Assembly: GCF_947501165.1 (NCBI RefSeq)
Contig: NZ_CANMUU010000002.1
Span: forward strand, 930,001 to 994,000
DNA length: 64,000 bases
Origin: an uncultured Allomuricauda sp.
GTDB taxonomy: Bacteria > Bacteroidota > Bacteroidia > Flavobacteriales > Flavobacteriaceae
Reading direction: 5' to 3'
The position numbers and the translations under genes were made by a program. Positions within the stretch are counted from its first letter, which is position 1. Each line of letters begins with the position of its first letter. The notes under the pieces were generated by a model. It saw only the letters and a program-made list of their open reading frames with translations, ran no database searches and was not told the DNA's origin. Shown piece by piece: positions 1-64,000 of this stretch.

Positions 1-96
1 CCAATCTCCTTCCGCCAACACTAATTTTTTTTCTTCTGTTTTACATGACCAAGTAAAAAGAGTAATCACCAATATTAAAAGAACACTTCTTTTCAT
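1..96 (-). CDS. N-terminus of a lipoprotein (truncated by window edge)
   Basis: Thirty-two codons of a reading frame that runs off the left edge. It starts at an ATG at 96 and encodes a classic lipoprotein signal peptide: MKR, a hydrophobic run, then TWSC followed by KTEEKK. An ATG slightly upstream (104) meets a stop at once, so 96 is the only sensible start. It is divergent from pheT. The function cannot be judged from 32 residues. Confidence 0.7.
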   Translation of the reverse strand, partial: MKRSVLLILVITLFTWSCKTEEKKLVLAEGDW

Positions 97-175
97 AAAA
101 CCATTCGTTTACCTAAATATCGAAAATACTTCAGAAATCTTACATTACAGATAAGTTGACCGTTAATTATTTACG

Positions 176-206
176 TTGAATCTCTTTCGCTATTGTTTTA
201 TATTTG
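176..206 (+). promoter_or_regulatory. Bacteroidota-type promoter of pheT
   Basis: A TTG at 176-178 is separated by 20 nt from TATATTTG at 199-206, matching the TTG-N(17-23)-TAnnTTTG pattern of the Bacteroidota primary sigma factor. The expected transcript start near 213 leaves a leader of about 13 nt before the pheT ATG. Confidence 0.65.
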
Positions 207-225
207 TCCACTTTAAATTTGGGGT

Positions 226-2649
226 ATGAAAATTTCTTACAACTGGTTGAAGCAATTTTTGAGTATTGATTGGAATGCTGAAGAAACCGGAGAACTTTTG
301 ACCGATTTGGGTCTCGAAATTGAGGGTATCTCAAATTTCGAATCCATAAAGGGAGGGCTAAAAGGAGTGGTAGTGGGTGAAGTTCTAAGTTGTTCCCAAC
401 ATCCTAATGCGGATCGATTGAAAATCACCTCTGTAGATATTGGTTTGGAAGATCCTGTTCAGATTGTTTGCGGTGCCCCAAATGTCGCTATGGGTCAAAA
501 AGTACCTGTAGCCACCATTGGAACCACGCTTTACACTCAAGAAGGTGAACCATGGCAAATAAAAAAAGGCAAAATTCGGGGTGAAGAAAGCCATGGGATG
601 ATATGTGCAGAGGATGAACTAGGCTTGGGCAGTGGACATGATGGCATCATGGTGCTGAGCGATTCATTGATACCGGGAACTCCTTGCAGCGAAGTTTTTG
701 AAGTAGAACATGACCAAGTTTTTGAAATTGGACTTACACCGAACCGAGCAGATGCAATGAGTCATTTTGGAGTCGCACGGGACTTAAAAGCAGGCTTGGA
801 ACAGAAAGAAATACAGAAGGGGCTTCTTACCCCATCTACTAGTAATTTTTCCATAGACAATCGTTCGCTAAAGATTGATGTAGAAGTCGAGAACAATGAT
901 TTGGCGCCACGATATTGTGGAGTTACCATAAACAGTCTTATTGTACAAGAGTCGCCCGATTGGTTAAAGAATAGGCTGAACGCAATTGGCCTGTCCCCTA
1001 TTAATAATGTGGTTGATGCCACAAACTATGTGCTTCACGAGCTGGGACAGCCCTTACATGCTTTTGATGCAATAAAAATTAAAGGAGGAAAAATTGAAGT
1101 CAAACGATTACCTAAGGGGACTAAATTCATCACTCTTGATCGTGTGGAACGGGAACTTCATGAAGAGGATTTGATGATATGTGATAGTGAAAAACCCATG
1201 TGTATTGCTGGTGTTTTTGGAGGTATCCATTCTGGTGTCACTGAAGACACAACATCCATCTTTCTGGAAAGCGCATACTTTGACCCGGTTTCCATTCGAA
1301 AAACCGCAAAGCGACATGGTTTAAACACAGATGCATCTTTCCGTTTTGAGCGTGGAATCGATATTGAACTTACTGAGTATGCCCTTAAAAGAGCTGCGGT
1401 ACTTATTCGGGAGATAGCTGGTGGTGAAATAAGTTCGGAAGTAGTGGATTTATTTCCCAAAAAACCAAAGGAGAGACAAGTATTCCTAACTTTTGAGAAA
1501 ATCAACTCTTTGATTGGACAGGAAATTCCAAGAGATACAATTAAGTCCATTTTATCTTCTCTGGAAATAAAGGTGAACAATGTAACCGAATCAGGATTGG
1601 GTCTTACCATACCGTTTTATCGTGTGGATGTAGAACGGGAAGTGGACGTGATTGAGGAAATTTTGCGGGTCTATGGATATAACAACATCGATTTTAAACC
1701 AAAATTGAATGCTTCCATTGCCACAACCTCACGATTGGAGAACCATACCATTCAGGATACTATTGGAAATATGCTGGCCTCGCACGGTTTTTATGAAATA
1801 ATGACCAACAGTTTGGTATCCAAAGAAAATTTAGAAGCGCTTTCCTCTTCGGATGATGCGGTTGGTATGATAAATCCGCTAAGTATGGACCTATCTGTAA
1901 TGCGGACTTCTATGCTTCCATCTGGATTGGGAGCCATAGCCCACAATCTCAACAGACAGCAAAACCGTCTTAAACTTTATGAATTTGGCACAACCTATCA
2001 CAAAGTAGAGAATTCATATAAAGAAAGGATGCATTTAACCTTGTATCTTACAGGTAATCGTTTACCGGAAAACTGGTCCGTAAGTAATGGTCCAACAGAC
2101 TTTTTCTTATTAAAAGGTATTGTGGAAAGTATTTTAAAACGCCTGGGGCTACAAGATTTAAAAACCCAACCCATTACCAATGATCCTATTTTTACTGAAG
2201 GTTTGATTTGTGCTAAAAATGGAAAACCTTTGTGTATCTATGGTGTAGTCAGTAAAACCATTTCCAAAAAAATGGATGTAAAAGCAGATGTACTATATGC
2301 TGATTTTGATTGGGCCACGATAATGGGCTTTTTGAGGGAAGAGGAAATTATATATCAGGATATTCCAAAGTTCCCGGAAGTAACAAGAGATTTTGCCTTA
2401 TTGTTAGATGAAAGTGTCAGCTTTCAAAACATATATGATACAGCTTGGCAAACAGAAAAAAAACTACTCAAAGATGTCAATTTGTTTGATGTTTATCTCG
2501 GAGACAATTTACCGCAAGGAAAAAAATCATATGCGGTAAGTTTCACACTTCAAGATGAGAACAAAACTTTAACGGACAAACAAATTGATAAGATAATGAA
2601 GAAGTTACAAGCCAATTATGAGTCGAAACTTGGGGCTACCCTGAGGTAG
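226..2649 (+). CDS. pheT: Phenylalanine--tRNA ligase beta subunit
   Basis: 807 residues, the usual length of bacterial PheT. It forms the alpha2-beta2 phenylalanyl-tRNA synthetase that charges tRNA-Phe in the cytoplasm. Domains in order: an EMAP-like tRNA-binding domain (about 40-150, with HPNADRL and VCGAPN), the B3/B4 editing domain (about 210-390, with NNVVDATNYV and GQPLHAFD), B5 (about 405-480), the catalytic-like core, and the C-terminal ferredoxin-fold anticodon-binding domain (from about 715, FPEVTRDFALLLD). It is alone: pheS is not next to it, and the next gene is convergent. A good promoter sits 20 nt upstream of the start. Confidence 0.97.
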   Translation: MKISYNWLKQFLSIDWNAEETGELLTDLGLEIEGISNFESIKGGLKGVVVGEVLSCSQHPNADRLKITSVDIGLEDPVQIVCGAPNVAMGQKVPVATIGTTLYTQEGEPWQIKKGKIRGEESHGMICAEDELGLGSGHDGIMVLSDSLIPGTPCSEVFEVEHDQVFEIGLTPNRADAMSHFGVARDLKAGLEQKEIQKGLLTPSTSNFSIDNRSLKIDVEVENNDLAPRYCGVTINSLIVQESPDWLKNRLNAIGLSPINNVVDATNYVLHELGQPLHAFDAIKIKGGKIEVKRLPKGTKFITLDRVERELHEEDLMICDSEKPMCIAGVFGGIHSGVTEDTTSIFLESAYFDPVSIRKTAKRHGLNTDASFRFERGIDIELTEYALKRAAVLIREIAGGEISSEVVDLFPKKPKERQVFLTFEKINSLIGQEIPRDTIKSILSSLEIKVNNVTESGLGLTIPFYRVDVEREVDVIEEILRVYGYNNIDFKPKLNASIATTSRLENHTIQDTIGNMLASHGFYEIMTNSLVSKENLEALSSSDDAVGMINPLSMDLSVMRTSMLPSGLGAIAHNLNRQQNRLKLYEFGTTYHKVENSYKERMHLTLYLTGNRLPENWSVSNGPTDFFLLKGIVESILKRLGLQDLKTQPITNDPIFTEGLICAKNGKPLCIYGVVSKTISKKMDVKADVLYADFDWATIMGFLREEEIIYQDIPKFPEVTRDFALLLDESVSFQNIYDTAWQTEKKLLKDVNLFDVYLGDNLPQGKKSYAVSFTLQDENKTLTDKQIDKIMKKLQANYESKLGATLR

Positions 2650-2657
2650 AAATTTTA

Positions 2658-3179
2658 TTACATGTGGGTAGGTACAATCACACTGTCTATCTCATGTACA
2701 ATACCATTCTGCTGGCTTACATCTGCTTGCGTGATTCGTGCTGTATTTCCCAAAGGGTCAGTAAGAACTATATCATATCCTTCCATATGAGCCTGTAGTT
2801 TCTTGCCTTGTATTGTAGTGAAGGATGCCTTACCATTCCCTCTGCACATCGCTTTTAACATGCGGGAAGCGGTTAATTTTCCAGCAACAATATGATAACT
2901 CACTAAAGACTTCAGCTTTGATTTGTCATTAGAAGTCATGAGCTTTTGTAATTTATCAGAGGAAAAACGTTGGAATGCAGCATCTGAAGGAGCGAAAACC
3001 GTAAATGGCCCTGATTTTTCTAAAACCTCATTGATCTCCGTGGCCTCCACAGCCGCCATCAACATGCTGTGATTGCCAGTAACCCCAGTAGTGGATACAA
3101 CTGACTGATTTTGTGCTAAGGATGAAATGGAAAAAAGAAAAGAAAAAACAAGTAGACAATTAATGATTGGGGACTTCAT
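2658..3179 (-). CDS. Secreted fasciclin (FAS1) domain protein
   Basis: 173 residues from the ATG at 3179. A longer frame starting at 3209 would put ten residues before the signal peptide. The signal peptide MKSPIINC...SSLA is followed by Gln. One FAS1 domain fills the rest (about 35-173): TVFAPSDAAFQRF is the H1 motif, SYHIVAGKL and NGIVHEIDSVIVP the later strands. FAS1 proteins are small adhesion-type exported proteins of unclear role in bacteria. A TAATTTTG -7 box lies at 3207-3214 on the gene strand, giving a transcript start near 3200, which also favours the 3179 start. The gene is convergent with pheT, with 8 nt between stops. Confidence 0.88.
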   Translation of the reverse strand: MKSPIINCLLVFSFLFSISSLAQNQSVVSTTGVTGNHSMLMAAVEATEINEVLEKSGPFTVFAPSDAAFQRFSSDKLQKLMTSNDKSKLKSLVSYHIVAGKLTASRMLKAMCRGNGKASFTTIQGKKLQAHMEGYDIVLTDPLGNTARITQADVSQQNGIVHEIDSVIVPTHM

Positions 3180-3304
3180 TGTAGTGTTCTTTGGGGCTAT
3201 AAATTTCAAAATTAAGTATGACTTAAACGTCGAACGGTAAAAATCATCGGTAAGTTACACTTTTTTTCGAAGACACGGATAAAGTTAGGAACATTACTAT
3301 TGTT

Positions 3305-3320
3305 TTAACAAAATGTTAAC
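3305..3320 (+). promoter_or_regulatory. TTAAC direct repeat, 11 bp period
   Basis: TTAAC occurs at 3305-3309 and 3316-3320, one helical turn apart, about 20 nt upstream of the promoter of the following membrane-protein gene. The layout resembles sites of OmpR/PhoB-type regulators. The sequence is AT-rich, so chance is possible. Confidence 0.3.
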
Positions 3321-3340
3321 ATTTTAATTTACTTTGGCTA

Positions 3341-3372
3341 TTGCCCTTGACACATTCTAATGGTTAACTTTG
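3341..3372 (+). promoter_or_regulatory. Promoter of the membrane-protein gene
   Basis: TTG at 3341-3343, 21 nt, then TAACTTTG at 3365-3372, a full TAnnTTTG match. The predicted transcript start (about 3379) falls on a TTG triplet at 3378 that could otherwise be read as a start codon, which supports the ATG at 3396 as the true start. Confidence 0.6.
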
Positions 3373-3395
3373 AGTAATTGCTAAGAAAAAAAAAG

Positions 3396-4115
3396 ATGAT
3401 ATTTCAAAACACCAACATTGAGCAAATCCTATCCCAGCTCAAAAACAAGGAACTTTCTGAGAACCGTATTTTGAATGAGGTACATGCTATCTTGGACACT
3501 TCCGTAAGTCCAGAAGAAAAAATTACTGAGGAACTAAAGGCCAAAAAGGCCATTGAAAACAATGATTTTGTTTTTGATTTGCTTGAAACCTCACGGATTT
3601 ATCATATTGATCAGATAAAGCAAATATGCATTGATTATCGATTACGATTTTTAGATTCCAAATACTTTAAAGGACAGATACCGCAAAAAGCCTTCGATAT
3701 CATAAAAGAAATGGAAGCAGAACATGATACTGAAATCAAGGGCTTCAAGATAATGGCTCCATCCAAACTCTTTAAATTAGAAGATAAAGATGATCCTTTA
3801 TTGTTTGCTCCTATAGGGAATGGTTACTTCTATTTGATTCACAAATGGGGAAATGATCTCAGTCCTTTCAGAAAACTTTTAGTCTGGCCTTTTAAAGGAA
3901 TTGTTAACCTTACCATGCTTACGCTTGTAGTAAGCTATTTTGCAACGCTGTTGGTACCTAATGGCCTTTTTTCCAAAAACGATTCAGCAACCGAGTTTTG
4001 GATTATCTACTTTTTTATGTTCAAGTGTATTGCTTCCGTGGTAATATTTTATGGATTTGCCTTAGGCAAAAACTTTAATCCAGCCATTTGGAACAGCAAA
4101 TACTTTAACGCATAG
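3396..4115 (+). CDS. Hypothetical membrane protein with soluble N-terminus
   Basis: 239 residues from the ATG at 3396. The frame is open from a TTG at 3378, but that lies at the predicted transcript start. Residues 1-165 are hydrophilic, helical and charge-rich. The C-terminal part has two likely membrane segments (VNLTMLTLVVSYFATLLV and IIYFFMFKCIASVVIFYGFAL) separated by a short loop. I recognise no catalytic motif and no named family. Homologues of this shape (cytosolic helical part plus two C-terminal helices) look typical of flavobacterial conserved hypothetical proteins. It converges on the ABC-F gene with a single base between the two stops. Confidence 0.75.
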   Translation: MIFQNTNIEQILSQLKNKELSENRILNEVHAILDTSVSPEEKITEELKAKKAIENNDFVFDLLETSRIYHIDQIKQICIDYRLRFLDSKYFKGQIPQKAFDIIKEMEAEHDTEIKGFKIMAPSKLFKLEDKDDPLLFAPIGNGYFYLIHKWGNDLSPFRKLLVWPFKGIVNLTMLTLVVSYFATLLVPNGLFSKNDSATEFWIIYFFMFKCIASVVIFYGFALGKNFNPAIWNSKYFNA

Positions 4116-4116
4116 T

Positions 4117-5751
<1,635 letters not shown>

Positions 5752-5915
5752 TCAAAATTTTTGGCAAAAATAGACAAAAGCAATACGTATTTCTAATAGA
5801 AACTCAGATATTTAAATTTCAGAAAAGCAGGGTTTTACAACATTTAACTAGCCATTAACAAGGCAGTTGTCAGGTATGTTTAAATTTGTAGGTCGAATAT
5901 GATGGAGATTTTTGT

Positions 5916-7298
5916 ATGACTAGACTATTACTCGGCCTCTCTTTCTTATCCATACTTTCCTGCTCAGATGGAGCTAAAGAGTGCCCCTCGGTTATTCTTA
6001 GTGGAGAAATTGTCAATCCTACGAGCCAGTTCGTGGTTTTGTACAAGGATGATGCTGTTATAGATTCTGCGAAGCTTAATAGCAATGATCGGTTTTCATT
6101 TAAACTTCAAGGCATTGAGGAAGGGTTGTACCATTTTGATCACAGCCCAGAACTGCAATATGTATATCTTCAAGAAGGGGACAGTTTACTCATTCGTTTG
6201 AATACCATAGAATTTGACGAATCGTTGGTATTTTCTGGTCAAGGTTCGGAAATCAATAATTTTCTTGTTGAAATGTTCTTGGCACATGAGGATGAGGAAA
6301 TGATGATTTACGATTTGTATAAATTACCTCCAAATGCGTTTAGCCAAAAAATTGATTCCCTTCGTTCAAGGAAAATTCAGCAGTTGGAAGAATTGGTAAA
6401 AGAAAACGATTTGACAGAGAATGTTTTCTTAATGGCCAAAGCTTCCATAGACTACAGCAGTTATCTCTACAAAGAAAAATATCCGTTTTACCACAAAAAG
6501 AAAACGGGAGAGGAAACCATCCATACTTTAGAGGACTCTTTTTATGGCTACCGAAAAACCTTGAATCTTAACGATCATAACTTAACGTATTTCCGCCCAT
6601 ATTTTGATTTCATGAAACACCACTTGGGCAATTTGGCATATATGTCCTGTATGAAGGATTGTTCAGATGACGGAGAAGTTGTAATCAGTCATCTTCATTT
6701 TAATAAGCATATCCTAAAATTGGTAGATAGCTTGGTCAAAGTGCCAGAAATAAGAAACAATTTGTTCCGAAACGTTGCCATGGATTATTTGCTTAAAGAG
6801 CACAATACCAATGAAGAATCTCGGATTTTTATAGATAAGTTCAAGAAACTTTCTACAAACGATGAGCATAAAAAGGAAATTGCCTATCTCTACAAAGGCA
6901 TCAAAAATTTGCAACCCAATGAAAGCTTACCTGATTTAGAGGTTTGGAACACCGATAACCAAAAAGTACATCTAAAAGAAATCAGCAAGCAGAAAAAAAC
7001 CGTTTTCTATTTCTGGACCTCAACGCAAAAGAAACATCTAAAGAACATACTGAGACATGTGGCTCATTTGGAGAAAAAGCATCCTGACCATAGTTTTGTG
7101 GGCATTAGTATAAGAACCTCTCAACCCCAATGGCTTAAGACTCTAGAAGAGTATGGCCTTGATAAGAACAAACAATTTAGGGGAGAAGATTTTGAAAAAG
7201 TACAAACAGCCATGATTGTGGATGGTCTTAATAAATGTGTTATTGCAGAGGATACCCTTATTGTGGATGCCTTTGCCAACCTTTACAAATCTTTCTAA
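5916..7298 (+). CDS. Lipoprotein with DUF4369-like and thioredoxin-like domains, no catalytic Cys
   Basis: 460 residues. A lipoprotein signal (MTRLLLGLSFLSILSC) comes first, then a beta-rich N-terminal domain resembling the DUF4369 region of flavobacterial TlpA-like proteins (VILSGEIVNPTSQFVVLYKDD, FSGQGSEINNF), a helical middle, and a C-terminal thioredoxin-fold segment from about 340 (LPDLEVWNTDNQKVHLKE, KKTVFYFWTSTQKKHL). In an active TlpA the last motif would be W-x-x-W-C-x-x-C; here both cysteines are missing. It cannot be a classical thiol-disulfide reductase and is more likely a binding or scaffold protein in the periplasm. TAAATTTG at 5881-5888 is a plausible -7 box. A hairpin terminator follows. 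Confidence 0.75.
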   Translation: MTRLLLGLSFLSILSCSDGAKECPSVILSGEIVNPTSQFVVLYKDDAVIDSAKLNSNDRFSFKLQGIEEGLYHFDHSPELQYVYLQEGDSLLIRLNTIEFDESLVFSGQGSEINNFLVEMFLAHEDEEMMIYDLYKLPPNAFSQKIDSLRSRKIQQLEELVKENDLTENVFLMAKASIDYSSYLYKEKYPFYHKKKTGEETIHTLEDSFYGYRKTLNLNDHNLTYFRPYFDFMKHHLGNLAYMSCMKDCSDDGEVVISHLHFNKHILKLVDSLVKVPEIRNNLFRNVAMDYLLKEHNTNEESRIFIDKFKKLSTNDEHKKEIAYLYKGIKNLQPNESLPDLEVWNTDNQKVHLKEISKQKKTVFYFWTSTQKKHLKNILRHVAHLEKKHPDHSFVGISIRTSQPQWLKTLEEYGLDKNKQFRGEDFEKVQTAMIVDGLNKCVIAEDTLIVDAFANLYKSF

Positions 7299-7299
7299 C

Positions 7300-7341
7300 T
7301 AAAAAACCCTGAAAATTCATTCAGGGTCTTTCGTTTTTTAT
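7300..7341. terminator. Bidirectional terminator
   Basis: Stem ACCCTGAA at 7306-7313 pairs with TTCAGGGT at 7320-7327 around a 6-nt loop, with A-rich sequence on the left and T-rich on the right. It serves the lipoprotein gene (plus) and the convergent transaldolase gene (minus). Confidence 0.8.
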
Positions 7342-7354
7342 TTGGAATTCTTTC

Positions 7355-8011
7355 TTAAGCATTTCCCTTCTTATAATCTGCCAAGAACTTTTCAAGACCA
7401 ATGTCTGTCAAAGGGTGTTTTAACAACCCTTCTATTGCTGATAGTGGACCTGTCATAACATCGGAACCAATCTTGGCACAATCAATAACATGCATGGTAT
7501 GACGCACAGACGCTGCCAATATTTGGGTTTCAAAACCGTAATTGTCATAAATCATGCGAATTTCTGCAATCAGATTTAGTCCGTCAGTGGAAATGTCATC
7601 TAGTCTTCCAATAAACGGGGACACATAGGTAGCTCCTGCCTTAGCGGCCAATAGAGCCTGACCCGCAGAAAATACCAACGTACAATTGGTTTTAATGCCT
7701 TTGTCAGAGAAATATTTTAACGCCTTTACCCCGTCTTTTATCATGGGTACTTTGACCACAATCTGCTTGTGAAGAGCAGCAAGCTCCTCCCCTTCTTTCA
7801 CCATACCCTCAAAATCTGTAGAAACCACTTCTGCAGAAACATCACCATCCACAATGGAACAGATATCCACGTAATGCTTTAAAATATTCTCTTTCCCGGT
7901 AATCCCTTCCTTGGCCATAAGTGAAGGATTGGTGGTAACCCCATCCAAAACCCCGAGTTGTTGAGCTTCTCTAATTTGGTCTAAGTTGGCTGTATCTATA
8001 AAAAATTTCAT
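7355..8011 (-). CDS. Transaldolase-family protein (FSA/TalC type)
   Basis: 218 residues, the length of the short fructose-6-phosphate aldolase/transaldolase group rather than the classical transaldolase of about 320. A cytoplasmic TIM-barrel enzyme that forms a Schiff base with a Lys; the strand VVKVPMI carries it. Other family blocks: [16 protein letters not shown] at the start, [53 protein letters not shown]. Whether it exchanges three-carbon units (pentose phosphate pathway) or works as an aldolase cannot be told by eye. Monocistronic, with its own terminator. Confidence 0.93.
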
Positions 8012-8118
8012 GCGCTCTTGTTGTTTAGATTTGATTCTAATTTCACGCTAATTTACGATAATAAGAAAGCTTTGCATTCAAAATGATGTAAAATAAATGT
8101 AGTGATTTTGCTACCCTT

Positions 8119-9918
8119 TCATTCAACAATTATGGTTTCCCTCAAGGAAATAGGTTTTCCGTTTTTAGAAAACCCTTCAACCTTTATTTCGAACTCCCCC
8201 TTTACATCAGAGGTGAAAAAAGAGAAGCTTTTGGGTTTATCTATAAAAACCTTTGGCATCCAGAGGAGTTGATATCGGTAATCAGGAATTCTTTGGTCAC
8301 TTGAGATTTCATTCCCTAAATATTCCTGCATAAAATACTTTTTCCTAGCTTGAGGCCTAACCAATTGTATTCCTATGCTTGATGCTCCATTGGATACGAA
8401 GTTGTAATCCTGTTTGAAGGTTTCTATGCTTATTACTCCATCATAGACTTCTTTCCCAAAAACATAGCGCCCCCTCCCTACCGATATTTTTTCTATTTGC
8501 CTTGCATTGTAATCCATCAGGTTTTCATGATTTAAGACTTGAAGTCCGTCCATCAATACCAATGGTTTTTTATCTGATTCTGCATAGGGCGGATTTACAC
8601 GAACCTTAAAGGTTCTTTTATCTGCAGATTCCCTTTTTACCCAAAGATTTTCCAAAATCTCTACTACCGTTTCCCTTAGCGTTGGGAATCGTGTGTAATC
8701 ATCTAAAATGTACTCCAAGCTATTCTCTAGAAAAAAAGGAGTTTCGGCACTCACAGTTTGTACCGTATCTGGTTTTACACTAAAAAAAGCATTCTCAATT
8801 TGGTTATGAAAACTGCGTTCCAGTATATATGGCTCCATTTCTTCTGTTAATTCAAAAGAATAGAAATCCTCTTCTTTAAGTATGGGTCTTTGGCTATCTA
8901 AGATTTCAAGTTTATATGCTTCATTTTCATCACCAAGAGCCTGAACCACCGCTGTTTCCCCCTCGTATTCGTTTTGGATGGAAAAATGAAACGTTCCGTC
9001 CGAATTGGTATGGGCTGTTTTAAAATGTGAGTTGTACCCAGGAATGGAAAGAGAAACTCCAACTGCTTTGACGGGCTTCAGTGTCAATTTGTCCAAGATT
9101 CTTCCGGTAAGCAACTCACCTCTAATCTCAGGAAGATATAAGTACTGATTCTGATCGAAAGATCCTTTGGCCCCATCTTTCCTATTGGTCATTTTTAAAG
9201 AAGTTGACGATACGGGAGGTGGAGAGGATAATGAAGGTGTTTTTCTCACTGAAATGGAAATGTTGTACTCTAAAATTTCAGGTGATTTGGGAACTAAGGT
9301 GCAAACCACTTTCTCTCTTACCCCAAACTTGGAAGAACTGAGCTGTAAGGCCAGTTTGGAATTAGGATTGGATACTGAATTGTTTTTAGGCAAAGCCGGT
9401 TTCTCCACTTTTGAAGAGCCTAAGACCAGTGAGTCTGTGTTCTTTTTTAGAAACACTTTCTGGTCATTAGTATAGGGATTGATAACCGTAATGTTCTGTC
9501 TAAAAAATTCCCTGTTATCAAAATTTTGCATCCATTGCGTGTATGCAATCAATTTATAGTTTCCAGAGGCAACATTGGTAGGAACGAAAAAGTCTGAATA
9601 CGAACGACCGTTATTCAATCTAACCTTTTGTTGAAAAACCCTTTTTCCATCTTCACCAATTAAATCTACATAGGCTATTTTACTAATCCTGCTGGGGTTT
9701 AGTGTTTCTTCATCCAAGCAATACAGGCTATATAACAAATACTCTCCAACAAATACCGTGGTTGAATTAACATGAACATATACCTTTTCCTTGGGGAATA
9801 GTTCTTTTTTTGTTGCACCACCTTGTCCATGCGCTTGAAAGATCATTAGACATAGGAAACCTAACAAGCCCAAAAAGAATTGAATATGCTTTATATATTT
9901 CCTTTTAACACTCATCAT
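8119..9918 (-). CDS. Secreted protein with MG2-like, carboxypeptidase-regulatory and TonB-plug-like domains
   Basis: 599 residues from the ATG at 9918, whose first bases overlap the TGA of the DUF4249 gene (ATGA arrangement). The signal peptide ends ...IFQAHG before Gln. Residues about 30-140 look like an alpha-2-macroglobulin MG2 domain (PKEKVYVHVNSTTVFVGE, GNYKLIAYTQWMQNF). About 265-350 is a carboxypeptidase-regulatory-like beta sandwich (GRILDKLTLKPVKAVGVSL). About 450-520 resembles a TonB-receptor plug (KPLVLMDGLQVL, YDGVISIET). There is no outer-membrane barrel. Last gene of a four-gene operon with the TonB receptor; probably a periplasmic or surface partner in uptake. The exact job is unknown. 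Confidence 0.82.
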   Translation of the reverse strand: MMSVKRKYIKHIQFFLGLLGFLCLMIFQAHGQGGATKKELFPKEKVYVHVNSTTVFVGEYLLYSLYCLDEETLNPSRISKIAYVDLIGEDGKRVFQQKVRLNNGRSYSDFFVPTNVASGNYKLIAYTQWMQNFDNREFFRQNITVINPYTNDQKVFLKKNTDSLVLGSSKVEKPALPKNNSVSNPNSKLALQLSSSKFGVREKVVCTLVPKSPEILEYNISISVRKTPSLSSPPPVSSTSLKMTNRKDGAKGSFDQNQYLYLPEIRGELLTGRILDKLTLKPVKAVGVSLSIPGYNSHFKTAHTNSDGTFHFSIQNEYEGETAVVQALGDENEAYKLEILDSQRPILKEEDFYSFELTEEMEPYILERSFHNQIENAFFSVKPDTVQTVSAETPFFLENSLEYILDDYTRFPTLRETVVEILENLWVKRESADKRTFKVRVNPPYAESDKKPLVLMDGLQVLNHENLMDYNARQIEKISVGRGRYVFGKEVYDGVISIETFKQDYNFVSNGASSIGIQLVRPQARKKYFMQEYLGNEISSDQRIPDYRYQLLWMPKVFIDKPKSFSFFTSDVKGEFEIKVEGFSKNGKPISLRETIIVE

Positions 9919-11141
9919 TCTTCCCAAAATTCAGGTATTACATTACTTCCCAAAGCTGTGCAATCTCCGCAAGGACGATTTACCAGCACAAATGGTCTAT
10001 TATCATCTCCCGTAGCTTCAACATATTTTTGTCTCAAGCTATTTATAGCTTGAACCAACGGAGAAGCTCCTCCCGGTGAACTTGGTAGGAGGTCTGGGGT
10101 AAACTCAAGGCTACAATCGCTTGCATATGGAGGTAAAGGCTCTCCAGGGAAAAAATCCTCATAATCAAAAAAGATTCTTCTTGAGGTTACTGACGATGCT
10201 TCAAAAAAGCCAACCACATTGTCTGATTCTCCTTCCTGCGAAAATATATTTCCGTTTAAAAAACCGGGCTGAACTTGGGAAAATAGACTTTCCGTTTGCG
10301 AAGAAAACTCATTCAAGGTTTCATAAAAAGCAAAAGCCTCTCTGGTCTGTGCAAATTGCCTTACCAGAATACTGTATCTGTGGGATATAATAAAATTATC
10401 CCTGCTAATGAACCGCACGGGAAAACGGGTAAGTCCATTTTGATTGGTATTTTCCGTATCACCCAAGATTATGGTATTGGAAAGTTCGGTATTGTAGCAA
10501 ACCTGTTGTTCCTCAGTCTTGGGTTCAAGAATAATAATGGCGGGGCTTGGTCTTTCCCGAATCACTACTGCATCAACCGCTACCCATCTTGGTGCAATTA
10601 TCTTGTAGGTTTCTTCATATTCAAATCGAAAAGACTGTGTCCCAGACTGGTTCCCCTGGCTATCTATCAAAATAGCAATCCCGTCTTGACCATTTGAGTT
10701 CTCTTCTCTGGAAGCATATAAATCCAGTATTTGCGATTCTGGAGTAAGTGATACTGAATCAGAACCATAGGTTCGGCCATCTGATGTTGCAATAGAAAGT
10801 TGGTATTGCCTGTTGGGCACAGCTGAAAACGTCTGGACAGATAAATACCTTCCTGGTTCTACTTCCTCAAAAACAAATTCATTTTGTTGGTCATCAACAA
10901 CTCTCACTGTGGCTGAAGACTCTGGATTGGGTCCCTCTTCTTCCAATCTAAAAGTTCGGTTCAAAAGGACTTGTTGTCGTTTATCCTCGTTGGTAATGGC
11001 CGCTTCCACAATAAGTACACTTTCAAAAACTTCTGTTTCGGGCTCAAAAGTCTCCACACAAGAAACAAAGAATAGAGACAGCAGTATTGGGCCCATTGAA
11101 AAAATGGAATCAAAATACCTTAAAATAACGCCTATTCTCAT
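9915..11141 (-). CDS. DUF4249 lipoprotein, TonB-receptor partner
   Basis: 408 residues with a lipoprotein signal ending FFVSC, then VETFEPETE. The family is recognised from the N-terminal block (VESVLIVEAAITNEDKRQQVLLNRTF), an Ig/beta-sandwich region with SSATVRVVDDQQNEF and GRYLS, and the C-terminal SDCSLEFTPDLLP ... NRPCGDCTALGSNVIPEFWEE with conserved Cys residues. DUF4249 genes in Bacteroidota sit directly after a TonB-dependent receptor, as here (3 nt after the receptor stop). The likely role, by analogy with SusD-like lipoproteins, is a surface substrate-binding partner of the receptor; the ligand is unknown. Confidence 0.9.
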   Translation of the reverse strand: MRIGVILRYFDSIFSMGPILLSLFFVSCVETFEPETEVFESVLIVEAAITNEDKRQQVLLNRTFRLEEEGPNPESSATVRVVDDQQNEFVFEEVEPGRYLSVQTFSAVPNRQYQLSIATSDGRTYGSDSVSLTPESQILDLYASREENSNGQDGIAILIDSQGNQSGTQSFRFEYEETYKIIAPRWVAVDAVVIRERPSPAIIILEPKTEEQQVCYNTELSNTIILGDTENTNQNGLTRFPVRFISRDNFIISHRYSILVRQFAQTREAFAFYETLNEFSSQTESLFSQVQPGFLNGNIFSQEGESDNVVGFFEASSVTSRRIFFDYEDFFPGEPLPPYASDCSLEFTPDLLPSSPGGASPLVQAINSLRQKYVEATGDDNRPFVLVNRPCGDCTALGSNVIPEFWEE

Positions 11142-11144
11142 GTC

Positions 11145-13916
11145 TTAAAATTTGAAATTATAGGTTATTGAAGGAATAGGAATAGCAAAAATTGAACTTT
11201 GCAATGCCTTAACTTCTCCATTATCCGTAAGAAAAAAAACGGAATACGGATTATTACGGCCCAATACATTATATACCGAGATGGTCCAAAAACTATGAGC
11301 AAACTTTTTAATCTTGTGGTTGCCCTCAATATTCAATCCTATATCCAATCTATAATAATCGGGTATTCGGAACTCATTTCTATTACTGAAAAGAACAAAT
11401 TCAGAATTATTAAAATTGAAGGAACCTACTGGAAACGTAATAGGCCGTCCGGTTTGATAGACAAAATTGGTTGAGAGACTGAACCTCTTGGTCAGTTTAT
11501 AATTGGCAACCAAACTTACATCATGCGGCCTATCAAAATTAGATGGGAAGAAATCCCCATCATTGATTCGTTCTTCCCTAAATTCACTATCAAACTTTAA
11601 AAAAGAACGAGAGTAGGTATATCCTAACCAACCGTTCAACTTTCCCCGATTTTTTCTCATAAGCAACTCTACCCCATAAGCCTTTCCCTCGCCTTGTAAA
11701 ATCTCTTGTTCAATCTCCTCATTCAATAACAAATCGGCTCCCACCTTAAAGTCAAGCACATTGCTAGAAGTTTTGTAGTATCCTTCAAGGCTGAGCTCGT
11801 ACATATCTTCCTGAAGATTTTTATAAACGCCCAAAGAATACTGAAACGCCCTTGCAGGCTCAATATTGGTATCTGAAAGCTTCCAAGTATCAATGGGAGA
11901 TACGGTTGTAGTATTGGAAAGTGTGTGGATATACTGGAAAGTATTGTTAAAACTTGCCTTTACCGATAAATCAGGGGCTAAAAGATATCTTGCAGAAAGC
12001 CTAAATTCGGGCCCTGCATAGGTTGTTATGAAATCGCCGGAACCAAATTCACGCTCTTCCACCAATGTGGTTTCATTGCGCGGTTGATTTTCTTCATAAA
12101 TTCTTTGCGTAGAAGGCCCAAGAGCAGAGAAAACAGATACACGTACTCCCGCATCGATAAGGAATTTATCACTGAGTTTAAAGTTATCCGAAATAAATAC
12201 TGCGGATTCCAATCCTTTTTCCCTAGGAATCTCGAGTGATTCTATGGTAGATTCTGGATTTAGCGGACTACGATCTCCAGGGTCTACCAAATACAGTTTG
12301 GAAGAAACACCAAAATCCAAAGTATGCTTATCGTTCAGAATATGAACAAAGTTCAGTTTTACCTCTGTTTCATTAATCGTATAGCCCAATTCAAAATCCT
12401 GATTCGAATTGCCATCAAACTCAATATCAAAATCATATTGGCTATTGGATAGAACCAGTTGACCCTTAGTTTTTTCGCTGAACTTTCTGTCCCATTGCAA
12501 GGAAGCCATACGATTTCCAAACCCAAACAAAGAATCTGATGTTATGCTAAAATTATCTTTGCTATAATATGCGGTAGCACTCAGGCTATTGTTCTCATCA
12601 AGTTTATGTGTGTATTTCGCTATAAGATCATAAAACGATGCTTCACTATTATTAAGAGCTTCGTCGTCTAAAGAACGTAGAATCCAATCAGAATAGGTTC
12701 CTCTCCCTCCTATCAATAAAGAAGCCTTGTCCTTAACGATTGGGGTTTCCAAAACCACATTGCTGGTCACCGGGCCAATGGAAGCCTCTGCTGAAAAGTT
12801 GGAAGTGTTACCATCTTTGGTAGAAATATCAAAAACCGAAGAAAGTCTTCCACCGAAACGGGCCGGAATATTTCCCTTGTAAATAGTGGCATCTTTTACG
12901 GCAAAGGGATTTAAGGCTTGAAAAATCCCGAAGAAATGGGAAGGGTTATAAATCACAGCCCCATCCAACAAAATGAGATTCTGGTCCGTATTTCCTCCTC
13001 TAACATTGAATCCTGCGGCACCCTCTCCCGCCGTAGTAATGCCCGGTAGGGTTGTTGCCACTTTCAATACATCACGTTCCCCCAAGACGAGTGGAATATT
13101 TTTTGTCTCTTCGGAAAGAATTTGATTTGACCCCGTAGTGGCATCTTCCACATTGGTTCTAGCCGAACCCTCAACTATCACTTCTTCCAGTTGTTCCAGA
13201 CTTTCGTTTAAAACAAAATCATATTGACCATTATTAAACATAATAACATTGGTTTCCGTGTCTCCAAAACCTAAAGATTTGGTAATCAAGGTGTTTTTTC
13301 CATAAGGAAGTTCAATTTCATAATATCCCTGAATGTTTGTGACGGCTCCATCCTCTCCCCCCTTTACTACAACAGCGAGATTGGGTATGGGTTCACCCGT
13401 GGAATTGGATTTGGCAAATCCAGTAAGCGTGTACTTTTTATTGCCAGCTCGAGAACTTGCTTTTCCAATTCGAATGGTTTTGATTTCAGAGGGTCCATCC
13501 TCTTTATCCAGACTCAGGAATATGGGGTTTGAATCCTCAGATTCACTTATCACTGGAATAGTATCTCCCAATAAAGGACTCCTTCCAAAAAAACCGGTGG
13601 GAAGTTCATCATAAATCGTTTGATTGCGAATCAGATATACCTTGTTGTCCGGCCCTACGTGATATTGAATATTGGTTTCCCCAAAAAGGAAGTCAAGTAA
13701 CTCGGAAAGTTCCACATCCTCAAAATTTCCTGATGTTACCTTGGTACCCAACCATTGCGGTACATAGAAGAACTGATAGTCCGTTAGCTCTCCCAACTGC
13801 TCTACAACCTCTGTTAGCGTCTTATCCTGAAAAGTTATTGAAATCCTAGGGGTTCTATCCTGAGCGGTTATTAAAATTGGCAATAAAAAAAAGGAAATCC
13901 AGAAAATTTTTTTCAT
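11145..13916 (-). CDS. TonB-dependent outer-membrane receptor with STN and carboxypeptidase-like domains
   Basis: 923 residues. The signal peptide ends LLPILITA before Gln. Next come an STN (secretin/TonB short N-terminal) domain at about 25-110 (TLTEVVEQLGELTDYQFFYV), a carboxypeptidase-regulatory-like domain at about 160-245 (KYTLTGFAKSNSTGEPIPNL), a plug with GAAGFNVRGGNTDQNLILLDGAVIY and NIPARFGGRLSSVFDI, and a 22-stranded barrel ending in an aromatic residue (SITYNFKF). STN domains in receptors usually signal to an anti-sigma factor, but no FecI/FecR pair lies nearby, so it may have only a structural role here. Operon: unknown secreted protein, this receptor, DUF4249, MG2/plug protein. 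Substrate unknown. Confidence 0.95.
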   Translation of the reverse strand: MKKIFWISFFLLPILITAQDRTPRISITFQDKTLTEVVEQLGELTDYQFFYVPQWLGTKVTSGNFEDVELSELLDFLFGETNIQYHVGPDNKVYLIRNQTIYDELPTGFFGRSPLLGDTIPVISESEDSNPIFLSLDKEDGPSEIKTIRIGKASSRAGNKKYTLTGFAKSNSTGEPIPNLAVVVKGGEDGAVTNIQGYYEIELPYGKNTLITKSLGFGDTETNVIMFNNGQYDFVLNESLEQLEEVIVEGSARTNVEDATTGSNQILSEETKNIPLVLGERDVLKVATTLPGITTAGEGAAGFNVRGGNTDQNLILLDGAVIYNPSHFFGIFQALNPFAVKDATIYKGNIPARFGGRLSSVFDISTKDGNTSNFSAEASIGPVTSNVVLETPIVKDKASLLIGGRGTYSDWILRSLDDEALNNSEASFYDLIAKYTHKLDENNSLSATAYYSKDNFSITSDSLFGFGNRMASLQWDRKFSEKTKGQLVLSNSQYDFDIEFDGNSNQDFELGYTINETEVKLNFVHILNDKHTLDFGVSSKLYLVDPGDRSPLNPESTIESLEIPREKGLESAVFISDNFKLSDKFLIDAGVRVSVFSALGPSTQRIYEENQPRNETTLVEEREFGSGDFITTYAGPEFRLSARYLLAPDLSVKASFNNTFQYIHTLSNTTTVSPIDTWKLSDTNIEPARAFQYSLGVYKNLQEDMYELSLEGYYKTSSNVLDFKVGADLLLNEEIEQEILQGEGKAYGVELLMRKNRGKLNGWLGYTYSRSFLKFDSEFREERINDGDFFPSNFDRPHDVSLVANYKLTKRFSLSTNFVYQTGRPITFPVGSFNFNNSEFVLFSNRNEFRIPDYYRLDIGLNIEGNHKIKKFAHSFWTISVYNVLGRNNPYSVFFLTDNGEVKALQSSIFAIPIPSITYNFKF

Positions 13917-13922
13917 ACGGCC

Positions 13923-14666
13923 TTACCCTGCTTTTTTTGTGAAATGAATTTCTATTTCCTGAACAAGTGCTCGAAGTCCAGCATCGGTAAGTTCGTTTCC
14001 TGCTTTTTTTGACATAAGCTCCCTTTGAATATCCTTCGAAATAGGAAAAACATTTAAAACATCTTTTCTATTCTTTATTGGATAAAATACATTCTCATAT
14101 TCCAATGCATAAGTGTTCTTTTCTTTAAACTCATAATACACCCTATTTCTATTTAATTTGCGGACATCTGTTTTTCGGTGTTTCTTAAGCAGTGTATAAT
14201 TGGAACCTTTTAAAAGAACCTCAAAAAAACCATCTATTGGATTGGACTTTGTATCAACTATGCTTTTTTTTATGAACTTTCTGTTTTGCACTTGGAAACT
14301 GTCCACTTTTGCCAAATTGAGTTTAACTGATGAAGCTCCAGTTATTCCCTTAGGGTATGCTATTATTTGGTCTTCGAAAAGATCATATTTTAAAAACACC
14401 TTATGAAAAGGGCTTTCTTTAACCCAGAGTGAACCTGTTAAATAATTAGGGGATTCAAAAAATCGGTGTTTATCATTTATAACTTGATATTCCTCTACAT
14501 ATTCTTCGGACGTATAAAGTCCCGAGTTAAGAAGTCCAATTTGTTGATCAAACCATAGATAAAGAGAATCCGCGGGCATGCTTTGCCCATTTAATGCAAC
14601 GGAGGGACCGAAGAAAAGGGACAAAAGGAATACAAGTGTTAATTTCCTCAAGGGTACTCGGAGCAT
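13923..14666 (-). CDS. Hypothetical secreted protein, first gene of the receptor operon
   Basis: 247 residues. The signal peptide MLRVPLRKLTLVFLLSLFFGPSVALNG is followed by Gln. The mature part is beta-rich with many Tyr and Lys (GSLWVKESPFHKVFLKYDLFED, NRVYYEFKEKNTYALEYENVFYPIKNRKDVLNVFP) and a lysine-rich C-terminus. No catalytic motif is visible and I cannot name a family. It ends 6 nt before the TonB receptor, so it is very likely co-transcribed and acts in the same periplasmic/outer-membrane system. Confidence 0.8.
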   Translation of the reverse strand: MLRVPLRKLTLVFLLSLFFGPSVALNGQSMPADSLYLWFDQQIGLLNSGLYTSEEYVEEYQVINDKHRFFESPNYLTGSLWVKESPFHKVFLKYDLFEDQIIAYPKGITGASSVKLNLAKVDSFQVQNRKFIKKSIVDTKSNPIDGFFEVLLKGSNYTLLKKHRKTDVRKLNRNRVYYEFKEKNTYALEYENVFYPIKNRKDVLNVFPISKDIQRELMSKKAGNELTDAGLRALVQEIEIHFTKKAG

Positions 14667-14932
14667 TTATGCAATGTGTTTCCTGTGGCCAAGTCCACAG
14701 ACTTGAATTAGCTTATCTAAATTTAAGGAATAAACTTCACAAAAAAACTTCGAACAGTCCGAAACTTCAATTTATCATGGAGCTCCCTTTCATTCTAATA
14801 AAACTTCAATTTCAACCCACAAAAAATGCTAGATATTCAAAAGAGCTTGGTGCTGAATCGTATTTTTTTGGCAGGATAGCTTTTTCTCTTTGGAAAGAAA
14901 CATTCATTTGTACTCCTACCGAAGATTTACCG
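14667..14932. other. Intergenic, 266 bp, no clear feature
   Basis: The promoter of the receptor operon must lie here, but I find no convincing TAnnTTTG with a TTG at proper spacing. A plus-strand open frame crossing it has no recognisable content and overlaps two genes. Confidence 0.5.
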
Positions 14933-15352
14933 TTAATCTATGACCTGCAAGGTAAACTCACGTATGTCGGATTCTGAACAAGTAGGGCTACCATCGAATC
15001 CGTTGAAGTCAAACCGTTCTACAAAGAGTTCCACTTGAAATCTGTAGACTCCTGATTCTTCGGGTGTTCCAAATATGTCCACAGACCTTCTGTTAAATTC
15101 AACGAAAATTCCTGGAGGGAGTTCTCCAATGACATCAAAAAAATAGTCATAATCATTATCGTTGACCTCATTATTTATTTGCGCTGTAATTCGGTCTCGG
15201 TAACGTTCCCCTACCACTCCCACAACCAATTGCTTTTGATTGATTTGTGGGTTGATATTAAAAACACATTCCAAAATCTCGTCGCATCCGCAGAAAATGA
15301 AGATAAACGAGGCAACAATACTAATCTTGAATAACCGTGTACTTTTCTCCAT
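14933..15352 (-). CDS. Small lipoprotein with one Ig-like (He_PIG-type) domain
   Basis: 139 residues from the ATG at 15352; a TTG at 15364 would add four residues. The lipoprotein signal MEKSTRLFKISIVASFIFIFCGC is followed by DEILEC. The segment GELPPGIFVEFNRRSVDIFGTPEESGVYRFQVEL matches the LPPGL ... I.GTP...G.Y.F.V pattern of bacterial putative-Ig (He_PIG) repeats, present only once. No enzyme motif. It lies 32 nt after the SDR gene on the same strand, so it may be co-transcribed with it. Confidence 0.7.
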   Translation of the reverse strand: MEKSTRLFKISIVASFIFIFCGCDEILECVFNINPQINQKQLVVGVVGERYRDRITAQINNEVNDNDYDYFFDVIGELPPGIFVEFNRRSVDIFGTPEESGVYRFQVELFVERFDFNGFDGSPTCSESDIREFTLQVID

Positions 15353-15384
15353 GCCTCTTCTCAATCAAAAAACATGCCTTCACG

Positions 15385-16194
15385 TTATAATTTGTAATGA
15401 TTGAGCAGCAGTTTTTCATACAACTTGTCGGGTAGAATCCGTTTCAGGCGCAAGGAAAACTTCTGCAAAAATGCGCCAACCGGATTATGTACCTTAGGAT
15501 GGTTCTGTTGGATAATACTATATATCTTTTTTGCCACATCAACTGGGTCGCCACCAGAATCAACATGTTCATCCATAGAGCTAAGAGCACTGGAATACGG
15601 TTCTTTGTATGGTGAGTCCTCCAATAATGGAGAGTGGTACCGCCCTGCGGCAATGTTCGTTGCGAAGTCTCCTGGGGCTACATTGGTGATTTTTATTCCA
15701 AAAGCTTTGGTTTCCATCCGAATACTCTCCGTAAGAATGCCCAATGCTCCTTTTGAAGCAGAATAAAAACCTCGGTAAGGCAATCCCATAAATCCAGCAA
15801 TGGATGTAATATTGATGATAAGTCCGCTCTTTTGTTTTCGCATTTGAGGAAGTACAGCTTTCATCATACGAACCGGACCATAAAGATTAATATTGAATAC
15901 ATTATCGATGGCGTCCTGAGGTGTTTCCTCAACAGGGCCCGTAATACCAACACCGGCATTGTTGATTAAGATATCCAACTTCCCCTCCTTCTCTAGAACC
16001 CTTTCTACCGCTCTTTGTGCACTTACATCATCCCGAACATCCAAGTTTATCAATTTAAAAGCTTTGAAGTCTGGATATTTTTCAACATCTCTAGCCGTAC
16101 CATAGATTTTATACCCTTTTTCTGTCAGGAAAGTTCCAATGGCCTTTCCAATACCAGAAGAACCACCGGTTATCAATACAACTTTGCTATCCAT
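15385..16194 (-). CDS. Short-chain dehydrogenase/reductase
   Basis: 269 residues, a classical SDR: TGGSSGIGKA (NAD(P) binding, about 8-17), NNAGVG (about 86-91), catalytic Ser in the NITSIAG block, and Tyr-x3-Lys in YSASKGAL. The C-terminal tail is longer than usual and ends in a basic stretch (LRLKRILPDKLYEKLLLNHYKL), as in many SDRs acting on lipids or steroids. The substrate cannot be told from sequence. No dedicated pathway neighbours; the SRP RNA gene lies just upstream on the same strand. Confidence 0.92.
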   Translation of the reverse strand: MDSKVVLITGGSSGIGKAIGTFLTEKGYKIYGTARDVEKYPDFKAFKLINLDVRDDVSAQRAVERVLEKEGKLDILINNAGVGITGPVEETPQDAIDNVFNINLYGPVRMMKAVLPQMRKQKSGLIINITSIAGFMGLPYRGFYSASKGALGILTESIRMETKAFGIKITNVAPGDFATNIAAGRYHSPLLEDSPYKEPYSSALSSMDEHVDSGGDPVDVAKKIYSIIQQNHPKVHNPVGAFLQKFSLRLKRILPDKLYEKLLLNHYKL

Positions 16195-16254
16195 GAAACA
16201 CCAATTTTTGCTGGGGAATAGTGCATAGTTAGGTAAATTTAGGGAACAAAAAAA

Positions 16255-16348
16255 GGCAAGCTACCTACATCGCACCGCTACGACCGCATACCCTTGCTGC
16301 GTTCCCACCCTGGGGGATTTTGCAGGAGCTGGTCGTGTAGGACTTGCC
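16255..16348 (-). ncRNA. ffs: Signal recognition particle RNA (small bacterial type)
   Basis: On the minus strand a 94-nt hairpin starts GGCAAG and ends CTTGCC; CGACC and GGTCG form the next stem. The apical part contains the SRP domain IV signature GGGAACGCAGCAAGGGTA opposite CTCCTGCAAAATCCCCCA. This is the Ffh-binding loop of 4.5S-like RNA, without an Alu domain. A perfect promoter sits directly upstream, and the closing CTTGCC runs into seven T, giving a built-in terminator. It binds Ffh and targets nascent membrane proteins. Confidence 0.93.
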
Positions 16349-16353
16349 AAATG

Positions 16354-16383
16354 CAAATATACGACCTTTTAAATTTGCCGCAA
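16354..16383 (-). promoter_or_regulatory. Promoter of the SRP RNA gene
   Basis: On the minus strand TTG (16383-16381), 19 nt, TATATTTG (16361-16354). The expected start about 7 nt further falls on 16347-16348, exactly the first base of the GGCAAG helix. The cleanest Bacteroidota promoter in the window. Confidence 0.8.
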
Positions 16384-16443
16384 TCCTATTTGATCCTTAA
16401 TTTCGATGTAGAATGATATATAATAAAAGAAGCATTGAAAACC

Positions 16444-17490
16444 ATGTTCAAACTGTTTAGCGCTGGATTGGTATTGTTATTTATGGCCTGTGGAGGCAAA
16501 GGAGACCCCACCACTTTTTTTGAAATTCAATTAGAAGGCAACAAGAATAAAATACAGAATGGAGAGGTAATTGGCGTTGCCATCAACAACAAAAAGAATA
16601 TTGAAATTAATAGTATTTCATATAGTTTAGACGATAGTGCATTGCCACTTTCCAATGGAAAAATCACTTTAAAACCTGAAAGACTTGGAAACAAAATTCT
16701 TAAAGCTGCTATCAATTATGATGAAGATGCCACGATAGAGATTTCCAAAAAAATCCAATTACTGGCCAGTTCTCCTCCGGATATTTATACCTATGAGATT
16801 TTAAATACGTACCCACACGACCCATCCGCATATACCCAGGGGTTGGAGTTCTTTCAAGATACACTTTATGAAAGTACGGGGAAAAAAGGCGCATCCACCG
16901 TAAAGAAGGTTAACTTTAGAACGGGTGAAGTCTTGCAAAAAATTGATTTGGATGATTCCGTTTTTGGAGAAGGTATCACTCTGCTCAACAACCAATTGTA
17001 CCAACTGACCTGGCAAAGCGGTTTAGGCTACGTATACAACCCAAGCACCTTAGAAAAAATTAAAAACTTCAGTTATGGGGAAAGTCGTGAAGGTTGGGGA
17101 TTGTGCAACGATGGAAAACAAATCTATAAAAGTGATGGCACGGAACGCATCTGGCACTTGGACCCAGAAAGTCTTCAAGAGGTGGGTTATATAGAAACAG
17201 TTACCAACAAATCCATCTTCAACAAAGCCAATGAACTGGAATATGTGGATGGAAAAATCTATGCCAATGTATATCAAAAGGAAAGCATGATGATCATTGA
17301 TGCCACTTCAGGAGCTATTGAAGGGGTTGTCAATTTTGGTGGACTTAAATCTCACGTTACCAAAGGTACTCAATGGGATGAAATCAACTCTGTACTCAAC
17401 GGAGTGGCTTACCACAAAGAACGGGGTACTTTCTTTGTTACTGGAAAGAATTGGGACAAGCTCTTTGAAGTTTCCATACGAAAAAAGTAG
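16444..17490 (+). CDS. Glutaminyl-peptide cyclotransferase, lipoprotein
   Basis: 348 residues from the ATG at 16444 (an in-frame TTG at 16435 would add three residues). The lipoprotein signal MFKLFSAGLVLLFMAC comes first. Residues about 25-105 form an Ig-like domain. From about 110 to the end is the five-bladed propeller of the plant/bacterial glutaminyl cyclase family (PHDPSAYTQGLEF, YESTGKKGASTVKKV, VFGEGITLLNNQLYQLTW, GREGWGLC-like block, NELEYVDGKIYANVY). It turns N-terminal Gln of exported proteins into pyroglutamate. In the cell it would act on the periplasmic face. It is followed 3 nt later by a thioesterase gene. Confidence 0.92.
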   Translation: MFKLFSAGLVLLFMACGGKGDPTTFFEIQLEGNKNKIQNGEVIGVAINNKKNIEINSISYSLDDSALPLSNGKITLKPERLGNKILKAAINYDEDATIEISKKIQLLASSPPDIYTYEILNTYPHDPSAYTQGLEFFQDTLYESTGKKGASTVKKVNFRTGEVLQKIDLDDSVFGEGITLLNNQLYQLTWQSGLGYVYNPSTLEKIKNFSYGESREGWGLCNDGKQIYKSDGTERIWHLDPESLQEVGYIETVTNKSIFNKANELEYVDGKIYANVYQKESMMIIDATSGAIEGVVNFGGLKSHVTKGTQWDEINSVLNGVAYHKERGTFFVTGKNWDKLFEVSIRKK

Positions 17491-17493
17491 TGG

Positions 17494-17883
17494 ATGCGAT
17501 TCTACGATAAAACATTGACCGTAGGGACTGATGACCTAGATGAATTGAATCACGTCAACAACATCCGATATATTGATTGGGTACAACAAATCTCAAAGGA
17601 ACATTGGGAAAAGGCGACCACTCCTGAAATTCGAAGTGAGCTTATCTGGGTGGTTCGTAAACATGAGGTCAGCTATTTCAAATCTGCAGTTTTGGAAGAT
17701 GTTTTAACCCTACATACCTATATTTCCCAAAACAAAGGCCCTATTTCAACACGAATCGTAGAAATCTGGAACAATAAAACCAACGACCTTTTAGTTAAAG
17801 CTAGTACGGATTGGTGCCTTTTGGATGCATCTACCTTTAGACCTAAACGCGTACCCGAGCAGGTTGCAACCCTATTTGAATAA
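17494..17883 (+). CDS. Acyl-CoA thioesterase, hotdog (4HBT) family
   Basis: 129 residues, a single hotdog fold. The N-terminal block MRFYDKTLTVGTDDLDELNHVNNIRYIDWVQ carries the D-x-x-x-H-x-N-N active-site motif of YbgC/FatA-like 4-hydroxybenzoyl-CoA thioesterases. The later strand VRKHEVSYFKSAVLEDVLTLHTY fits as well. Cytoplasmic. It starts 3 nt after the glutaminyl cyclase stop and overlaps or abuts the next gene, so the three are probably one transcript. Substrate chain length unknown. Confidence 0.9.
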   Translation: MRFYDKTLTVGTDDLDELNHVNNIRYIDWVQQISKEHWEKATTPEIRSELIWVVRKHEVSYFKSAVLEDVLTLHTYISQNKGPISTRIVEIWNNKTNDLLVKASTDWCLLDASTFRPKRVPEQVATLFE

Positions 17884-17884
17884 T

Positions 17885-19414
17885 GTGGCCCAAAACTTTA
17901 TAAAATACATCTTTGTTTTCTTGCTGTTCTTATCAGCATTGTTTTGGAGTTCATGCCGCGATGATTTTGAGTTCGAAGCCAATACTGGAAATCTCACTTT
18001 TTCCAAGGACACCGTTTTTTTAGATACCGTATTTACCAATATTGGCAGTAGCACCTATACCTTAAAGGTATATAATGGGCTCAATCGAGATATTTCAATT
18101 CCCTTTGTGGGTCTTGAGAATGGACCAAACAGCAGCTATCGCCTCAATGTGGATGGTGTAGCTGGAAAAGAATTTACTAACGTTCCGCTTCTGGCAAGAG
18201 ATAGTCTCTTTGTCTTTGTAGAAAACACTTTTGATGTTGCCCCCACTGGAGAAAATGAATTTTTAAACACCGACCGCATTCTTTTTGGCGAAGGTACTTC
18301 CCAACAAAACGTGGAACTGGTTGCTTTGGTAAAAGATGCTATTTTTTTGTATCCGGCCACAAACGCTGATGGAACACGGGAAACCATTCCGCTGGGTACG
18401 GATGAAGAAGGAACCAATATTGTAGTTGAAGGTTTCTTTTTAGAACCGGAAGAACTCAATTTCACCAATGAAAAACCCTATGTAATCTATGGCTATGCCG
18501 CCGTATCGTCAGGAGATGTATTGACCATGGATGCCGGTACTCGAGTACATTTTCATAAGGATTCGGGCATTTTGGTAGAACCTGGGGCTTCTCTTCAAAT
18601 TAATGGAACGAAGAGCGAGGACCAGGAATTATTAGAAAATGAAGTCATCTTTGAGGGAGACCGTCTGGAACCTTCCTTTGCAGATGTACCTGGGCAATGG
18701 GGCGCGATTTGGATTCGTCGCGGAAGTGTGAACAACTCTATCCAGAACCTTACCCTAAAGAATGCCACGGCAGGATTGATTGTAGAGGGCGAAATGTCCA
18801 ACCCTTCATCAACCTTGAGCCTTAACAACTCCCAAATCACCAACAGTTTGGAGTTCAACCTTTGGGCATCGGAGGCACGCATATCGGCTTCCAATTCCAT
18901 ATTTGGAGGTGCAGGAGCCACATCTGTATTGTTGGGCAATGGAGGAAATTATCAGTTTACCCACTGTACGTTTGCCAATTATTGGGGGAACGGACCTCGG
19001 GGGGGAGTTGCCTTATTATTGGACAATACGAATGGGGATTTGGAACAAGCGGATTTCATCAATTCCATTGTGGATGGTTCTTCACGTTTAGAGCTTTCAT
19101 TGATAGAGGATACCAACTTTACTTTCAACTTTGATTTCATCCATACCGCTATTCAGTTTGAAGATAGCAGTGGTACCTTTCAAGGCAATCCTTTGTTCAA
19201 TTTTAATGATGAAAATCTATATAGCAACATCCTCTTAAATGGTGAAATGGATTTTGAGGCTCCCTTTCAAAATCAATTTTCAATAGGCCCTGATTCCGAT
19301 GCCATTGATATGGGAGATGCTAACTTTCTTACCACATTTCCAGCCGATATTTTAGGGGTGCCTAGAGACGCGAATTCTGATATGGGGGCCTTCGAATTTG
19401 TTCCAGAAAACTGA
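17885..19414 (+). CDS. Lipoprotein with right-handed beta-helix-like domain
   Basis: 509 residues from a GTG at 17885, immediately after the thioesterase stop. The frame is open from an ATG at 17825, but that would place 20 unrelated residues before a clean lipoprotein signal (AQNFIKYIFVFLLFLSALFWSSC). An alternative TTG lies at 17876. Residues about 20-140 form an Ig-like domain (NLTFSKDTVFLDTVFTNIGSSTYTLKVYN). From about 170 the pattern is of stacked short strands (MDAGTRVHFHKDSGILVEPGASLQINGT, QNLTLKNATAGLIVEG, STLSLNNSQITNSLEFNLWAS), typical of parallel beta-helix surface proteins. The end contains DSDAIDMGDANF and GAFEF, as in choice-of-anchor type proteins. Function unknown. Confidence 0.8.
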   Translation: MAQNFIKYIFVFLLFLSALFWSSCRDDFEFEANTGNLTFSKDTVFLDTVFTNIGSSTYTLKVYNGLNRDISIPFVGLENGPNSSYRLNVDGVAGKEFTNVPLLARDSLFVFVENTFDVAPTGENEFLNTDRILFGEGTSQQNVELVALVKDAIFLYPATNADGTRETIPLGTDEEGTNIVVEGFFLEPEELNFTNEKPYVIYGYAAVSSGDVLTMDAGTRVHFHKDSGILVEPGASLQINGTKSEDQELLENEVIFEGDRLEPSFADVPGQWGAIWIRRGSVNNSIQNLTLKNATAGLIVEGEMSNPSSTLSLNNSQITNSLEFNLWASEARISASNSIFGGAGATSVLLGNGGNYQFTHCTFANYWGNGPRGGVALLLDNTNGDLEQADFINSIVDGSSRLELSLIEDTNFTFNFDFIHTAIQFEDSSGTFQGNPLFNFNDENLYSNILLNGEMDFEAPFQNQFSIGPDSDAIDMGDANFLTTFPADILGVPRDANSDMGAFEFVPEN

Positions 19415-19415
19415 T

Positions 19416-19466
19416 TTTTTGAGGGGAAACTCCCAAATAAGACAGAAAAATCATTGTTTTTGAGGG
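19416..19466 (+). repeat. Direct repeat TTTTTGAGGG, 41 bp period
   Basis: The perfect 10-mer TTTTTGAGGG occurs at 19416-19425 and 19457-19466, each followed by AAA and TCC with one-base differences. The spacing is close to four helical turns. It lies between the lipoprotein stop and the promoter of the LytTR gene. Confidence 0.5.
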
Positions 19467-19470
19467 AAAT

Positions 19471-19499
19471 CCATAGTTTTTTTAAGGTAAAAATGCAAT
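19471..19499 (+). promoter_or_regulatory. Composite upstream element, copy 1 (LytTR gene)
   Basis: CCATAG, 2 nt, TTTTTAAGGT, 5 nt, TGCAAT. The same 22 bases in the same spacing recur at 23601-23629. It ends exactly 20 nt before TAACTTGC (19520-19527), a degenerate -7 box, and occupies the place of a missing TTG -33 element. Confidence 0.55.
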
Positions 19500-19543
19500 G
19501 GGGTTTTTTTAGCCCTTAGTAACTTGCACCCAGTGTTTTACAC

Positions 19544-20278
19544 ATGGATTATACCTACACCATAATAGATTCGGACGCCAGCTCCAAGCTCCAACTTCAA
19601 GTGTACCTTGAGGAGTTTGAAGATTTTGTGTGTGCAGGTTTTGCCCAGAATTCAGTGGAGGGGTTAAATACCATCTTAAAATACTCTCCGGATGTAGTTC
19701 TGGTAAACCTGAACAATGATAGCATGTCCTATTTTCAGATGGTAACGGAACTGTCTCAATATATGAACTCGCTTCCGCTCATTATAGGATACTCCACGTC
19801 TACCAAATATGCATACAATGCTTTAAAAAGTGGTTTTTTTGACTATTGGATATTACCCCACAATGAATTTGATATCCGCAAGACCATTTTTAAGTTAAGA
19901 AAACAACACCCCAAGGAAAACTTCCCTTCCACCATTTGCCTAAAGTCTTATAATGATTACAGGTATCTGGACACTAAAGATATTCTATATCTAAAATCGG
20001 ACAACAATTCCACAGATTTCTTTTTGGCCAATGGCAATGTGGTAAGCGCGTTCAAGACTTTAAAGTCTTTTGAGGAGCAACTTCCCGAAAACTTTATCCG
20101 CATTCATCAAAGCTATATTTTGAACAGCCGGTATGTGTCTCGCATCAATTATGGTAAAAGCTTGTGTACACTCCGCAATCCCAAGGAGCAGGAAATTCCC
20201 TTTTCCAAAAAGTACAGACAGCGCATAGACCAGCTCAAGGAAAAACTATCCAAAAAGGCCGTGGGAGCGTCTAATTAA
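19544..20278 (+). CDS. LytTR-type DNA-binding regulator with degenerate receiver
   Basis: 244 residues. Residues 1-120 fold as a response-regulator receiver and 130-235 as a LytTR DNA-binding domain (YRYLDTKDILYLKSDNNSTDFFLANGN, FIRIHQSYILNSRYVSRI). The receiver keeps D9 and D11, but the phosphoacceptor position in VVLVNLNND is Asn55 and the conserved Lys of the DYxxKP motif is Leu104 (DYWILP). Normal phosphorylation is therefore unlikely. It may be constitutively active, ligand-controlled or partner-controlled. It lies upstream of a small lipoprotein and a kinase/regulator pair, and its promoter shares an element with the last gene of the cluster. Confidence 0.9.
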   Translation: MDYTYTIIDSDASSKLQLQVYLEEFEDFVCAGFAQNSVEGLNTILKYSPDVVLVNLNNDSMSYFQMVTELSQYMNSLPLIIGYSTSTKYAYNALKSGFFDYWILPHNEFDIRKTIFKLRKQHPKENFPSTICLKSYNDYRYLDTKDILYLKSDNNSTDFFLANGNVVSAFKTLKSFEEQLPENFIRIHQSYILNSRYVSRINYGKSLCTLRNPKEQEIPFSKKYRQRIDQLKEKLSKKAVGASN

Positions 20279-20421
20279 ACGAATTCTCGCAAAACAGACC
20301 CAAATACCCGTATTTCTGCGTTAAATACTAAGAGACGTTTGCCATGTCCAGCTAAAAGGGAGGTCAAAATTAAATTAGCTGCTGGAAAACTAAACTTATC
20401 TAAACATTAAACGGAAAGATT

Positions 20422-20586
20422 ATGAAAAAAGTATTTGGAATTGTAGCAGTGGCAGTATTTTCTTTAGGATTGTTCTCTTGTGAGTCAGAAACCAATGTAC
20501 AAGAAACAGAAGCCCTTTTTGAAACTTTAAAAATAGACCAGAATTCAGTTGATGGTGAGGTTAACGGAGAGGATGAAAGAGGATAG
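20422..20586 (+). CDS. Small lipoprotein, 54 residues
   Basis: ATG at 20422, TAG at 20584-20586. The lipoprotein signal MKKVFGIVAVAVFSLGLFSC is followed by an acidic 35-residue tail (ESETNVQETEALFETLKID, ending GEDERG). No repeat, Cys pair or known domain. It has its own strong terminator before the sensor kinase gene, and about 140 nt of upstream sequence. The tail contains about ten Glu/Asp and only two basic residues. It may be a signal, an accessory subunit or a target of the neighbouring kinase; none of this is shown by sequence. Confidence 0.7.
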   Translation: MKKVFGIVAVAVFSLGLFSCESETNVQETEALFETLKIDQNSVDGEVNGEDERG

Positions 20587-20650
20587 TTCAATAAAATTGA
20601 TATTCATACTCAACTAGAATAAGAAATAATTATATTTTGATTGAAGTCAT

Positions 20651-20682
20651 AACCCCAAATCTTAAAAGGTTTGGGGTTTTTT
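20651..20682 (+). terminator. Terminator after the small lipoprotein gene
   Basis: Stem AACCCCAAA (20651-20659) pairs perfectly with TTTGGGGTT (20670-20678) around a 10-nt loop and runs into a T tract. Confidence 0.85.
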
Positions 20683-20736
20683 AGTACCTTGTAGTAAAAC
20701 AACTAGGCTTTTGCCCTATTTTTCAACCAAACATCA

Positions 20737-22824
20737 TTGAAAAGAATACTGCTATTACTCTTACTATCAGTTTCTCTGGCTTGTGAGCATTCTCAAAATA
20801 ATGATTCGCAAGTAACTACTTCGTCTATAGATAAAGCCATGGAAATTGTACGTATCGCTAACGACAGTATCGAGCTATCATTGGAAGAACGGAAACAATA
20901 CCTTAAGGAAGGTTATAAAAAGTTGAAACAAGTTGATGCCGACTCCACTCGCCTTAAAAATCTTTCCAAAATATCTTTAGTTGGGTATCGGTTAAGAGAT
21001 TCGTCTTTCTTTAGAAAAGTAAACAAAGAATTGTCTGATTTGGCGCGTACAAAGAATGATTTTAAGATATTGGGGGAATCGCAATGGGATATGGCTTCTT
21101 TTTTTAGGCGTTATTTAGTGGTTGATAGTTCTTATTATTATCGCCAATTAGCCTATCAAAGTTTTAATCAACTACCTCAAGATTCGATTTCGCAATCTTT
21201 AAAAGCACGAATGCTTTATGGCATGGCATTAGCCCAAAATGATATCAAGGATTATTTGGGTGCCGAAAGCAATGTGACAAAAGCAATAAAAATATTCACC
21301 GATTTAGGTGATAATTCTAGATTGTTTGACTCCTACAATTTGATGGGCAATATCTCTAGCGGTCAAAAAAATGAAGAAAAAGCTTTAGAAATCCATCAAA
21401 AAGCAAGGACCTATCTGAAATCACTTAATAATGATAGACTTAACTGGCGTAATCAAAATAACATTGCCCTTACCTATCTAAGAAAAGAAGAGTATACTAA
21501 TGCCATAAAAAGTTATAATGAGTTATTACAGCAACCAGATTTAAGGAGTCAATATCCTGAACTTTATGGAATTGCTTTAGTAAGTCATACGTATTCCCGT
21601 TTTAAAACTGGGGAGATTGGAGAAGACTTAAACCAGAAATATCTGGATGCTATAAAAATCTATACAAGTATTGACAAAACCAAAGATATAGGTCGCGCCA
21701 AACAGTACCTTGCGGAACTTTTGGTTACTCAGGGAAAACGGGACAAAGCTATTGTACTGGCTGGGGAGGCCAACCAATTTGCTGAGGAAACCCAAAACAA
21801 TGATCGACGTTTGGAAGTACTTAAGTTCCTTACAGAAATAGATTCTGAAAATGCTGTTGCCTATTCCACTGCTTATTATGATCTTTCTGAGCGACTAAAA
21901 GAAGAAGAACGAGCCAAACGGGACAAGTTTGCGCGGGTTCGTTTAGAAACGGACCAAATTATTGAAGAAAACGAAGTGCTTTCCCGACAAAAGCAAATAT
22001 GGATTGGGGTTACCCTTGGTCTTCTTTTATTTGGAATTGCCTTGTTCACCATTATCTCGCAACGCATAAGTAACAACAGACTCAAGTTTCAACAAAAGCA
22101 ACAAGAGAGCAATCAAGAGATTTACAACCTGATGTTGGCGCAGCAAGGTAAATTTGAGGAAGGCAAAAAACTGGAACAAAAGCGTATCTCAGAAGAATTG
22201 CACGATGGTGTGCTTGGGCAAATGTTGGGTATTCGTCTAGTACTTAGTGGCCTTAACGAAATGGCGGACGAAAAATCCGTAGAACAACGCGGTGAGCTTA
22301 TTGAAAAGCTTCGCGAGACAGAGGAAGAAATCCGAACTATTTCGCATGAGCTCAATAATGCTTCTTATCAAAAAATTCATAACTTTATTGTATCCCTCGA
22401 AGATATGATTGACTCCATAGGAGCATCTTCCGGGATAAACTGTTCTTTTACTTATGATTCACTTTTGGAATGGGACAGTTTGGAGGGCGATATTAAAATC
22501 AATGCCTATCGAATCGTTCAGGAGTCTCTCCAAAACTGTGTAAAACACGCACAGTGCAAAAATGCCTCTGTAAATTTTGAATGTGAGGACAACCTCCTTA
22601 AATTGAGCATCAAAGATGACGGGCGCGGCTTTGACATTAATAAAGGAAAGCGAGGGATAGGCCTCCGAAACATTATTTCTAGAGTGAAAAAGGTAAACGG
22701 AACTTTGGATATTGAGAGTAAAAAAGGGGAAGGAACCACCATAAAGGTGAATATTCCCATGAATTACGCTAAACAAACAGAAATTCTTGAGGACCTAGGA
22801 GCTAAACAGACTGCCAAGGCATAA
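20737..22824 (+). CDS. TPR-containing sensor histidine kinase (HisKA_3), lipoprotein-like N-terminus
   Basis: 695 residues starting at TTG 20737. No ATG gives the signal peptide, and the TTG gives a perfect one (MKRILLLLLLSVSLAC). Residues about 30-380 are tetratricopeptide repeats (about six, e.g. DYLGAESNVTKAIKIFTDLGD, NNIALTYLRKEEYTNAIKSYNELL) in the periplasm. There is a membrane helix at about 421-441, then a coiled segment, a HisKA_3 dimerisation box with His489 (EELHDGVLGQMLG), and a HATPase domain with N box (QESLQNCVKHA) and G box (DDGRGFD, RGIGLRNI). It pairs with the response regulator 24 nt downstream. Such kinases sense unknown cues. Confidence 0.93.
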   Translation: MKRILLLLLLSVSLACEHSQNNDSQVTTSSIDKAMEIVRIANDSIELSLEERKQYLKEGYKKLKQVDADSTRLKNLSKISLVGYRLRDSSFFRKVNKELSDLARTKNDFKILGESQWDMASFFRRYLVVDSSYYYRQLAYQSFNQLPQDSISQSLKARMLYGMALAQNDIKDYLGAESNVTKAIKIFTDLGDNSRLFDSYNLMGNISSGQKNEEKALEIHQKARTYLKSLNNDRLNWRNQNNIALTYLRKEEYTNAIKSYNELLQQPDLRSQYPELYGIALVSHTYSRFKTGEIGEDLNQKYLDAIKIYTSIDKTKDIGRAKQYLAELLVTQGKRDKAIVLAGEANQFAEETQNNDRRLEVLKFLTEIDSENAVAYSTAYYDLSERLKEEERAKRDKFARVRLETDQIIEENEVLSRQKQIWIGVTLGLLLFGIALFTIISQRISNNRLKFQQKQQESNQEIYNLMLAQQGKFEEGKKLEQKRISEELHDGVLGQMLGIRLVLSGLNEMADEKSVEQRGELIEKLRETEEEIRTISHELNNASYQKIHNFIVSLEDMIDSIGASSGINCSFTYDSLLEWDSLEGDIKINAYRIVQESLQNCVKHAQCKNASVNFECEDNLLKLSIKDDGRGFDINKGKRGIGLRNIISRVKKVNGTLDIESKKGEGTTIKVNIPMNYAKQTEILEDLGAKQTAKA

Positions 22825-22848
22825 CCCCAAGAAACTAAAACGCATACC

Positions 22849-23517
22849 ATGAAAACACTTCGGATTTTAGCCATTGACGACCATGAAATGACCATGTTGG
22901 GTTACAAGTTTATCTTGGAACGCATTGTTTTTGAAGGACATTCCATTATTGTGGATACGGCCAACTCCTTTGAAACGGGAAAACGTATGATAGAAGAATC
23001 CGTGAATTCCTTTAAGTACGATATTCTCTTTTTGGATGTACAAATGTATCCGCCCAACGAGCATCAGCCACAAACCGGTGAGGATTTAGGAATCTTGGCC
23101 CGCAAGCTTGTTCCAGAGACCAAAATTGTTTTCATGTCTTCCTTTAGTGACAACTATAGAATAAATAGCATTTTACAATCCGTTGACCCGGATGGGTACT
23201 TGGTAAAAACGGATATTGACCCAAAGACGTTGGAAGATGCAGTAAAGACGGTCACCTTAAGTCCTCCCTATTATTCCTCAAAAGCATTGGCGGCCATTAG
23301 AAAGAAAATGACCAATGATATCAGGTTGGACGAAAAAGACAAAAAGATACTCTACCACCTTTCCATAGGTACAAAAAATAAGGATTTGGAGAAATATATT
23401 AGACTTTCCCCCTCATCCATCGAAAACAGAAAACGCCACTTGAAATCCCTTTTTGGCACGGAGAACGAGAATGACCTTGCCTTAATTTTGGCAGCCAAAA
23501 ACAGAGGATTTATCTAG
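22849..23517 (+). CDS. LuxR/NarL-family response regulator
   Basis: 222 residues. The receiver domain is intact: DDH near residue 10, phosphoacceptor Asp in ILFLDVQMYP, Ser in FMSSFSD, Lys in GYLVKTDID. The C-terminal part is a helix-turn-helix of LuxR type (LDEKDKKILYHLSIGTKNKDLEKYIRLSPSSIENRKRHLKSLF, about 160-222). An insertion after the Asp (PPNEHQPQTGEDLG) is longer than in most NarL proteins, as is common in flavobacterial partners of TPR kinases. Partner of the kinase just upstream, probably one transcript. Confidence 0.94.
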   Translation: MKTLRILAIDDHEMTMLGYKFILERIVFEGHSIIVDTANSFETGKRMIEESVNSFKYDILFLDVQMYPPNEHQPQTGEDLGILARKLVPETKIVFMSSFSDNYRINSILQSVDPDGYLVKTDIDPKTLEDAVKTVTLSPPYYSSKALAAIRKKMTNDIRLDEKDKKILYHLSIGTKNKDLEKYIRLSPSSIENRKRHLKSLFGTENENDLALILAAKNRGFI

Positions 23518-23600
23518 TGGTTTTTATGAAAGTGTTTTGATAATCTCGGAATTTTTCTTGGCTCATTGATGGGCTTTCAATGTTCAAAACACAAGAAAAC

Positions 23601-23629
23601 CCATAGAATTTTTAAGGTTTTCGTGCAAT
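23601..23629 (+). promoter_or_regulatory. Composite upstream element, copy 2 (unknown gene)
   Basis: CCATAG, 2 nt, TTTTTAAGGT, 5 nt, TGCAAT, identical in bases and spacing to 19471-19499. It ends 20 nt before TAAATTTG (23650-23657), a full -7 match, and there is no TTG at -33. The pattern is that of an activator-dependent promoter. Confidence 0.6.
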
Positions 23630-23649
23630 CCCAGAAAAAACATTCGTTT

Positions 23650-23657
23650 TAAATTTG
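23650..23657 (+). promoter_or_regulatory. -7 box of the unknown gene
   Basis: TAAATTTG, a full TAnnTTTG match. The transcript start would be near 23664, 25 nt before the ATG at 23689. Confidence 0.5.
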
Positions 23658-23688
23658 GTTTACCTCACCTCTACTAAAAAAGTTGAGT

Positions 23689-24345
23689 ATGAAACCACGT
23701 AAAAAACGGAATTCTCATTTTCCTTTGAATGATATTACAACCTTTGTGACCTGTAATGGTCTAGAGGTTTTTTTGAAGGTTTTGGAGCGCGATTTTTTTG
23801 CGGAGATTTCCGCCCAATGCAGATATAATCTTAGAAAACAGCGAATAGATATTGTTCTGGATATCTACTGTAATTTTGGATTAACGGAAAGTCTGCACCA
23901 CTTTAACAATGGAAATTGGGGAGGGATATCACCCCAAAATGAAGGATATAACATACCATCAAAATTTGATGAAAACTTTCAGAAACTTTGTGCCGATAAC
24001 AACCATGACTTGGATATCGCCGAACTTTCCATTCATTTTAAAGATACCTCGGTTATTGTAAATAGAATTCAAGATTATAGCATACCAGAAGAACTAGCGG
24101 GCATAATTTCCAAATTGAGCGAAAACTTTGTGTACTTCACCAAAGGCTTAACAGAAATGCCTTATGAAATTTTTGTGCCGGTCTTTGAAGATACAGACCA
24201 AGGTGCGATTTCGGCAGAGGGCCATAGAAACCAATATTATGACTATTGGGGCCTTTATTTTGATGATCAAATAAATCATGATGTCATGATTTATGAGGTA
24301 AAAAACAGAGAGCTTACAAAAGAAGATTTTTTCCTTTTGGACTGA
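23689..24345 (+). CDS. Hypothetical protein next to the signalling cluster
   Basis: 218 residues from the ATG at 23689 (a TTG at 23683 is possible). No signal peptide or membrane segment, so probably cytoplasmic. The N-terminus is very basic (MKPRKKRNSHF) and the rest is acidic. Aromatic-rich patches are visible (HFNNGNWGGISPQNEGYNIP, GHRNQYYDYWGLYFDDQINHD). I recognise no family. It may be a target of the shared regulator because its promoter carries the same upstream element as the LytTR gene. Convergent with glyA. Confidence 0.72.
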   Translation: MKPRKKRNSHFPLNDITTFVTCNGLEVFLKVLERDFFAEISAQCRYNLRKQRIDIVLDIYCNFGLTESLHHFNNGNWGGISPQNEGYNIPSKFDENFQKLCADNNHDLDIAELSIHFKDTSVIVNRIQDYSIPEELAGIISKLSENFVYFTKGLTEMPYEIFVPVFEDTDQGAISAEGHRNQYYDYWGLYFDDQINHDVMIYEVKNRELTKEDFFLLD

Positions 24346-24395
24346 TTACGATTTTTTTCCTTAGGCTTAACCTAAGAACACCCTTCATAATTAAA

Positions 24396-25670
24396 TTAGC
24401 TATTGAAAAGAGGTCTGTGCTTCATTAAAGTATGGACCTTTTCTTTTATTTTGGAGATGCTCCCTTCATCTTCAGGATTCATGAGTACTTCGTCAATCAA
24501 GTTCACAATAGTCTCCATGTCAGATTCTACCAATCCCCTAGTGGTGATAGCCGGTGTTCCAAAACGTATTCCCGAAGTAATGAAAGGCGACTGATCATCA
24601 AAAGGCACCATATTTTTATTGGCAGTGATGGCCGCTTTTTCCAAAGCTTTCTCTGCATCCTTACCAGTTATGTTTTTGTTTCTGAGGTCAATGAGCATCA
24701 TGTGGTTGTCCGTTCCACCGGAAATAACCTTGTAATCCTTTGCCATGAAAGCTTGCGCCATGGATTCGGCATTCTTTTTCACCTGAAGCATGTAATGAAG
24801 GAATTTATCTGTGAGGGCTTCACCAAACGCGATGGCCTTTGCGGCAATAATATGCTCCAATGGCCCTCCTTGATTGCCCGGGAATACCGCCAAGTCCAGC
24901 AAACCAGACATTTTTCTCAAGTTTCCGTTCTTTAAACGAATACCAAATGGATTTTCAAAGTTCTCCCCCATCAAAATAAGTCCTCCACGAGGACCACGTA
25001 GGGTCTTATGTGTTGTAGTGGTTACTATATGGCAATGCGGAATGGGATCGTTCAATATACCCTTCGCAATTAAACCAGACGGATGTGAAATATCTGCAAG
25101 CAATATAGCATTCACGCTGTCCGAAATTTCCCGAAAACGGGCAAAATCCATATCTCTGGAATATGCAGAGGCCCCTGCAATAATCATTTTTGGTTTTTCC
25201 TTATCTGCAATCTCTTGGATTTTATCGTAGTTCAAGGTACCCGTTTCCTCATCCACACCATAGAATGTAGGCCGGTACAATTTTCCAGAGAAATTAACTG
25301 GAGAACCGTGGGTTAAATGTCCTCCGTGTGCCAAATCAAACCCAAGAATGGTGTCCCCCGGTTGCAAACATGCATGATACACCGACGCATTGGCTTGGGA
25401 ACCTGAGTGTGGTTGAACATTGGCATAGGCTGCCCCAAAAAGTTCCTTAGCCCTTTCTATGGCTAAAGTTTCTATTTCATCCACCACCTCGCAGCCTCCA
25501 TAATAGCGTTTGCCAGGGTATCCTTCGGCATATTTGTTGGTCAAGACCGAACCAGCAGCTTCCATCACCTGCGGGCTTGTAAAATTCTCAGAAGCAATTA
25601 ATTCAATCCCTTCTACTTGTCTTTCCCTTTCCTTTTCAATCAGGTCAAAAATAGTGGTGTCTCTTTGCAT
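24396..25670 (-). CDS. glyA: Serine hydroxymethyltransferase
   Basis: 424 residues from the ATG at 25670 ([18 protein letters not shown]). The open frame extends to 25721, but the promoter lies in that extension. A cytoplasmic PLP enzyme converting serine and tetrahydrofolate to glycine and methylene-tetrahydrofolate. Visible: [49 protein letters not shown], the PLP-lysine motif [14 protein letters not shown], and GTPAITTRG near the end. Single gene. Confidence 0.97.
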
Positions 25671-25691
25671 GAGGACTTTTTTAAGAAGTTT

Positions 25692-25721
25692 CAAAAGTAC
25701 GAAGAGAAATAAATTTTTCAA
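25692..25721 (-). promoter_or_regulatory. Promoter of glyA
   Basis: On the minus strand TTG (25721-25719), 19 nt, TACTTTTG (25699-25692). The transcript start would be near 25685, 15 nt before the ATG at 25670. This rules out the longer reading frame. Confidence 0.7.
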
Positions 25722-25803
25722 CCAAAAAAAGAGGAGCCAAACAAGATGTTATCCACTAAAAATCAACAATGGAAAAGTGATACTTGATACTCCAAAATGG
25801 CTA

Positions 25804-25821
25804 AAAAACCTGCATTTTATC
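25804..25821 (+). repeat. 18-bp element, copy 1
   Basis: AAAAACCTGCATTTTATC. The identical 18 bases occur at 62294-62311 in inverted orientation. Both copies lie about 95-140 nt upstream of a lipoprotein gene and point towards it. Confidence 0.5.
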
Positions 25822-25915
25822 GATAATATACTACAGTTGAACCCTAAACGTTACTTAAGTGTGGCTTTTTGGCACGGCAGTTGAATTCAACTAGAAAATC
25901 ACAAAACCAAAAACG

Positions 25916-27100
25916 ATGAAAAAAACTCTACTTTATAGCACCATATTGCTAATGCTTTCCTGTGGAGGGGTCAAAAAAACCCAAGAGGCAGTAAACAGCG
26001 GTAACTATGTTACGGCCATGAACAAGGCCATTAAGAACTTAAGGGATAACAAAACCAGAAAAGGACATCAGGCATATGTCACACTTTTGGAAGATGCCTT
26101 TGCAAAACATACGCAAAGAGAACTGGAGCAAATCAGTTTCATGGAAAAAGATGGGAATCCTGCAAATTTGGAGACCATCTACCGTAAGTATAACAGTCTG
26201 AGGGACATTCAAGCTAGAATTCAACCTTTGTTGCCTTTGTCTATTTATGAGGAAGGACGTGAAGCTCGATTTGATTTTGTCAATTATGACAATGCCATAT
26301 TGGATACCAAAGAACAACTTTCGGAATACCTGTATGCCAATGCGAGCGACCTTTTGAAAAATGCCAGATACAAGCAAGATTTTAGAAATGTCTTCAATGA
26401 TTTGAAATATCTGTCGGAAATCAATCCTGGCTATAAGCAAACCATCCAGAAAATGGATCAAGCGTATCAAAAAGGTTTGGATTACGTAAAAATCCAAATA
26501 GATAATGAGACCCAGCAGATTATTCCGGAACGATTGGAAGAAGAACTGTTGGATTTCAACACCTACGGTATAGATAACTTTTGGACTAAGTTTCACTCCT
26601 CACCACAGAGTGGTATGAACTACGATTTTGCACTAAACCTAGGTTTTAGGGAAATCAATATTTCTCCGGAGCGAGTTAATGAAAAGCAAATTGTGCGTGA
26701 AAAGCAGATCAAGGATGGATACGAATACCTATTGGATAACAATGGGAATGCTGTGAAAGATAGCTTGGGGAACAGAATAAAAGTAGACCGCTTAAGGACG
26801 GTTACCTGTAACTTCTATCAGTTCACACAATTCAAAAGTGCCCAAATTGGAGCCAAAGTGAGCATTACCGATTTGTCCAATGGACAGGAAATAAACTCCT
26901 ATCCACTTGCCAGCGAGTTCATTTTTGAGCATATCTATGCCAATTATAAGGGAGATAGGAGAGCTCTGGATAACGACTTGGTAGCGCTACTGGATTTAGC
27001 AGCTGTTCCGTTCCCAACAAATGAACAAATGGTCTACGACGCAGGTGAAGACCTAAAGGCGCGATTAAAAAGTATAATACGCAGACATCAATTTGATTGA
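25916..27100 (+). CDS. Hypothetical lipoprotein with helical repeats
   Basis: 394 residues with the lipoprotein signal MKKTLLYSTILLMLSC, then GGVKKTQEAVNSGNYVTAMNKAIKNLRDNK, a TPR-like helical pair. Residues 20-220 are mostly helical with many Gln, Lys and Asn. From about 240 there is a beta-rich domain (NLGFREINISPERV, VTCNFYQFTQFKSAQIGAKVSITDLSNGQEI). No catalytic motif. It resembles flavobacterial conserved lipoproteins of unknown role. Followed by a strong bidirectional terminator. Confidence 0.82.
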   Translation: MKKTLLYSTILLMLSCGGVKKTQEAVNSGNYVTAMNKAIKNLRDNKTRKGHQAYVTLLEDAFAKHTQRELEQISFMEKDGNPANLETIYRKYNSLRDIQARIQPLLPLSIYEEGREARFDFVNYDNAILDTKEQLSEYLYANASDLLKNARYKQDFRNVFNDLKYLSEINPGYKQTIQKMDQAYQKGLDYVKIQIDNETQQIIPERLEEELLDFNTYGIDNFWTKFHSSPQSGMNYDFALNLGFREINISPERVNEKQIVREKQIKDGYEYLLDNNGNAVKDSLGNRIKVDRLRTVTCNFYQFTQFKSAQIGAKVSITDLSNGQEINSYPLASEFIFEHIYANYKGDRRALDNDLVALLDLAAVPFPTNEQMVYDAGEDLKARLKSIIRRHQFD

Positions 27101-27102
27101 TA

Positions 27103-27132
27103 AAAAAAGCCCCGCGAACTGCGGGGCTTTTT
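27103..27132. terminator. Bidirectional terminator
   Basis: GCCCCGC (27109-27115) pairs with GCGGGGC (27121-27127) around a 5-nt loop, flanked by A and T tracts. It serves the lipoprotein (plus) and ytxJ (minus) genes. Confidence 0.92.
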
Positions 27133-27134
27133 CT

Positions 27135-27524
27135 TTATACATATTCTTTTAGATCAATATCCGCTATGGAGCCGTGTGATGTATGAAAACTTATTTCCCC
27201 ATTTTTGACAATAAGCAGCTGTGGTGATTGGTGCATAACCCCAAATTTGGTGGCCACTTCGTTAGATACATCGCGATGGGCATGCAAGTCCAAAAAATGT
27301 AAATCCGCAATATCCCCTAAATTGTAGGAGCCAGTAAACATATTCAAAACCATTCTACTTATTCCACAAGTGGTGGAATGCTTGAAAATAAGCTGTGGTT
27401 TTTCATTGGACTGCACCTCAATATCATCAAGCTGGTTTACAGAAGTTAAAGGAATCCAAGGCAAGCCATTTGATTCTTTATCCTTGTTTTCTTTATTTCC
27501 AAAAAAGCTGTCAAAAATTCCCAT
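27135..27524 (-). CDS. ytxJ: Bacillithiol system redox-active protein YtxJ
   Basis: 129 residues, a monothiol thioredoxin fold. The active-site motif is TTCGISRMVL, with one Cys, as in YtxJ/DUF2847 proteins that accompany bacillithiol biosynthesis. KFGVMHQSPQLLIVKNGE holds the cis-Pro equivalent. Proposed to remove bacillithiol from S-bacillithiolated proteins (bacilliredoxin-like). Cytoplasmic, single gene, convergent with the preceding lipoprotein. Confidence 0.9.
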   Translation of the reverse strand: MGIFDSFFGNKENKDKESNGLPWIPLTSVNQLDDIEVQSNEKPQLIFKHSTTCGISRMVLNMFTGSYNLGDIADLHFLDLHAHRDVSNEVATKFGVMHQSPQLLIVKNGEISFHTSHGSIADIDLKEYV

Positions 27525-27604
27525 ACAGATTATTTAATAAATAGGTCGGCATGGTTTTTAAAGCTTACAAACTGCCGAAATGTCTTTTATTTTCAAGGGT
27601 TTAG

Positions 27605-27617
27605 CGACATTTTGTCG
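27605..27617. promoter_or_regulatory. Inverted repeat upstream of clpB
   Basis: CGACA, 3 nt, TGTCG, a perfect palindrome 50 nt before the clpB ATG, in the gap between ytxJ and clpB. Its place and symmetry fit an operator for heat-shock control. The regulator is unknown. Confidence 0.5.
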
Positions 27618-27667
27618 GTTTCATTGCCTTGGTAGGGTTGTTGAAATCCAAAGTCAAAAGATTGAAA

Positions 27668-30271
27668 ATGAACTTTAACAATTTTACGATAAAATCACAA
27701 GAAGCCGTACAACAAGCGCAACAAATTGCGCAAGGGTATGGGCATCAGCAGATAGAAAATGAACATTTGTTCAAAGCTATCATGGAAGTGGACCAAAATG
27801 TATTGCCGTTCATTTTGAAAAAATTGAATGTCAACACCAATTTGGTGGAACAAATTTTAGATAAAGAAATGGAAAGCCTTCCCAAAGTTTCAGGAGGCGA
27901 TATTATGTTGTCCAGAGAGGCGGGAAAAACACTCACAGAAGCTAGCTCAATAGCAAAAAAACTTGGAGATGAGTATGTTTCCATAGAACACTTGTTATTG
28001 GCCATTTTTAAATCCAAAAGCAAAGCAGCACAAATGTTGAAAGACCAAGGGGCAACTGAAAAGGATTTAAATGCTGCCATTCAAGAACTTCGAAAAGGTG
28101 GGAAAGTAACGTCGCAGAGTGCCGAGGACACCTATAATTCTTTGGACAAGTATTCCAGAAATTTGAATCAATTGGCAGATGATGGAAAATTAGACCCCGT
28201 TATAGGTAGAGATGAAGAAATACGACGTGTTTTGCAAATACTCTCCCGTAGGACTAAAAACAATCCTATGCTTGTTGGTGAACCAGGGGTTGGTAAAACC
28301 GCTATTGCAGAAGGATTGGCCCATAGAATTGTGCAAGGGGATGTTCCTGAGAACCTTAAGGACAAGATTATTTATTCCTTGGATATGGGTGCTTTGATTG
28401 CTGGAGCCAAGTATAAAGGTGAGTTTGAAGAACGTTTGAAATCCGTTATCAAAGAAGTAACCACGTCTGACGGGGATATTGTACTCTTCATTGACGAAAT
28501 CCACACCTTGGTTGGTGCTGGTGGCGGACAAGGTGCCATGGATGCGGCCAATATATTGAAACCGGCTTTGGCAAGAGGGGAACTCCGTGCCATAGGGGCC
28601 ACTACCTTGGATGAGTACCAGAAGTATTTTGAAAAAGACAAAGCTTTGGAACGCCGTTTCCAAAAAGTACTTGTTGATGAACCCGATACTGAAAGTGCCA
28701 TTTCCATTTTGAGGGGCATTAAGGAAAAGTACGAAGCTCATCACAAGGTGCGTATTAAAGATGAAGCGGTGATATCTGCTGTGGAGCTATCCCAACGCTA
28801 TATTACCAACAGATTTTTACCAGACAAGGCCATTGACCTTATTGATGAAGCCGCTTCTAAGCTTAGGATGGAAATCAACTCCAAACCTGAAGAACTGGAC
28901 GTGTTGGATCGGCGAATTATGCAATTAGAAATTGAAATAGAAGCCATCAAACGAGAAAATGATTCGGCCAAATTGCAGAGCCTCAATCTTGAGCTGGCCA
29001 ATTTAAAAGAAGAGCGAAATGAGGTATTTGCACAATGGGAAAGTGAAAAAAGTGTGGTGGACAATATCCAAAAGACTAAACAGGATATTGAAAACTTCAA
29101 AATGGAAGCCGAGCGCGCAGAACGAAATGGGGATTATGGTAAAGTAGCGGAATTGCGGTATGGGAAAATCAAGGAATCCCAAGAGCGATTGGAAAAACTT
29201 CAAGAAGAGTTAGCAAGCCAACAAAGTGCAGGTACGCTGATAAAAGAAGAAGTGACCAATGAGGATATTGCAGAAGTTGTAGCAAAGTGGACAGGTATCC
29301 CGGTAACCAAAATGTTACAAAGTGAACGTGAAAAGTTATTGAATCTGGAGAGTGTATTGCACAAGCGCGTAGTTGGCCAGGAAGAAGCCATAGAAGCAGT
29401 ATCGGATGCTATCCGTAGAAGCCGAGCAGGACTTCAGGACGAGAAAAAGCCAATAGGTTCATTTTTGTTTTTAGGAACTACGGGGGTGGGAAAAACGGAG
29501 TTGGCAAAAACCTTGGCCTCCTATCTTTTTGATGATGAAAATGCCATGACACGGATTGATATGAGTGAATATCAAGAACGGCATTCGGTGAGCAGATTGG
29601 TTGGGGCACCTCCAGGATACGTAGGTTATGATGAAGGGGGCCAGCTTACTGAAGCGGTACGAAGAAAGCCCTATTCTGTTGTGTTGTTGGACGAAATTGA
29701 AAAAGCCCATCCAGATACCTTCAATATTCTTCTCCAAGTTTTGGATGAAGGAAGGTTGACGGACAACAAGGGTCGTGTGGCCGATTTTAAAAATGCCATT
29801 ATTATCATGACCAGTAATATGGGAAGTCATATAATCCAGGAGAAATTTGAAGATGTTGGCGACAATTTGGAAAGTGCGACCGAGGCAGCCCGTGTGGAAG
29901 TGATGGGATTGTTGCGAAAAACAATCCGACCTGAGTTTTTGAACAGGATAGACGATATCATTATGTTCACACCACTGAGCAGGTCAGATATCAAGGAAAT
30001 TGTAGGGCTTCAGTTGGACCACTTGAGAAAATTGGTATCTAAACAAAATATAACTTTAGATGCAACGCAAGAAGCCATAGATTATCTAGCTCAAAAGGGA
30101 TATGACCCTCAGTTTGGTGCAAGACCGGTTAAGCGATTGATTCAGAAAGAAGTTCTTAACAATCTGTCAAAGGAGATTTTAGCAGGAAGAATTACAACAG
30201 ACAGTATAGTTCTCTTGGATTCTTTTGATGACAAACTGGTTTTTAGAAATCAGAACGAACTGGTCGAGTAA
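27668..30271 (+). CDS. clpB: ATP-dependent chaperone ClpB
   Basis: 867 residues from the ATG at 27668 ([14 protein letters not shown]); an upstream start at 27629 has no support. It has the N-domain (two Clp_N repeats), AAA1 with GEPGVGKT and LFIDEIHT, the long coiled-coil middle domain (about 400-530), AAA2 with GTTGVGKT and [13 protein letters not shown], and the D2-small domain. The middle domain marks it as ClpB, a disaggregase working with DnaK, not ClpA/C. Single gene, with an inverted repeat in the promoter region and a strong terminator behind it. Confidence 0.97.
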
Positions 30272-30290
30272 CCTCTAGATTATATAAACT

Positions 30291-30325
30291 AATGCCCTTA
30301 TTTTGTTAAAAGTAAGGGCATTTTG
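30291..30325 (+). terminator. Terminator after clpB
   Basis: ATGCCCTTA (30292-30300) pairs with TAAGGGCAT (30313-30321), followed by TTTTG. Confidence 0.82.
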
Positions 30326-30334
30326 TATTTAAAA

Positions 30335-30350
30335 TACCATACAGTATATG
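30335..30350. promoter_or_regulatory. Possible TetR operator
   Basis: ATAC-A-GTAT at 30339-30347 is a short palindrome inside TACCATACAGTATATG, 45 nt before the TetR start. TetR proteins often bind such sites over their own promoter. The symmetry is weak outside the core. Confidence 0.35.
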
Positions 30351-30393
30351 TTTTTCATATCTTCGCTTGTAGCGTACCAACCCTGAACCAAAA

Positions 30394-30990
30394 ATGTCCA
30401 AAAAAGCAGAAAGAACCACCGCTTACATTATTGAGACCGTAGCGCCCATATTCAACAAGTTTGGGTATGTGGGCACCAGTATGAGTGATATTACCGAAGC
30501 TACGGGACTTACAAAAGGCGCCATTTATGGTAATTTTGAGAATAAGGAAGCCCTTGCTCTTTCCGCTTTTCAATACAATCAAAAACAATTGTTGGCTGTT
30601 GTTGACGAAAAACTCAATGTAGATGGAAATGCTTTGGACAAGATTTTTTCACTTATCCGTTTTTACAGACAATATGATGTGTTTACCATGCCTTTTGGAG
30701 GATGCCCTATTCTCAATGTTGGCGTAGATGCGCAAAACAACAATAGGCTTTTGGCTGCTGCCGTTAAAGAGACCGTTAATGAGATTGAAGGAAAAATAGC
30801 ATTGGTTCTGGAAAATGGTGTTAACGCCAATGAAATTAAAATACCCGTTCCCCCATTGCAATTTGCCAAACAATTGTTTACCATGCTCCAAGGTGCTATC
30901 GCTATGGCGACCATGACCCGAGATAGAAAATACCTTGTAAATACCATAGCCTATTTAGAGCATTTAATTCAAAAAGAAATTCAAAAATAA
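30394..30990 (+). CDS. TetR/AcrR-family transcriptional regulator
   Basis: 198 residues. The N-terminal TetR helix-turn-helix is clear (FNKFGYVGTSMSDITEATGLTKGAIYGNFENKEALALSAF, about 20-60). The C-terminal ligand domain has TMPFGGCPILNVGVDAQ, typical of the group related to fatty-acid or drug-response repressors (TetR_C with GCP). The ligand is unknown. It is followed 11 nt later by a phosphatase gene, probably co-transcribed. Confidence 0.93.
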   Translation: MSKKAERTTAYIIETVAPIFNKFGYVGTSMSDITEATGLTKGAIYGNFENKEALALSAFQYNQKQLLAVVDEKLNVDGNALDKIFSLIRFYRQYDVFTMPFGGCPILNVGVDAQNNNRLLAAAVKETVNEIEGKIALVLENGVNANEIKIPVPPLQFAKQLFTMLQGAIAMATMTRDRKYLVNTIAYLEHLIQKEIQK

Positions 30991-31001
30991 GGGGACTGAA
31001 C

Positions 31002-31526
31002 ATGACAATACAACCGATAAAAAAATATCTGTTTTTAGTATTTGCACTTTTATTTATCACTACTGGCTGTAAGGAAGAACCTGAAGAACCAATAATATCT
31101 ACCTTCTATCTTATACGCCATGCAGAAAAAGATAGAAGCAATTCAGAAAATACAGACCCCGAGCTCAATCAAGATGGATTAAACCGTGCCCTTAGATGGG
31201 CAGAGGTTTTTGACCCGGTGGAGTTGGATGCCATATATTCCACCAACTATGAAAGAACAACAATGACCGCGGCCCCGGTATCCATTAAAAAAGAGATTGA
31301 AGTCGAATTCTACGACCCGGGCGCTGTAGATATTGAAAGTTTCAAGGAGACCCATAAAGGTCATAACGTCCTCATCGTTGGGCATAGCAATACAACACCT
31401 GTATTTGTTAATCAGTTATTGGGAGAAGAAAAATATCTTCAAATGGAAGATGATGACAATGGCAGTCTGTTTGTCGTTAGGTTCATTAACGACAAAACCA
31501 CTGATTTTAGATTGAAAATGGATTAG
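31002..31526 (+). CDS. Histidine phosphatase family lipoprotein (SixA-like)
   Basis: 174 residues. Lipoprotein signal MTIQPIKKYLFLVFALLFITTGC, then the phosphoglycerate-mutase-type core: YLIRHAEK with the catalytic His, STNYERTTMTA (Arg contact), and LIVGHSNTTP with the second His. No cap domain. Its lipid anchor places it outside the cytoplasm, so a role on extracellular phosphate esters is likely. The stop codon overlaps the stop of the convergent gene by 4 nt. Confidence 0.9.
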   Translation: MTIQPIKKYLFLVFALLFITTGCKEEPEEPIISTFYLIRHAEKDRSNSENTDPELNQDGLNRALRWAEVFDPVELDAIYSTNYERTTMTAAPVSIKKEIEVEFYDPGAVDIESFKETHKGHNVLIVGHSNTTPVFVNQLLGEEKYLQMEDDDNGSLFVVRFINDKTTDFRLKMD

Positions 31527-32266
31527 TTCTTTTGGACTTCAATTTTTTCCAATTCTATCTTGGATAACAAATCCAATCCACCTTCTTCAAACAAATGCCC
31601 TATATCCATTAAGTTGCTTCCTTTTTGTTTGGGCTTGTAATTATTGTAGTCCACAAAACGAATACCTTCAATGTACCGTTCGTTATATGCTTCCCTAAAT
31701 CGTTGACCTCCCCCGTTTACGTGAAAATCGTAAGCAAGATAGTCTGGTAACATCGTTTCTTTATTGAACCAATACAAATAGGTGTCATCAAAGTCATCAC
31801 CTCCCCCAGCTTGGTCAAAAGTCACCTTTACTTTGTAATATGGAACTTCCTTGATGGTTTCTTCACCAAGATATTCCTTGTTAACCGCTTTATCGTTAAG
31901 ACCAAAGGGTAATTTGGAAAAATAGTGCACGGAGTTTACTGAATTGGCATAACGGGTTACCAAAGAATCGGGCAGTGAAACTAAGCTATCATTAATAAAA
32001 CGCTTGAAATCCGTATTCGACTTTTTATCAGCAATCATATTGGAATCCAAGAAGGTGTACCGTTCCAATATTTTTTGACCATTCCTATAGTACGAAGAAT
32101 ACTTTCTATTTCTAAAAAAGAATGAAACCTTATGGTTCTTAAAGTACTCACCGCCACTTTTTACGATAGCGCTATCAATAATAGTTTGTACATCGGGAAC
32201 CTTTTTTACTTCGTTCTTACAGGAAACAATAAGAAGCATCAAAATTGGAATAAGTCGTAGTTTCAT
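31523..32266 (-). CDS. DUF6503-like lipoprotein
   Basis: 247 residues from the ATG at 32266. The frame is open to 32308, but the lipoprotein signal MKLRLIPILMLLIVSC begins at 32266. The mature part is beta-rich (VSFFFRNRKYSSYYRNGQKILERY, YYKVKVTFDQAGGGDDFDDTYLYWFNKETMLPDYLAYDF), like LolA/DUF6503-type barrels that hold lipids. A role in envelope lipid or lipoprotein handling is a guess from this fold. Convergent with the histidine phosphatase gene. Confidence 0.82.
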   Translation of the reverse strand: MKLRLIPILMLLIVSCKNEVKKVPDVQTIIDSAIVKSGGEYFKNHKVSFFFRNRKYSSYYRNGQKILERYTFLDSNMIADKKSNTDFKRFINDSLVSLPDSLVTRYANSVNSVHYFSKLPFGLNDKAVNKEYLGEETIKEVPYYKVKVTFDQAGGGDDFDDTYLYWFNKETMLPDYLAYDFHVNGGGQRFREAYNERYIEGIRFVDYNNYKPKQKGSNLMDIGHLFEEGGLDLLSKIELEKIEVQKN

Positions 32267-32347
32267 GAAGTTTTGTTTTCTCAATAATCGTAAAAACCAC
32301 CACAACATTACAATTTTCTACAATAAGAGTTCATATTTTTGCGCACT

Positions 32348-32809
32348 GTGCAGAACAACATCAACATAAAGAATAAGAGGGCCCGTTTCGATTTTGAACT
32401 GTTGGATACCTATACAGCTGGAATAGTGCTATCTGGAACCGAGATAAAATCAATTCGATTGGGTAAGGCTTCTTTATCCCAAAGTTTCTGCGAGTTCAAT
32501 GAAAAAGGGGAGCTTTTTGTAATCAACATGCAAGTTGATGAATACAGTCATGGCAGTTATTACAATCACAAGCCCAAAGCCGAGCGTAAGTTATTACTCA
32601 ATAAGCAAGAGCTAAAAAAATTGAGAAGAGAAGTAACCACTTCCGGATTGACCATTGTTCCGTTGAATCTCTTTATTAATGATAGAGGGCTGGCCAAAAT
32701 GAAAATTGCCTTGGCCAAGGGTAAAAAATTGTACGATAAAAGGGAAAACATAAAGGATAGGGACAACAAAAGAAATTTATCCCGAATCAAGAAAAACTTC
32801 AACAATTAG
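32348..32809 (+). CDS. smpB: SsrA-binding protein SmpB
   Basis: 153 residues from a GTG at 32348 ([19 protein letters not shown], the usual flavobacterial N-terminus); the TTG at 32339 lies inside a -7 box. An OB-fold tmRNA partner for trans-translation: [77 protein letters not shown], with a basic C-terminal tail. A TATTTTTG box at 32334-32341 puts the transcript start on the start codon itself. The tmRNA gene is not in the window. It overlaps the pcm stop by 4 nt. Confidence 0.95.
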
Positions 32810-33447
32810 TTTTTGTCTTCCAAGAGCGGTACGAATCGAAAAATACCCAATTCCTCCTTTTCAAATTCCTTTTCAGATTTTCGAATGTAGCGAGTCATAA
32901 CTTGTTCATCAGACCCTACAGGTATCACCAACTTTCCGCCCACTTTTAACTGAGATAATAGAGGTTTGGGAACAAAAGGAGCTCCGGCGGTAACGATTAT
33001 ACCATCAAATGGAGCTTCTGTGGGAAGCCCTTTATAGCCATCCCCAAATATGATTTTTTTTGGTCGGTATCCCATTTTTCCGAAAAACAACTTCGTTTTT
33101 TTAAACAATTCCTGTTGGCGTTCAATGGTAAACACCTTTGCTTTAAGCTCCAGTAAAATTGCAGTTTGGTATCCGCTTCCTGTGCCTATTTCCAAAATGG
33201 AATCATTGGGTTTTATATCTAGCAATTCTGTTTGGAATGCAACGGTATAAGGTTGGGATATCGTTTGACTTGCACCAATGGGAAAGGCCTTGTCTTGGTA
33301 TGCATGTTCTTCAAAACTACTGTCTAAAAAAAGGTGGCGCGGCACTTTTCGTATCGCATTTAAAACGTTTTTATCCTGTATGCCTTTTTTGGCGATTACC
33401 TTTGCCAACTTGTTCCGCATTCCGCTATGCTTCAATGTATCCTTCAT
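32806..33447 (-). CDS. pcm: Protein-L-isoaspartate O-methyltransferase
   Basis: 213 residues. A SAM-dependent repair enzyme for isoaspartyl residues: [27 protein letters not shown] (SAM binding, about 75-100), [21 protein letters not shown], and [10 protein letters not shown]. Length normal. Convergent with smpB (4-nt stop overlap). Cytoplasmic. Confidence 0.95.
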
Positions 33448-33561
33448 GGTCGTAGTCTGGTGTTCGAATTTAAAAAGTTCCCGTGAATTTTACATTCGAC
33501 CTTCGCTTTTATTTTATGCCAACTGAGTACAGAATCGTATTTTTGAAAAAAATCAGGAAGT

Positions 33562-34527
33562 ATGTTAAAAGTTGGTGTTCTGGGCGCAGGACATTTGGGC
33601 AAAATTCATCTTAGGCTCTTAAATGAATCCGAAAAATATGAACTGATTGGATTTTATGACCCGGATGAAATCAATGCCAAAAAAGTAGCTGAAGAATTTG
33701 GATATACCTACTTTGAAAACATGAATATGCTGATGGATTCGGTTGATGTTCTAGATATTGTAACGCCTACCCTATCTCATTTTGATTGTGCTAAGAAAGC
33801 TATTGAAAAGGGGAAGCACATTTTTATAGAAAAGCCTATAACCAATACGCTAGAGGAGGCAGAAGCCCTTTTAAAATTAGTAGCCAAATACGGAGTAAAA
33901 GGACAAGTGGGGCATGTTGAGCGCTTTAATCCCGCATTCATTTCGGTGAAGGAAAAGGTTGAAAACCCCATGTTTATTGAAACGCACCGTTTGGCTGAAT
34001 TCAACCCTAGAGGAACGGACGTACCTGTTGTTTTGGATTTAATGATTCATGATATCGATGTAATCCTTAGTGTGGTAAACTCCCCCGTAAAACAAATAAA
34101 TGCCAGCGGTGTTTCGGTTATCAGCAGCTCACCTGATATTGCCAATGCAAGGATTGAGTTTGAAAACGGATGCGTGGCCAATCTTACTTCCAGTAGGATT
34201 TCGCTGAAAAACATGAGAAAATCCCGCTTCTTTCAAAAGGATGCGTACATCTCTGTAGACTTTCTTGAGAAAAAAGTGGAAGTGGTGAAAATGAAGGATG
34301 CCCCTGAAAAACCCGGGGATTTTGATATGATTTTGCAAAACGCCGAAGGTATGCGCAAACAAATCTATTTTGAGAACCCAGATATTCACGCCAATAATGC
34401 CATTCTGGATGAACTGGAAACATTTGCAGATGCAATCAATAATGACTCTACCCCAATTGTTAGTTTGGAACAGGGAACCAATGCCTTAAGAGTAGCCCTT
34501 CAAATCATAGAATCATTTAAAAAATAG
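33562..34527 (+). CDS. Gfo/Idh/MocA-family oxidoreductase
   Basis: 321 residues. Rossmann fold with VGVLGAGHLGKIHL (NAD(P) binding), then EKPITNTLEEAE, which holds the Lys of the EKP motif, and GHVERFNPAF. The C-terminal beta sheet follows. The substrate is probably a sugar or cyclitol, unknown. First gene of an eight-gene run with gaps of 17 nt or less. TATTTTTG at 33538-33545 is a good -7 box for the whole operon. Confidence 0.93.
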   Translation: MLKVGVLGAGHLGKIHLRLLNESEKYELIGFYDPDEINAKKVAEEFGYTYFENMNMLMDSVDVLDIVTPTLSHFDCAKKAIEKGKHIFIEKPITNTLEEAEALLKLVAKYGVKGQVGHVERFNPAFISVKEKVENPMFIETHRLAEFNPRGTDVPVVLDLMIHDIDVILSVVNSPVKQINASGVSVISSSPDIANARIEFENGCVANLTSSRISLKNMRKSRFFQKDAYISVDFLEKKVEVVKMKDAPEKPGDFDMILQNAEGMRKQIYFENPDIHANNAILDELETFADAINNDSTPIVSLEQGTNALRVALQIIESFKK

Positions 34528-34534
34528 ATATAGA

Positions 34535-35422
34535 ATGAACAAAATAGCTGTCATTGGTGCAGGAACTATGGGCAACGGAATAGCCCACGTTTTTGCACAA
34601 AGTGGTTATCAGGTGAACTTGGTGGATATTTCAGAAGGCTCTTTGGAAAAGGGAGTATCCACAATTACCAAAAACTTAGACCGGATGTTGGCCAAGGAAA
34701 GGATTTCCGAAAGTGATAAGTCAGCAACCTTAGAACGAATTTCCACCTTCACCTCTTTGGAAGAAGGTGTTAAGTCAACTGACTTGGTCGTGGAGGCTGC
34801 CACTGAGAACCTAAACATCAAACTCAAAATATTTGAAGATTTGGATAAGCTGTGCGATACCAATACCATTTTGGCTACCAATACTTCATCCATTTCAATT
34901 ACACAAATAGGGGCTGTAACCCAAAGACCGGATAAGGTAATTGGCATGCACTTTATGAATCCTGTGCCCATTATGAAGTTGGTTGAAATCATACGTGGCT
35001 ATAGTACTTCTGATGAAGTGACCCAAACTATTATGGAGCTATCCAAAAAATTAGGAAAAACCCCAACTGAGGTAAATGATTATCCCGGGTTCGTAGCCAA
35101 CCGAATTTTGATGCCCATGATAAACGAAGCCATTGAAACACTTTATAATGGGGTTGCCGGAGTCAAAGAAATAGATACCGTAATGAAACTAGGCATGGCT
35201 CACCCCATGGGGCCACTTCAATTGGCAGATTTTATAGGGTTGGATGTTTGCTTATCCATTTTAAACGTAATGTACGATGGTTTCAAGAATCCAAAATACG
35301 CGCCGTGTCCATTATTGGTCAATATGGTAATGGCCGGAAAAATGGGGGTTAAGTCGGGAGAAGGCTTTTACGACTATGCAGAGTCCAGAAAAGCGGAAAA
35401 AGTAGCATCTCAATTTAACTAA
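34535..35422 (+). CDS. hbd: 3-hydroxybutyryl-CoA dehydrogenase
   Basis: 295 residues. NAD-binding GAGTMGNGIAHVFAQSG, catalytic His in GMHFMNPVPIMKLVEI, and NDYPGFVANRILMPMINEA, then the C-terminal 3HCDH helices (GLDVCLSILNVMYDGF). Oxidises 3-hydroxyacyl-CoA; used in fatty acid or polyketide-type acyl metabolism. Lies 7 nt after the oxidoreductase gene. Confidence 0.95.
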   Translation: MNKIAVIGAGTMGNGIAHVFAQSGYQVNLVDISEGSLEKGVSTITKNLDRMLAKERISESDKSATLERISTFTSLEEGVKSTDLVVEAATENLNIKLKIFEDLDKLCDTNTILATNTSSISITQIGAVTQRPDKVIGMHFMNPVPIMKLVEIIRGYSTSDEVTQTIMELSKKLGKTPTEVNDYPGFVANRILMPMINEAIETLYNGVAGVKEIDTVMKLGMAHPMGPLQLADFIGLDVCLSILNVMYDGFKNPKYAPCPLLVNMVMAGKMGVKSGEGFYDYAESRKAEKVASQFN

Positions 35423-35428
35423 ATATAC

Positions 35429-36664
35429 ATGGCCTTTATAAAACCTTTTAAGGCCATACGCCCCACCAAGGACAAAGCTCCCTTCGTGGTGTCTCGTTCC
35501 TATGAAAAATATGCAAAAAGAGAATTGCGTTCTATATTAGAGTTTAACCCCTTTTCTTTCCTTCATATTATCAATCCAGGATTTAAATTCCATAAAACTA
35601 TCTCGGGTAAAGAGCGGTTTAAATTGGTCCACAACCGGTATATGGAATTTTTGGAAGAGGATATTTTCAAGAAGGATAACGAAGCTAGTTTTTATCTATA
35701 TCAAACAGGAAAGGGAGATTTTAAAAGTTTGGGCCTTTTTTGCACTTGTAGCCTTCAGGACTATGCAGATGACATTATAAAAAAGCATGAAGATACCATT
35801 CAGCATAGGGAAGAGCTTTTTGCTGATTACTTATATACGGTTGGCTTCAACGCAGAACCCGTTTTGATGACCTATGCTGATAGTCCTCATATTGACCGCA
35901 TCTTACAGCTTGAAGTTGAAAAAACTCCAGAATATGATTTTACCACAACAGATAAAATACGCCATCAACTCTGGAAAATCTCGTCTGAAGAAACGCTTGG
36001 GAAATTAGTGGAGATATTCGGTGAAATGGACGCCCTGTACATTGCAGATGGCCACCACCGTAGTGCATCTTCCCATCTATTGGCCAAACGCAAAACCGAA
36101 GAGAACGCATCCCATACGGGTATTGAGGCCTATAATTTTTTTATGGCCTATTTAATTCCTGAATCACAGATTAAGATATACGAATTCAATCGTATGGTTC
36201 GGGATTTGAACGGGTATTCCATAGAAGAGTTTCTGATTAAATTGGATGAATATTTCCGAATCGAAAAAAAAGAAGACGGGCTTTACAAACCCACCAAGAA
36301 ACATCACTTCAGTATGTACTTAGGAGGTGAATTTTATTCCCTCTATTTACGAAATACAAAATATACCTTTACAGATGCTTTAAGCAAATTAGATACCCAA
36401 ATCTTATATAAAACCATTTTGGAACCCATTTTGGGGATTCACGATTTACGTAACGATAAACGCATCTCCTATGGCTATGGTAAGCACAATACCATCAAAA
36501 TGAAAGACAGTATCGATAAGGGAGATTTCAAGGTAGGTTTCAGTTTGGTGCCCATCACCATGGATGAAATAAAAGCCATTGCCGATGCAGGGTTGGTAAT
36601 GCCCCCCAAAAGCACTTATATTGAACCAAAATTACGCAGTGGCATGGCCATTTACGAGCTATAA
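35429..36664 (+). CDS. DUF1015 family protein
   Basis: 411 residues. The family is recognised from FKAIRPTKDKAPFVVSRSYEKY at the N-terminus, the central YIADGHHRSASSHLLAK, and the C-terminal GFSLVPITMDEIKAIADAGLVMPPKSTYIEPKLRSGM. DUF1015 proteins are cytosolic and of unproven function, sometimes called SerB-associated. The DGHHR block is a plausible phosphate-binding or catalytic site. Lies 6 nt after hbd. Confidence 0.9.
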   Translation: MAFIKPFKAIRPTKDKAPFVVSRSYEKYAKRELRSILEFNPFSFLHIINPGFKFHKTISGKERFKLVHNRYMEFLEEDIFKKDNEASFYLYQTGKGDFKSLGLFCTCSLQDYADDIIKKHEDTIQHREELFADYLYTVGFNAEPVLMTYADSPHIDRILQLEVEKTPEYDFTTTDKIRHQLWKISSEETLGKLVEIFGEMDALYIADGHHRSASSHLLAKRKTEENASHTGIEAYNFFMAYLIPESQIKIYEFNRMVRDLNGYSIEEFLIKLDEYFRIEKKEDGLYKPTKKHHFSMYLGGEFYSLYLRNTKYTFTDALSKLDTQILYKTILEPILGIHDLRNDKRISYGYGKHNTIKMKDSIDKGDFKVGFSLVPITMDEIKAIADAGLVMPPKSTYIEPKLRSGMAIYEL

Positions 36665-36676
36665 ATTGTTTCGCAG

Positions 36677-37336
36677 ATGAGTATCAAAGAGAATTTGAAC
36701 CAAATAAAAAGTACACTCCCATCTCATGTAACCTTGGTGGCCGTATCTAAAACAAAACCCAATGAAGACATTCTTGAAGCCTATGAGACGGGCCATCGAG
36801 TTTTTGGTGAGAATAAAATTCAGGATATGACCCAAAAATGGGAGCAGCTTCCCAAGGATATTGAATGGCACATGATTGGGCATGTTCAAAGAAACAAGGT
36901 GAAGTATATGGCAGAATACGTATCCTTAATACATGGTGTGGACAGCCTACGCTTGCTCCTCGAAATAGATAAACAGGCAAAAAAACACAATCGAACCATT
37001 CCCTGCTTGTTTCAAATGCATATCGCTAAAGAGGAGACCAAATTTGGTCTGGATATAGAAGAGTTGAAAGAAATTATATCTTCCGACATATTCAAGTCTC
37101 TTAAAAACGTAGAAATTAAAGGATTAATGGGGATGGCAACTTTCACGGAGGACAAAACCCAGATTCGTGAGGAGTTTGTGCATCTTAAATTGATGTATGA
37201 TACCTTTAAACCTGACCTGCCACAAATGAATATTCTTTCTATGGGAATGAGCGGGGACTATAATACTGCCATTGAAGAAGGTAGTAATATGGTACGCATT
37301 GGAAGTAGTATATTTGGAGCAAGAAACTACCACTAG
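36677..37336 (+). CDS. YggS-family pyridoxal-phosphate homeostasis protein
   Basis: 219 residues, a PLP-binding TIM barrel like alanine-racemase N-domain proteins. Blocks: TLVAVSKTKPNEDILEAYETGHRVFGENKIQ (the PLP Lys is in VSKTK), WHMIGHVQRNKVKYM, KGLMGMATF, LSMGMSGDYNTAIEEGSNMVRIGSSIFGAR (phosphate binding). Binds PLP and buffers its level. Co-transcribed within the eight-gene run. Confidence 0.95.
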   Translation: MSIKENLNQIKSTLPSHVTLVAVSKTKPNEDILEAYETGHRVFGENKIQDMTQKWEQLPKDIEWHMIGHVQRNKVKYMAEYVSLIHGVDSLRLLLEIDKQAKKHNRTIPCLFQMHIAKEETKFGLDIEELKEIISSDIFKSLKNVEIKGLMGMATFTEDKTQIREEFVHLKLMYDTFKPDLPQMNILSMGMSGDYNTAIEEGSNMVRIGSSIFGARNYH

Positions 37337-37353
37337 CAATCAATTTAAGTTTT

Positions 37354-38670
37354 ATGTACGCCATTCTCGATATTGAAAGTACCGGAGGTCAATACAACGA
37401 GGAAGGCATTATGGAAATTGCTATTTACAGATTTGACGGTCACGAAATTATTGACCGATTCATGAGTTTGGTGAATCCAGAAAGGGAAATTCAACCTTTT
37501 GTATCAAAGCTTACTGGAATCAATAATAAAATGTTGCGTACGGCACCCAAGTTCCACGAGGTGGCCAAGCGAATTGTTGAGATTACAGAGGGCGCCGTAA
37601 TTGTAGCGCATAACGCTCAATTCGATTATCGTATTCTTCGTACAGAATTTAGACGATTGGGGTATGATTTTCAAAGGAAGACCTTATGCACAGTGGATTT
37701 GTCTAAAAAACTACTCCCGGAGGCAGAATCCCATAGTTTGGGGAAATTGGTACGTTCCCTTGGTATACCCATGAGCGATAGGCACAGGGCTAATGGCGAC
37801 GCCCTCGCCACGGTCAAACTATTCAAGTTGTTGTTGGCAAAAGATTCTGACAAGACCATTGTTCAAGAGGTAATGCGAAATGCAGAGCATGGTGAACTAT
37901 CCGCAAATCAGTTGCAAATGGTATCTCAACTACCTTCCAAAACTGGTATCTATTACATGCACAACAAGGATGGGGATATTATTTTTTTAGGAAAGACAAA
38001 GGATATTCAGAAAAGGGTCAATCAACATTTTACCAACGTGGGGCAATTGGCCAGAAAGCTTCAAAAAGAAACCAAAAAAGTCTCCTTTGAGTTGACGGGC
38101 AGTGAGCTAATTGCTATTTTGAAAGAGTACCACGAAGTAAAACGTACCCGACCCAAGCATAATCTTATTACCAAGAAGAAACTCTATTCCCATGCTATCA
38201 ATTTTTCTTCCAACGGAACTCCCCAAATTGAACTTGAAATTGTAAAACGCGCGTTCCGTAAACCAAAAAGCATAGGCTTTAACGGAGTAACTTCCGCAAA
38301 AAGCTTCATCAGAAAAATATCCCTTGAGAATAATGTTGAAGTTTTCAAAGAGGATAATTTCAACGGAGAAGATATTCAGGATGACAACCAAAAATGGGAA
38401 AGTATTTTTGTTAAATACAGTTTGTCAGAAAAAAATATAGCCCTTTTTGATAAAGGTAGAGAAGTTGGCGAAAGTAGTTTTATACTCGTAAAGAATGGTC
38501 AATTAATGGGATATGGTTATGCCGAACTCAACCATCAAATGAATAATATTCATATATTAGAATCGCTATTGACCCCAATGCGAAGCGATGATAATACGAC
38601 TTTTATAATTGAGTCCTATTTAAGAAAAAAGCACAGACTCAAAATTTTAGAGTTAACCCTTGCCCTTTGA
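37354..38670 (+). CDS. DEDDh exonuclease fused to a GIY-YIG nuclease domain
   Basis: 438 residues. The N-terminal 165 form a DnaQ-like 3'-5' exonuclease: AILDIESTG (D, E), VAHNAQFDYRIL (D), and the H-x4-D end in HRANGDALAT. From about 198 comes a UvrC/Cho-type GIY-YIG domain: LPSKTGIYYMHNKDG, FLGKTKDIQKRV, HFTNV, LTGSELIAILKEYHEVKRTRPKHN. The rest (about 290-438) is unassigned. It resembles the DnaQ-Cho fusion proteins found in many bacteria and may act in repair or nucleotide excision without UvrA/B. Its stop overlaps the TTG start of the next gene. Confidence 0.9.
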   Translation: MYAILDIESTGGQYNEEGIMEIAIYRFDGHEIIDRFMSLVNPEREIQPFVSKLTGINNKMLRTAPKFHEVAKRIVEITEGAVIVAHNAQFDYRILRTEFRRLGYDFQRKTLCTVDLSKKLLPEAESHSLGKLVRSLGIPMSDRHRANGDALATVKLFKLLLAKDSDKTIVQEVMRNAEHGELSANQLQMVSQLPSKTGIYYMHNKDGDIIFLGKTKDIQKRVNQHFTNVGQLARKLQKETKKVSFELTGSELIAILKEYHEVKRTRPKHNLITKKKLYSHAINFSSNGTPQIELEIVKRAFRKPKSIGFNGVTSAKSFIRKISLENNVEVFKEDNFNGEDIQDDNQKWESIFVKYSLSEKNIALFDKGREVGESSFILVKNGQLMGYGYAELNHQMNNIHILESLLTPMRSDDNTTFIIESYLRKKHRLKILELTLAL

Positions 38671-39494
38671 AAGCGCAAAAAAAACATTCTGGCTGGAAAA
38701 ATTCTCTTCATGAAATTATTTATGAGGCAGACACTCCTTTGGGAAAACTATTTGACATTGCCCTGGTAATCCTCATTGTCTTGAGCGTAATCCTGGTGAT
38801 GCTGGAAAGTGTGAAAGAAGTGGATGCAAGGTACCATCAAATCCTGTTTGCCCTGGAATGGATAGTTACCATCTTTTTCTCTTTTGAATACATTGCACGA
38901 ATCATCAGCATCAAAAAACCTTGGAAATACATCTTGAGTTTTTATGGAATTATTGATTTTGTCTCCACCATACCACTTTATCTATCATATCTGTTTGCAG
39001 GTTCTCAAGTGCTTTTGGCTTTAAGGGCTTTCCGTTTGCTCCGTATTTTCAGAATTCTGAAATTGGTGAAGTTTTTAGGAGAAGCTTCCCAACTACGAGA
39101 TGCGTTGAGGGCAAGTAGGACAAAAATTATGGTTTTTATCTATGTAGTGGTCATACTCTCCATTATTATGGGCACCCTAATGTATCTTATAGAAGGAAAT
39201 GAAGCTGGGTTTACAAGTATTCCACGAAGCATTTATTGGACCATTGTTACCCTAACCACTGTGGGGTATGGTGATATAGCTCCCCAGACTAATCTTGGTC
39301 AGTTCTTGGCCACCGTGATTATGATTTTGGGTTATGGTATCATAGCAGTACCCACAGGTATTGTAACAGTGGAGTTTAACAAACGAAGAGAGAAGCAATG
39401 GGTACATACCAATACACAATGTTGTCCCAGCTGTTCTGCCGAGGGACATAGGGATGGTGCCAAACATTGCTACAATTGCGGAGAACTGCTATGA
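38667..39494 (+). CDS. Voltage-gated-type potassium channel with C-terminal zinc ribbon
   Basis: 275 residues starting at TTG 38667, which overlaps the stop of the exonuclease gene. Six membrane segments: a voltage-sensor-like S1-S4 with an Arg-rich S4 (RAFRLLRIFRILKLV), then pore helix and selectivity filter TTVGYGD. After S6 the short cytosolic tail has CCPSCSAEGHRDGAKHCYNCGELL, two CxxC pairs spaced as in a zinc ribbon. Ion transport in the inner membrane, most likely K+. The zinc-ribbon tail is unusual for a bacterial Kv-like channel. Confidence 0.93.
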   Translation: MKAQKKHSGWKNSLHEIIYEADTPLGKLFDIALVILIVLSVILVMLESVKEVDARYHQILFALEWIVTIFFSFEYIARIISIKKPWKYILSFYGIIDFVSTIPLYLSYLFAGSQVLLALRAFRLLRIFRILKLVKFLGEASQLRDALRASRTKIMVFIYVVVILSIIMGTLMYLIEGNEAGFTSIPRSIYWTIVTLTTVGYGDIAPQTNLGQFLATVIMILGYGIIAVPTGIVTVEFNKRREKQWVHTNTQCCPSCSAEGHRDGAKHCYNCGELL

Positions 39495-40408
39495 AATCCA
39501 AAAAATTGATTGTTGTAGTGGGGCCTACTGCAATTGGAAAGACCAAGTTGGCCATTTCTCTTGCACAATATTTCAAAACAGAAATCATTTCTTCAGATTC
39601 CAGACAGTTTTTTAAAGAGATGCAAATTGGTACCGCAGTACCTTCGGAAGAAGAACTAGCCTCCGTCCCCCATCATTGTATTCAACACATAAGTATTCAA
39701 CAACCCTACTCTGTTGGGGACTTCGAGAAAGATGCCCTTGCTCTCTTGCAAAAATTATTTCAGGATAATGACTACGCCATCATGGTGGGCGGAAGTGGAT
39801 TGTACACAGATGCCGTGGTCCACGGATTGGATGAGTTTCCCGAGGTACCCCAAAATATTAGAGTAGAACTCAACTTGACCCTTGAAAGAGAAGGCATAGA
39901 AAGTCTCCAAAAAGAACTTTTGGAAAGAGACCCTGTTTATTATGAAAAGATAGACTTGATGAATTCACATCGCTTGATTAGGGCCTTGGAAGTCATTCGT
40001 TCTTCTGGTAAACCATTTTCATCCTTTTTAAACAAGGATACTACAAAACGTCCTTTTGATGCAATATACGTTGGCATTAATGCCGAAAGAGAAATCATTT
40101 ATGAAAGAATTAATCTGCGCGTAGACGAAATGATGAAACAAGGTCTATTGGAAGAAGCAAAAACCTTATACGAGCACAGAAATCTGAATGCTTTACAAAC
40201 TGTAGGGTATAAAGAACTATTTCGATTCTTGGATGGAGAAATCACATTGGATTTTGCCATTTCAGAAATTAAAAAGAATACCAGAAGGTTTGCAAAAAGA
40301 CAGCTGACCTGGTTACGAAAAAATCCTGATGTACTTTGGGTTGATTCCAATGCCGATTTCGAAACAATTGTTTCTCAAGTCAATTCCAAACTAGGCACAC
40401 ATGATTGA
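39491..40408 (+). CDS. miaA: tRNA dimethylallyltransferase
   Basis: 305 residues from the ATG at 39491, which overlaps the channel stop by 4 nt; an upstream start at 39467 is a false extension. Transfers a dimethylallyl group to A37 of tRNAs reading UNN codons. Walker A VVGPTAIGKTKLA, DSRQFFKEM, HHCIQHISIQQPYSVGDFEKDA, GGSGLYTDAVVHGLD, and TVGYKELFRF with the C-terminal KNTRRFAKRQLTWLRKNP. Complete. Confidence 0.97.
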   Translation: MKSKKLIVVVGPTAIGKTKLAISLAQYFKTEIISSDSRQFFKEMQIGTAVPSEEELASVPHHCIQHISIQQPYSVGDFEKDALALLQKLFQDNDYAIMVGGSGLYTDAVVHGLDEFPEVPQNIRVELNLTLEREGIESLQKELLERDPVYYEKIDLMNSHRLIRALEVIRSSGKPFSSFLNKDTTKRPFDAIYVGINAEREIIYERINLRVDEMMKQGLLEEAKTLYEHRNLNALQTVGYKELFRFLDGEITLDFAISEIKKNTRRFAKRQLTWLRKNPDVLWVDSNADFETIVSQVNSKLGTHD

Positions 40409-40901
40409 AAAAAAACTAATGGTGTTTATTGTTATGGGTGTTTCCGGGACAGGAAAGAGCACCATTGGAAAACTATTGTCTCAAAAACTACATATTCCTT
40501 TTTTTGATGGCGATGATTTCCATCCTGAGTACAATATCAAAAAAATGGCTTCTGGGAAACCTTTGAACGATGAGGACCGTTATGACTGGCTTGTGACCCT
40601 AAATCAGCTTGCCAAAGAAAATAAATCCAATGGAGCAGTTATTGCCTGTTCCGCATTAAAGTCGTCCTATAGAAAGATATTAAGGAAAGGTATGGAGACT
40701 TCCCTAGTATTTGTTTATTTAGAAGGGACTTTTGAGTTGATTAAATCCCGATTGGAAAAAAGGAGCTCTCATTTTATGCCCAATGATTTACTTAAATCCC
40801 AGTTTGAAACTTTGGAACCACCAATGGAAGCTATCAAAGTGTCCATAGCCCTTACTCCAGAAGAGATTATTGAATCAATTTCAAAAAATATAGAACCTTA
40901 A
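40401..40901 (+). CDS. gntK: Gluconokinase
   Basis: 166 residues, an 8-nt overlap with miaA. A small P-loop kinase: MGVSGTGKSTIGKLL (Walker A), FFDGDDFHPEYNIKKMASGKPLNDEDRYDWL (gluconate/lid region), ACSALKSSYR, and FVYLEGTFELIKSRLEKRSSHFMPNDLLKSQFETLE. Makes 6-phosphogluconate. A gluconate permease lies about 2.3 kb downstream, with a peptidase gene between. Confidence 0.95.
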   Translation: MIEKKLMVFIVMGVSGTGKSTIGKLLSQKLHIPFFDGDDFHPEYNIKKMASGKPLNDEDRYDWLVTLNQLAKENKSNGAVIACSALKSSYRKILRKGMETSLVFVYLEGTFELIKSRLEKRSSHFMPNDLLKSQFETLEPPMEAIKVSIALTPEEIIESISKNIEP

Positions 40902-41036
40902 AGGTTATACGCTTTAGAAACAATTAACATTTATTAACTTTCTTTTGAGGTATCTTGGAAAAATTTATAAAGGTTGTTCGTAACAAAAACCTATTGTTAC
41001 CGTCTAACCTACGACTAATTTAATTTATTGCTCAAA

Positions 41037-43085
41037 ATGAAAAAACTATGCTTTGTTGCAGCTTCTATGATTACGTTCGTTAGCTGTAAACAGGAACCTA
41101 AAGAAACTGCTGAGGTTGAAAAAATACCTGGTATCGTCCTTGAAAACATGGACACGACGGTAAGTCCAAAAGAAGACTTCTACAACTACGTCAACGGAAG
41201 TTGGATGAAAAATACCGAAATTCCAGAGGATCGTACCCGTTGGGGTGGTTTTTCGGTACTTCGCAAATCCACCGATGCCGACGTACTTCAAATCTTAGCT
41301 GATGCCAGAGAAAGCGGAAAATACGATGCCGCTACTGATCAAGCGAAAGCATTGGCCATTTTTGATACCAAATTGGATTCGACTGCTCGTGATGCCGCTG
41401 GACTTACTCCACTTCAACCTGCGTTGGACGCTATCGCCGGAATCCAAAATTTAAACGATTTACAGACCGTACTTGCTACAAACCCTTCTGTAAACTCGCC
41501 TTTTTTAGGCATTAGCGTATTCGCAGACCTAAACAACAGCGCCATGAATGCGGTATATATGGGTCCTGCAGGACTTGGTCTACCAGATCGCGATTATTAT
41601 TTAGACGACGACGACAAATCCAAAGAGATCCGAGAAGAATACAAAAAGCATATTGTACGGATGCTACAAATGTTAGGAGATAGCGAAGAAGTAGCTTCCG
41701 CTGCTTCAGAAAGAATTTTGGAGTTGGAAACTAAATTGGCAGAACCTAGATTGGACAAGGTACAACGGAGAGACGTGAGAAACTTGAATAACCCAAGGAC
41801 CATTGCCGAAGCTGACGAGATGTTGAGTAATATCGACTTAAAGAAAATGATTAAAGATGTTGGAGCTACCAAAGCTTTCGATACCATTTTTGTAACTCAG
41901 TTAGACTATACAAAAACATTGAACAGTTTCTTAAAAGATACGTCAATCGAAGATCTTAAAACATTAATGAGATGGGACACTTTCAATAGTGCTGCAGGAA
42001 GGCTTTCTTCAGAAATTGAGACTGCCAATTGGGAATTTTATAGCAAATACTTGAGAGGTGCCGAAAAGCAAAGACCAGCAGATGAAAGGGCTTTGGCCAC
42101 TGTAAATCGCTCTGTGGGTGAAGCATTGGGTCAGTTATATGTAGACGCCAAGTTTCCACCAGAAGCGAAAGCCAAGGCGGAAAAGATGATTGCCAATATT
42201 ATTGAGGCGTATAAAGCAAGAATCCAAAAATTGGATTGGATGGGAGATTCCACCAAATTGAAAGCCATTGAAAAGCTAGATAAGTTTACGGTAAAAATTG
42301 CCTATCCCGATAAATGGGAAGACTATTCTGCTATGGATGTTTCTGCGGACAAGACCTATTTTGATAATATGGCTGCCGTAGATAAATGGCAACAAGATGA
42401 TAATTTTGCAGATATTGGGGAACCTGTAGACAAAAGCGCTTGGGGCATGTCTCCTCAAACGGTTAATGCATATTTTAATCCTCTGAACAACGAGATTGTA
42501 TTTCCAGCCGCTATCTTGCAACCTCCTTTTTACAATTACACAGCAGATGAAGCTGTTAACTATGGAGGAATTGGAGCCGTAATTGGTCATGAGATTTCTC
42601 ATGCATTTGATGATAGCGGTTCACGTTTTGACTCCGACGGTAACCTTAAAAACTGGTGGACCGAAGAAGATTTAAAAGCTTTCACTCAAAGAGGGGATTC
42701 TTTAGCTGCGCAATATGACAGGGTTGAAGTGTTGCCCGAAGTTTTCGTAAATGGTAAATTTACCTTGGGTGAAAATATTGGTGACCTTGGTGGTGTTCTA
42801 GGAGCTTATGATGGTCTACAGAGACATTTTGCTGAAAACGGACGTCCGGAAAATATAGACGGATTTACCCCAGAGCAGCGTTTCTTTATGTCTTGGGCAA
42901 CAGTATGGAGAACCAAAATACGGGATGAGGCTTTACGTACCCAAATAAAAACAGACCCTCACTCCCCAGGTCATACGAGAGCGATTCAGCCATTACTGAA
43001 TGTACAAGAATTCTATGATGCCTTTGATATCAAAGAAGGAGATAAGATGTTTTTAGCTCCTGAAGAGCGAGTGCAAATCTGGTAG
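41037..43085 (+). CDS. M13-family zinc metallopeptidase (PepO-like lipoprotein)
   Basis: 682 residues from the ATG at 41037; a TTG at 41028 is a less likely start. The lipoprotein signal MKKLCFVAASMITFVSC comes first. The M13 (neprilysin) N-terminal block DFYNYVNGSWMKNTEIP follows, then zinc ligands in GAVIGHEISHAFDD and ENIGDLGG, and the C-terminal NVQEFYDAFDIKEGDKMFLAPEERVQIW. Cleaves oligopeptides outside the cytoplasm. Not in a clear operon with gntK (135 nt gap). Terminator follows. Confidence 0.95.
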   Translation: MKKLCFVAASMITFVSCKQEPKETAEVEKIPGIVLENMDTTVSPKEDFYNYVNGSWMKNTEIPEDRTRWGGFSVLRKSTDADVLQILADARESGKYDAATDQAKALAIFDTKLDSTARDAAGLTPLQPALDAIAGIQNLNDLQTVLATNPSVNSPFLGISVFADLNNSAMNAVYMGPAGLGLPDRDYYLDDDDKSKEIREEYKKHIVRMLQMLGDSEEVASAASERILELETKLAEPRLDKVQRRDVRNLNNPRTIAEADEMLSNIDLKKMIKDVGATKAFDTIFVTQLDYTKTLNSFLKDTSIEDLKTLMRWDTFNSAAGRLSSEIETANWEFYSKYLRGAEKQRPADERALATVNRSVGEALGQLYVDAKFPPEAKAKAEKMIANIIEAYKARIQKLDWMGDSTKLKAIEKLDKFTVKIAYPDKWEDYSAMDVSADKTYFDNMAAVDKWQQDDNFADIGEPVDKSAWGMSPQTVNAYFNPLNNEIVFPAAILQPPFYNYTADEAVNYGGIGAVIGHEISHAFDDSGSRFDSDGNLKNWWTEEDLKAFTQRGDSLAAQYDRVEVLPEVFVNGKFTLGENIGDLGGVLGAYDGLQRHFAENGRPENIDGFTPEQRFFMSWATVWRTKIRDEALRTQIKTDPHSPGHTRAIQPLLNVQEFYDAFDIKEGDKMFLAPEERVQIW

Positions 43086-43108
43086 TTCAATTTTAACTTT
43101 AATAAATT

Positions 43109-43141
43109 AAAGGGCAAACCATAATGGTTTGCCCTTCTCTT
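43109..43141 (+). terminator. Terminator after the M13 peptidase gene
   Basis: AAGGGCAAACC (43110-43120) pairs with GGTTTGCCCTT (43126-43136) around ATAAT, then CTCTTTT. Confidence 0.85.
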
Positions 43142-43223
43142 TTCCAATAACTCCACCCTCATTCTTTTCGCTATATTTGGAAGCATTGCGTACAGAGAAA
43201 TAAATGCCTTCAAACCAATTTAT

Positions 43224-44558
43224 ATGACCACTACCCTAGTTATCGCAGTGATTTCAGGAATTGCCCTATTACTTTTTCTAATTCTGAGATTAAAAATCAA
43301 CGCCTTTATTGCTTTGCTTATAGGAAGCATAACAGTAGGGTTGATTGCTGGCTTGGATGCCACGGAAATCATTACGACTATACAAAAAGGAATGGGGAAT
43401 ACCTTGGGTTTTGTAGCAACCGTGGTAGGATTGGGGGCCATGTTTGGGGCTATTTTAGAAGAATCTGGTGGAGCCAAGACCATTGCTGATTTCATGATAT
43501 CCAAGTTTGGACTAAAAAAAGCACCTGCGGCCATGGTGGTATCTGGATTCTTAATTGCCATTCCAGTGTTTTTTGATGTGGCTTTCATCATTCTAGTGCC
43601 CATGATTTATGCGCTTCAGCGAAAAACAGGTAAATCTCTTTTATTATATGCTATTCCATTGTTGGCAGGTTTGGCCATTACCCATGCCTTTATTCCCCCA
43701 ACTCCAGGTCCCATTGCTGTAGCAGATATTATTGGTGCCGATTTGGGGTGGGTGATTTTAGTAGGGTTTATAGTGGGAATCCCAACAGCCTTGATTGCAG
43801 GTTTATGGTTTGGAAGAAAGGTTGCTGGTAGAATACACGTTGATGCTCCTGCCAAAGAAGAAACCGAAGAACTGTTGTCGCTTCCACCAATAGGACAAAC
43901 TCTTTTGATAATTGCCTTACCTATTTTTTTGATTCTTTTAAATACAATAATGGCAACCGGAATATTTGGTATTCAATCCAAATGGTTACTACAGACCATT
44001 GCTTTGATAGGACATCCGTTTGCAGCCCTAATTATTGCCAATATCTTAGCTTGGTATGTTTTCGGTATCCGTAGAGGGTTTTCCAAAAAACAATTGTTTG
44101 ACATTACTACCAAATCGTTGGCGCCAGCTGGCACCATTATATTACTGACTGGGGCCGGAGGAGTCTTTAAACAAGTGTTGACCGATACTGGAGCAGGAAA
44201 GTTACTAGCTACCTCACTTAGTGATGCTGGAATCCCAGTATTGGCTTTCGCATTCATTAGTGCCGCCATTGTACGAATTATTCAAGGGTCTTCTACAGTA
44301 GCCATGATTACCGCCGCGGGATTAATATCACCTTTATTGATAAGTGCTGCTCTAAAACCTATAGAGCTAGCTTGTATGGTTATTGCCATTGCTTCGGGTG
44401 CCAGTATTTTTTCTCATGTAAATGATAGCGGTTTTTGGTTGGTAGGGCAATATTTAGGTATTTCTGAAAAGCAGACTTTTAAATCCTGGACCATCATGAC
44501 CACTATTTTAGCTTTTATTGGAATTTTGACCGTAAGTGTGGTTTACCTATTGGTATAA
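43224..44558 (+). CDS. GntP-family gluconate permease
   Basis: 444 residues, about 12 membrane helices. The GntP family is seen from RLKINAFIALLIGSITVGLIAGL, GFVATVVGLGAMFGAILEESGGAKTIAD, DVAFIILVPMIYALQRKTGKS, HAFIPPTPGPIAVADIIGADLGWVIL, GAGGVFKQVLTDTGAGK and SHVNDSGFWLVGQYLGISEKQTFKSWTI. A proton-linked gluconate (or related sugar-acid) uptake system in the inner membrane; the nearby gntK supports gluconate. A bidirectional terminator lies behind. Confidence 0.93.
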   Translation: MTTTLVIAVISGIALLLFLILRLKINAFIALLIGSITVGLIAGLDATEIITTIQKGMGNTLGFVATVVGLGAMFGAILEESGGAKTIADFMISKFGLKKAPAAMVVSGFLIAIPVFFDVAFIILVPMIYALQRKTGKSLLLYAIPLLAGLAITHAFIPPTPGPIAVADIIGADLGWVILVGFIVGIPTALIAGLWFGRKVAGRIHVDAPAKEETEELLSLPPIGQTLLIIALPIFLILLNTIMATGIFGIQSKWLLQTIALIGHPFAALIIANILAWYVFGIRRGFSKKQLFDITTKSLAPAGTIILLTGAGGVFKQVLTDTGAGKLLATSLSDAGIPVLAFAFISAAIVRIIQGSSTVAMITAAGLISPLLISAALKPIELACMVIAIASGASIFSHVNDSGFWLVGQYLGISEKQTFKSWTIMTTILAFIGILTVSVVYLLV

Positions 44559-44562
44559 ATGA

Positions 44563-44590
44563 AAAAAACCACCCCAAAAGGTGGTTTTTC
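44563..44590. terminator. Bidirectional terminator
   Basis: AAAAACCACC (44564-44573) pairs with GGTGGTTTTT (44580-44589) around a 6-nt loop. Shared by the permease (plus) and the response regulator (minus) genes. Confidence 0.88.
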
Positions 44591-44609
44591 TATAAACTAT
44601 GTAAACTCT

Positions 44610-45323
44610 TTATTGATTTTCAGCCTTTATGACCAATCGGAAACCTTCCCCATGAATATTGAGAATTTCTACAACATCATCCCGCTTTAAGTACTTTCTT
44701 AATTTGGCAATATATACATCCATACTTCTGGAGGTGAAGTAGTTATCATCTCGCCATATTTTGGTCAGTGCCAATTCCCGGGGCATCAAATCATTTTCAT
44801 GAAGTGCCAAAAGGCGAAGTAGCTCATTTTCTTTTGGAGATAATTTGATAGGCTCCTCTTCCATGTATTTTAAGAAACGTAGCTTTGAATTCAAATGGAA
44901 GTTTCCAATCTGGAATTCAAATTGTTTGCTATCGGCCAAAGTACTGGAGGCCTTACGCTGAAGTATTGCCTTTAGTTTCATTAGCAACACTTCGGAGTCA
45001 AAAGGTTTGTTCAAATAGTCATCCGCACCTGCCTTGTAGCCCTTCAACACATCCTCTTTCATGGTCTTCGCAGTAAGAAAAATAATCGGCACATTCTCAT
45101 TCTTCTCCCGGATTTCCCTGGCCAACGTGAATCCATCCTTGTAAGGCATCATGACGTCCAGGATACACACATCGTAGTTGTCTTTTTTGAACTTTTCAAA
45201 ACCTTCCATTCCATTTTTTGCCAATACGACATCAAAATCGTTCATAGAAAGATAATCCTTGAGAACAATACCAAAATTTGGATCGTCTTCGACCAGTAAT
45301 ATTTTTTTGTTTTCTGTTTCCAT
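44610..45323 (-). CDS. rprY: OmpR-family response regulator, RprY type
   Basis: 237 residues. Receiver intact: VEDDPNFG, phosphoacceptor Asp in VCILDVMMPYKDG, Lys in DDYLNKPFD. The C-terminal winged helix is of OmpR type (KLSPKENELLRLLALHENDLMPRELALTKIWRDDNYFTSRSMDVYIAKLRKYL, about 150-220). The gene follows its kinase on the minus strand by 6 nt. In Bacteroides RprXY controls stress and Na+-related genes; the name is given by resemblance. Confidence 0.92.
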   Translation of the reverse strand: METENKKILLVEDDPNFGIVLKDYLSMNDFDVVLAKNGMEGFEKFKKDNYDVCILDVMMPYKDGFTLAREIREKNENVPIIFLTAKTMKEDVLKGYKAGADDYLNKPFDSEVLLMKLKAILQRKASSTLADSKQFEFQIGNFHLNSKLRFLKYMEEEPIKLSPKENELLRLLALHENDLMPRELALTKIWRDDNYFTSRSMDVYIAKLRKYLKRDDVVEILNIHGEGFRLVIKAENQ

Positions 45324-45329
45324 AGTTTC

Positions 45330-46910
45330 TTAAATTAAAGGAAGCTTGATAAAGAAAGTACTGCCTTTTCCTTTTTCACTTTCTGCATAAACTTCTCCTT
45401 GATGATCTTCTATTATTCGTTTAACATAGGCTAATCCAAGCCCATGACCTTTTACATTATGTATATCTCCGGTATGTTCCCGGTAAAATTTCTCAAATAC
45501 TCTTTTTAGGACCGGTTTGCTCATTCCTGCACCCTGGTCTTTCACTTTGATAATGATGTGGTTTTTGGCCAATTCGGTATACACATCAATTTTTGGGGCC
45601 TCTGGAGAATACTTTACCGCATTGTCCAACATATTTACCATAACATTGGTAAAATGAACATCGTTGGCAAGTACCTCTGATCTTTCTGCATCTAAATGCG
45701 CTTCTACGTATCCACCTCTATCGGCAACTATTAATTCTATATGCGCTAAGGCATCATTAATAATATCATGGGCATCTACCCTATCTTTACTAATGTCCAA
45801 CTGGTTCTTTTCCAGCTTGGAGATACGCAATACGTTTTCAACTTGGGCGTGCATTCGCTTGTTTTCATCCCTAATCATTCCTAGATACCGCAACACTTTA
45901 TCCGTATCCGAGATGGACTTGGGATTTCGAATAGCCTCAACCGCTAAGTTTATTGTCGCGATTGGTGTCTTAAACTCATGCGTCATATTGTTGATGAAAT
46001 CTGTTTTAATTTCAGAAATCTGTTTTTGCTTTATCAATTGATAAATAGCACTTGAGTAAGCAACAACAATCACCAAAGTGAAAACTAAAGACAGAATTGC
46101 CATCCCCATTATGGATTTGAACAAGAACCTTTTCATTTTAGGAAATGTGAGCAACAACGAAAAGTTGGTACTGCCCTCACTATCCTTAAAAATGGGGGCC
46201 CTGTACATTTTAGTATCCGAAAACTTGAATTTCTTGGATTGTACTTTAGTTGGGAATCCCTGACTATACACTCCATATTCAAAATCAATATCTATCTCCC
46301 TATTTTTCAGCTCTTGTGCCAAAAGCAATTCTATTTCTTGTTTGGACACTCTTTTATGAATAGGTCTGCTTTTGGCATACTCCATAAAAACGTCTTCCCA
46401 AACAGCCTTATCAATACTGGATAATCCACCTATTTTTTCGGCTTTTTGAATCGGTGTTAAACTATAGCGCTTACCGTCCAAACCAAATTCCTCTTTGAAC
46501 ACCGCCTTGGTACGCTTGCTGGTGTAATTTTTAAAGGTGGTGGTATCCTCCCCATTTTGATTATCAAAGAACGTAGATGTTATGTTGTAATCCTCTTCTA
46601 AAATTCCATGGGAATAGAAAAGAATTTCATCTGAATTCAAATCCCTATCAACAAACAAAAAGTTTCTGAACTGAGTGGTCTTAGGTTGTCCAATGCTATC
46701 TACCAGAGAAGCCAGACGGTCTGAATAGTCTTTCATCTCCCTCTTTTCCACCCTGTTCGCTACCCTATCCAGTATTCCGGTAACTGTCCTTGAAAATTGT
46801 TCTTCTTTGTCTTTGACCGATGTCCTTATCCAATAAACTTGCACGAAAATTATGCCTGTTAGAGACAAGCTCATTAGAATGACGAGAAGAACAAAAAGCT
46901 TCTTGTTCAT
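45330..46910 (-). CDS. rprX: Sensor histidine kinase, RprX type
   Basis: 526 residues. Membrane helix at about 5-27, a periplasmic sensor region at about 28-265, a second helix at about 266-290 (AILSLVFTLVIVVAYS), HisKA with His in NNMTHEFKTPIATIN, then HATPase: NAVKYSPEA, KDQGAGMSKP, GHGLGLAYVK. No HAMP is evident. Lies first in the two-gene operon with the regulator, as in Bacteroidota RprXY pairs. TTAAC repeats in its upstream region could be autoregulatory sites. Confidence 0.92.
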   Translation of the reverse strand: MNKKLFVLLVILMSLSLTGIIFVQVYWIRTSVKDKEEQFSRTVTGILDRVANRVEKREMKDYSDRLASLVDSIGQPKTTQFRNFLFVDRDLNSDEILFYSHGILEEDYNITSTFFDNQNGEDTTTFKNYTSKRTKAVFKEEFGLDGKRYSLTPIQKAEKIGGLSSIDKAVWEDVFMEYAKSRPIHKRVSKQEIELLLAQELKNREIDIDFEYGVYSQGFPTKVQSKKFKFSDTKMYRAPIFKDSEGSTNFSLLLTFPKMKRFLFKSIMGMAILSLVFTLVIVVAYSSAIYQLIKQKQISEIKTDFINNMTHEFKTPIATINLAVEAIRNPKSISDTDKVLRYLGMIRDENKRMHAQVENVLRISKLEKNQLDISKDRVDAHDIINDALAHIELIVADRGGYVEAHLDAERSEVLANDVHFTNVMVNMLDNAVKYSPEAPKIDVYTELAKNHIIIKVKDQGAGMSKPVLKRVFEKFYREHTGDIHNVKGHGLGLAYVKRIIEDHQGEVYAESEKGKGSTFFIKLPLI

Positions 46911-46928
46911 TGCGGTAAAATTAGAAAT

Positions 46929-46978
46929 TTAACATTTAGCCCTTTTATCGTTTAACCAAACCTTAACAAAAATGTTAA
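46929..46978. promoter_or_regulatory. TTAAC repeats upstream of rprX
   Basis: TTAAC at 46929-46933, 46952-46956 and 46963-46967 (the last two 11 bp apart), plus the inverted GTTAA at 46974-46978. The 11-bp period fits OmpR-type dimers, but AT-richness makes chance matches likely. Confidence 0.35.
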
Positions 46979-46987
46979 AATTTAAAC

Positions 46988-47575
46988 CTAAGCTATTGAT
47001 TTAACAATTGCTTTATGAATCTCGAGGACTTTGTTTTGGGTAGTTTCTAAATCAATATTTTCAACATAAAAATGGGCCATATCCATTTTATTCTTATCCT
47101 CCATTTGATTTTCAATGCGTTGTATTACATCACTTGTGTTACTCTTATCCCTTTTAATTACACGCTTTACGCGAATTTCTTCTGGTGCGGTAACCAAAAC
47201 TATGGCATCATAAAAATCTTCATTCCCATTTTCAAAAATCAAGGCGCTTTCTTGAATTACGTATTCCGAATCCTGTTTTTGGGCCCAATCCATAAAATGC
47301 TCTTTGACTACAGGATGTACGATTTTGTTTAACTTTTCAAGTAAATTAGTGTCGGCAAAAACCTTTCCCGCTATATATTTACGATTTAGCACCTCATTTT
47401 TATAGGCCTCTTTACCCAAAAGTTGTGTTATTGCCTTCTTTAGTTTTGTCGAACTGGACATAAGTTCCTTAGCCTGCATATCGGAATCATACACCGGAAC
47501 ACCCAATTCTGTGAACATCTTTGCGACGGTACTCTTACCACTGCCAATTCCTCCGGTCAACCCTATCTTTATCAT
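46988..47575 (-). CDS. coaE: Dephospho-CoA kinase
   Basis: 195 residues. P-loop GLTGGIGSGKSTVAKMF at the N-terminus, DSDMQAKELM, HPVVKEHFMDW, ESALIFENG, VTAPEEIRVKRVIKRD. Last step of CoA synthesis. Overlaps the ybbR stop by 4 nt, so it belongs to the same transcript as ybbR and the glycosyltransferase gene. Confidence 0.96.
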   Translation of the reverse strand: MIKIGLTGGIGSGKSTVAKMFTELGVPVYDSDMQAKELMSSSTKLKKAITQLLGKEAYKNEVLNRKYIAGKVFADTNLLEKLNKIVHPVVKEHFMDWAQKQDSEYVIQESALIFENGNEDFYDAIVLVTAPEEIRVKRVIKRDKSNTSDVIQRIENQMEDKNKMDMAHFYVENIDLETTQNKVLEIHKAIVKSIA

Positions 47576-48528
47576 TTTCTTTCCAAAACAAAATTAACGG
47601 TTCGCTGTTGCAAACGTACCGCGTAAACGGTAGCAGGTTTTTTAGCCACTTTTAGAAAAAGACTATTGTTTGCTCTTCCTCCTAGTTGCTTATAGTCTGC
47701 TATAATCTCAAAACTTTCAGGGTTTATAGCTTTAAGTTGATCCAACGAGGCCTTGCACACCAATGATACGGTATTTGGGAACATTTTCACCTTATAGTCT
47801 TCAGGGAAGTTTACGGGTTTTACTTCCACTTCAAACACCTTTTCAGAGAATTTAACCACATGTCCTGAAACCTCTGCTCTGTTCGTGGAAAAAATACTGT
47901 TATCCAAACCTTTAGGGAAGATGATTGATGCGTCTTCCGAAAAATCTTTTGAAAGATCATTTAGAATAATTGGCTCTGTTTCTACTTCGAACAATGTATC
48001 TATCTCATTGGCAGGGCCTTTTACCATTATGGAGTCTGGTGAAATTGTTAGAACTCCATCCAATATATGATTGGGTTGAAACTTAAGCTCAATTATGGGT
48101 TTTACCACCAGTTTTTTTTGAGACACCTGATATAAATCGACAACCCATCGGGTACCATCTAAATCCAACAGAGAAATGTTTTGTGAAAGTTGCCTCTCCA
48201 TTTGTTTCTTAAGAATGTCTTCCGTTAAGAAATATTTTCCATTTTCATGATTCACTTGGGAGAGACTTATATCCATCCGTTTATTGAAAAACTTGTAATA
48301 CAACAATTGAAATCCACTAGTTCGAACTTTCGCCTCAAGGTTTTTTGAAGCTTTGTTTCCTAAAAACAAAGTGTCTGGTAAACTTTTATAGTTAAGGGTA
48401 AAGTTTGTTCTTGATTCGTAAGAATCAGAAAGGTTACTTAAAAACCAGGCCAAAAAAGAACAAACCAAAAACAAGAAGAAAATCTTTACTTTTCTTCTAT
48501 TAAGTCCAGCGATGAGGTTACGTTCCAT
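47572..48528 (-). CDS. YbbR-like domain protein
   Basis: 318 residues. One membrane helix at about 15-30 (KIFFLFLVCSFLAWFLSNLS), then YbbR-type beta domains exposed to the periplasm: LDLDGTRWVVDLYQVSQKKLVVKPIIELKFQPNHILDG, and SPDSIMVKGPANEIDTLFEVETEPIILND. In other bacteria YbbR proteins are linked to c-di-AMP cyclase genes, but here the neighbours are coaE and a glycosyltransferase. Function in this context unknown. Confidence 0.88.
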   Translation of the reverse strand: MERNLIAGLNRRKVKIFFLFLVCSFLAWFLSNLSDSYESRTNFTLNYKSLPDTLFLGNKASKNLEAKVRTSGFQLLYYKFFNKRMDISLSQVNHENGKYFLTEDILKKQMERQLSQNISLLDLDGTRWVVDLYQVSQKKLVVKPIIELKFQPNHILDGVLTISPDSIMVKGPANEIDTLFEVETEPIILNDLSKDFSEDASIIFPKGLDNSIFSTNRAEVSGHVVKFSEKVFEVEVKPVNFPEDYKVKMFPNTVSLVCKASLDQLKAINPESFEIIADYKQLGGRANNSLFLKVAKKPATVYAVRLQQRTVNFVLERK

Positions 48529-48531
48529 TTT

Positions 48532-49539
48532 CTATAGGTTCTTGAAGAACAATTTTGGAAAAAGTTCTTCAGGCTTCTTATTGCTAAAATTAACCAAGAA
48601 AGTGGATTTTAGAAAACCATAACCGTATCCGGTGAATTGAACCAGAGCCGCATACACCGAAAGAAAGGCCACAACTAGGCTTTTATTCTTTACTAGGGAA
48701 TCTACAAATAGGAGTAAAAAATAAAGGATACATACCGATAATGGCCAAACTATTCCCAGAAAAGACAACACAATTGAAGCAATAAAACCAAAAAGAAAAA
48801 AAGTGGGAAACCAATACGTAATCCGTGCAGTTTTAGGGTGCCATTTGGTCAATATAGGTCTTACCATACCAAATTTATTGACCTGAGTATAAAACTTGTT
48901 CCAGTCCACCCTTCTTTTATGATACACATAAGCCTCAGGAAACAATCGAGTGTCAAATCCTGCGTCCCAAATCCTAAAGGTCAAATCTGGGTCTTCTCCT
49001 GGATGAATCCGTCCAAACCCTCCTGCTTTTTGAAATGCTTCCCGCGAAATGCCCATATTAAAACTCCTAGGTTGGAATTTCCCTACTGCTTTTTTACCTC
49101 CACGAATGCCTCCGGTGGTCCAAAAAGAGGTCATCACATAATTAATGGCCTTTTGAACCGTGGTAAACGAATCATCTGCTGCATCTGGTCCACCAAAACA
49201 ATGTACGAAATTAGACTTCAACTCTTTATGTACCTCTTCTAAGTAGCTTGGAGGTAATATACAGTCAGAATCCAATACAATAAAGTAATTTCCCTTGGCC
49301 CTTTGCATTCCATAATTTCTGGAGTCACCAGGCCCTGTATTGGATTTGAAGTAATATGAAATCTGTAACCTATCTTCAAACCGGGCAATAACTTCTTTGG
49401 AATCATTAGTAGAACCATCTTCGATAATCACCACTTCATATTCTCCAGAATACTTTTGTTCCAAAAGACTCTCCAACAGTTCCCGAATCTCTTCAGGCCT
49501 ATTGAAAACGGGAATGATTAAGGACAGTTTTACATCCAT
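48532..49539 (-). CDS. Glycosyltransferase family 2 protein
   Basis: 335 residues from the ATG at 49539 (MDVKLSLIIPVFNRPEE). An ATG at 49554 lies inside the fabI terminator hairpin and is rejected. GT-A fold: IIPVFN, VVIIEDGSTNDS, YFIVLDSDCILPPSY (DxD type DSD), GGPDAADD, and GFGRIHPGEDPDLTFRIWDAGFDTRL. Two or three membrane helices at the C-terminus (about 245-320) hold it at the inner membrane. The acceptor is unknown; envelope polysaccharide is likely. Confidence 0.92.
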   Translation of the reverse strand: MDVKLSLIIPVFNRPEEIRELLESLLEQKYSGEYEVVIIEDGSTNDSKEVIARFEDRLQISYYFKSNTGPGDSRNYGMQRAKGNYFIVLDSDCILPPSYLEEVHKELKSNFVHCFGGPDAADDSFTTVQKAINYVMTSFWTTGGIRGGKKAVGKFQPRSFNMGISREAFQKAGGFGRIHPGEDPDLTFRIWDAGFDTRLFPEAYVYHKRRVDWNKFYTQVNKFGMVRPILTKWHPKTARITYWFPTFFLFGFIASIVLSFLGIVWPLSVCILYFLLLFVDSLVKNKSLVVAFLSVYAALVQFTGYGYGFLKSTFLVNFSNKKPEELFPKLFFKNL

Positions 49540-49569
49540 AAAAAAGAAAGCCATCCATAAGAGGATGGC
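49540..49569 (-). terminator. Terminator of fabI
   Basis: On the minus strand GCCATCC (49569-49563), 6-nt loop, GGATGGC (49556-49550), then CTTTCTTTTTT. Directly after the fabI stop and before the glycosyltransferase start. Confidence 0.8.
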
Positions 49570-49592
49570 CCATTGTTTTACTTTCTTATCAC

Positions 49593-50405
49593 TTATTTGG
49601 AGAATTCATCAATAACTTCTTGACTAACCCCAGTGTTTGAGAAACCTCCATCATGGAATAGGTTCTGCATGGTCACTTTTTTAGTAAGGTCTGAAAACAG
49701 CGTTATGGTGTAATCTGCACAATCATCCGCAGATGCGTTGCCCAAAGGCGACATTTTTTCTGCATAGTTGATGAAACCATCAAATCCTTTTACGCCTTGA
49801 CCGGCCGTGGTTGGTGTTGGCGACTGGGAAATAGTGTTCACTCGAACTTTTTTCTCTTTACCAAAGAAATAGCCAAAGCTTCGTGCCACCGATTCCAAAT
49901 AGGCTTTATTATCCGCCATATCATTATAATCTGGAAAGGTTCTTTGAGCCGCCATATAGGTCAAAGCCACAATACTTCCCCATTCGCTCATGGCATCTGC
50001 CTTAAAAAGCGTCTGCATTACCTTATGGAAAGAAAGTGCTGAAACATCCCAGCCCTTGGTCGTGAAATCGTATTTCTCATCAGTATAAGCTCTACCCTTT
50101 CTTACGTTTACGGACATTCCAATGGAATGAAGAACAAAATCCAACTTTCCACCTAAGATTTCCATGGATTTTTCTACCAGATTTTGAAGGTCTTCCTCAT
50201 TAGTGGCATCCGCAGGGATAATTTCAGAATTGGTTTTTTCGGCCAGTTGGTTAATTTGCCCCATGCGCATGGCAATGGGAGCATTGGTAAGTACGAATGT
50301 ACCTCCTTCTTCATGAACCCGTTCTGCAGTTTTCCAAGCAATGGAGTTTTCATCAAGAGCTCCAAAAATGATACCTCGTTTTCCTTTTAATAGATTGTAC
50401 GCCAT
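49593..50405 (-). CDS. fabI: Enoyl-ACP reductase (NADH)
   Basis: 270 residues, an SDR-type enoyl reductase completing each round of fatty-acid elongation. GKRGIIFGALDENSIAWKTAERVHEEGG (nucleotide binding), HSIGMS, and the Tyr-x6-Lys catalytic pair in DYNDMADNKAYLES, with PTPTTAGQGVKGFDGF near the substrate lid. Single gene with its own terminator. TATCTTTG at 50433-50440 on the gene strand is a plausible -7 box. Confidence 0.97.
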   Translation of the reverse strand: MAYNLLKGKRGIIFGALDENSIAWKTAERVHEEGGTFVLTNAPIAMRMGQINQLAEKTNSEIIPADATNEEDLQNLVEKSMEILGGKLDFVLHSIGMSVNVRKGRAYTDEKYDFTTKGWDVSALSFHKVMQTLFKADAMSEWGSIVALTYMAAQRTFPDYNDMADNKAYLESVARSFGYFFGKEKKVRVNTISQSPTPTTAGQGVKGFDGFINYAEKMSPLGNASADDCADYTITLFSDLTKKVTMQNLFHDGGFSNTGVSQEVIDEFSK

Positions 50406-50482
50406 AGTATTTTATTCGCGTTGGTTTAGCGACAAAGATATTTATTCTTTCTGATTATACTATCTAAAAAGTGTAGTGGCAA

Positions 50483-52141
50483 CTAAGGTTGTTTCAAGAG
50501 TTCCCGAGCATGCGCCATAGCAGAGTCTGAAAGTGCTTTGCCTCCCAACATTTCTGCAAGTTCCTCTATCCGTTCTTCTTCTGACAATTGCCTCATTTGA
50601 GTAGTATCCAAACCATCCTGTTCCCCCTTATATACTTTAAACTGATGTTTTCCTTTGGAGGCTACCTGTGGCAAATGTGTAATGGAAAAAACCTGCATAC
50701 TTTTACTCATCTCCAACATGATTTCTCCCATTTTTCCTGAAATCTCACCAGATACCCCTGTATCAATTTCATCAAACATTAAGGTTGGCAATTGTTCATA
50801 TTGAGCCAAAATGGATTTTATCGTCAACATGATACGGGAAAGTTCACCCCCGGAAGCCACTTTTTTCAATTCGCCATACGATGAGCCTTTGTTGGCCGAA
50901 AAAAGAAAGGTTAAATCGTCTTTACCATTGGATTTGAAATCTTTAGCTGGATTTATCTCTATTTTGAAAGTGGCAGAAGGCATTCCCAATGTGTAGAGAC
51001 TATCCTGAAGCCTGCTTTTTAGTTGCGGAATTACCGAATTACGGGCATCCCGAATTTGTAAAGCCATTTTCTCCAAGTCTTTTTCAGCAGCCAAACATTC
51101 CTGTTCCTTTTTATCAATGCGAGCCTCTACATTCTCTACAGCATCTACTTTCTCCTCCAATTCGCCCTTTACCTGAATCAATTCCTCTACAGAACCTACT
51201 TGGTGCTTCTTCTGTAAATCATACAGCAACTGTAATTGACCGTTAATACTGTCCAATTTCTGGGGATTTGCTTCCACCCCACCCTGCATATTTTCAATTT
51301 CTGAAGCCACATCATCCAACTCAATATATATGGATTCTACCCGCTTAGAGAGTGAATCATACATAGATCCATATTGGGAAAGGTTCTGAAAAATGCGTTT
51401 AAGTTCCTGAACCTGTTCCGCTATGCCTATTTGCTCACCATTCATCAATTGATGGCCTTGAGTAAGCAATTCCATTATTTGCTCTACATTACTGAGTTTT
51501 TCATGCTCAGACTCCAATTCTTCCTGAATTCCTTCTTTCAATTGTGCTGTCTCCAATTCTTTCAGCAGGAAAGAATTATAGTCATGTTCTTTATTCGCGC
51601 CAGCCTGAAAATCTTCTAATTCCTTTAATTCTGCAGTTAATTTTTTGTAAGAAGTCAACTTCTGTCCATACGCCGTAAGCCGTTCCTTGTTGTTGGCCAA
51701 GGCATCCACAACCTTTAGTTGAAAATCATTTTCCGTCAATCTAAGGGTTTGATGTTGTGAATGCACATCTACCAACTGTTCTCCCAAGGATTTAAGAATA
51801 TCCAGAGTAACCGGAGAATCGTTTATAAAAGCCCTTGATTTACCGCTGGGCAAAATCTCCCTTCGTAAAATGGTATCGTCTTCATAATCCAAATCATGCT
51901 CAACAAAAAACTCACGCAATCCGTAGTTAGAAACAGTAAACTCGGCTTCGATAATACACTTTAGTTGATCATTCTGTAAACTGGATAGGTCCGCCCGTTT
52001 TCCTAAAGCAAGTGCTAATCCTCCCAAAAGAATGGATTTTCCGGCTCCTGTTTCACCGGTAATGGTTGTAAAACCTTCAGAAAAGGAAACATTGATATCA
52101 TTGATCAATGCATAATTTTTAATGGAAAGATGGGTAAGCAC
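50483..52141 (-). CDS. recN: DNA repair protein RecN
   Basis: 552 residues, an SMC-like ATPase for double-strand-break repair. Walker A GETGAGKSILLGG at about 32-44, long coiled coils (about 160-370), then the signature VASGGELSRIMLTIKSI, Walker B LMFDEIDTGVSGEISG and the H-loop SITHLPQVASKGKHQFKV. Complete. Follows the DUF4835 gene by 46 nt in the chain bamD, omega, coaBC, DUF4835, recN, which is a conserved Bacteroidota order. Confidence 0.96.
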   Translation of the reverse strand: MLTHLSIKNYALINDINVSFSEGFTTITGETGAGKSILLGGLALALGKRADLSSLQNDQLKCIIEAEFTVSNYGLREFFVEHDLDYEDDTILRREILPSGKSRAFINDSPVTLDILKSLGEQLVDVHSQHQTLRLTENDFQLKVVDALANNKERLTAYGQKLTSYKKLTAELKELEDFQAGANKEHDYNSFLLKELETAQLKEGIQEELESEHEKLSNVEQIMELLTQGHQLMNGEQIGIAEQVQELKRIFQNLSQYGSMYDSLSKRVESIYIELDDVASEIENMQGGVEANPQKLDSINGQLQLLYDLQKKHQVGSVEELIQVKGELEEKVDAVENVEARIDKKEQECLAAEKDLEKMALQIRDARNSVIPQLKSRLQDSLYTLGMPSATFKIEINPAKDFKSNGKDDLTFLFSANKGSSYGELKKVASGGELSRIMLTIKSILAQYEQLPTLMFDEIDTGVSGEISGKMGEIMLEMSKSMQVFSITHLPQVASKGKHQFKVYKGEQDGLDTTQMRQLSEEERIEELAEMLGGKALSDSAMAHARELLKQP

Positions 52142-52187
52142 AATTTGTTTTTTACCCGATAAAGATAAATGTCTTTGAAGAAATGGA

Positions 52188-53078
52188 CTAGTAATTTATT
52201 TCATTCCAAATATTGGAATAAAATGGTGCCACGCTGTTCAAGGTTTCTTTTAGGCGTACAATGTCCACTTTGGGGCCGTCCGAAAAGATGTTCTGTATTT
52301 CTTCCGACTTGGCATCAAAAAAGGTTTGAATCAAAAAAGCATTGGGTCTTCGCTTGATAAGGGTTTCAAAAAGTCTAAGACTTCCAGCAATTACCTGCTT
52401 ACCTGTACTGTTGTTATCGCCTAAAATATCCAATCCCTTACGATGATAATTGTACATGGCTATTCTGTATTCCCTAAAGGAATTGCTTAAAAGATTGTCC
52501 ACTAATTCAAAACGGGAACGGGTTCCAGTTTCCTGACTCCAACCGGCCGAGTTGGTTCCCTGGGCTTGTGTTACGATGTTTTGTGCCCGTCTGTAATAAT
52601 CATCCCCGCCTTGAAGGGAAAAAGTATCGGCATCCAAACCTATTATGATATAGACGTAGTAGGCCACTACTGCAATTAAGTTCGATTCAAATACATTCTC
52701 ATTATACACCAAAGGTTGAAATTCTTGGTAAATGAAGTTAAATGCGTTGTCCTTGTAATTGAATACAGGGCTTTCATAAGAAGTATTGTAAACCGGTCGA
52801 GATGATTGGATTTGGATGTTAGCTTCAAACCTGTCCGATTCATATTGGGTTACGGTGATGAACATTCGTGCATTGATGCGTTCATTTTCCCGAAACACCC
52901 TGTCTGTCCACTTATTTTTGTTGACAAAATCATTCAAAGAACGCTCTAGCGTTTTAAAAATCTGTTGATTGGTTTGATTAACCTGGTCTGAATTCACAAC
53001 TACCTCACAGTTCAATTCCTGAGCTGTCCCGTATGAGCAAATAACAAGAAGAGAAAAAAAGAAAAGTAGTTTATGCAT
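52188..53078 (-). CDS. DUF4835 family secreted protein
   Basis: 296 residues from the ATG at 53078, which overlaps the coaBC stop by 8 nt; a start at 53099 would push the signal peptide inwards. The signal peptide MHKLLFFFSLLVICSYGTA is followed by Gln. The mature part begins ELNCEVVVNSDQVNQTNQQIFKTLERSLNDFVN, the DUF4835 hallmark, and continues with NERINARMFITVTQYESDRFEANIQIQSSRPVYNT. The conserved place between coaBC and recN suggests a general envelope role. Function not established. Confidence 0.92.
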   Translation of the reverse strand: MHKLLFFFSLLVICSYGTAQELNCEVVVNSDQVNQTNQQIFKTLERSLNDFVNKNKWTDRVFRENERINARMFITVTQYESDRFEANIQIQSSRPVYNTSYESPVFNYKDNAFNFIYQEFQPLVYNENVFESNLIAVVAYYVYIIIGLDADTFSLQGGDDYYRRAQNIVTQAQGTNSAGWSQETGTRSRFELVDNLLSNSFREYRIAMYNYHRKGLDILGDNNSTGKQVIAGSLRLFETLIKRRPNAFLIQTFFDAKSEEIQNIFSDGPKVDIVRLKETLNSVAPFYSNIWNEINY

Positions 53079-54276
53079 GAATCCTGGCAATGATTTCATC
53101 CCAAATATCTAAAGCAACTTCGGGCTTTGTCTTCAAAGCAAACGTTTTTATCTCCAAATTCTTATCGATAAACGAAACTTTATTGGTTCCTGCTCCAAAA
53201 CCAGCACCATCATCTTTCAAGGAATTTAGAACAATGGCATCCAGATTTTTTCGTTCCAGCTTACCTTTTGCATTTTCCATTTCGTTTTCGGTTTCTAATG
53301 CAAAGCCTACGAGAAATTGATTTTTCTTTTGCTGCCCCATTGAGAGGAGAATGTCAGGATTACGTTCAAGCTCTATAATTAAATCCCCATCCTTTTTCTT
53401 CATTTTTTCTCGGTGAACTTCTTTGGGGCGATAATCAGCAACTGCAGCTGCGCTAATGGCAATATCCATGTCCGCATAATATTGGTGGCATGCCTCATAC
53501 ATTTCTTGGGCAGATGTAACGCGAACGAGCTGAATTCTATCGTTAATGGGGTCTAAACTTGTAGGACCAGATACTAAAATAACATTAGCCCCTTTATTTG
53601 CGGCAGCTTCAGCTAGTTCAAACCCCATTGTGCCGGAAGAACGGTTTCCCAAATAGCGCACAGGGTCAATCGCCTCATGGGTTGGTCCGGCTGTAATCAA
53701 CACCTTTTTATCTTCTAAAGGAAGCCCTGAAAGTAAATCTTTTGTAATGTAGGAAAGTATGGTTCCTGGTTCCGCCATACGTCCTTCTCCGTGCAGACCA
53801 CTGGCCAATTCACCGCTTTCGGCTGGTATCATTTTATTTCCAAAGGAAATCAATTTGTCCAATGTGGCTTTAGTGGATGGATGTTTGTACATGTCCAAAT
53901 CCATAGCCGGAGCAAAATATACGGGGCATTTTGCTGATAAATAAGTAGCCAACAACAAGTTATCACATGTGCCATTTGCCATTTTAGACATTGTATTGGC
54001 CGTAGCGGGGGCAATTATGATTAAATCTGCCCATAAGCCAAGCTCCACATGATTGTTCCATGCCACACTACCATCCTCCTCATTAACGAAATCGGTAAGC
54101 ACAGGATTTTTTGACAGAGTGGAGAGCGTTAGTGGAGAAACAAAAGAGCTGGCACTTGAAGTCAAAACTATTTTGACCTCAGCGCCAGCTTTTATAAACA
54201 ACCTTGTTAAAAAGGTGGTTTTGTATGCGGCAATTCCTCCGGTAACCCCTAAAAGGACTTTTTTACCGCTGAGCAT
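53071..54276 (-). CDS. coaBC: Bifunctional phosphopantothenoylcysteine decarboxylase / phosphopantothenate-cysteine ligase
   Basis: 401 residues. The N-terminal half is the FMN-dependent decarboxylase CoaC (GVTGGIAAYKT, VELGLWADLIIIAPATANTMSKMANGTCDNLL, FAPAMDLDMYKHPST). The C-terminal half is the ligase CoaB (VLITAGPTHEAIDPVRYLGNRSSGTMG, AAVADYRP, KKKDGDLIIELERNPDIL). Two consecutive steps of CoA synthesis. Follows the omega gene by 3 nt and overlaps the DUF4835 start. Confidence 0.97.
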   Translation of the reverse strand: MLSGKKVLLGVTGGIAAYKTTFLTRLFIKAGAEVKIVLTSSASSFVSPLTLSTLSKNPVLTDFVNEEDGSVAWNNHVELGLWADLIIIAPATANTMSKMANGTCDNLLLATYLSAKCPVYFAPAMDLDMYKHPSTKATLDKLISFGNKMIPAESGELASGLHGEGRMAEPGTILSYITKDLLSGLPLEDKKVLITAGPTHEAIDPVRYLGNRSSGTMGFELAEAAANKGANVILVSGPTSLDPINDRIQLVRVTSAQEMYEACHQYYADMDIAISAAAVADYRPKEVHREKMKKKDGDLIIELERNPDILLSMGQQKKNQFLVGFALETENEMENAKGKLERKNLDAIVLNSLKDDGAGFGAGTNKVSFIDKNLEIKTFALKTKPEVALDIWDEIIARIHA

Positions 54277-54279
54277 AAT

Positions 54280-54606
54280 TTATGCGTCTTTCTCTGTGTT
54301 TCTGTAATAGATTTTGTCCTCTAGCCATTCTATGACTGCCAGAGCATGTGGTTTTGGAAGTTTTTCGTAAAACTTAGAAACTTCAATTTGCTCTTTGTTT
54401 TCAAAAACCTCCTCCAAGCTATCGCTATATGTGGCAAACTCCTCCAACTTTTCCAACAACTCTTTCTTTATCTCAGAGTTGATTTGTATGGCTCTTTTCG
54501 CGGTAATGGAAATTGCCTCATAAATGTTTTCTGTTTTGTCATCGAATTCGTTTCGATTCAATGTTTTTGTAGAAACCGGAGCTTTAGTATTCTTTAAATC
54601 CTGCAT
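54280..54606 (-). CDS. rpoZ: RNA polymerase omega (Rpb6-like) subunit
   Basis: 108 residues, the Bacteroidota form of omega. The core is TENIYEAISITAKRAIQINSEIKKELLEKLEEF, the RpoZ/Rpb6 helix pair that clamps the beta-prime tail. The tail ends ALAVIEWLEDKIYYRNTEKD, a mark of this family. 21 nt after bamD and 3 nt before coaBC on the minus strand, so in the same transcript. Confidence 0.88.
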   Translation of the reverse strand: MQDLKNTKAPVSTKTLNRNEFDDKTENIYEAISITAKRAIQINSEIKKELLEKLEEFATYSDSLEEVFENKEQIEVSKFYEKLPKPHALAVIEWLEDKIYYRNTEKDA

Positions 54607-54627
54607 GATGCCTAATGTGTTTATTCT

Positions 54628-55452
54628 CTATTTGCTTTCTTCGGGAAACCTACCTAGTTCTTTCTGAATTCTCTCCTGTAAGTTATCCGCTCTTTTTTTA
54701 AACTTTGTTTCTGGAAAATACCGTAACAAGGTATTGTACGAGTCCTGAGCCTCTTCTAGACGTTCTTTTTTTCTATTATCCGTGCTGTTCATGGCCAGGG
54801 TTGTAGCAGCTTCAATCTTGTAGTACAATGCTTCTTCTCTATATATCGAACCAGGGTTATCGGAAACGAAATTATCCAGAGCTGCCATCGCCGATACTAG
54901 AATTGGAAAGTTAAACTGTCCTAATTTGTTAAATTGCTTTGCAATTTCTATTTGTTTTTTCTCCTTTTTTGAGGTTAGTTCCTTAGCCATGGTATTGGCC
55001 TCTGCAAAAAACTCTGACTCAGGGTATGTATTTATAAAGGTTTGAAGCTTAGAAAGTGCTTTGTCCGTATCAGTTTGGTCCAACGAATACTTTGGAGACA
55101 GCATATAATAACTTTTCGCCCCTAAAAAAGACGCTTCTTGAATCTTATCACTAGTTGGATATGACTTTACAAAACGTTCAAATTGATATCCCGAGAGATA
55201 AAAATTCTTGTTTTTGTAATAAGTGTCCGCAAAGAAAAACATAACACGCTCCCCTTGTGGTTTTCCTACATATCTAGGTGCTATTTGTTCAAATAGTCTT
55301 TGGGCTCTCTTGTAATCACCCTCCTTGTAGAATTTTTCCGCAAGCTCGTATTTGGCCTTAACATCATCTTCTTTAAGCACTTTTTGATACTCACTGCAGC
55401 TTGTTAGAACCAAAAGGCCTGCCATTACTATATAGAAAAAGAATACCCTCAT
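54628..55452 (-). CDS. bamD: Outer-membrane assembly lipoprotein BamD
   Basis: 274 residues from the ATG at 55452 (MRVFFFYIVMAGLLVLTSC, lipoprotein signal). Upstream ATGs at 55464 and 55488 are in frame, but a TACTTTTG -7 box at 55469-55476 would put the transcript start after 55464. Five TPR repeats follow (KYELAEKFYKEGDYKRAQRLFEQIAPRYVG, FEEAEALYYKIEAATT-like blocks). Part of the BAM complex that inserts beta-barrel proteins. First gene of the bamD-rpoZ-coaBC-DUF4835-recN chain. Confidence 0.92.
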   Translation of the reverse strand: MRVFFFYIVMAGLLVLTSCSEYQKVLKEDDVKAKYELAEKFYKEGDYKRAQRLFEQIAPRYVGKPQGERVMFFFADTYYKNKNFYLSGYQFERFVKSYPTSDKIQEASFLGAKSYYMLSPKYSLDQTDTDKALSKLQTFINTYPESEFFAEANTMAKELTSKKEKKQIEIAKQFNKLGQFNFPILVSAMAALDNFVSDNPGSIYREEALYYKIEAATTLAMNSTDNRKKERLEEAQDSYNTLLRYFPETKFKKRADNLQERIQKELGRFPEESK

Positions 55453-55569
55453 TTTCAAAAACATTTTGCAAAAGTAGCTATATTCCATGGATTTAAAAAA
55501 CAGATAAGTGCCCTAAAAATAAGGTAGTCTTTGGTACATCCATAGATTTTAGCGAAGCTTTAACGCGGT

Positions 55570-56460
55570 TTATGCGCTTACCTGATTCAAAGACTTCAGA
55601 TAGCTCACAATTTTCTCTTTGAGATGGCGTGATGCTTCAACCAGTGGTAAGCGAACGGCAGCACCTCCCAAACCCAGATGTTCAAAGATACTTTTTATCC
55701 CCGCTGGATTTCCTTCCTCAAAAATCATATGCATCAAAGGCATTAATTGATGATGTATTTGAAATGCCTCCTTGACCTGTCCATGCAAGCCAAAGTGAAT
55801 CATTTGTGAAAACTCTCGAGGCAATCCTTGTCCTAAAACAGAAATTACCCCAGCGCCACCAGCTAAAACAGTTGGCAAAGCGGTAAAATCATCCCCAGAA
55901 ATTACCAAAAAATCCTCTGGTTTGTTTTGCAGAATAGCATCTATCTGAATGGAATCACCACATGCTTCTTTGATGCCTACAATGTTCTCAAAATCTTTAG
56001 CTAAACGCACCGTAGTTTCTGGTAACATATTGCTCCCTGTTCGCGAGGGCACATTATACATAATTATAGGTTTAGGGCTTGCCTTTGACAACGCCTTAAA
56101 GTGTTGGTAAATTCCTTCTTGTGTGGGTTTATTATAGGATGGGGATACGGAAAGTACCCCGTCGTATTCTGACAAATCCGTTTCGCGTAATTGTTGCGCT
56201 ACAGCTAAAGTATTATTTCCACCAATACCTATGACCAAAGGCAATCTCCCAGCATTTACCGTACTTACTTTCTGGACTACTTGCCGCTTCTCTACCCCGG
56301 TAAGTGTTACTGATTCTCCGGTAGTACCCAATACCACAAGATAATCTACTCCACCTTGAATAGCATGCTCCACTATGCGTTCCAACGCGGAAAAATCAAT
56401 TATACCGCTTTCTGTAAAGGGTGTCACCAGTGCTACCCCTGTCCCATTAAACTGTTCCAC
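55570..56460 (-). CDS. dapA: 4-hydroxy-tetrahydrodipicolinate synthase
   Basis: 296 residues, a TIM-barrel aldolase of the lysine/diaminopimelate pathway. GTGVALVTPF, LGTTGESVTLT (Thr pair), YNVPSRTGSNM (Tyr), and the Schiff-base Lys in VGIKEACGD (about 163), then VISGDDFTALPTVLAGG. Abuts the DUF6913 stop (one-base overlap), so translation is coupled. Complete. Confidence 0.97.
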   Translation of the reverse strand: MEQFNGTGVALVTPFTESGIIDFSALERIVEHAIQGGVDYLVVLGTTGESVTLTGVEKRQVVQKVSTVNAGRLPLVIGIGGNNTLAVAQQLRETDLSEYDGVLSVSPSYNKPTQEGIYQHFKALSKASPKPIIMYNVPSRTGSNMLPETTVRLAKDFENIVGIKEACGDSIQIDAILQNKPEDFLVISGDDFTALPTVLAGGAGVISVLGQGLPREFSQMIHFGLHGQVKEAFQIHHQLMPLMHMIFEEGNPAGIKSIFEHLGLGGAAVRLPLVEASRHLKEKIVSYLKSLNQVSA

Positions 56461-56993
56461 TATATCTCGTTTAAAACCTTCAAATATTTTTTCAATTCAC
56501 TCTTAAAAAGATTAAAATCCTTAAAAGGAGTATTCAAGATCAAATCATTAAACTTTGGATCTATGGTACTGAATCCAACTTTTAGACGGGCTTGGGTTTG
56601 GATGGAAAGTAATTTCAACATCAGATTGTCTTCTTCGTAATAATTAATGAGCAAATCGTATTCCCTACCTAAAAATTCCAAAACGTATCCGTTTTCTATG
56701 TCGCCTTTCCAGCCTAAATCCTTATCCGAAAAAACTTGGATAGCATAGGGAGAGGTATTGTCGAAATCTCTTTTGTACCCAATAATTTTAATTGCATTGG
56801 GCCTAAGCGAAAAATCATCTATCAACTCGTAAAATCGTTCTCCATCCACAAAATTGTCCAAATCCACAATACATCCAACACGAGTAATCCCCTGGTCCCT
56901 TTTTACTGGGGTTTGAGGCCTCGCCATTTCCTCCTGCAAGAATTTTTGCCCGGATTTAACTTTAAATTTATCTTGGAGTCCTTTGAAAAACAT
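56460..56993 (-). CDS. DUF6913 family protein
   Basis: 177 residues from the ATG at 56993 (MFFKGLQDKFKVKSGQKFLQEE). A longer frame to 57119 would add a false hydrophobic extension that overlaps the divergent gene. TACCTTTG at 57012-57019 on the gene strand is a good -7 box. Blocks: RVGCIVDLDNFVDGERFYELI, KIIGYKRDFDNTSPYAIQVFSDKDLGWKGDIENG, EYDLLINYYEEDNLMLKLLSIQTQARLKVGFSTIDPKFNDLIL. DUF6913 is found next to dapA in many Flavobacteriaceae; role unknown. Confidence 0.88.
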   Translation of the reverse strand: MFFKGLQDKFKVKSGQKFLQEEMARPQTPVKRDQGITRVGCIVDLDNFVDGERFYELIDDFSLRPNAIKIIGYKRDFDNTSPYAIQVFSDKDLGWKGDIENGYVLEFLGREYDLLINYYEEDNLMLKLLSIQTQARLKVGFSTIDPKFNDLILNTPFKDFNLFKSELKKYLKVLNEI

Positions 56994-57057
56994 ATTTTTC
57001 CACCATTTTTGCAAAGGTAAATATTCTACCAAGATTACTTCCACAAAGATAACGAAG

Positions 57058-57822
57058 GTGATAAATCCAAAAATACAACATTTTGTTATAATTATAACTG
57101 TTCTTTTTTTTGCTTGCAAAAACCAGGATAGTCAGCTATCAACCATTGAAGGTGCTCAATTGGATATTGACACATCACTCACCGATGTTGATTCGATACA
57201 GCAATTCATAGCTCCCTACAAAAAACGAGTTGATGCGGTTCTGGACAGCACCCTTTCCTATGTTCCACATTCCTTGGTCTTAAATGATGGAAGCCGAAAT
57301 ACATCCATGGGGAATTTTGTAGCAGACTTGGTCTTTGAAGAAACCTTTCCCTTGGTTCAACAAAAAATAAATAAACCGCTTGATTTTGTAGTGTTGAATA
57401 GAGGGGGTATACGTTCCATTCTGTCGGAGGGGAACGTAACCGCAAGAAATGGTTATGAAATAATGCCTTTTGAGAATTATATTTCCGTAGTTAAGCTCAA
57501 TGGGACACAGGTTAGGGAACTGATTCTCTTTTTGACAAAATCCAAAAGAGCCCATCCCTTTTCGGGAATGGAAATCGTAATTGATTCTTCCGGTTCATTA
57601 GAATCTGTAAACATTCAAGGTGCGCCCTTCGATGAAAGTAGAAGTTATTACGTGGCTACCTCAGATTATTTGGTGTCCGGAGGTGCCGATATTGGTTTTT
57701 TCCCTGCTGTTGATTCCATTTTAGATACTGAATATCTGCTCAGAAATGCGATAATCGACCATTTTAAGAAGAAAGATACGTTGACCGCTAAGGTGGATGA
57801 CCGTTTTATTGAATTGAATTAA
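57058..57822 (+). CDS. Lipoprotein, 5'-nucleotidase C-terminal domain
   Basis: 254 residues from a GTG at 57058, which gives a clean lipoprotein signal (INPKIQHFVIIITVLFFAC). An upstream TTG at 56983 would overlap the DUF6913 gene. The only domain is the 5_nucleotid_C substrate-binding part (LVLNDGSRNTSMGNFVADLVFEE, FVVLNRGGIRSILSEGNVTARNGYEIMPFENYISVVKLNGTQVRELILF, YYVATSDYLVSGGADIGFF). The metallophosphatase domain is in the next gene, starting at the next base. The two genes together equal one classical UshA-type enzyme in reversed order. Confidence 0.9.
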   Translation: MINPKIQHFVIIITVLFFACKNQDSQLSTIEGAQLDIDTSLTDVDSIQQFIAPYKKRVDAVLDSTLSYVPHSLVLNDGSRNTSMGNFVADLVFEETFPLVQQKINKPLDFVVLNRGGIRSILSEGNVTARNGYEIMPFENYISVVKLNGTQVRELILFLTKSKRAHPFSGMEIVIDSSGSLESVNIQGAPFDESRSYYVATSDYLVSGGADIGFFPAVDSILDTEYLLRNAIIDHFKKKDTLTAKVDDRFIELN

Positions 57823-58734
57823 ATGAAGAGAAGAGATTTTATACGAAATACAGCGGCCACTTCCACCCTATTATCTTTGGGAGGCTTAAGCCTAAATTCC
57901 TGTTCCCATTTTGGCGAAAAAAAAGTGACCATACTGCATACCAATGATGTGCATAGCCATATTGAGCCTTTTCCAAGTAGTCATTCTAGGTGGGCAAATC
58001 TAGGGGGTGTTGCTCGCAGGGCAGATTTGGTGGCCAAAATTAGAAATGAAAACCCCAACACGCTTCTGTTGGATGCTGGGGATATTTTTCAGGGCACACC
58101 TTACTTTAATTTTTATGGTGGTGAATTGGAGTTTAAGCTTATGAGTAAGCTAAAATACGACGCGGCCACCATTGGAAACCATGATTTTGATAATGGCATT
58201 GATGGGCTTTTGGCCCAAATTCCCCATGCGCGTTTTGATTTGCTCTCTGCCAATTACGATTTTTCCAACACGGTATTAGACGAGTTTGTGAAACCTTATA
58301 AAATCTTCAAAGTTGATGGCTTAAAGGTTGGTATCTATGGCATTGGTATTGAATTGGATGGTCTGGTATTGAAAAAAATGTATAAGGAAACGCAATATCT
58401 TGACCCTTATGAGTTGGCTTTAGATTCGGAAAGAAAACTCAAGGAAGAAGAAAATTGTGACCTCATCATCTGCCTTTCACATTTAGGGTACACCTACCAA
58501 AATCCTGAAAGACCCTCAGATACGCAGTTAGCACAACGTACTGAGCATACCCATCTTGTTATTGGCGGGCATACCCATACTTTTTTGGATAAACCGGAAG
58601 TACGTACCAATGCATTGGGTAAATCGGTCCTAGTCAATCAGGTTGGTTGCTACGGTATTCATTTGGGGCGTATTGATTTTTATTTTGACTCCAAAAAGAA
58701 TATCTCCTCAGAAGGCGTGAGTATTAGGGTTTAG
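57823..58734 (+). CDS. Metallophosphatase, 5'-nucleotidase N-terminal domain
   Basis: 303 residues. A Tat-like signal with RRDFIRN and a lipobox-like SLNSC precede the calcineurin-type phosphatase: TILHTNDVHSH, DAGDIFQGTPYFNF, ATIGNHDFDNGID, LIICLSHLGY, THLVIGGHTHTF. All metal-binding blocks are present. Exported, probably folded and metal-loaded before Tat transport. Starts right after the stop of the C-terminal-domain gene. Removes phosphate from nucleotides to supply nucleosides and phosphate. Confidence 0.92.
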   Translation: MKRRDFIRNTAATSTLLSLGGLSLNSCSHFGEKKVTILHTNDVHSHIEPFPSSHSRWANLGGVARRADLVAKIRNENPNTLLLDAGDIFQGTPYFNFYGGELEFKLMSKLKYDAATIGNHDFDNGIDGLLAQIPHARFDLLSANYDFSNTVLDEFVKPYKIFKVDGLKVGIYGIGIELDGLVLKKMYKETQYLDPYELALDSERKLKEEENCDLIICLSHLGYTYQNPERPSDTQLAQRTEHTHLVIGGHTHTFLDKPEVRTNALGKSVLVNQVGCYGIHLGRIDFYFDSKKNISSEGVSIRV

Positions 58735-58809
58735 ATTTTAACTTCTTCAATAGTGGTAAGTGGTTGTTTTTTTTTCATCAACCCCATTACCTTTTGTAGC
58801 ATTTCAATA

Positions 58810-58848
58810 AAAAACCACTCAAAAAGTTAATTATGAGTGGTTTTCTTT
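58810..58848. terminator. Bidirectional terminator
   Basis: AAAACCACTCA (58811-58821) pairs with TGAGTGGTTTT (58834-58844). Shared by the nucleotidase operon (plus) and the BspA gene (minus). Confidence 0.85.
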
Positions 58849-58868
58849 TATGATGAATTGTGAAAGGG

Positions 58869-60593
58869 TCAAGGGCAAACAAACACATTGGTTATTCCTG
58901 GAAAGGACCAACCATTACTATTGACCAGAAACCCTGCGGCAAAATCTGCTGCTAAACCGCAAATCGTAATGCCCTCCATACCACAAACAATAGTGGTGGG
59001 GCCTCCATTTAGTCCTACAAAATTCGCCCAACCGATTAAAGTGGCATTTGCACTGGATGGGGACATGCCGGAACTATCAAACATTCCGGTCATATCTGTC
59101 ACATTATTAATGGGTAATCCTCCAAGGTCTTGGTCATAGGAGGTGGCACCTCGAAACATAAATGACATATCACCAACGTTTTCGGTAAACCAATTGCTGA
59201 TGTTTTGATTAAAAGATGATGCAGAATTAAACATACTACCCATATCGGAGACATTTTCCACATTCCACTGACTGATATTTTGATTAAAGCTATCTGCATT
59301 AAAAAACATACTGGACATATCGGTGACACTTTCTGGAATCCATCCGCCGATATCACTATTAAATGAAGATGCATTGAAAAACATAAATTGCATGTTCTGA
59401 ACTTGGTTAACTTCCCAATTACCTATATCACCATTGAACGAGATAGCAAAATTGAACATGGAACTCATATCCTCTACACTACCAACATCCCAATCGCCGA
59501 TTTCAGCATTAAAAGAGCGTGCTTCCATAAACATTTGACGCATATCTGTAACATTTTCCAGAAGGGGTGGGCTCAATGCTGAGTATTCCTCCAAGTTTTT
59601 ACAAAAGAAAAATGCCCTATTCATGGTCTGCCATTGAATATCTCCCCATTGGTTGATTCCTCTTAAGGCTAATTGTGAATCCTCAACGGAATTGAACATA
59701 TTGATCGCCGGAAAAACACCTTGTATGGCTACAACATACGTGCCGGCATTATCATAGGTATGGGTGAAATTTTCTGGATTGGCCATGTTTATACTTTCAA
59801 TGGTACCATCTCCCCAATCAATCATAAAATCGTAGTTGTAATTTTCATTGGCTCCTATAACCAGTTCAAAATTGTCTGATGGCACCTCCCAAGTTGTTAT
59901 GAAGGAGGTAGATTGTTCTACCAGAGCATCGCTATCATTTATTACCATAATTGTAATTTGGGCTTCCACGGGTTCATTAACCCCATCAGAAACCGAAATG
60001 GTTATTTGATGCTTCTCAGTGGTTTCAAAATCCAGGCTTTGTCCAGCGTTCAACATCAAATCGCCGTTCTCTGTAATAACGAAAAGATTTCCATCATTTT
60101 CAGAAATTTCAAAAGTAAGTGGGTCATTTTCCGGGTCGGTAGCCTGTATTGTGCCGATAAGATCAGTTTCGGAGATGCTTTCGAGTGCGGGAAAAGTTTG
60201 GTCTTCTATTAGAGGTGGTTCGTTTACGTCTTGTACAACGACCGTAACAGCATTAAAGAATTCACCTTTTCCATCTGTAACACGTACAGTGAATTGATGT
60301 TCTTTGGTAGTTTCAAAATCAAGGGCCTCTCCCTCAATCAGGCCAAAGTCACCGTTGTTGTTCATTTCGAACAGATTTGATTTATCCAGTGCTATTCTCA
60401 AGGAAAGAGCATCCCCATTAGGGTCATCTGCTTGGACCGTTCCAATAAGTTCAGAATCTGCTACGGATTCCGGGACTTCAAAGGTTTGCGGATTAATCTC
60501 AGGTATCCCTCTGCCAATTACTTCATTATCATCACTACAGGACAGTATTAAGAATCCAAATAGTATGCTTCCGATTATATATTTTAGCTTCAT
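58869..60593 (-). CDS. Surface lipoprotein with cadherin repeats and six BspA (DUF285) units
   Basis: 574 residues from the ATG at 60593. The open frame to 60713 adds an unrelated N-terminus. Lipoprotein signal MKLKYIIGSILFGFLILSC, then SDDNE, an acidic surface-export signal of the Flavobacterium kind. Two cadherin-type repeats follow (VPESVADSELIGTVQADDPNGDAL and a second copy), then a PKD-like domain (NYNYDFMIDWGDGTIESI). Then come six leucine-rich BspA units of about 25 residues (VTDMSSMFFNADSFNQNIS and similar) and a C-terminal cap with VCGMEGITICG. No type IX sorting domain. Likely adhesion on the outer surface. Confidence 0.92.
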   Translation of the reverse strand: MKLKYIIGSILFGFLILSCSDDNEVIGRGIPEINPQTFEVPESVADSELIGTVQADDPNGDALSLRIALDKSNLFEMNNNGDFGLIEGEALDFETTKEHQFTVRVTDGKGEFFNAVTVVVQDVNEPPLIEDQTFPALESISETDLIGTIQATDPENDPLTFEISENDGNLFVITENGDLMLNAGQSLDFETTEKHQITISVSDGVNEPVEAQITIMVINDSDALVEQSTSFITTWEVPSDNFELVIGANENYNYDFMIDWGDGTIESINMANPENFTHTYDNAGTYVVAIQGVFPAINMFNSVEDSQLALRGINQWGDIQWQTMNRAFFFCKNLEEYSALSPPLLENVTDMRQMFMEARSFNAEIGDWDVGSVEDMSSMFNFAISFNGDIGNWEVNQVQNMQFMFFNASSFNSDIGGWIPESVTDMSSMFFNADSFNQNISQWNVENVSDMGSMFNSASSFNQNISNWFTENVGDMSFMFRGATSYDQDLGGLPINNVTDMTGMFDSSGMSPSSANATLIGWANFVGLNGGPTTIVCGMEGITICGLAADFAAGFLVNSNGWSFPGITNVFVCP

Positions 60594-60646
60594 TTCTATG
60601 ATTTTAAATACAATTTCTCGATTGTCAGGCTTTCTTGTCCTTCCTA

Positions 60647-60673
60647 ATTGATGGATAGATGATTTGGATTGAT
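60647..60673 (-). promoter_or_regulatory. Direct repeat upstream of BspA gene 1
   Basis: On the gene strand ATCAAT at 60673-60668 and 60652-60647, 21 bp apart, in the frame TATCAATCC, 9 nt, ATCCATCAAT. The same frame with the same 9-nt spacer precedes the second BspA gene. It lies about 54 nt before the ATG. Confidence 0.55.
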
Positions 60674-60750
60674 AGATAATGTCATTACCTATTTTCCAAG
60701 TGAGAATTCTCAAAAAAGAACAATGTCCCTAAAAGAGAATCGTGGAAATA

Positions 60751-60784
60751 AAAAACCGCTAGAACAAATTCTAGCGGTTTTTTT
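60751..60784. terminator. Terminator of the second BspA gene
   Basis: AAAAACCGCTAGAA (60751-60764) pairs perfectly with TTCTAGCGGTTTTT (60769-60782) around CAAA. Strong in both directions. Confidence 0.93.
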
Positions 60785-60808
60785 GGTTCAATGGCACTAT
60801 TTAATAAA

Positions 60809-62155
60809 TCATGGACAGAATATAACACCCTCGTCATTTATCACCCATGAGAATACATCCGCTAAATCAAGTCTAGCTTGATCACCTAAAGTACCGGAGC
60901 ATACTGCTATACCCTCAGCACCCAAAACAACCCCATTGGCTAAATTTCCTTGATTGTACCAACCAAGTAATGTGTTACCATAATTTTCTGAAGATATTCC
61001 TGAATTATCCAACATTCCGGTCATATCAGTAACATTACTAACGATCCAATCACCTAAATTGGCGTTAAAAGAACTAGCATTTTTGAACATACTGCCCATA
61101 GACCCTACTAGGCTCAGATTTGGAGTATCTTCCGCTTTAAGTTCAACATTTGGACATTCGAAAAAAGCAAATTCCATGGACTGCCATTCAATGTTTCCCC
61201 ACTGGTCTATGCTGACCAAGGACTCTTTAGTAACTTGATCAGCAACTTCCATCAAAATAGCTGGAAAAGTACCTTGTATGGCCACTTTATATTCGCCAGC
61301 TGCGGCATATTCATAAGAGATATTTCCTTCAATCGCTTCATCCGAAGCTCCATCTCCCCAACTTACGGAATAATTATATTGGAAATTACCTTCATCCGTT
61401 GGAATGGTTATAGTAGTATTAGATTCTTTTGTCACGAAGGTGATTATAAACGAATCTGGACTGTTAGGCAAAATCTCAGCCAATGTATCTGCTACATTTT
61501 CTACCAAAATATCCACTTGGGCAATCACAATATCTGAACCATCGGTAACCGATATTTCCAGTGTATGCTTTGTTTTGTTTTCGAAATCGAGCGACAAGCC
61601 TTCACGTAAGCTTATCTGACCATCGTTGTTTATTTCGAACAAACTATCATCATCATCGGTAATACTAAACTCCAACATATCCGGATTGTCCAAATCCGTA
61701 ACCTCTACCGTTCCGATGATTTCGCTATCAGGGATATTTTCTGGTTTACTGAACTCATAGGTTTCTTGACTAAATGATGGGGACTCATTCTCAGTTACGT
61801 TGACCGTAAGTGTTGCTGTAACCTTTGTTAGACCATCGGTTACACCTATGGTAAGCAAATGCTGGGTTTTGGTTGCAAAACTCAATATTTTACCCGTTGC
61901 AAGACTAAGGGCTCCAGTTCCAGACAACTCAAAAAGGGCATCGCTGTTCGCGTCCAAGGTAAACTCGAGAGCATCGCCGTCAGCGTCGTTTGCGGTGACC
62001 TGGTAGATGATGTCAGTATCCAATATGTTTTCACTGGTGTTTGCGGTCTGGTCTGAAATCACAGGAGCCGTGTTGGCCACCGTATTGTCGTCATTACTAC
62101 AAGAAAAAATTAGAAATGCAGTTAAAGCTGAAAGAATAAATTTTTTAGGTGTCAT
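60809..62155 (-). CDS. Surface lipoprotein with cadherin repeats and one BspA unit
   Basis: 448 residues, a paralogue of the preceding gene. Lipoprotein signal MTPKKFILSALTAFLIFSC, then SNDDN, a surface-export signal. Two cadherin-type repeats (TSENILDTDIIYQVTANDADGDALEF; KPENIPDSEIIGTVEVTDLDNPDMLEF), a PKD-like domain (NYSVSWGDGA), then only one BspA unit (MGSMFKNASSFNANLGDWIVSN) and the cap VTDMTGMLDNSGIS. The C-terminus with Cys and VIFCP matches the paralogue. The repeat array is six units shorter or longer than its sister, so the pair arose by duplication and repeat change. Confidence 0.92.
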   Translation of the reverse strand: MTPKKFILSALTAFLIFSCSNDDNTVANTAPVISDQTANTSENILDTDIIYQVTANDADGDALEFTLDANSDALFELSGTGALSLATGKILSFATKTQHLLTIGVTDGLTKVTATLTVNVTENESPSFSQETYEFSKPENIPDSEIIGTVEVTDLDNPDMLEFSITDDDDSLFEINNDGQISLREGLSLDFENKTKHTLEISVTDGSDIVIAQVDILVENVADTLAEILPNSPDSFIITFVTKESNTTITIPTDEGNFQYNYSVSWGDGASDEAIEGNISYEYAAAGEYKVAIQGTFPAILMEVADQVTKESLVSIDQWGNIEWQSMEFAFFECPNVELKAEDTPNLSLVGSMGSMFKNASSFNANLGDWIVSNVTDMTGMLDNSGISSENYGNTLLGWYNQGNLANGVVLGAEGIAVCSGTLGDQARLDLADVFSWVINDEGVIFCP

Positions 62156-62217
62156 TTTTTTACATTAAAAGGGTTATGGGCTGCAATTTCCCTCTTGTAA
62201 CTATTTATTTTGGGCAT

Positions 62218-62246
62218 GGATTGATGGATGCCTTATACGGATTGAT
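62218..62246 (-). promoter_or_regulatory. Direct repeat upstream of BspA gene 2
   Basis: On the gene strand ATCAATCC at 62246-62239 and 62225-62218, a perfect 8-bp direct repeat 21 bp apart. A third ATCAAT lies at 62253-62248. It sits about 63 nt before the ATG at 62155. The shared frame with the first BspA gene is TATCAATCC, 9 nt, ATCCATCAAT. Confidence 0.58.
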
Positions 62247-62293
62247 AATTGATGGTTTAGGAGCAATATCCCGTTAAAATGATACTTTTCGTG

Positions 62294-62311
62294 GATAAAA
62301 TGCAGGTTTTT
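62294..62311 (-). repeat. 18-bp element, copy 2
   Basis: On the minus strand AAAAACCTGCATTTTATC, identical to 25804-25821. It lies 139 nt upstream of the second BspA gene and points towards it. Confidence 0.5.
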
Positions 62312-62372
62312 GAGTGATGTGTGATGGAAGTTAATATGCTTCTCATCGTCTAGAAACATGAAAGTTGAGGAC

Positions 62373-62672
62373 TTATCCCTGTATTGCGATTTCAACCAAC
62401 TGTTTCAACTCCTCGTCCATACCATATTTAGGAAAAGGTTGGTCTGCTTGCCTATACCAGAAAGCTGCATTCCAATCATCGCCCTCTTTCCGGTGCAAAT
62501 AGGCGTATATCCAACTACCTATTGGAGTATGTAAATCTTGGGCAATATTGTGTGAAGCGTTCCAGTCGCCTTTGGCGTCATACCATAACGCTTTTAAAGC
62601 AAGAGTCCATTTTTCAGGAGGAAGCGAAAAGTCCAATGTCTCTTTGAAAGTTTTAAAGTCAATAGGTAACAT
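62373..62672 (-). CDS. Hypothetical small protein
   Basis: 99 residues, cytoplasmic, rich in Trp and aromatic residues (LPPEKWTLALKALWYDAKGDWNASHNIAQDL, GSWIYAYLHRKEGDDWNAAFWYRQADQPFP). It looks like a short all-helical repeat pair with conserved DWNA motifs (WNASHNIAQDL and WNAAFWYRQ), the kind seen in small conserved proteins of Bacteroidota. No known function. Stands alone with an unusually structured upstream region. Confidence 0.75.
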   Translation of the reverse strand: MLPIDFKTFKETLDFSLPPEKWTLALKALWYDAKGDWNASHNIAQDLHTPIGSWIYAYLHRKEGDDWNAAFWYRQADQPFPKYGMDEELKQLVEIAIQG

Positions 62673-62708
62673 GAGTACTTATTAAAAACTGTTTTTTATG
62701 TTCATTTT

Positions 62709-62822
62709 GTCTTGAAACAAAACGAACCAAAAATTCAATAAGATTTCTGGGAAATTTTTAAGGCTACGCCATAAAACCGCTGGAAAATCTTATCGTTTCA
62801 TGCTCTTTTTTGCTTGGCAAAA
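62709..62822. repeat. Structured intergenic element (nested inverted repeats)
   Basis: Nested arms: TGAAAC (62713-62718) with GTTTCA (62795-62800), and ATAAGATTT (62738-62746) with AAATCTTAT (62785-62793). Next to them is a hairpin TTTTGC-TTG-GCAAAA (62808-62822). The text resembles interspersed intergenic repeats of flavobacteria; I cannot confirm copy number from one window. Confidence 0.4.
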
Positions 62823-62876
62823 CGCACTTTCACTTGATTTACCACTATTTCTTTGAAATCTTCGAGTTTAAATAGT

Positions 62877-64000
<1,124 letters not shown>

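Follow-up and report, generated by a model that had tools for sequence, protein, structure and literature searches.

A putative operator at a fixed distance from the -7 box precedes a two-component signalling cluster and diverse accessory genes in Allomuricauda

Which regulatory site do the first and last genes of a signalling cluster in an uncultured Allomuricauda sp. share, and which protein reads it? The window analysed is a stretch of 64,000 nucleotides from this genome that contains the cluster (Table 1). The original prediction held that two exact copies of one element each lie 20 nt ahead of a -7 box, that chance is a poor explanation for this, and that both promoters lack a TTG at -33. 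The sequence bears out the arrangement. The pattern CCATAG-N2-TTTTTAAGGT-N5-TGCAAT occurs exactly in elements A and B, and the -7 boxes TAACTTGC and TAAATTTG each begin exactly 20 nt past their element copy. At ≤3 mismatches the two copies are the sole matches in the window, compared with 0.00 matches in 100 dinucleotide-preserving shuffles. A scan of the whole genome returned elements A and B plus one site with 2 mismatches, and the reversed pattern, used as a control, gave no match anywhere in this genome.

Table 1. Features of the signalling cluster and its two upstream elements (window coordinates)
Feature	Coordinates	Strand	Basis
Element A, putative dyad operator upstream of LytTR	19459..19499	+	Exact pattern 19471-19499; left arm from 58-site alignment; model match 19463-19525, 42.7 bits
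-7 box TAACTTGC, 20 nt past element A	19520..19527	+	Sequence; fits TAnnTTGY (motif SM5)
LytTR protein, 244 aa, degenerate receiver	19544..20278	+	Pfam LytTR 64.3 bits (cut-off 22.6)
Small lipoprotein-like gene, 54 aa, signal candidate	20422..20586	+	No Pfam family; weak sub-threshold NCBIfam PG1828 lipoprotein match
Terminator-like hairpin between lipoprotein and kinase	20651..20678	+	Stem of 12 pairs followed by a T run
TPR sensor histidine kinase, 695 aa	20737..22824	+	Pfam TPR_12, HisKA_3 and HATPase_c, all exceeding cut-offs
LuxR/NarL-type response regulator, 222 aa, predicted as likely binder of the element	22849..23517	+	Response_reg 26.7 bits (cut-off 30.2); MctR; ChrA/VraR structures
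Element B, putative dyad operator upstream of 218-aa gene	23589..23629	+	Exact pattern 23601-23629; model match 23594-23656, 45.5 bits
-7 box TAAATTTG, 20 nt past element B	23650..23657	+	Sequence
U218, 218 aa, function unassigned	23689..24345	+	Homologous loci in 45 named-genome stretches

The distance between element and box was read from 60 stretches picked by eye among the matches listed, mostly outside the cluster, together with the third site of the own genome and the window. The 75 raw pattern matches yielded 71 sites after four were dropped: two off-target matches without a box (L049 and L092) and two palindromes that were re-read on the other strand. At 70 of the 71 sites TAnnTT follows the element at a distance of exactly 20 nt, and the other offsets from 10 to 30 are each used by ≤5, so the spacing is fixed. 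A TTG within the 8 bases 17-24 nt ahead of the TA is present at just 5/71 sites, in agreement with the predicted lack of a -33 TTG.

Alignment of the sites revealed that the 22 matched bases form the right-hand portion of an inverted repeat of ~41 bp, whose left arm lies ~12 nt further upstream. The position table (73 rows) reads ATTGC-n-GAAAA-CC..AG..TTTTTAA-GG-TTTTT-n-TGCAAT. In F. psychrophilum (PMC9723704), TAnnTTGY is described as motif SM5 and a -7-type box is reported at -12 to -5. With the box placed at these positions, the dyad covers about -73 to -33 and is centred near -53. An activator on the dyad could substitute for the -33 contact, and we infer activation from the absent -33 TTG coupled with the position of the site. 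Compensatory changes among the loci from other genera described below support the symmetry of the dyad. Positions 5 and 6 are complementary in 25/29 and 18/29 LytTR sites (shuffle means 15.9 and 9.0) and in 19/27 and 14/27 U218 sites (shuffle means 13.8 and 7.5); the shuffles ignore relatedness, so these differences carry no probability.

The element recurs throughout the genus. The pattern at ≤3 mismatches is present in 67 of 71 genus genomes, and the reversed pattern gave 3 matches across all 71. A sequence-only model (R1) was built from 58 sites over 70 columns. Searched against the own genome, R1 picks out five strong sites: elements A and B, C2:168558 preceding a Ppl/TrlF-like ATPase gene (PADLOC Ppl, 1.3e-25), C1:1366071 preceding an EEP-fold gene, and C1:1490708 preceding a subtilase gene. 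Another own site, C2:1382607 (E 9e-4), overlaps ORF ends and was taken as a chance match. All 71 genus genomes contain R1 matches, with 2-12 sites each (E ≤ 1e-4; some of these sites trained R1). Across the family, R1 matches 29/299 genomes at the same threshold, 24 of the 49 with U218 and 5 of the 250 without it (the intersection was counted by hand). The element is also kept at homologous loci in named relatives, where it lies upstream of U218 in 43/45 loci (E ≤ 1e-3) and upstream of LytTR in all 41 loci that hold LytTR; a few of these species are also in the training set. The two exceptions for U218 are L157, where the match is weak (0.053), and L162, which is without upstream DNA.

Loci from other genera were scanned for a CC..GG dyad followed by the box, using the best 30 LytTR and the best 30 U218 loci; each list includes the own genome and one congener. 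L311 is cut off and was omitted from the LytTR scan, and R1 does detect its element. A dyad score ≥13 was reached in 29/29 LytTR and 26/30 U218 regions, compared with 0/30 regions upstream of LuxR, 0/29 stretches of LytTR coding DNA and 2/580 shuffles. The dyad core varies between genera (CCATAG..CTATGG, CCCCA..TGGGG and CCGTA..TACGG). R1 matches every genus genome, relatives carry the element at both cluster genes and diverged forms occur in other genera, all of which gives strong support to a regulon marked by a common site at fixed spacing. The original prediction envisaged one activator and a regulon of two genes. Its shared, fixed-spacing site stands, as neither of its two refuting conditions, random spacing to the box and lack of conservation at homologous loci, was observed, but the predicted regulon exceeds two genes and takes in diverse accessory genes.

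For each of the remaining sites, the one or two ORFs that come first downstream were taken as accessory genes; together they encode 88 proteins in 68 sequence clusters. Pfam families among them are non-specific endonuclease (3), caspase (2), subtilase, trypsin fused to an EEP nuclease, putative AbiC, Swt1-like HEPN, haem peroxidase and SMC-like ATPases; many of the proteins match no Pfam family in searches of 40 and of 82 proteins. Ten further proteins, nine from other genera and the own EEP gene product, include subtilase, trypsin plus endonuclease I, HNH, tyrosinase, AAA (Ppl-like) and M19 dipeptidase, and three of the ten have no family. No defence enrichment is apparent, with PADLOC families at 26 among 82 downstream ORFs versus 36 among 110 upstream control ORFs, and "defence-like" is a label for individual genes, not for the whole set. 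A trypsin-like protease is fused to different nucleases behind the element in two genera, to an EEP fold in L036 (4413-6275) and to endonuclease I in L323 (2775-5006). The own Ppl/TrlF-like ATPase gene behind the element adjoins a 629-aa gene that is CHAT-like by translation and has no Pfam match (L004, 2506-5325 and 5741-7627). Relaxase- and TraG-like genes, also named from translations, lie nearby and place this site on a mobile-looking island.

The accessory genes also have a common leader. YCCCC is found ≤60 nt past the box in 53/67 sites (shuffle mean 5.95, maximum 16), 17 of the 67 coming from one hotspot and not being independent. The motif occurs in 0/29 LytTR and 1/30 U218 promoters. 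Several sites from other genera have it too, and L331, from another genus, has the L071 leader type. The first ~40 nt past the -7 box are alike in leaders of unrelated accessory genes, for example L071, L038 and L331. RNAalifold predicted 0 pairs in both 16-sequence leader alignments.

One upstream flank is common to 17 sites in 14 genomes, and the same 17 sites plus L040 form a single downstream group by single linkage. The genes between these conserved flanks differ among genomes, and L043 is nearly empty, with the downstream flank starting ≤185 nt past the box. The own hemL-like ORF (named from its translation) has matches in 11/14 hotspot loci and in L040. L056, where a related subtilase is encoded, is colinear with the own C1:1490708 site. 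Two units stand in tandem in L035, L045 and L061, and every unit has an element of its own. The hotspot, which includes L312 (own genome, C1:1484000-1496000), has hemL-like and DUF748 flanks. Many accessory genes sit in this one chromosomal hotspot, whose genes get exchanged. The idea that hotspot sites follow mobilisation genes proved wrong: DUF748 is the commonest upstream family (14/110 control ORFs), and only the own C2 site is near relaxase- or TraG-like genes.

The complete set of genes for LytTR, the small lipoprotein, the TPR kinase, LuxR and U218 is seen in 41/45 named loci; L119, L146, L153 and L162 end too early to show the whole cluster. The kinase and LuxR genes are adjacent in the named loci, and LuxR is the best conserved cluster protein (64-99%). 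No Pfam GerE match was detected in the LuxR protein at E ≤ 0.1. Its similarity to NCBIfam MctR and to VraR is full-length, although the MctR match is below the cut-off (53.3 bits over residues 4-209), and its closest solved structures are ChrA and VraR, also DevR. Residues D10, D11, D63 and K120, which we take to be the acidic pair, the phospho-Asp and the Lys of the receiver, are invariant in 12 homologues. The LytTR receiver is degenerate. Asn55, presumably at the phospho-site, is present in 10/11 homologues where the phospho-Asp is expected. Over its TPR part the kinase gives a weak match to NCBIfam FimS (E 2e-4). U218 has no Pfam or NCBIfam match, and its AlphaFold model (pLDDT 71.7) has no PDB match at E ≤ 0.001. 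Element A may drive LytTR and the lipoprotein alone because a terminator-like hairpin follows the lipoprotein gene. Such hairpins are no commoner in the region than in shuffles (5 versus a mean of 4.3), and a similar one follows the lipoprotein in 30/41 loci by a count without shuffle control. Rfam returned nothing at gathering score in 14 loci and, in the window, a single sub-threshold rimP match at 20620-20723 (30.4 bits, cut-off 47) that overlaps the hairpin.

The dyad, its fixed spacing, its conservation and the identities of the downstream genes are established at the level of sequence; the binder, phosphotransfer, activation and biological role we infer. The best explanation, to which we assign a probability of roughly 0.6, is that a two-component system uses the element as its operator. 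In this view, the TPR histidine kinase would phosphorylate the LuxR/NarL-type regulator, which would bind the ~41-bp dyad as a symmetric dimer or a pair of dimers and would activate promoters that have a -7 box and no -33 TTG. Predicted targets are LytTR and the small lipoprotein through element A, U218 through element B, and variable effector- or defence-like accessory genes behind copies of the same promoter. The original prediction had named either LuxR or LytTR as the regulator. LuxR is favoured because it is the best conserved cluster protein, because the site is symmetric and the LuxR receiver is intact whereas that of LytTR is degenerate, and because genome G205 retains the element at U218 without a LytTR orthologue. 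The best LytTR match in G205 is 2e-20, compared with 1e-84 or better in other U218 genomes. LuxR (55%) and U218 are present, the kinase is 355 aa long without a TPR part, and no lipoprotein was found in the cluster region. The sole R1 match in G205 at E ≤ 0.01 precedes U218, with a spacer of 19 nt rather than 20. This one genome acts as a natural deletion and favours an element that does not depend on LytTR. Points against the LuxR explanation are the undetected Pfam GerE domain, R1 matches in just 24 of the 49 U218 genomes and in 5 of the 250 others, the 19-nt spacer of G205, and the direct repeats described next.

The main rival, a real but improbable alternative, is that LytTR binds the element and controls its own gene as well as U218 and the accessory genes, with LuxR acting elsewhere or jointly. 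LytTR proteins bind direct repeats 21-22 bp apart. One result points towards LytTR. LytTR promoters were read from 20 of the 35 genomes that have a LytTR homologue and lack U218, and a 22-bp direct repeat is their strongest signal (z 9.6), with a dyad score of 13 reached in just 9/20. The kinase and LuxR genes were confirmed beside LytTR for G232, where an R1 match lies immediately upstream of LytTR. At these LytTR promoters (L332-L351), CCnnA recurs as a direct repeat with 22-bp spacing. Period-22 direct repeats are also detected, more weakly, in LytTR promoters of the U218 type (z 4.0) and in the accessory-gene sites (z 6.7), and LytTR is present in 48/49 U218 genomes. Against LytTR stand G205, the degenerate LytTR receiver and the U218-type sets, in which the inverted-repeat signal exceeds the direct-repeat signal. 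It looks as if evolution had turned a direct-repeat operator into an inverted-repeat one.

An unlinked regulator or an alternative sigma factor that reads the element, with the cluster merely one of its targets, is distinctly unlikely. Box A does fit SM5 and not the main consensus of PMC9723704, and R1 matches occur in a few genomes that lack U218, but the matches concentrate in U218 genomes, and an ordinary -7 box with a 41-bp dyad ahead of it does not constitute a sigma-factor site. That the element is a transcription terminator or RNA hairpin is very improbable and was rejected: it has A-tract and T-tract flanks and 5/6 tested copies fold as RNA better than shuffles (z -2.02 to -4.17), but copy A folds like shuffles (z -0.71), the inner stem is mostly unpaired within the genus (4/69 paired at position 6), and the copies sit upstream of promoters at a base-exact distance to the -7 box.

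The small lipoprotein is a possible peptide signal for the system. It is present in 41/41 named loci with LytTR, and its signal sequence and acidic tail are conserved. In L301 the acidic tail unit occurs five times, possibly an assembly artefact. The position of the gene, the signal sequence and the co-loss with the TPR part in G205 match the expectation for the small exported precursor of a peptide-pheromone quorum-sensing circuit, with its sensing by the kinase a prediction. The joint loss of the lipoprotein and the kinase TPR part in this one genome fits a ligand-sensor pair. A fuller version is speculative and rather doubtful: a Flavobacteriaceae lipoprotein-peptide circuit in which the periplasmic TPR part of the kinase would sense the lipoprotein, and LuxR would then induce the signal gene (with LytTR), U218 and an exchangeable nuclease, protease and defence-like arsenal through one operator, a common promoter and a C-rich leader. 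If such a circuit existed, a gene captured behind the operator promoter would be regulated at once.

A search of the literature by title and abstract, with most subscription papers outside its reach, found no work on the cluster or the element. The data suggest that one sensor system switches on exchangeable accessory genes. Little is known of how Bacteroidota regulate accessory effectors and defence-like functions. An operator recognisable across the genus and in other genera would allow accessory genes to be listed from the promoter alone and would point to new effectors among the genes without a family. The arming signal becomes testable, as the two-component system has a clear candidate sensor. 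The hotspot would be a natural example of a chromosomal promoter serving as a docking place for exchanged genes.

The cluster resembles NarL/FixJ systems such as VraSR and DevR. A kinase with HisKA_3 and HATPase domains that pass the Pfam cut-offs lies beside a regulator with a receiver and a putative HTH; D63, D10/D11 and K120 would supply the phospho-Asp, acidic pair and Lys of a receiver that is sub-threshold for Pfam Response_reg; and a putative symmetric operator lies upstream of the core promoter. The differences are the Bacteroidota -7 box, the LytTR and small lipoprotein genes within the cluster, the operator copies ahead of many unrelated accessory genes, and the undetected Pfam GerE domain. 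The weak FimS match over the kinase TPR part recalls FimS-FimR of Porphyromonas, in which FimR is the partner of FimS. LytTR regulators such as AgrA and BtsR share the LytTR domain and, at LytTR in genomes without U218, the period-22 direct repeats. Unlike them, the receiver here lacks the expected Asp, the element is mainly an inverted repeat, and in the one genome G205 element B persists without LytTR. The hotspot resembles an integron-like platform, with a conserved promoter and leader followed by genes that differ among 14 genomes, of which one is almost empty at this place, a likeness that rests on gene exchange between conserved flanks. It differs from such a platform in its tandem units that each have their own element (L035, L045 and L061) and in a promoter that belongs with a sensor cluster located at another place in the genome.
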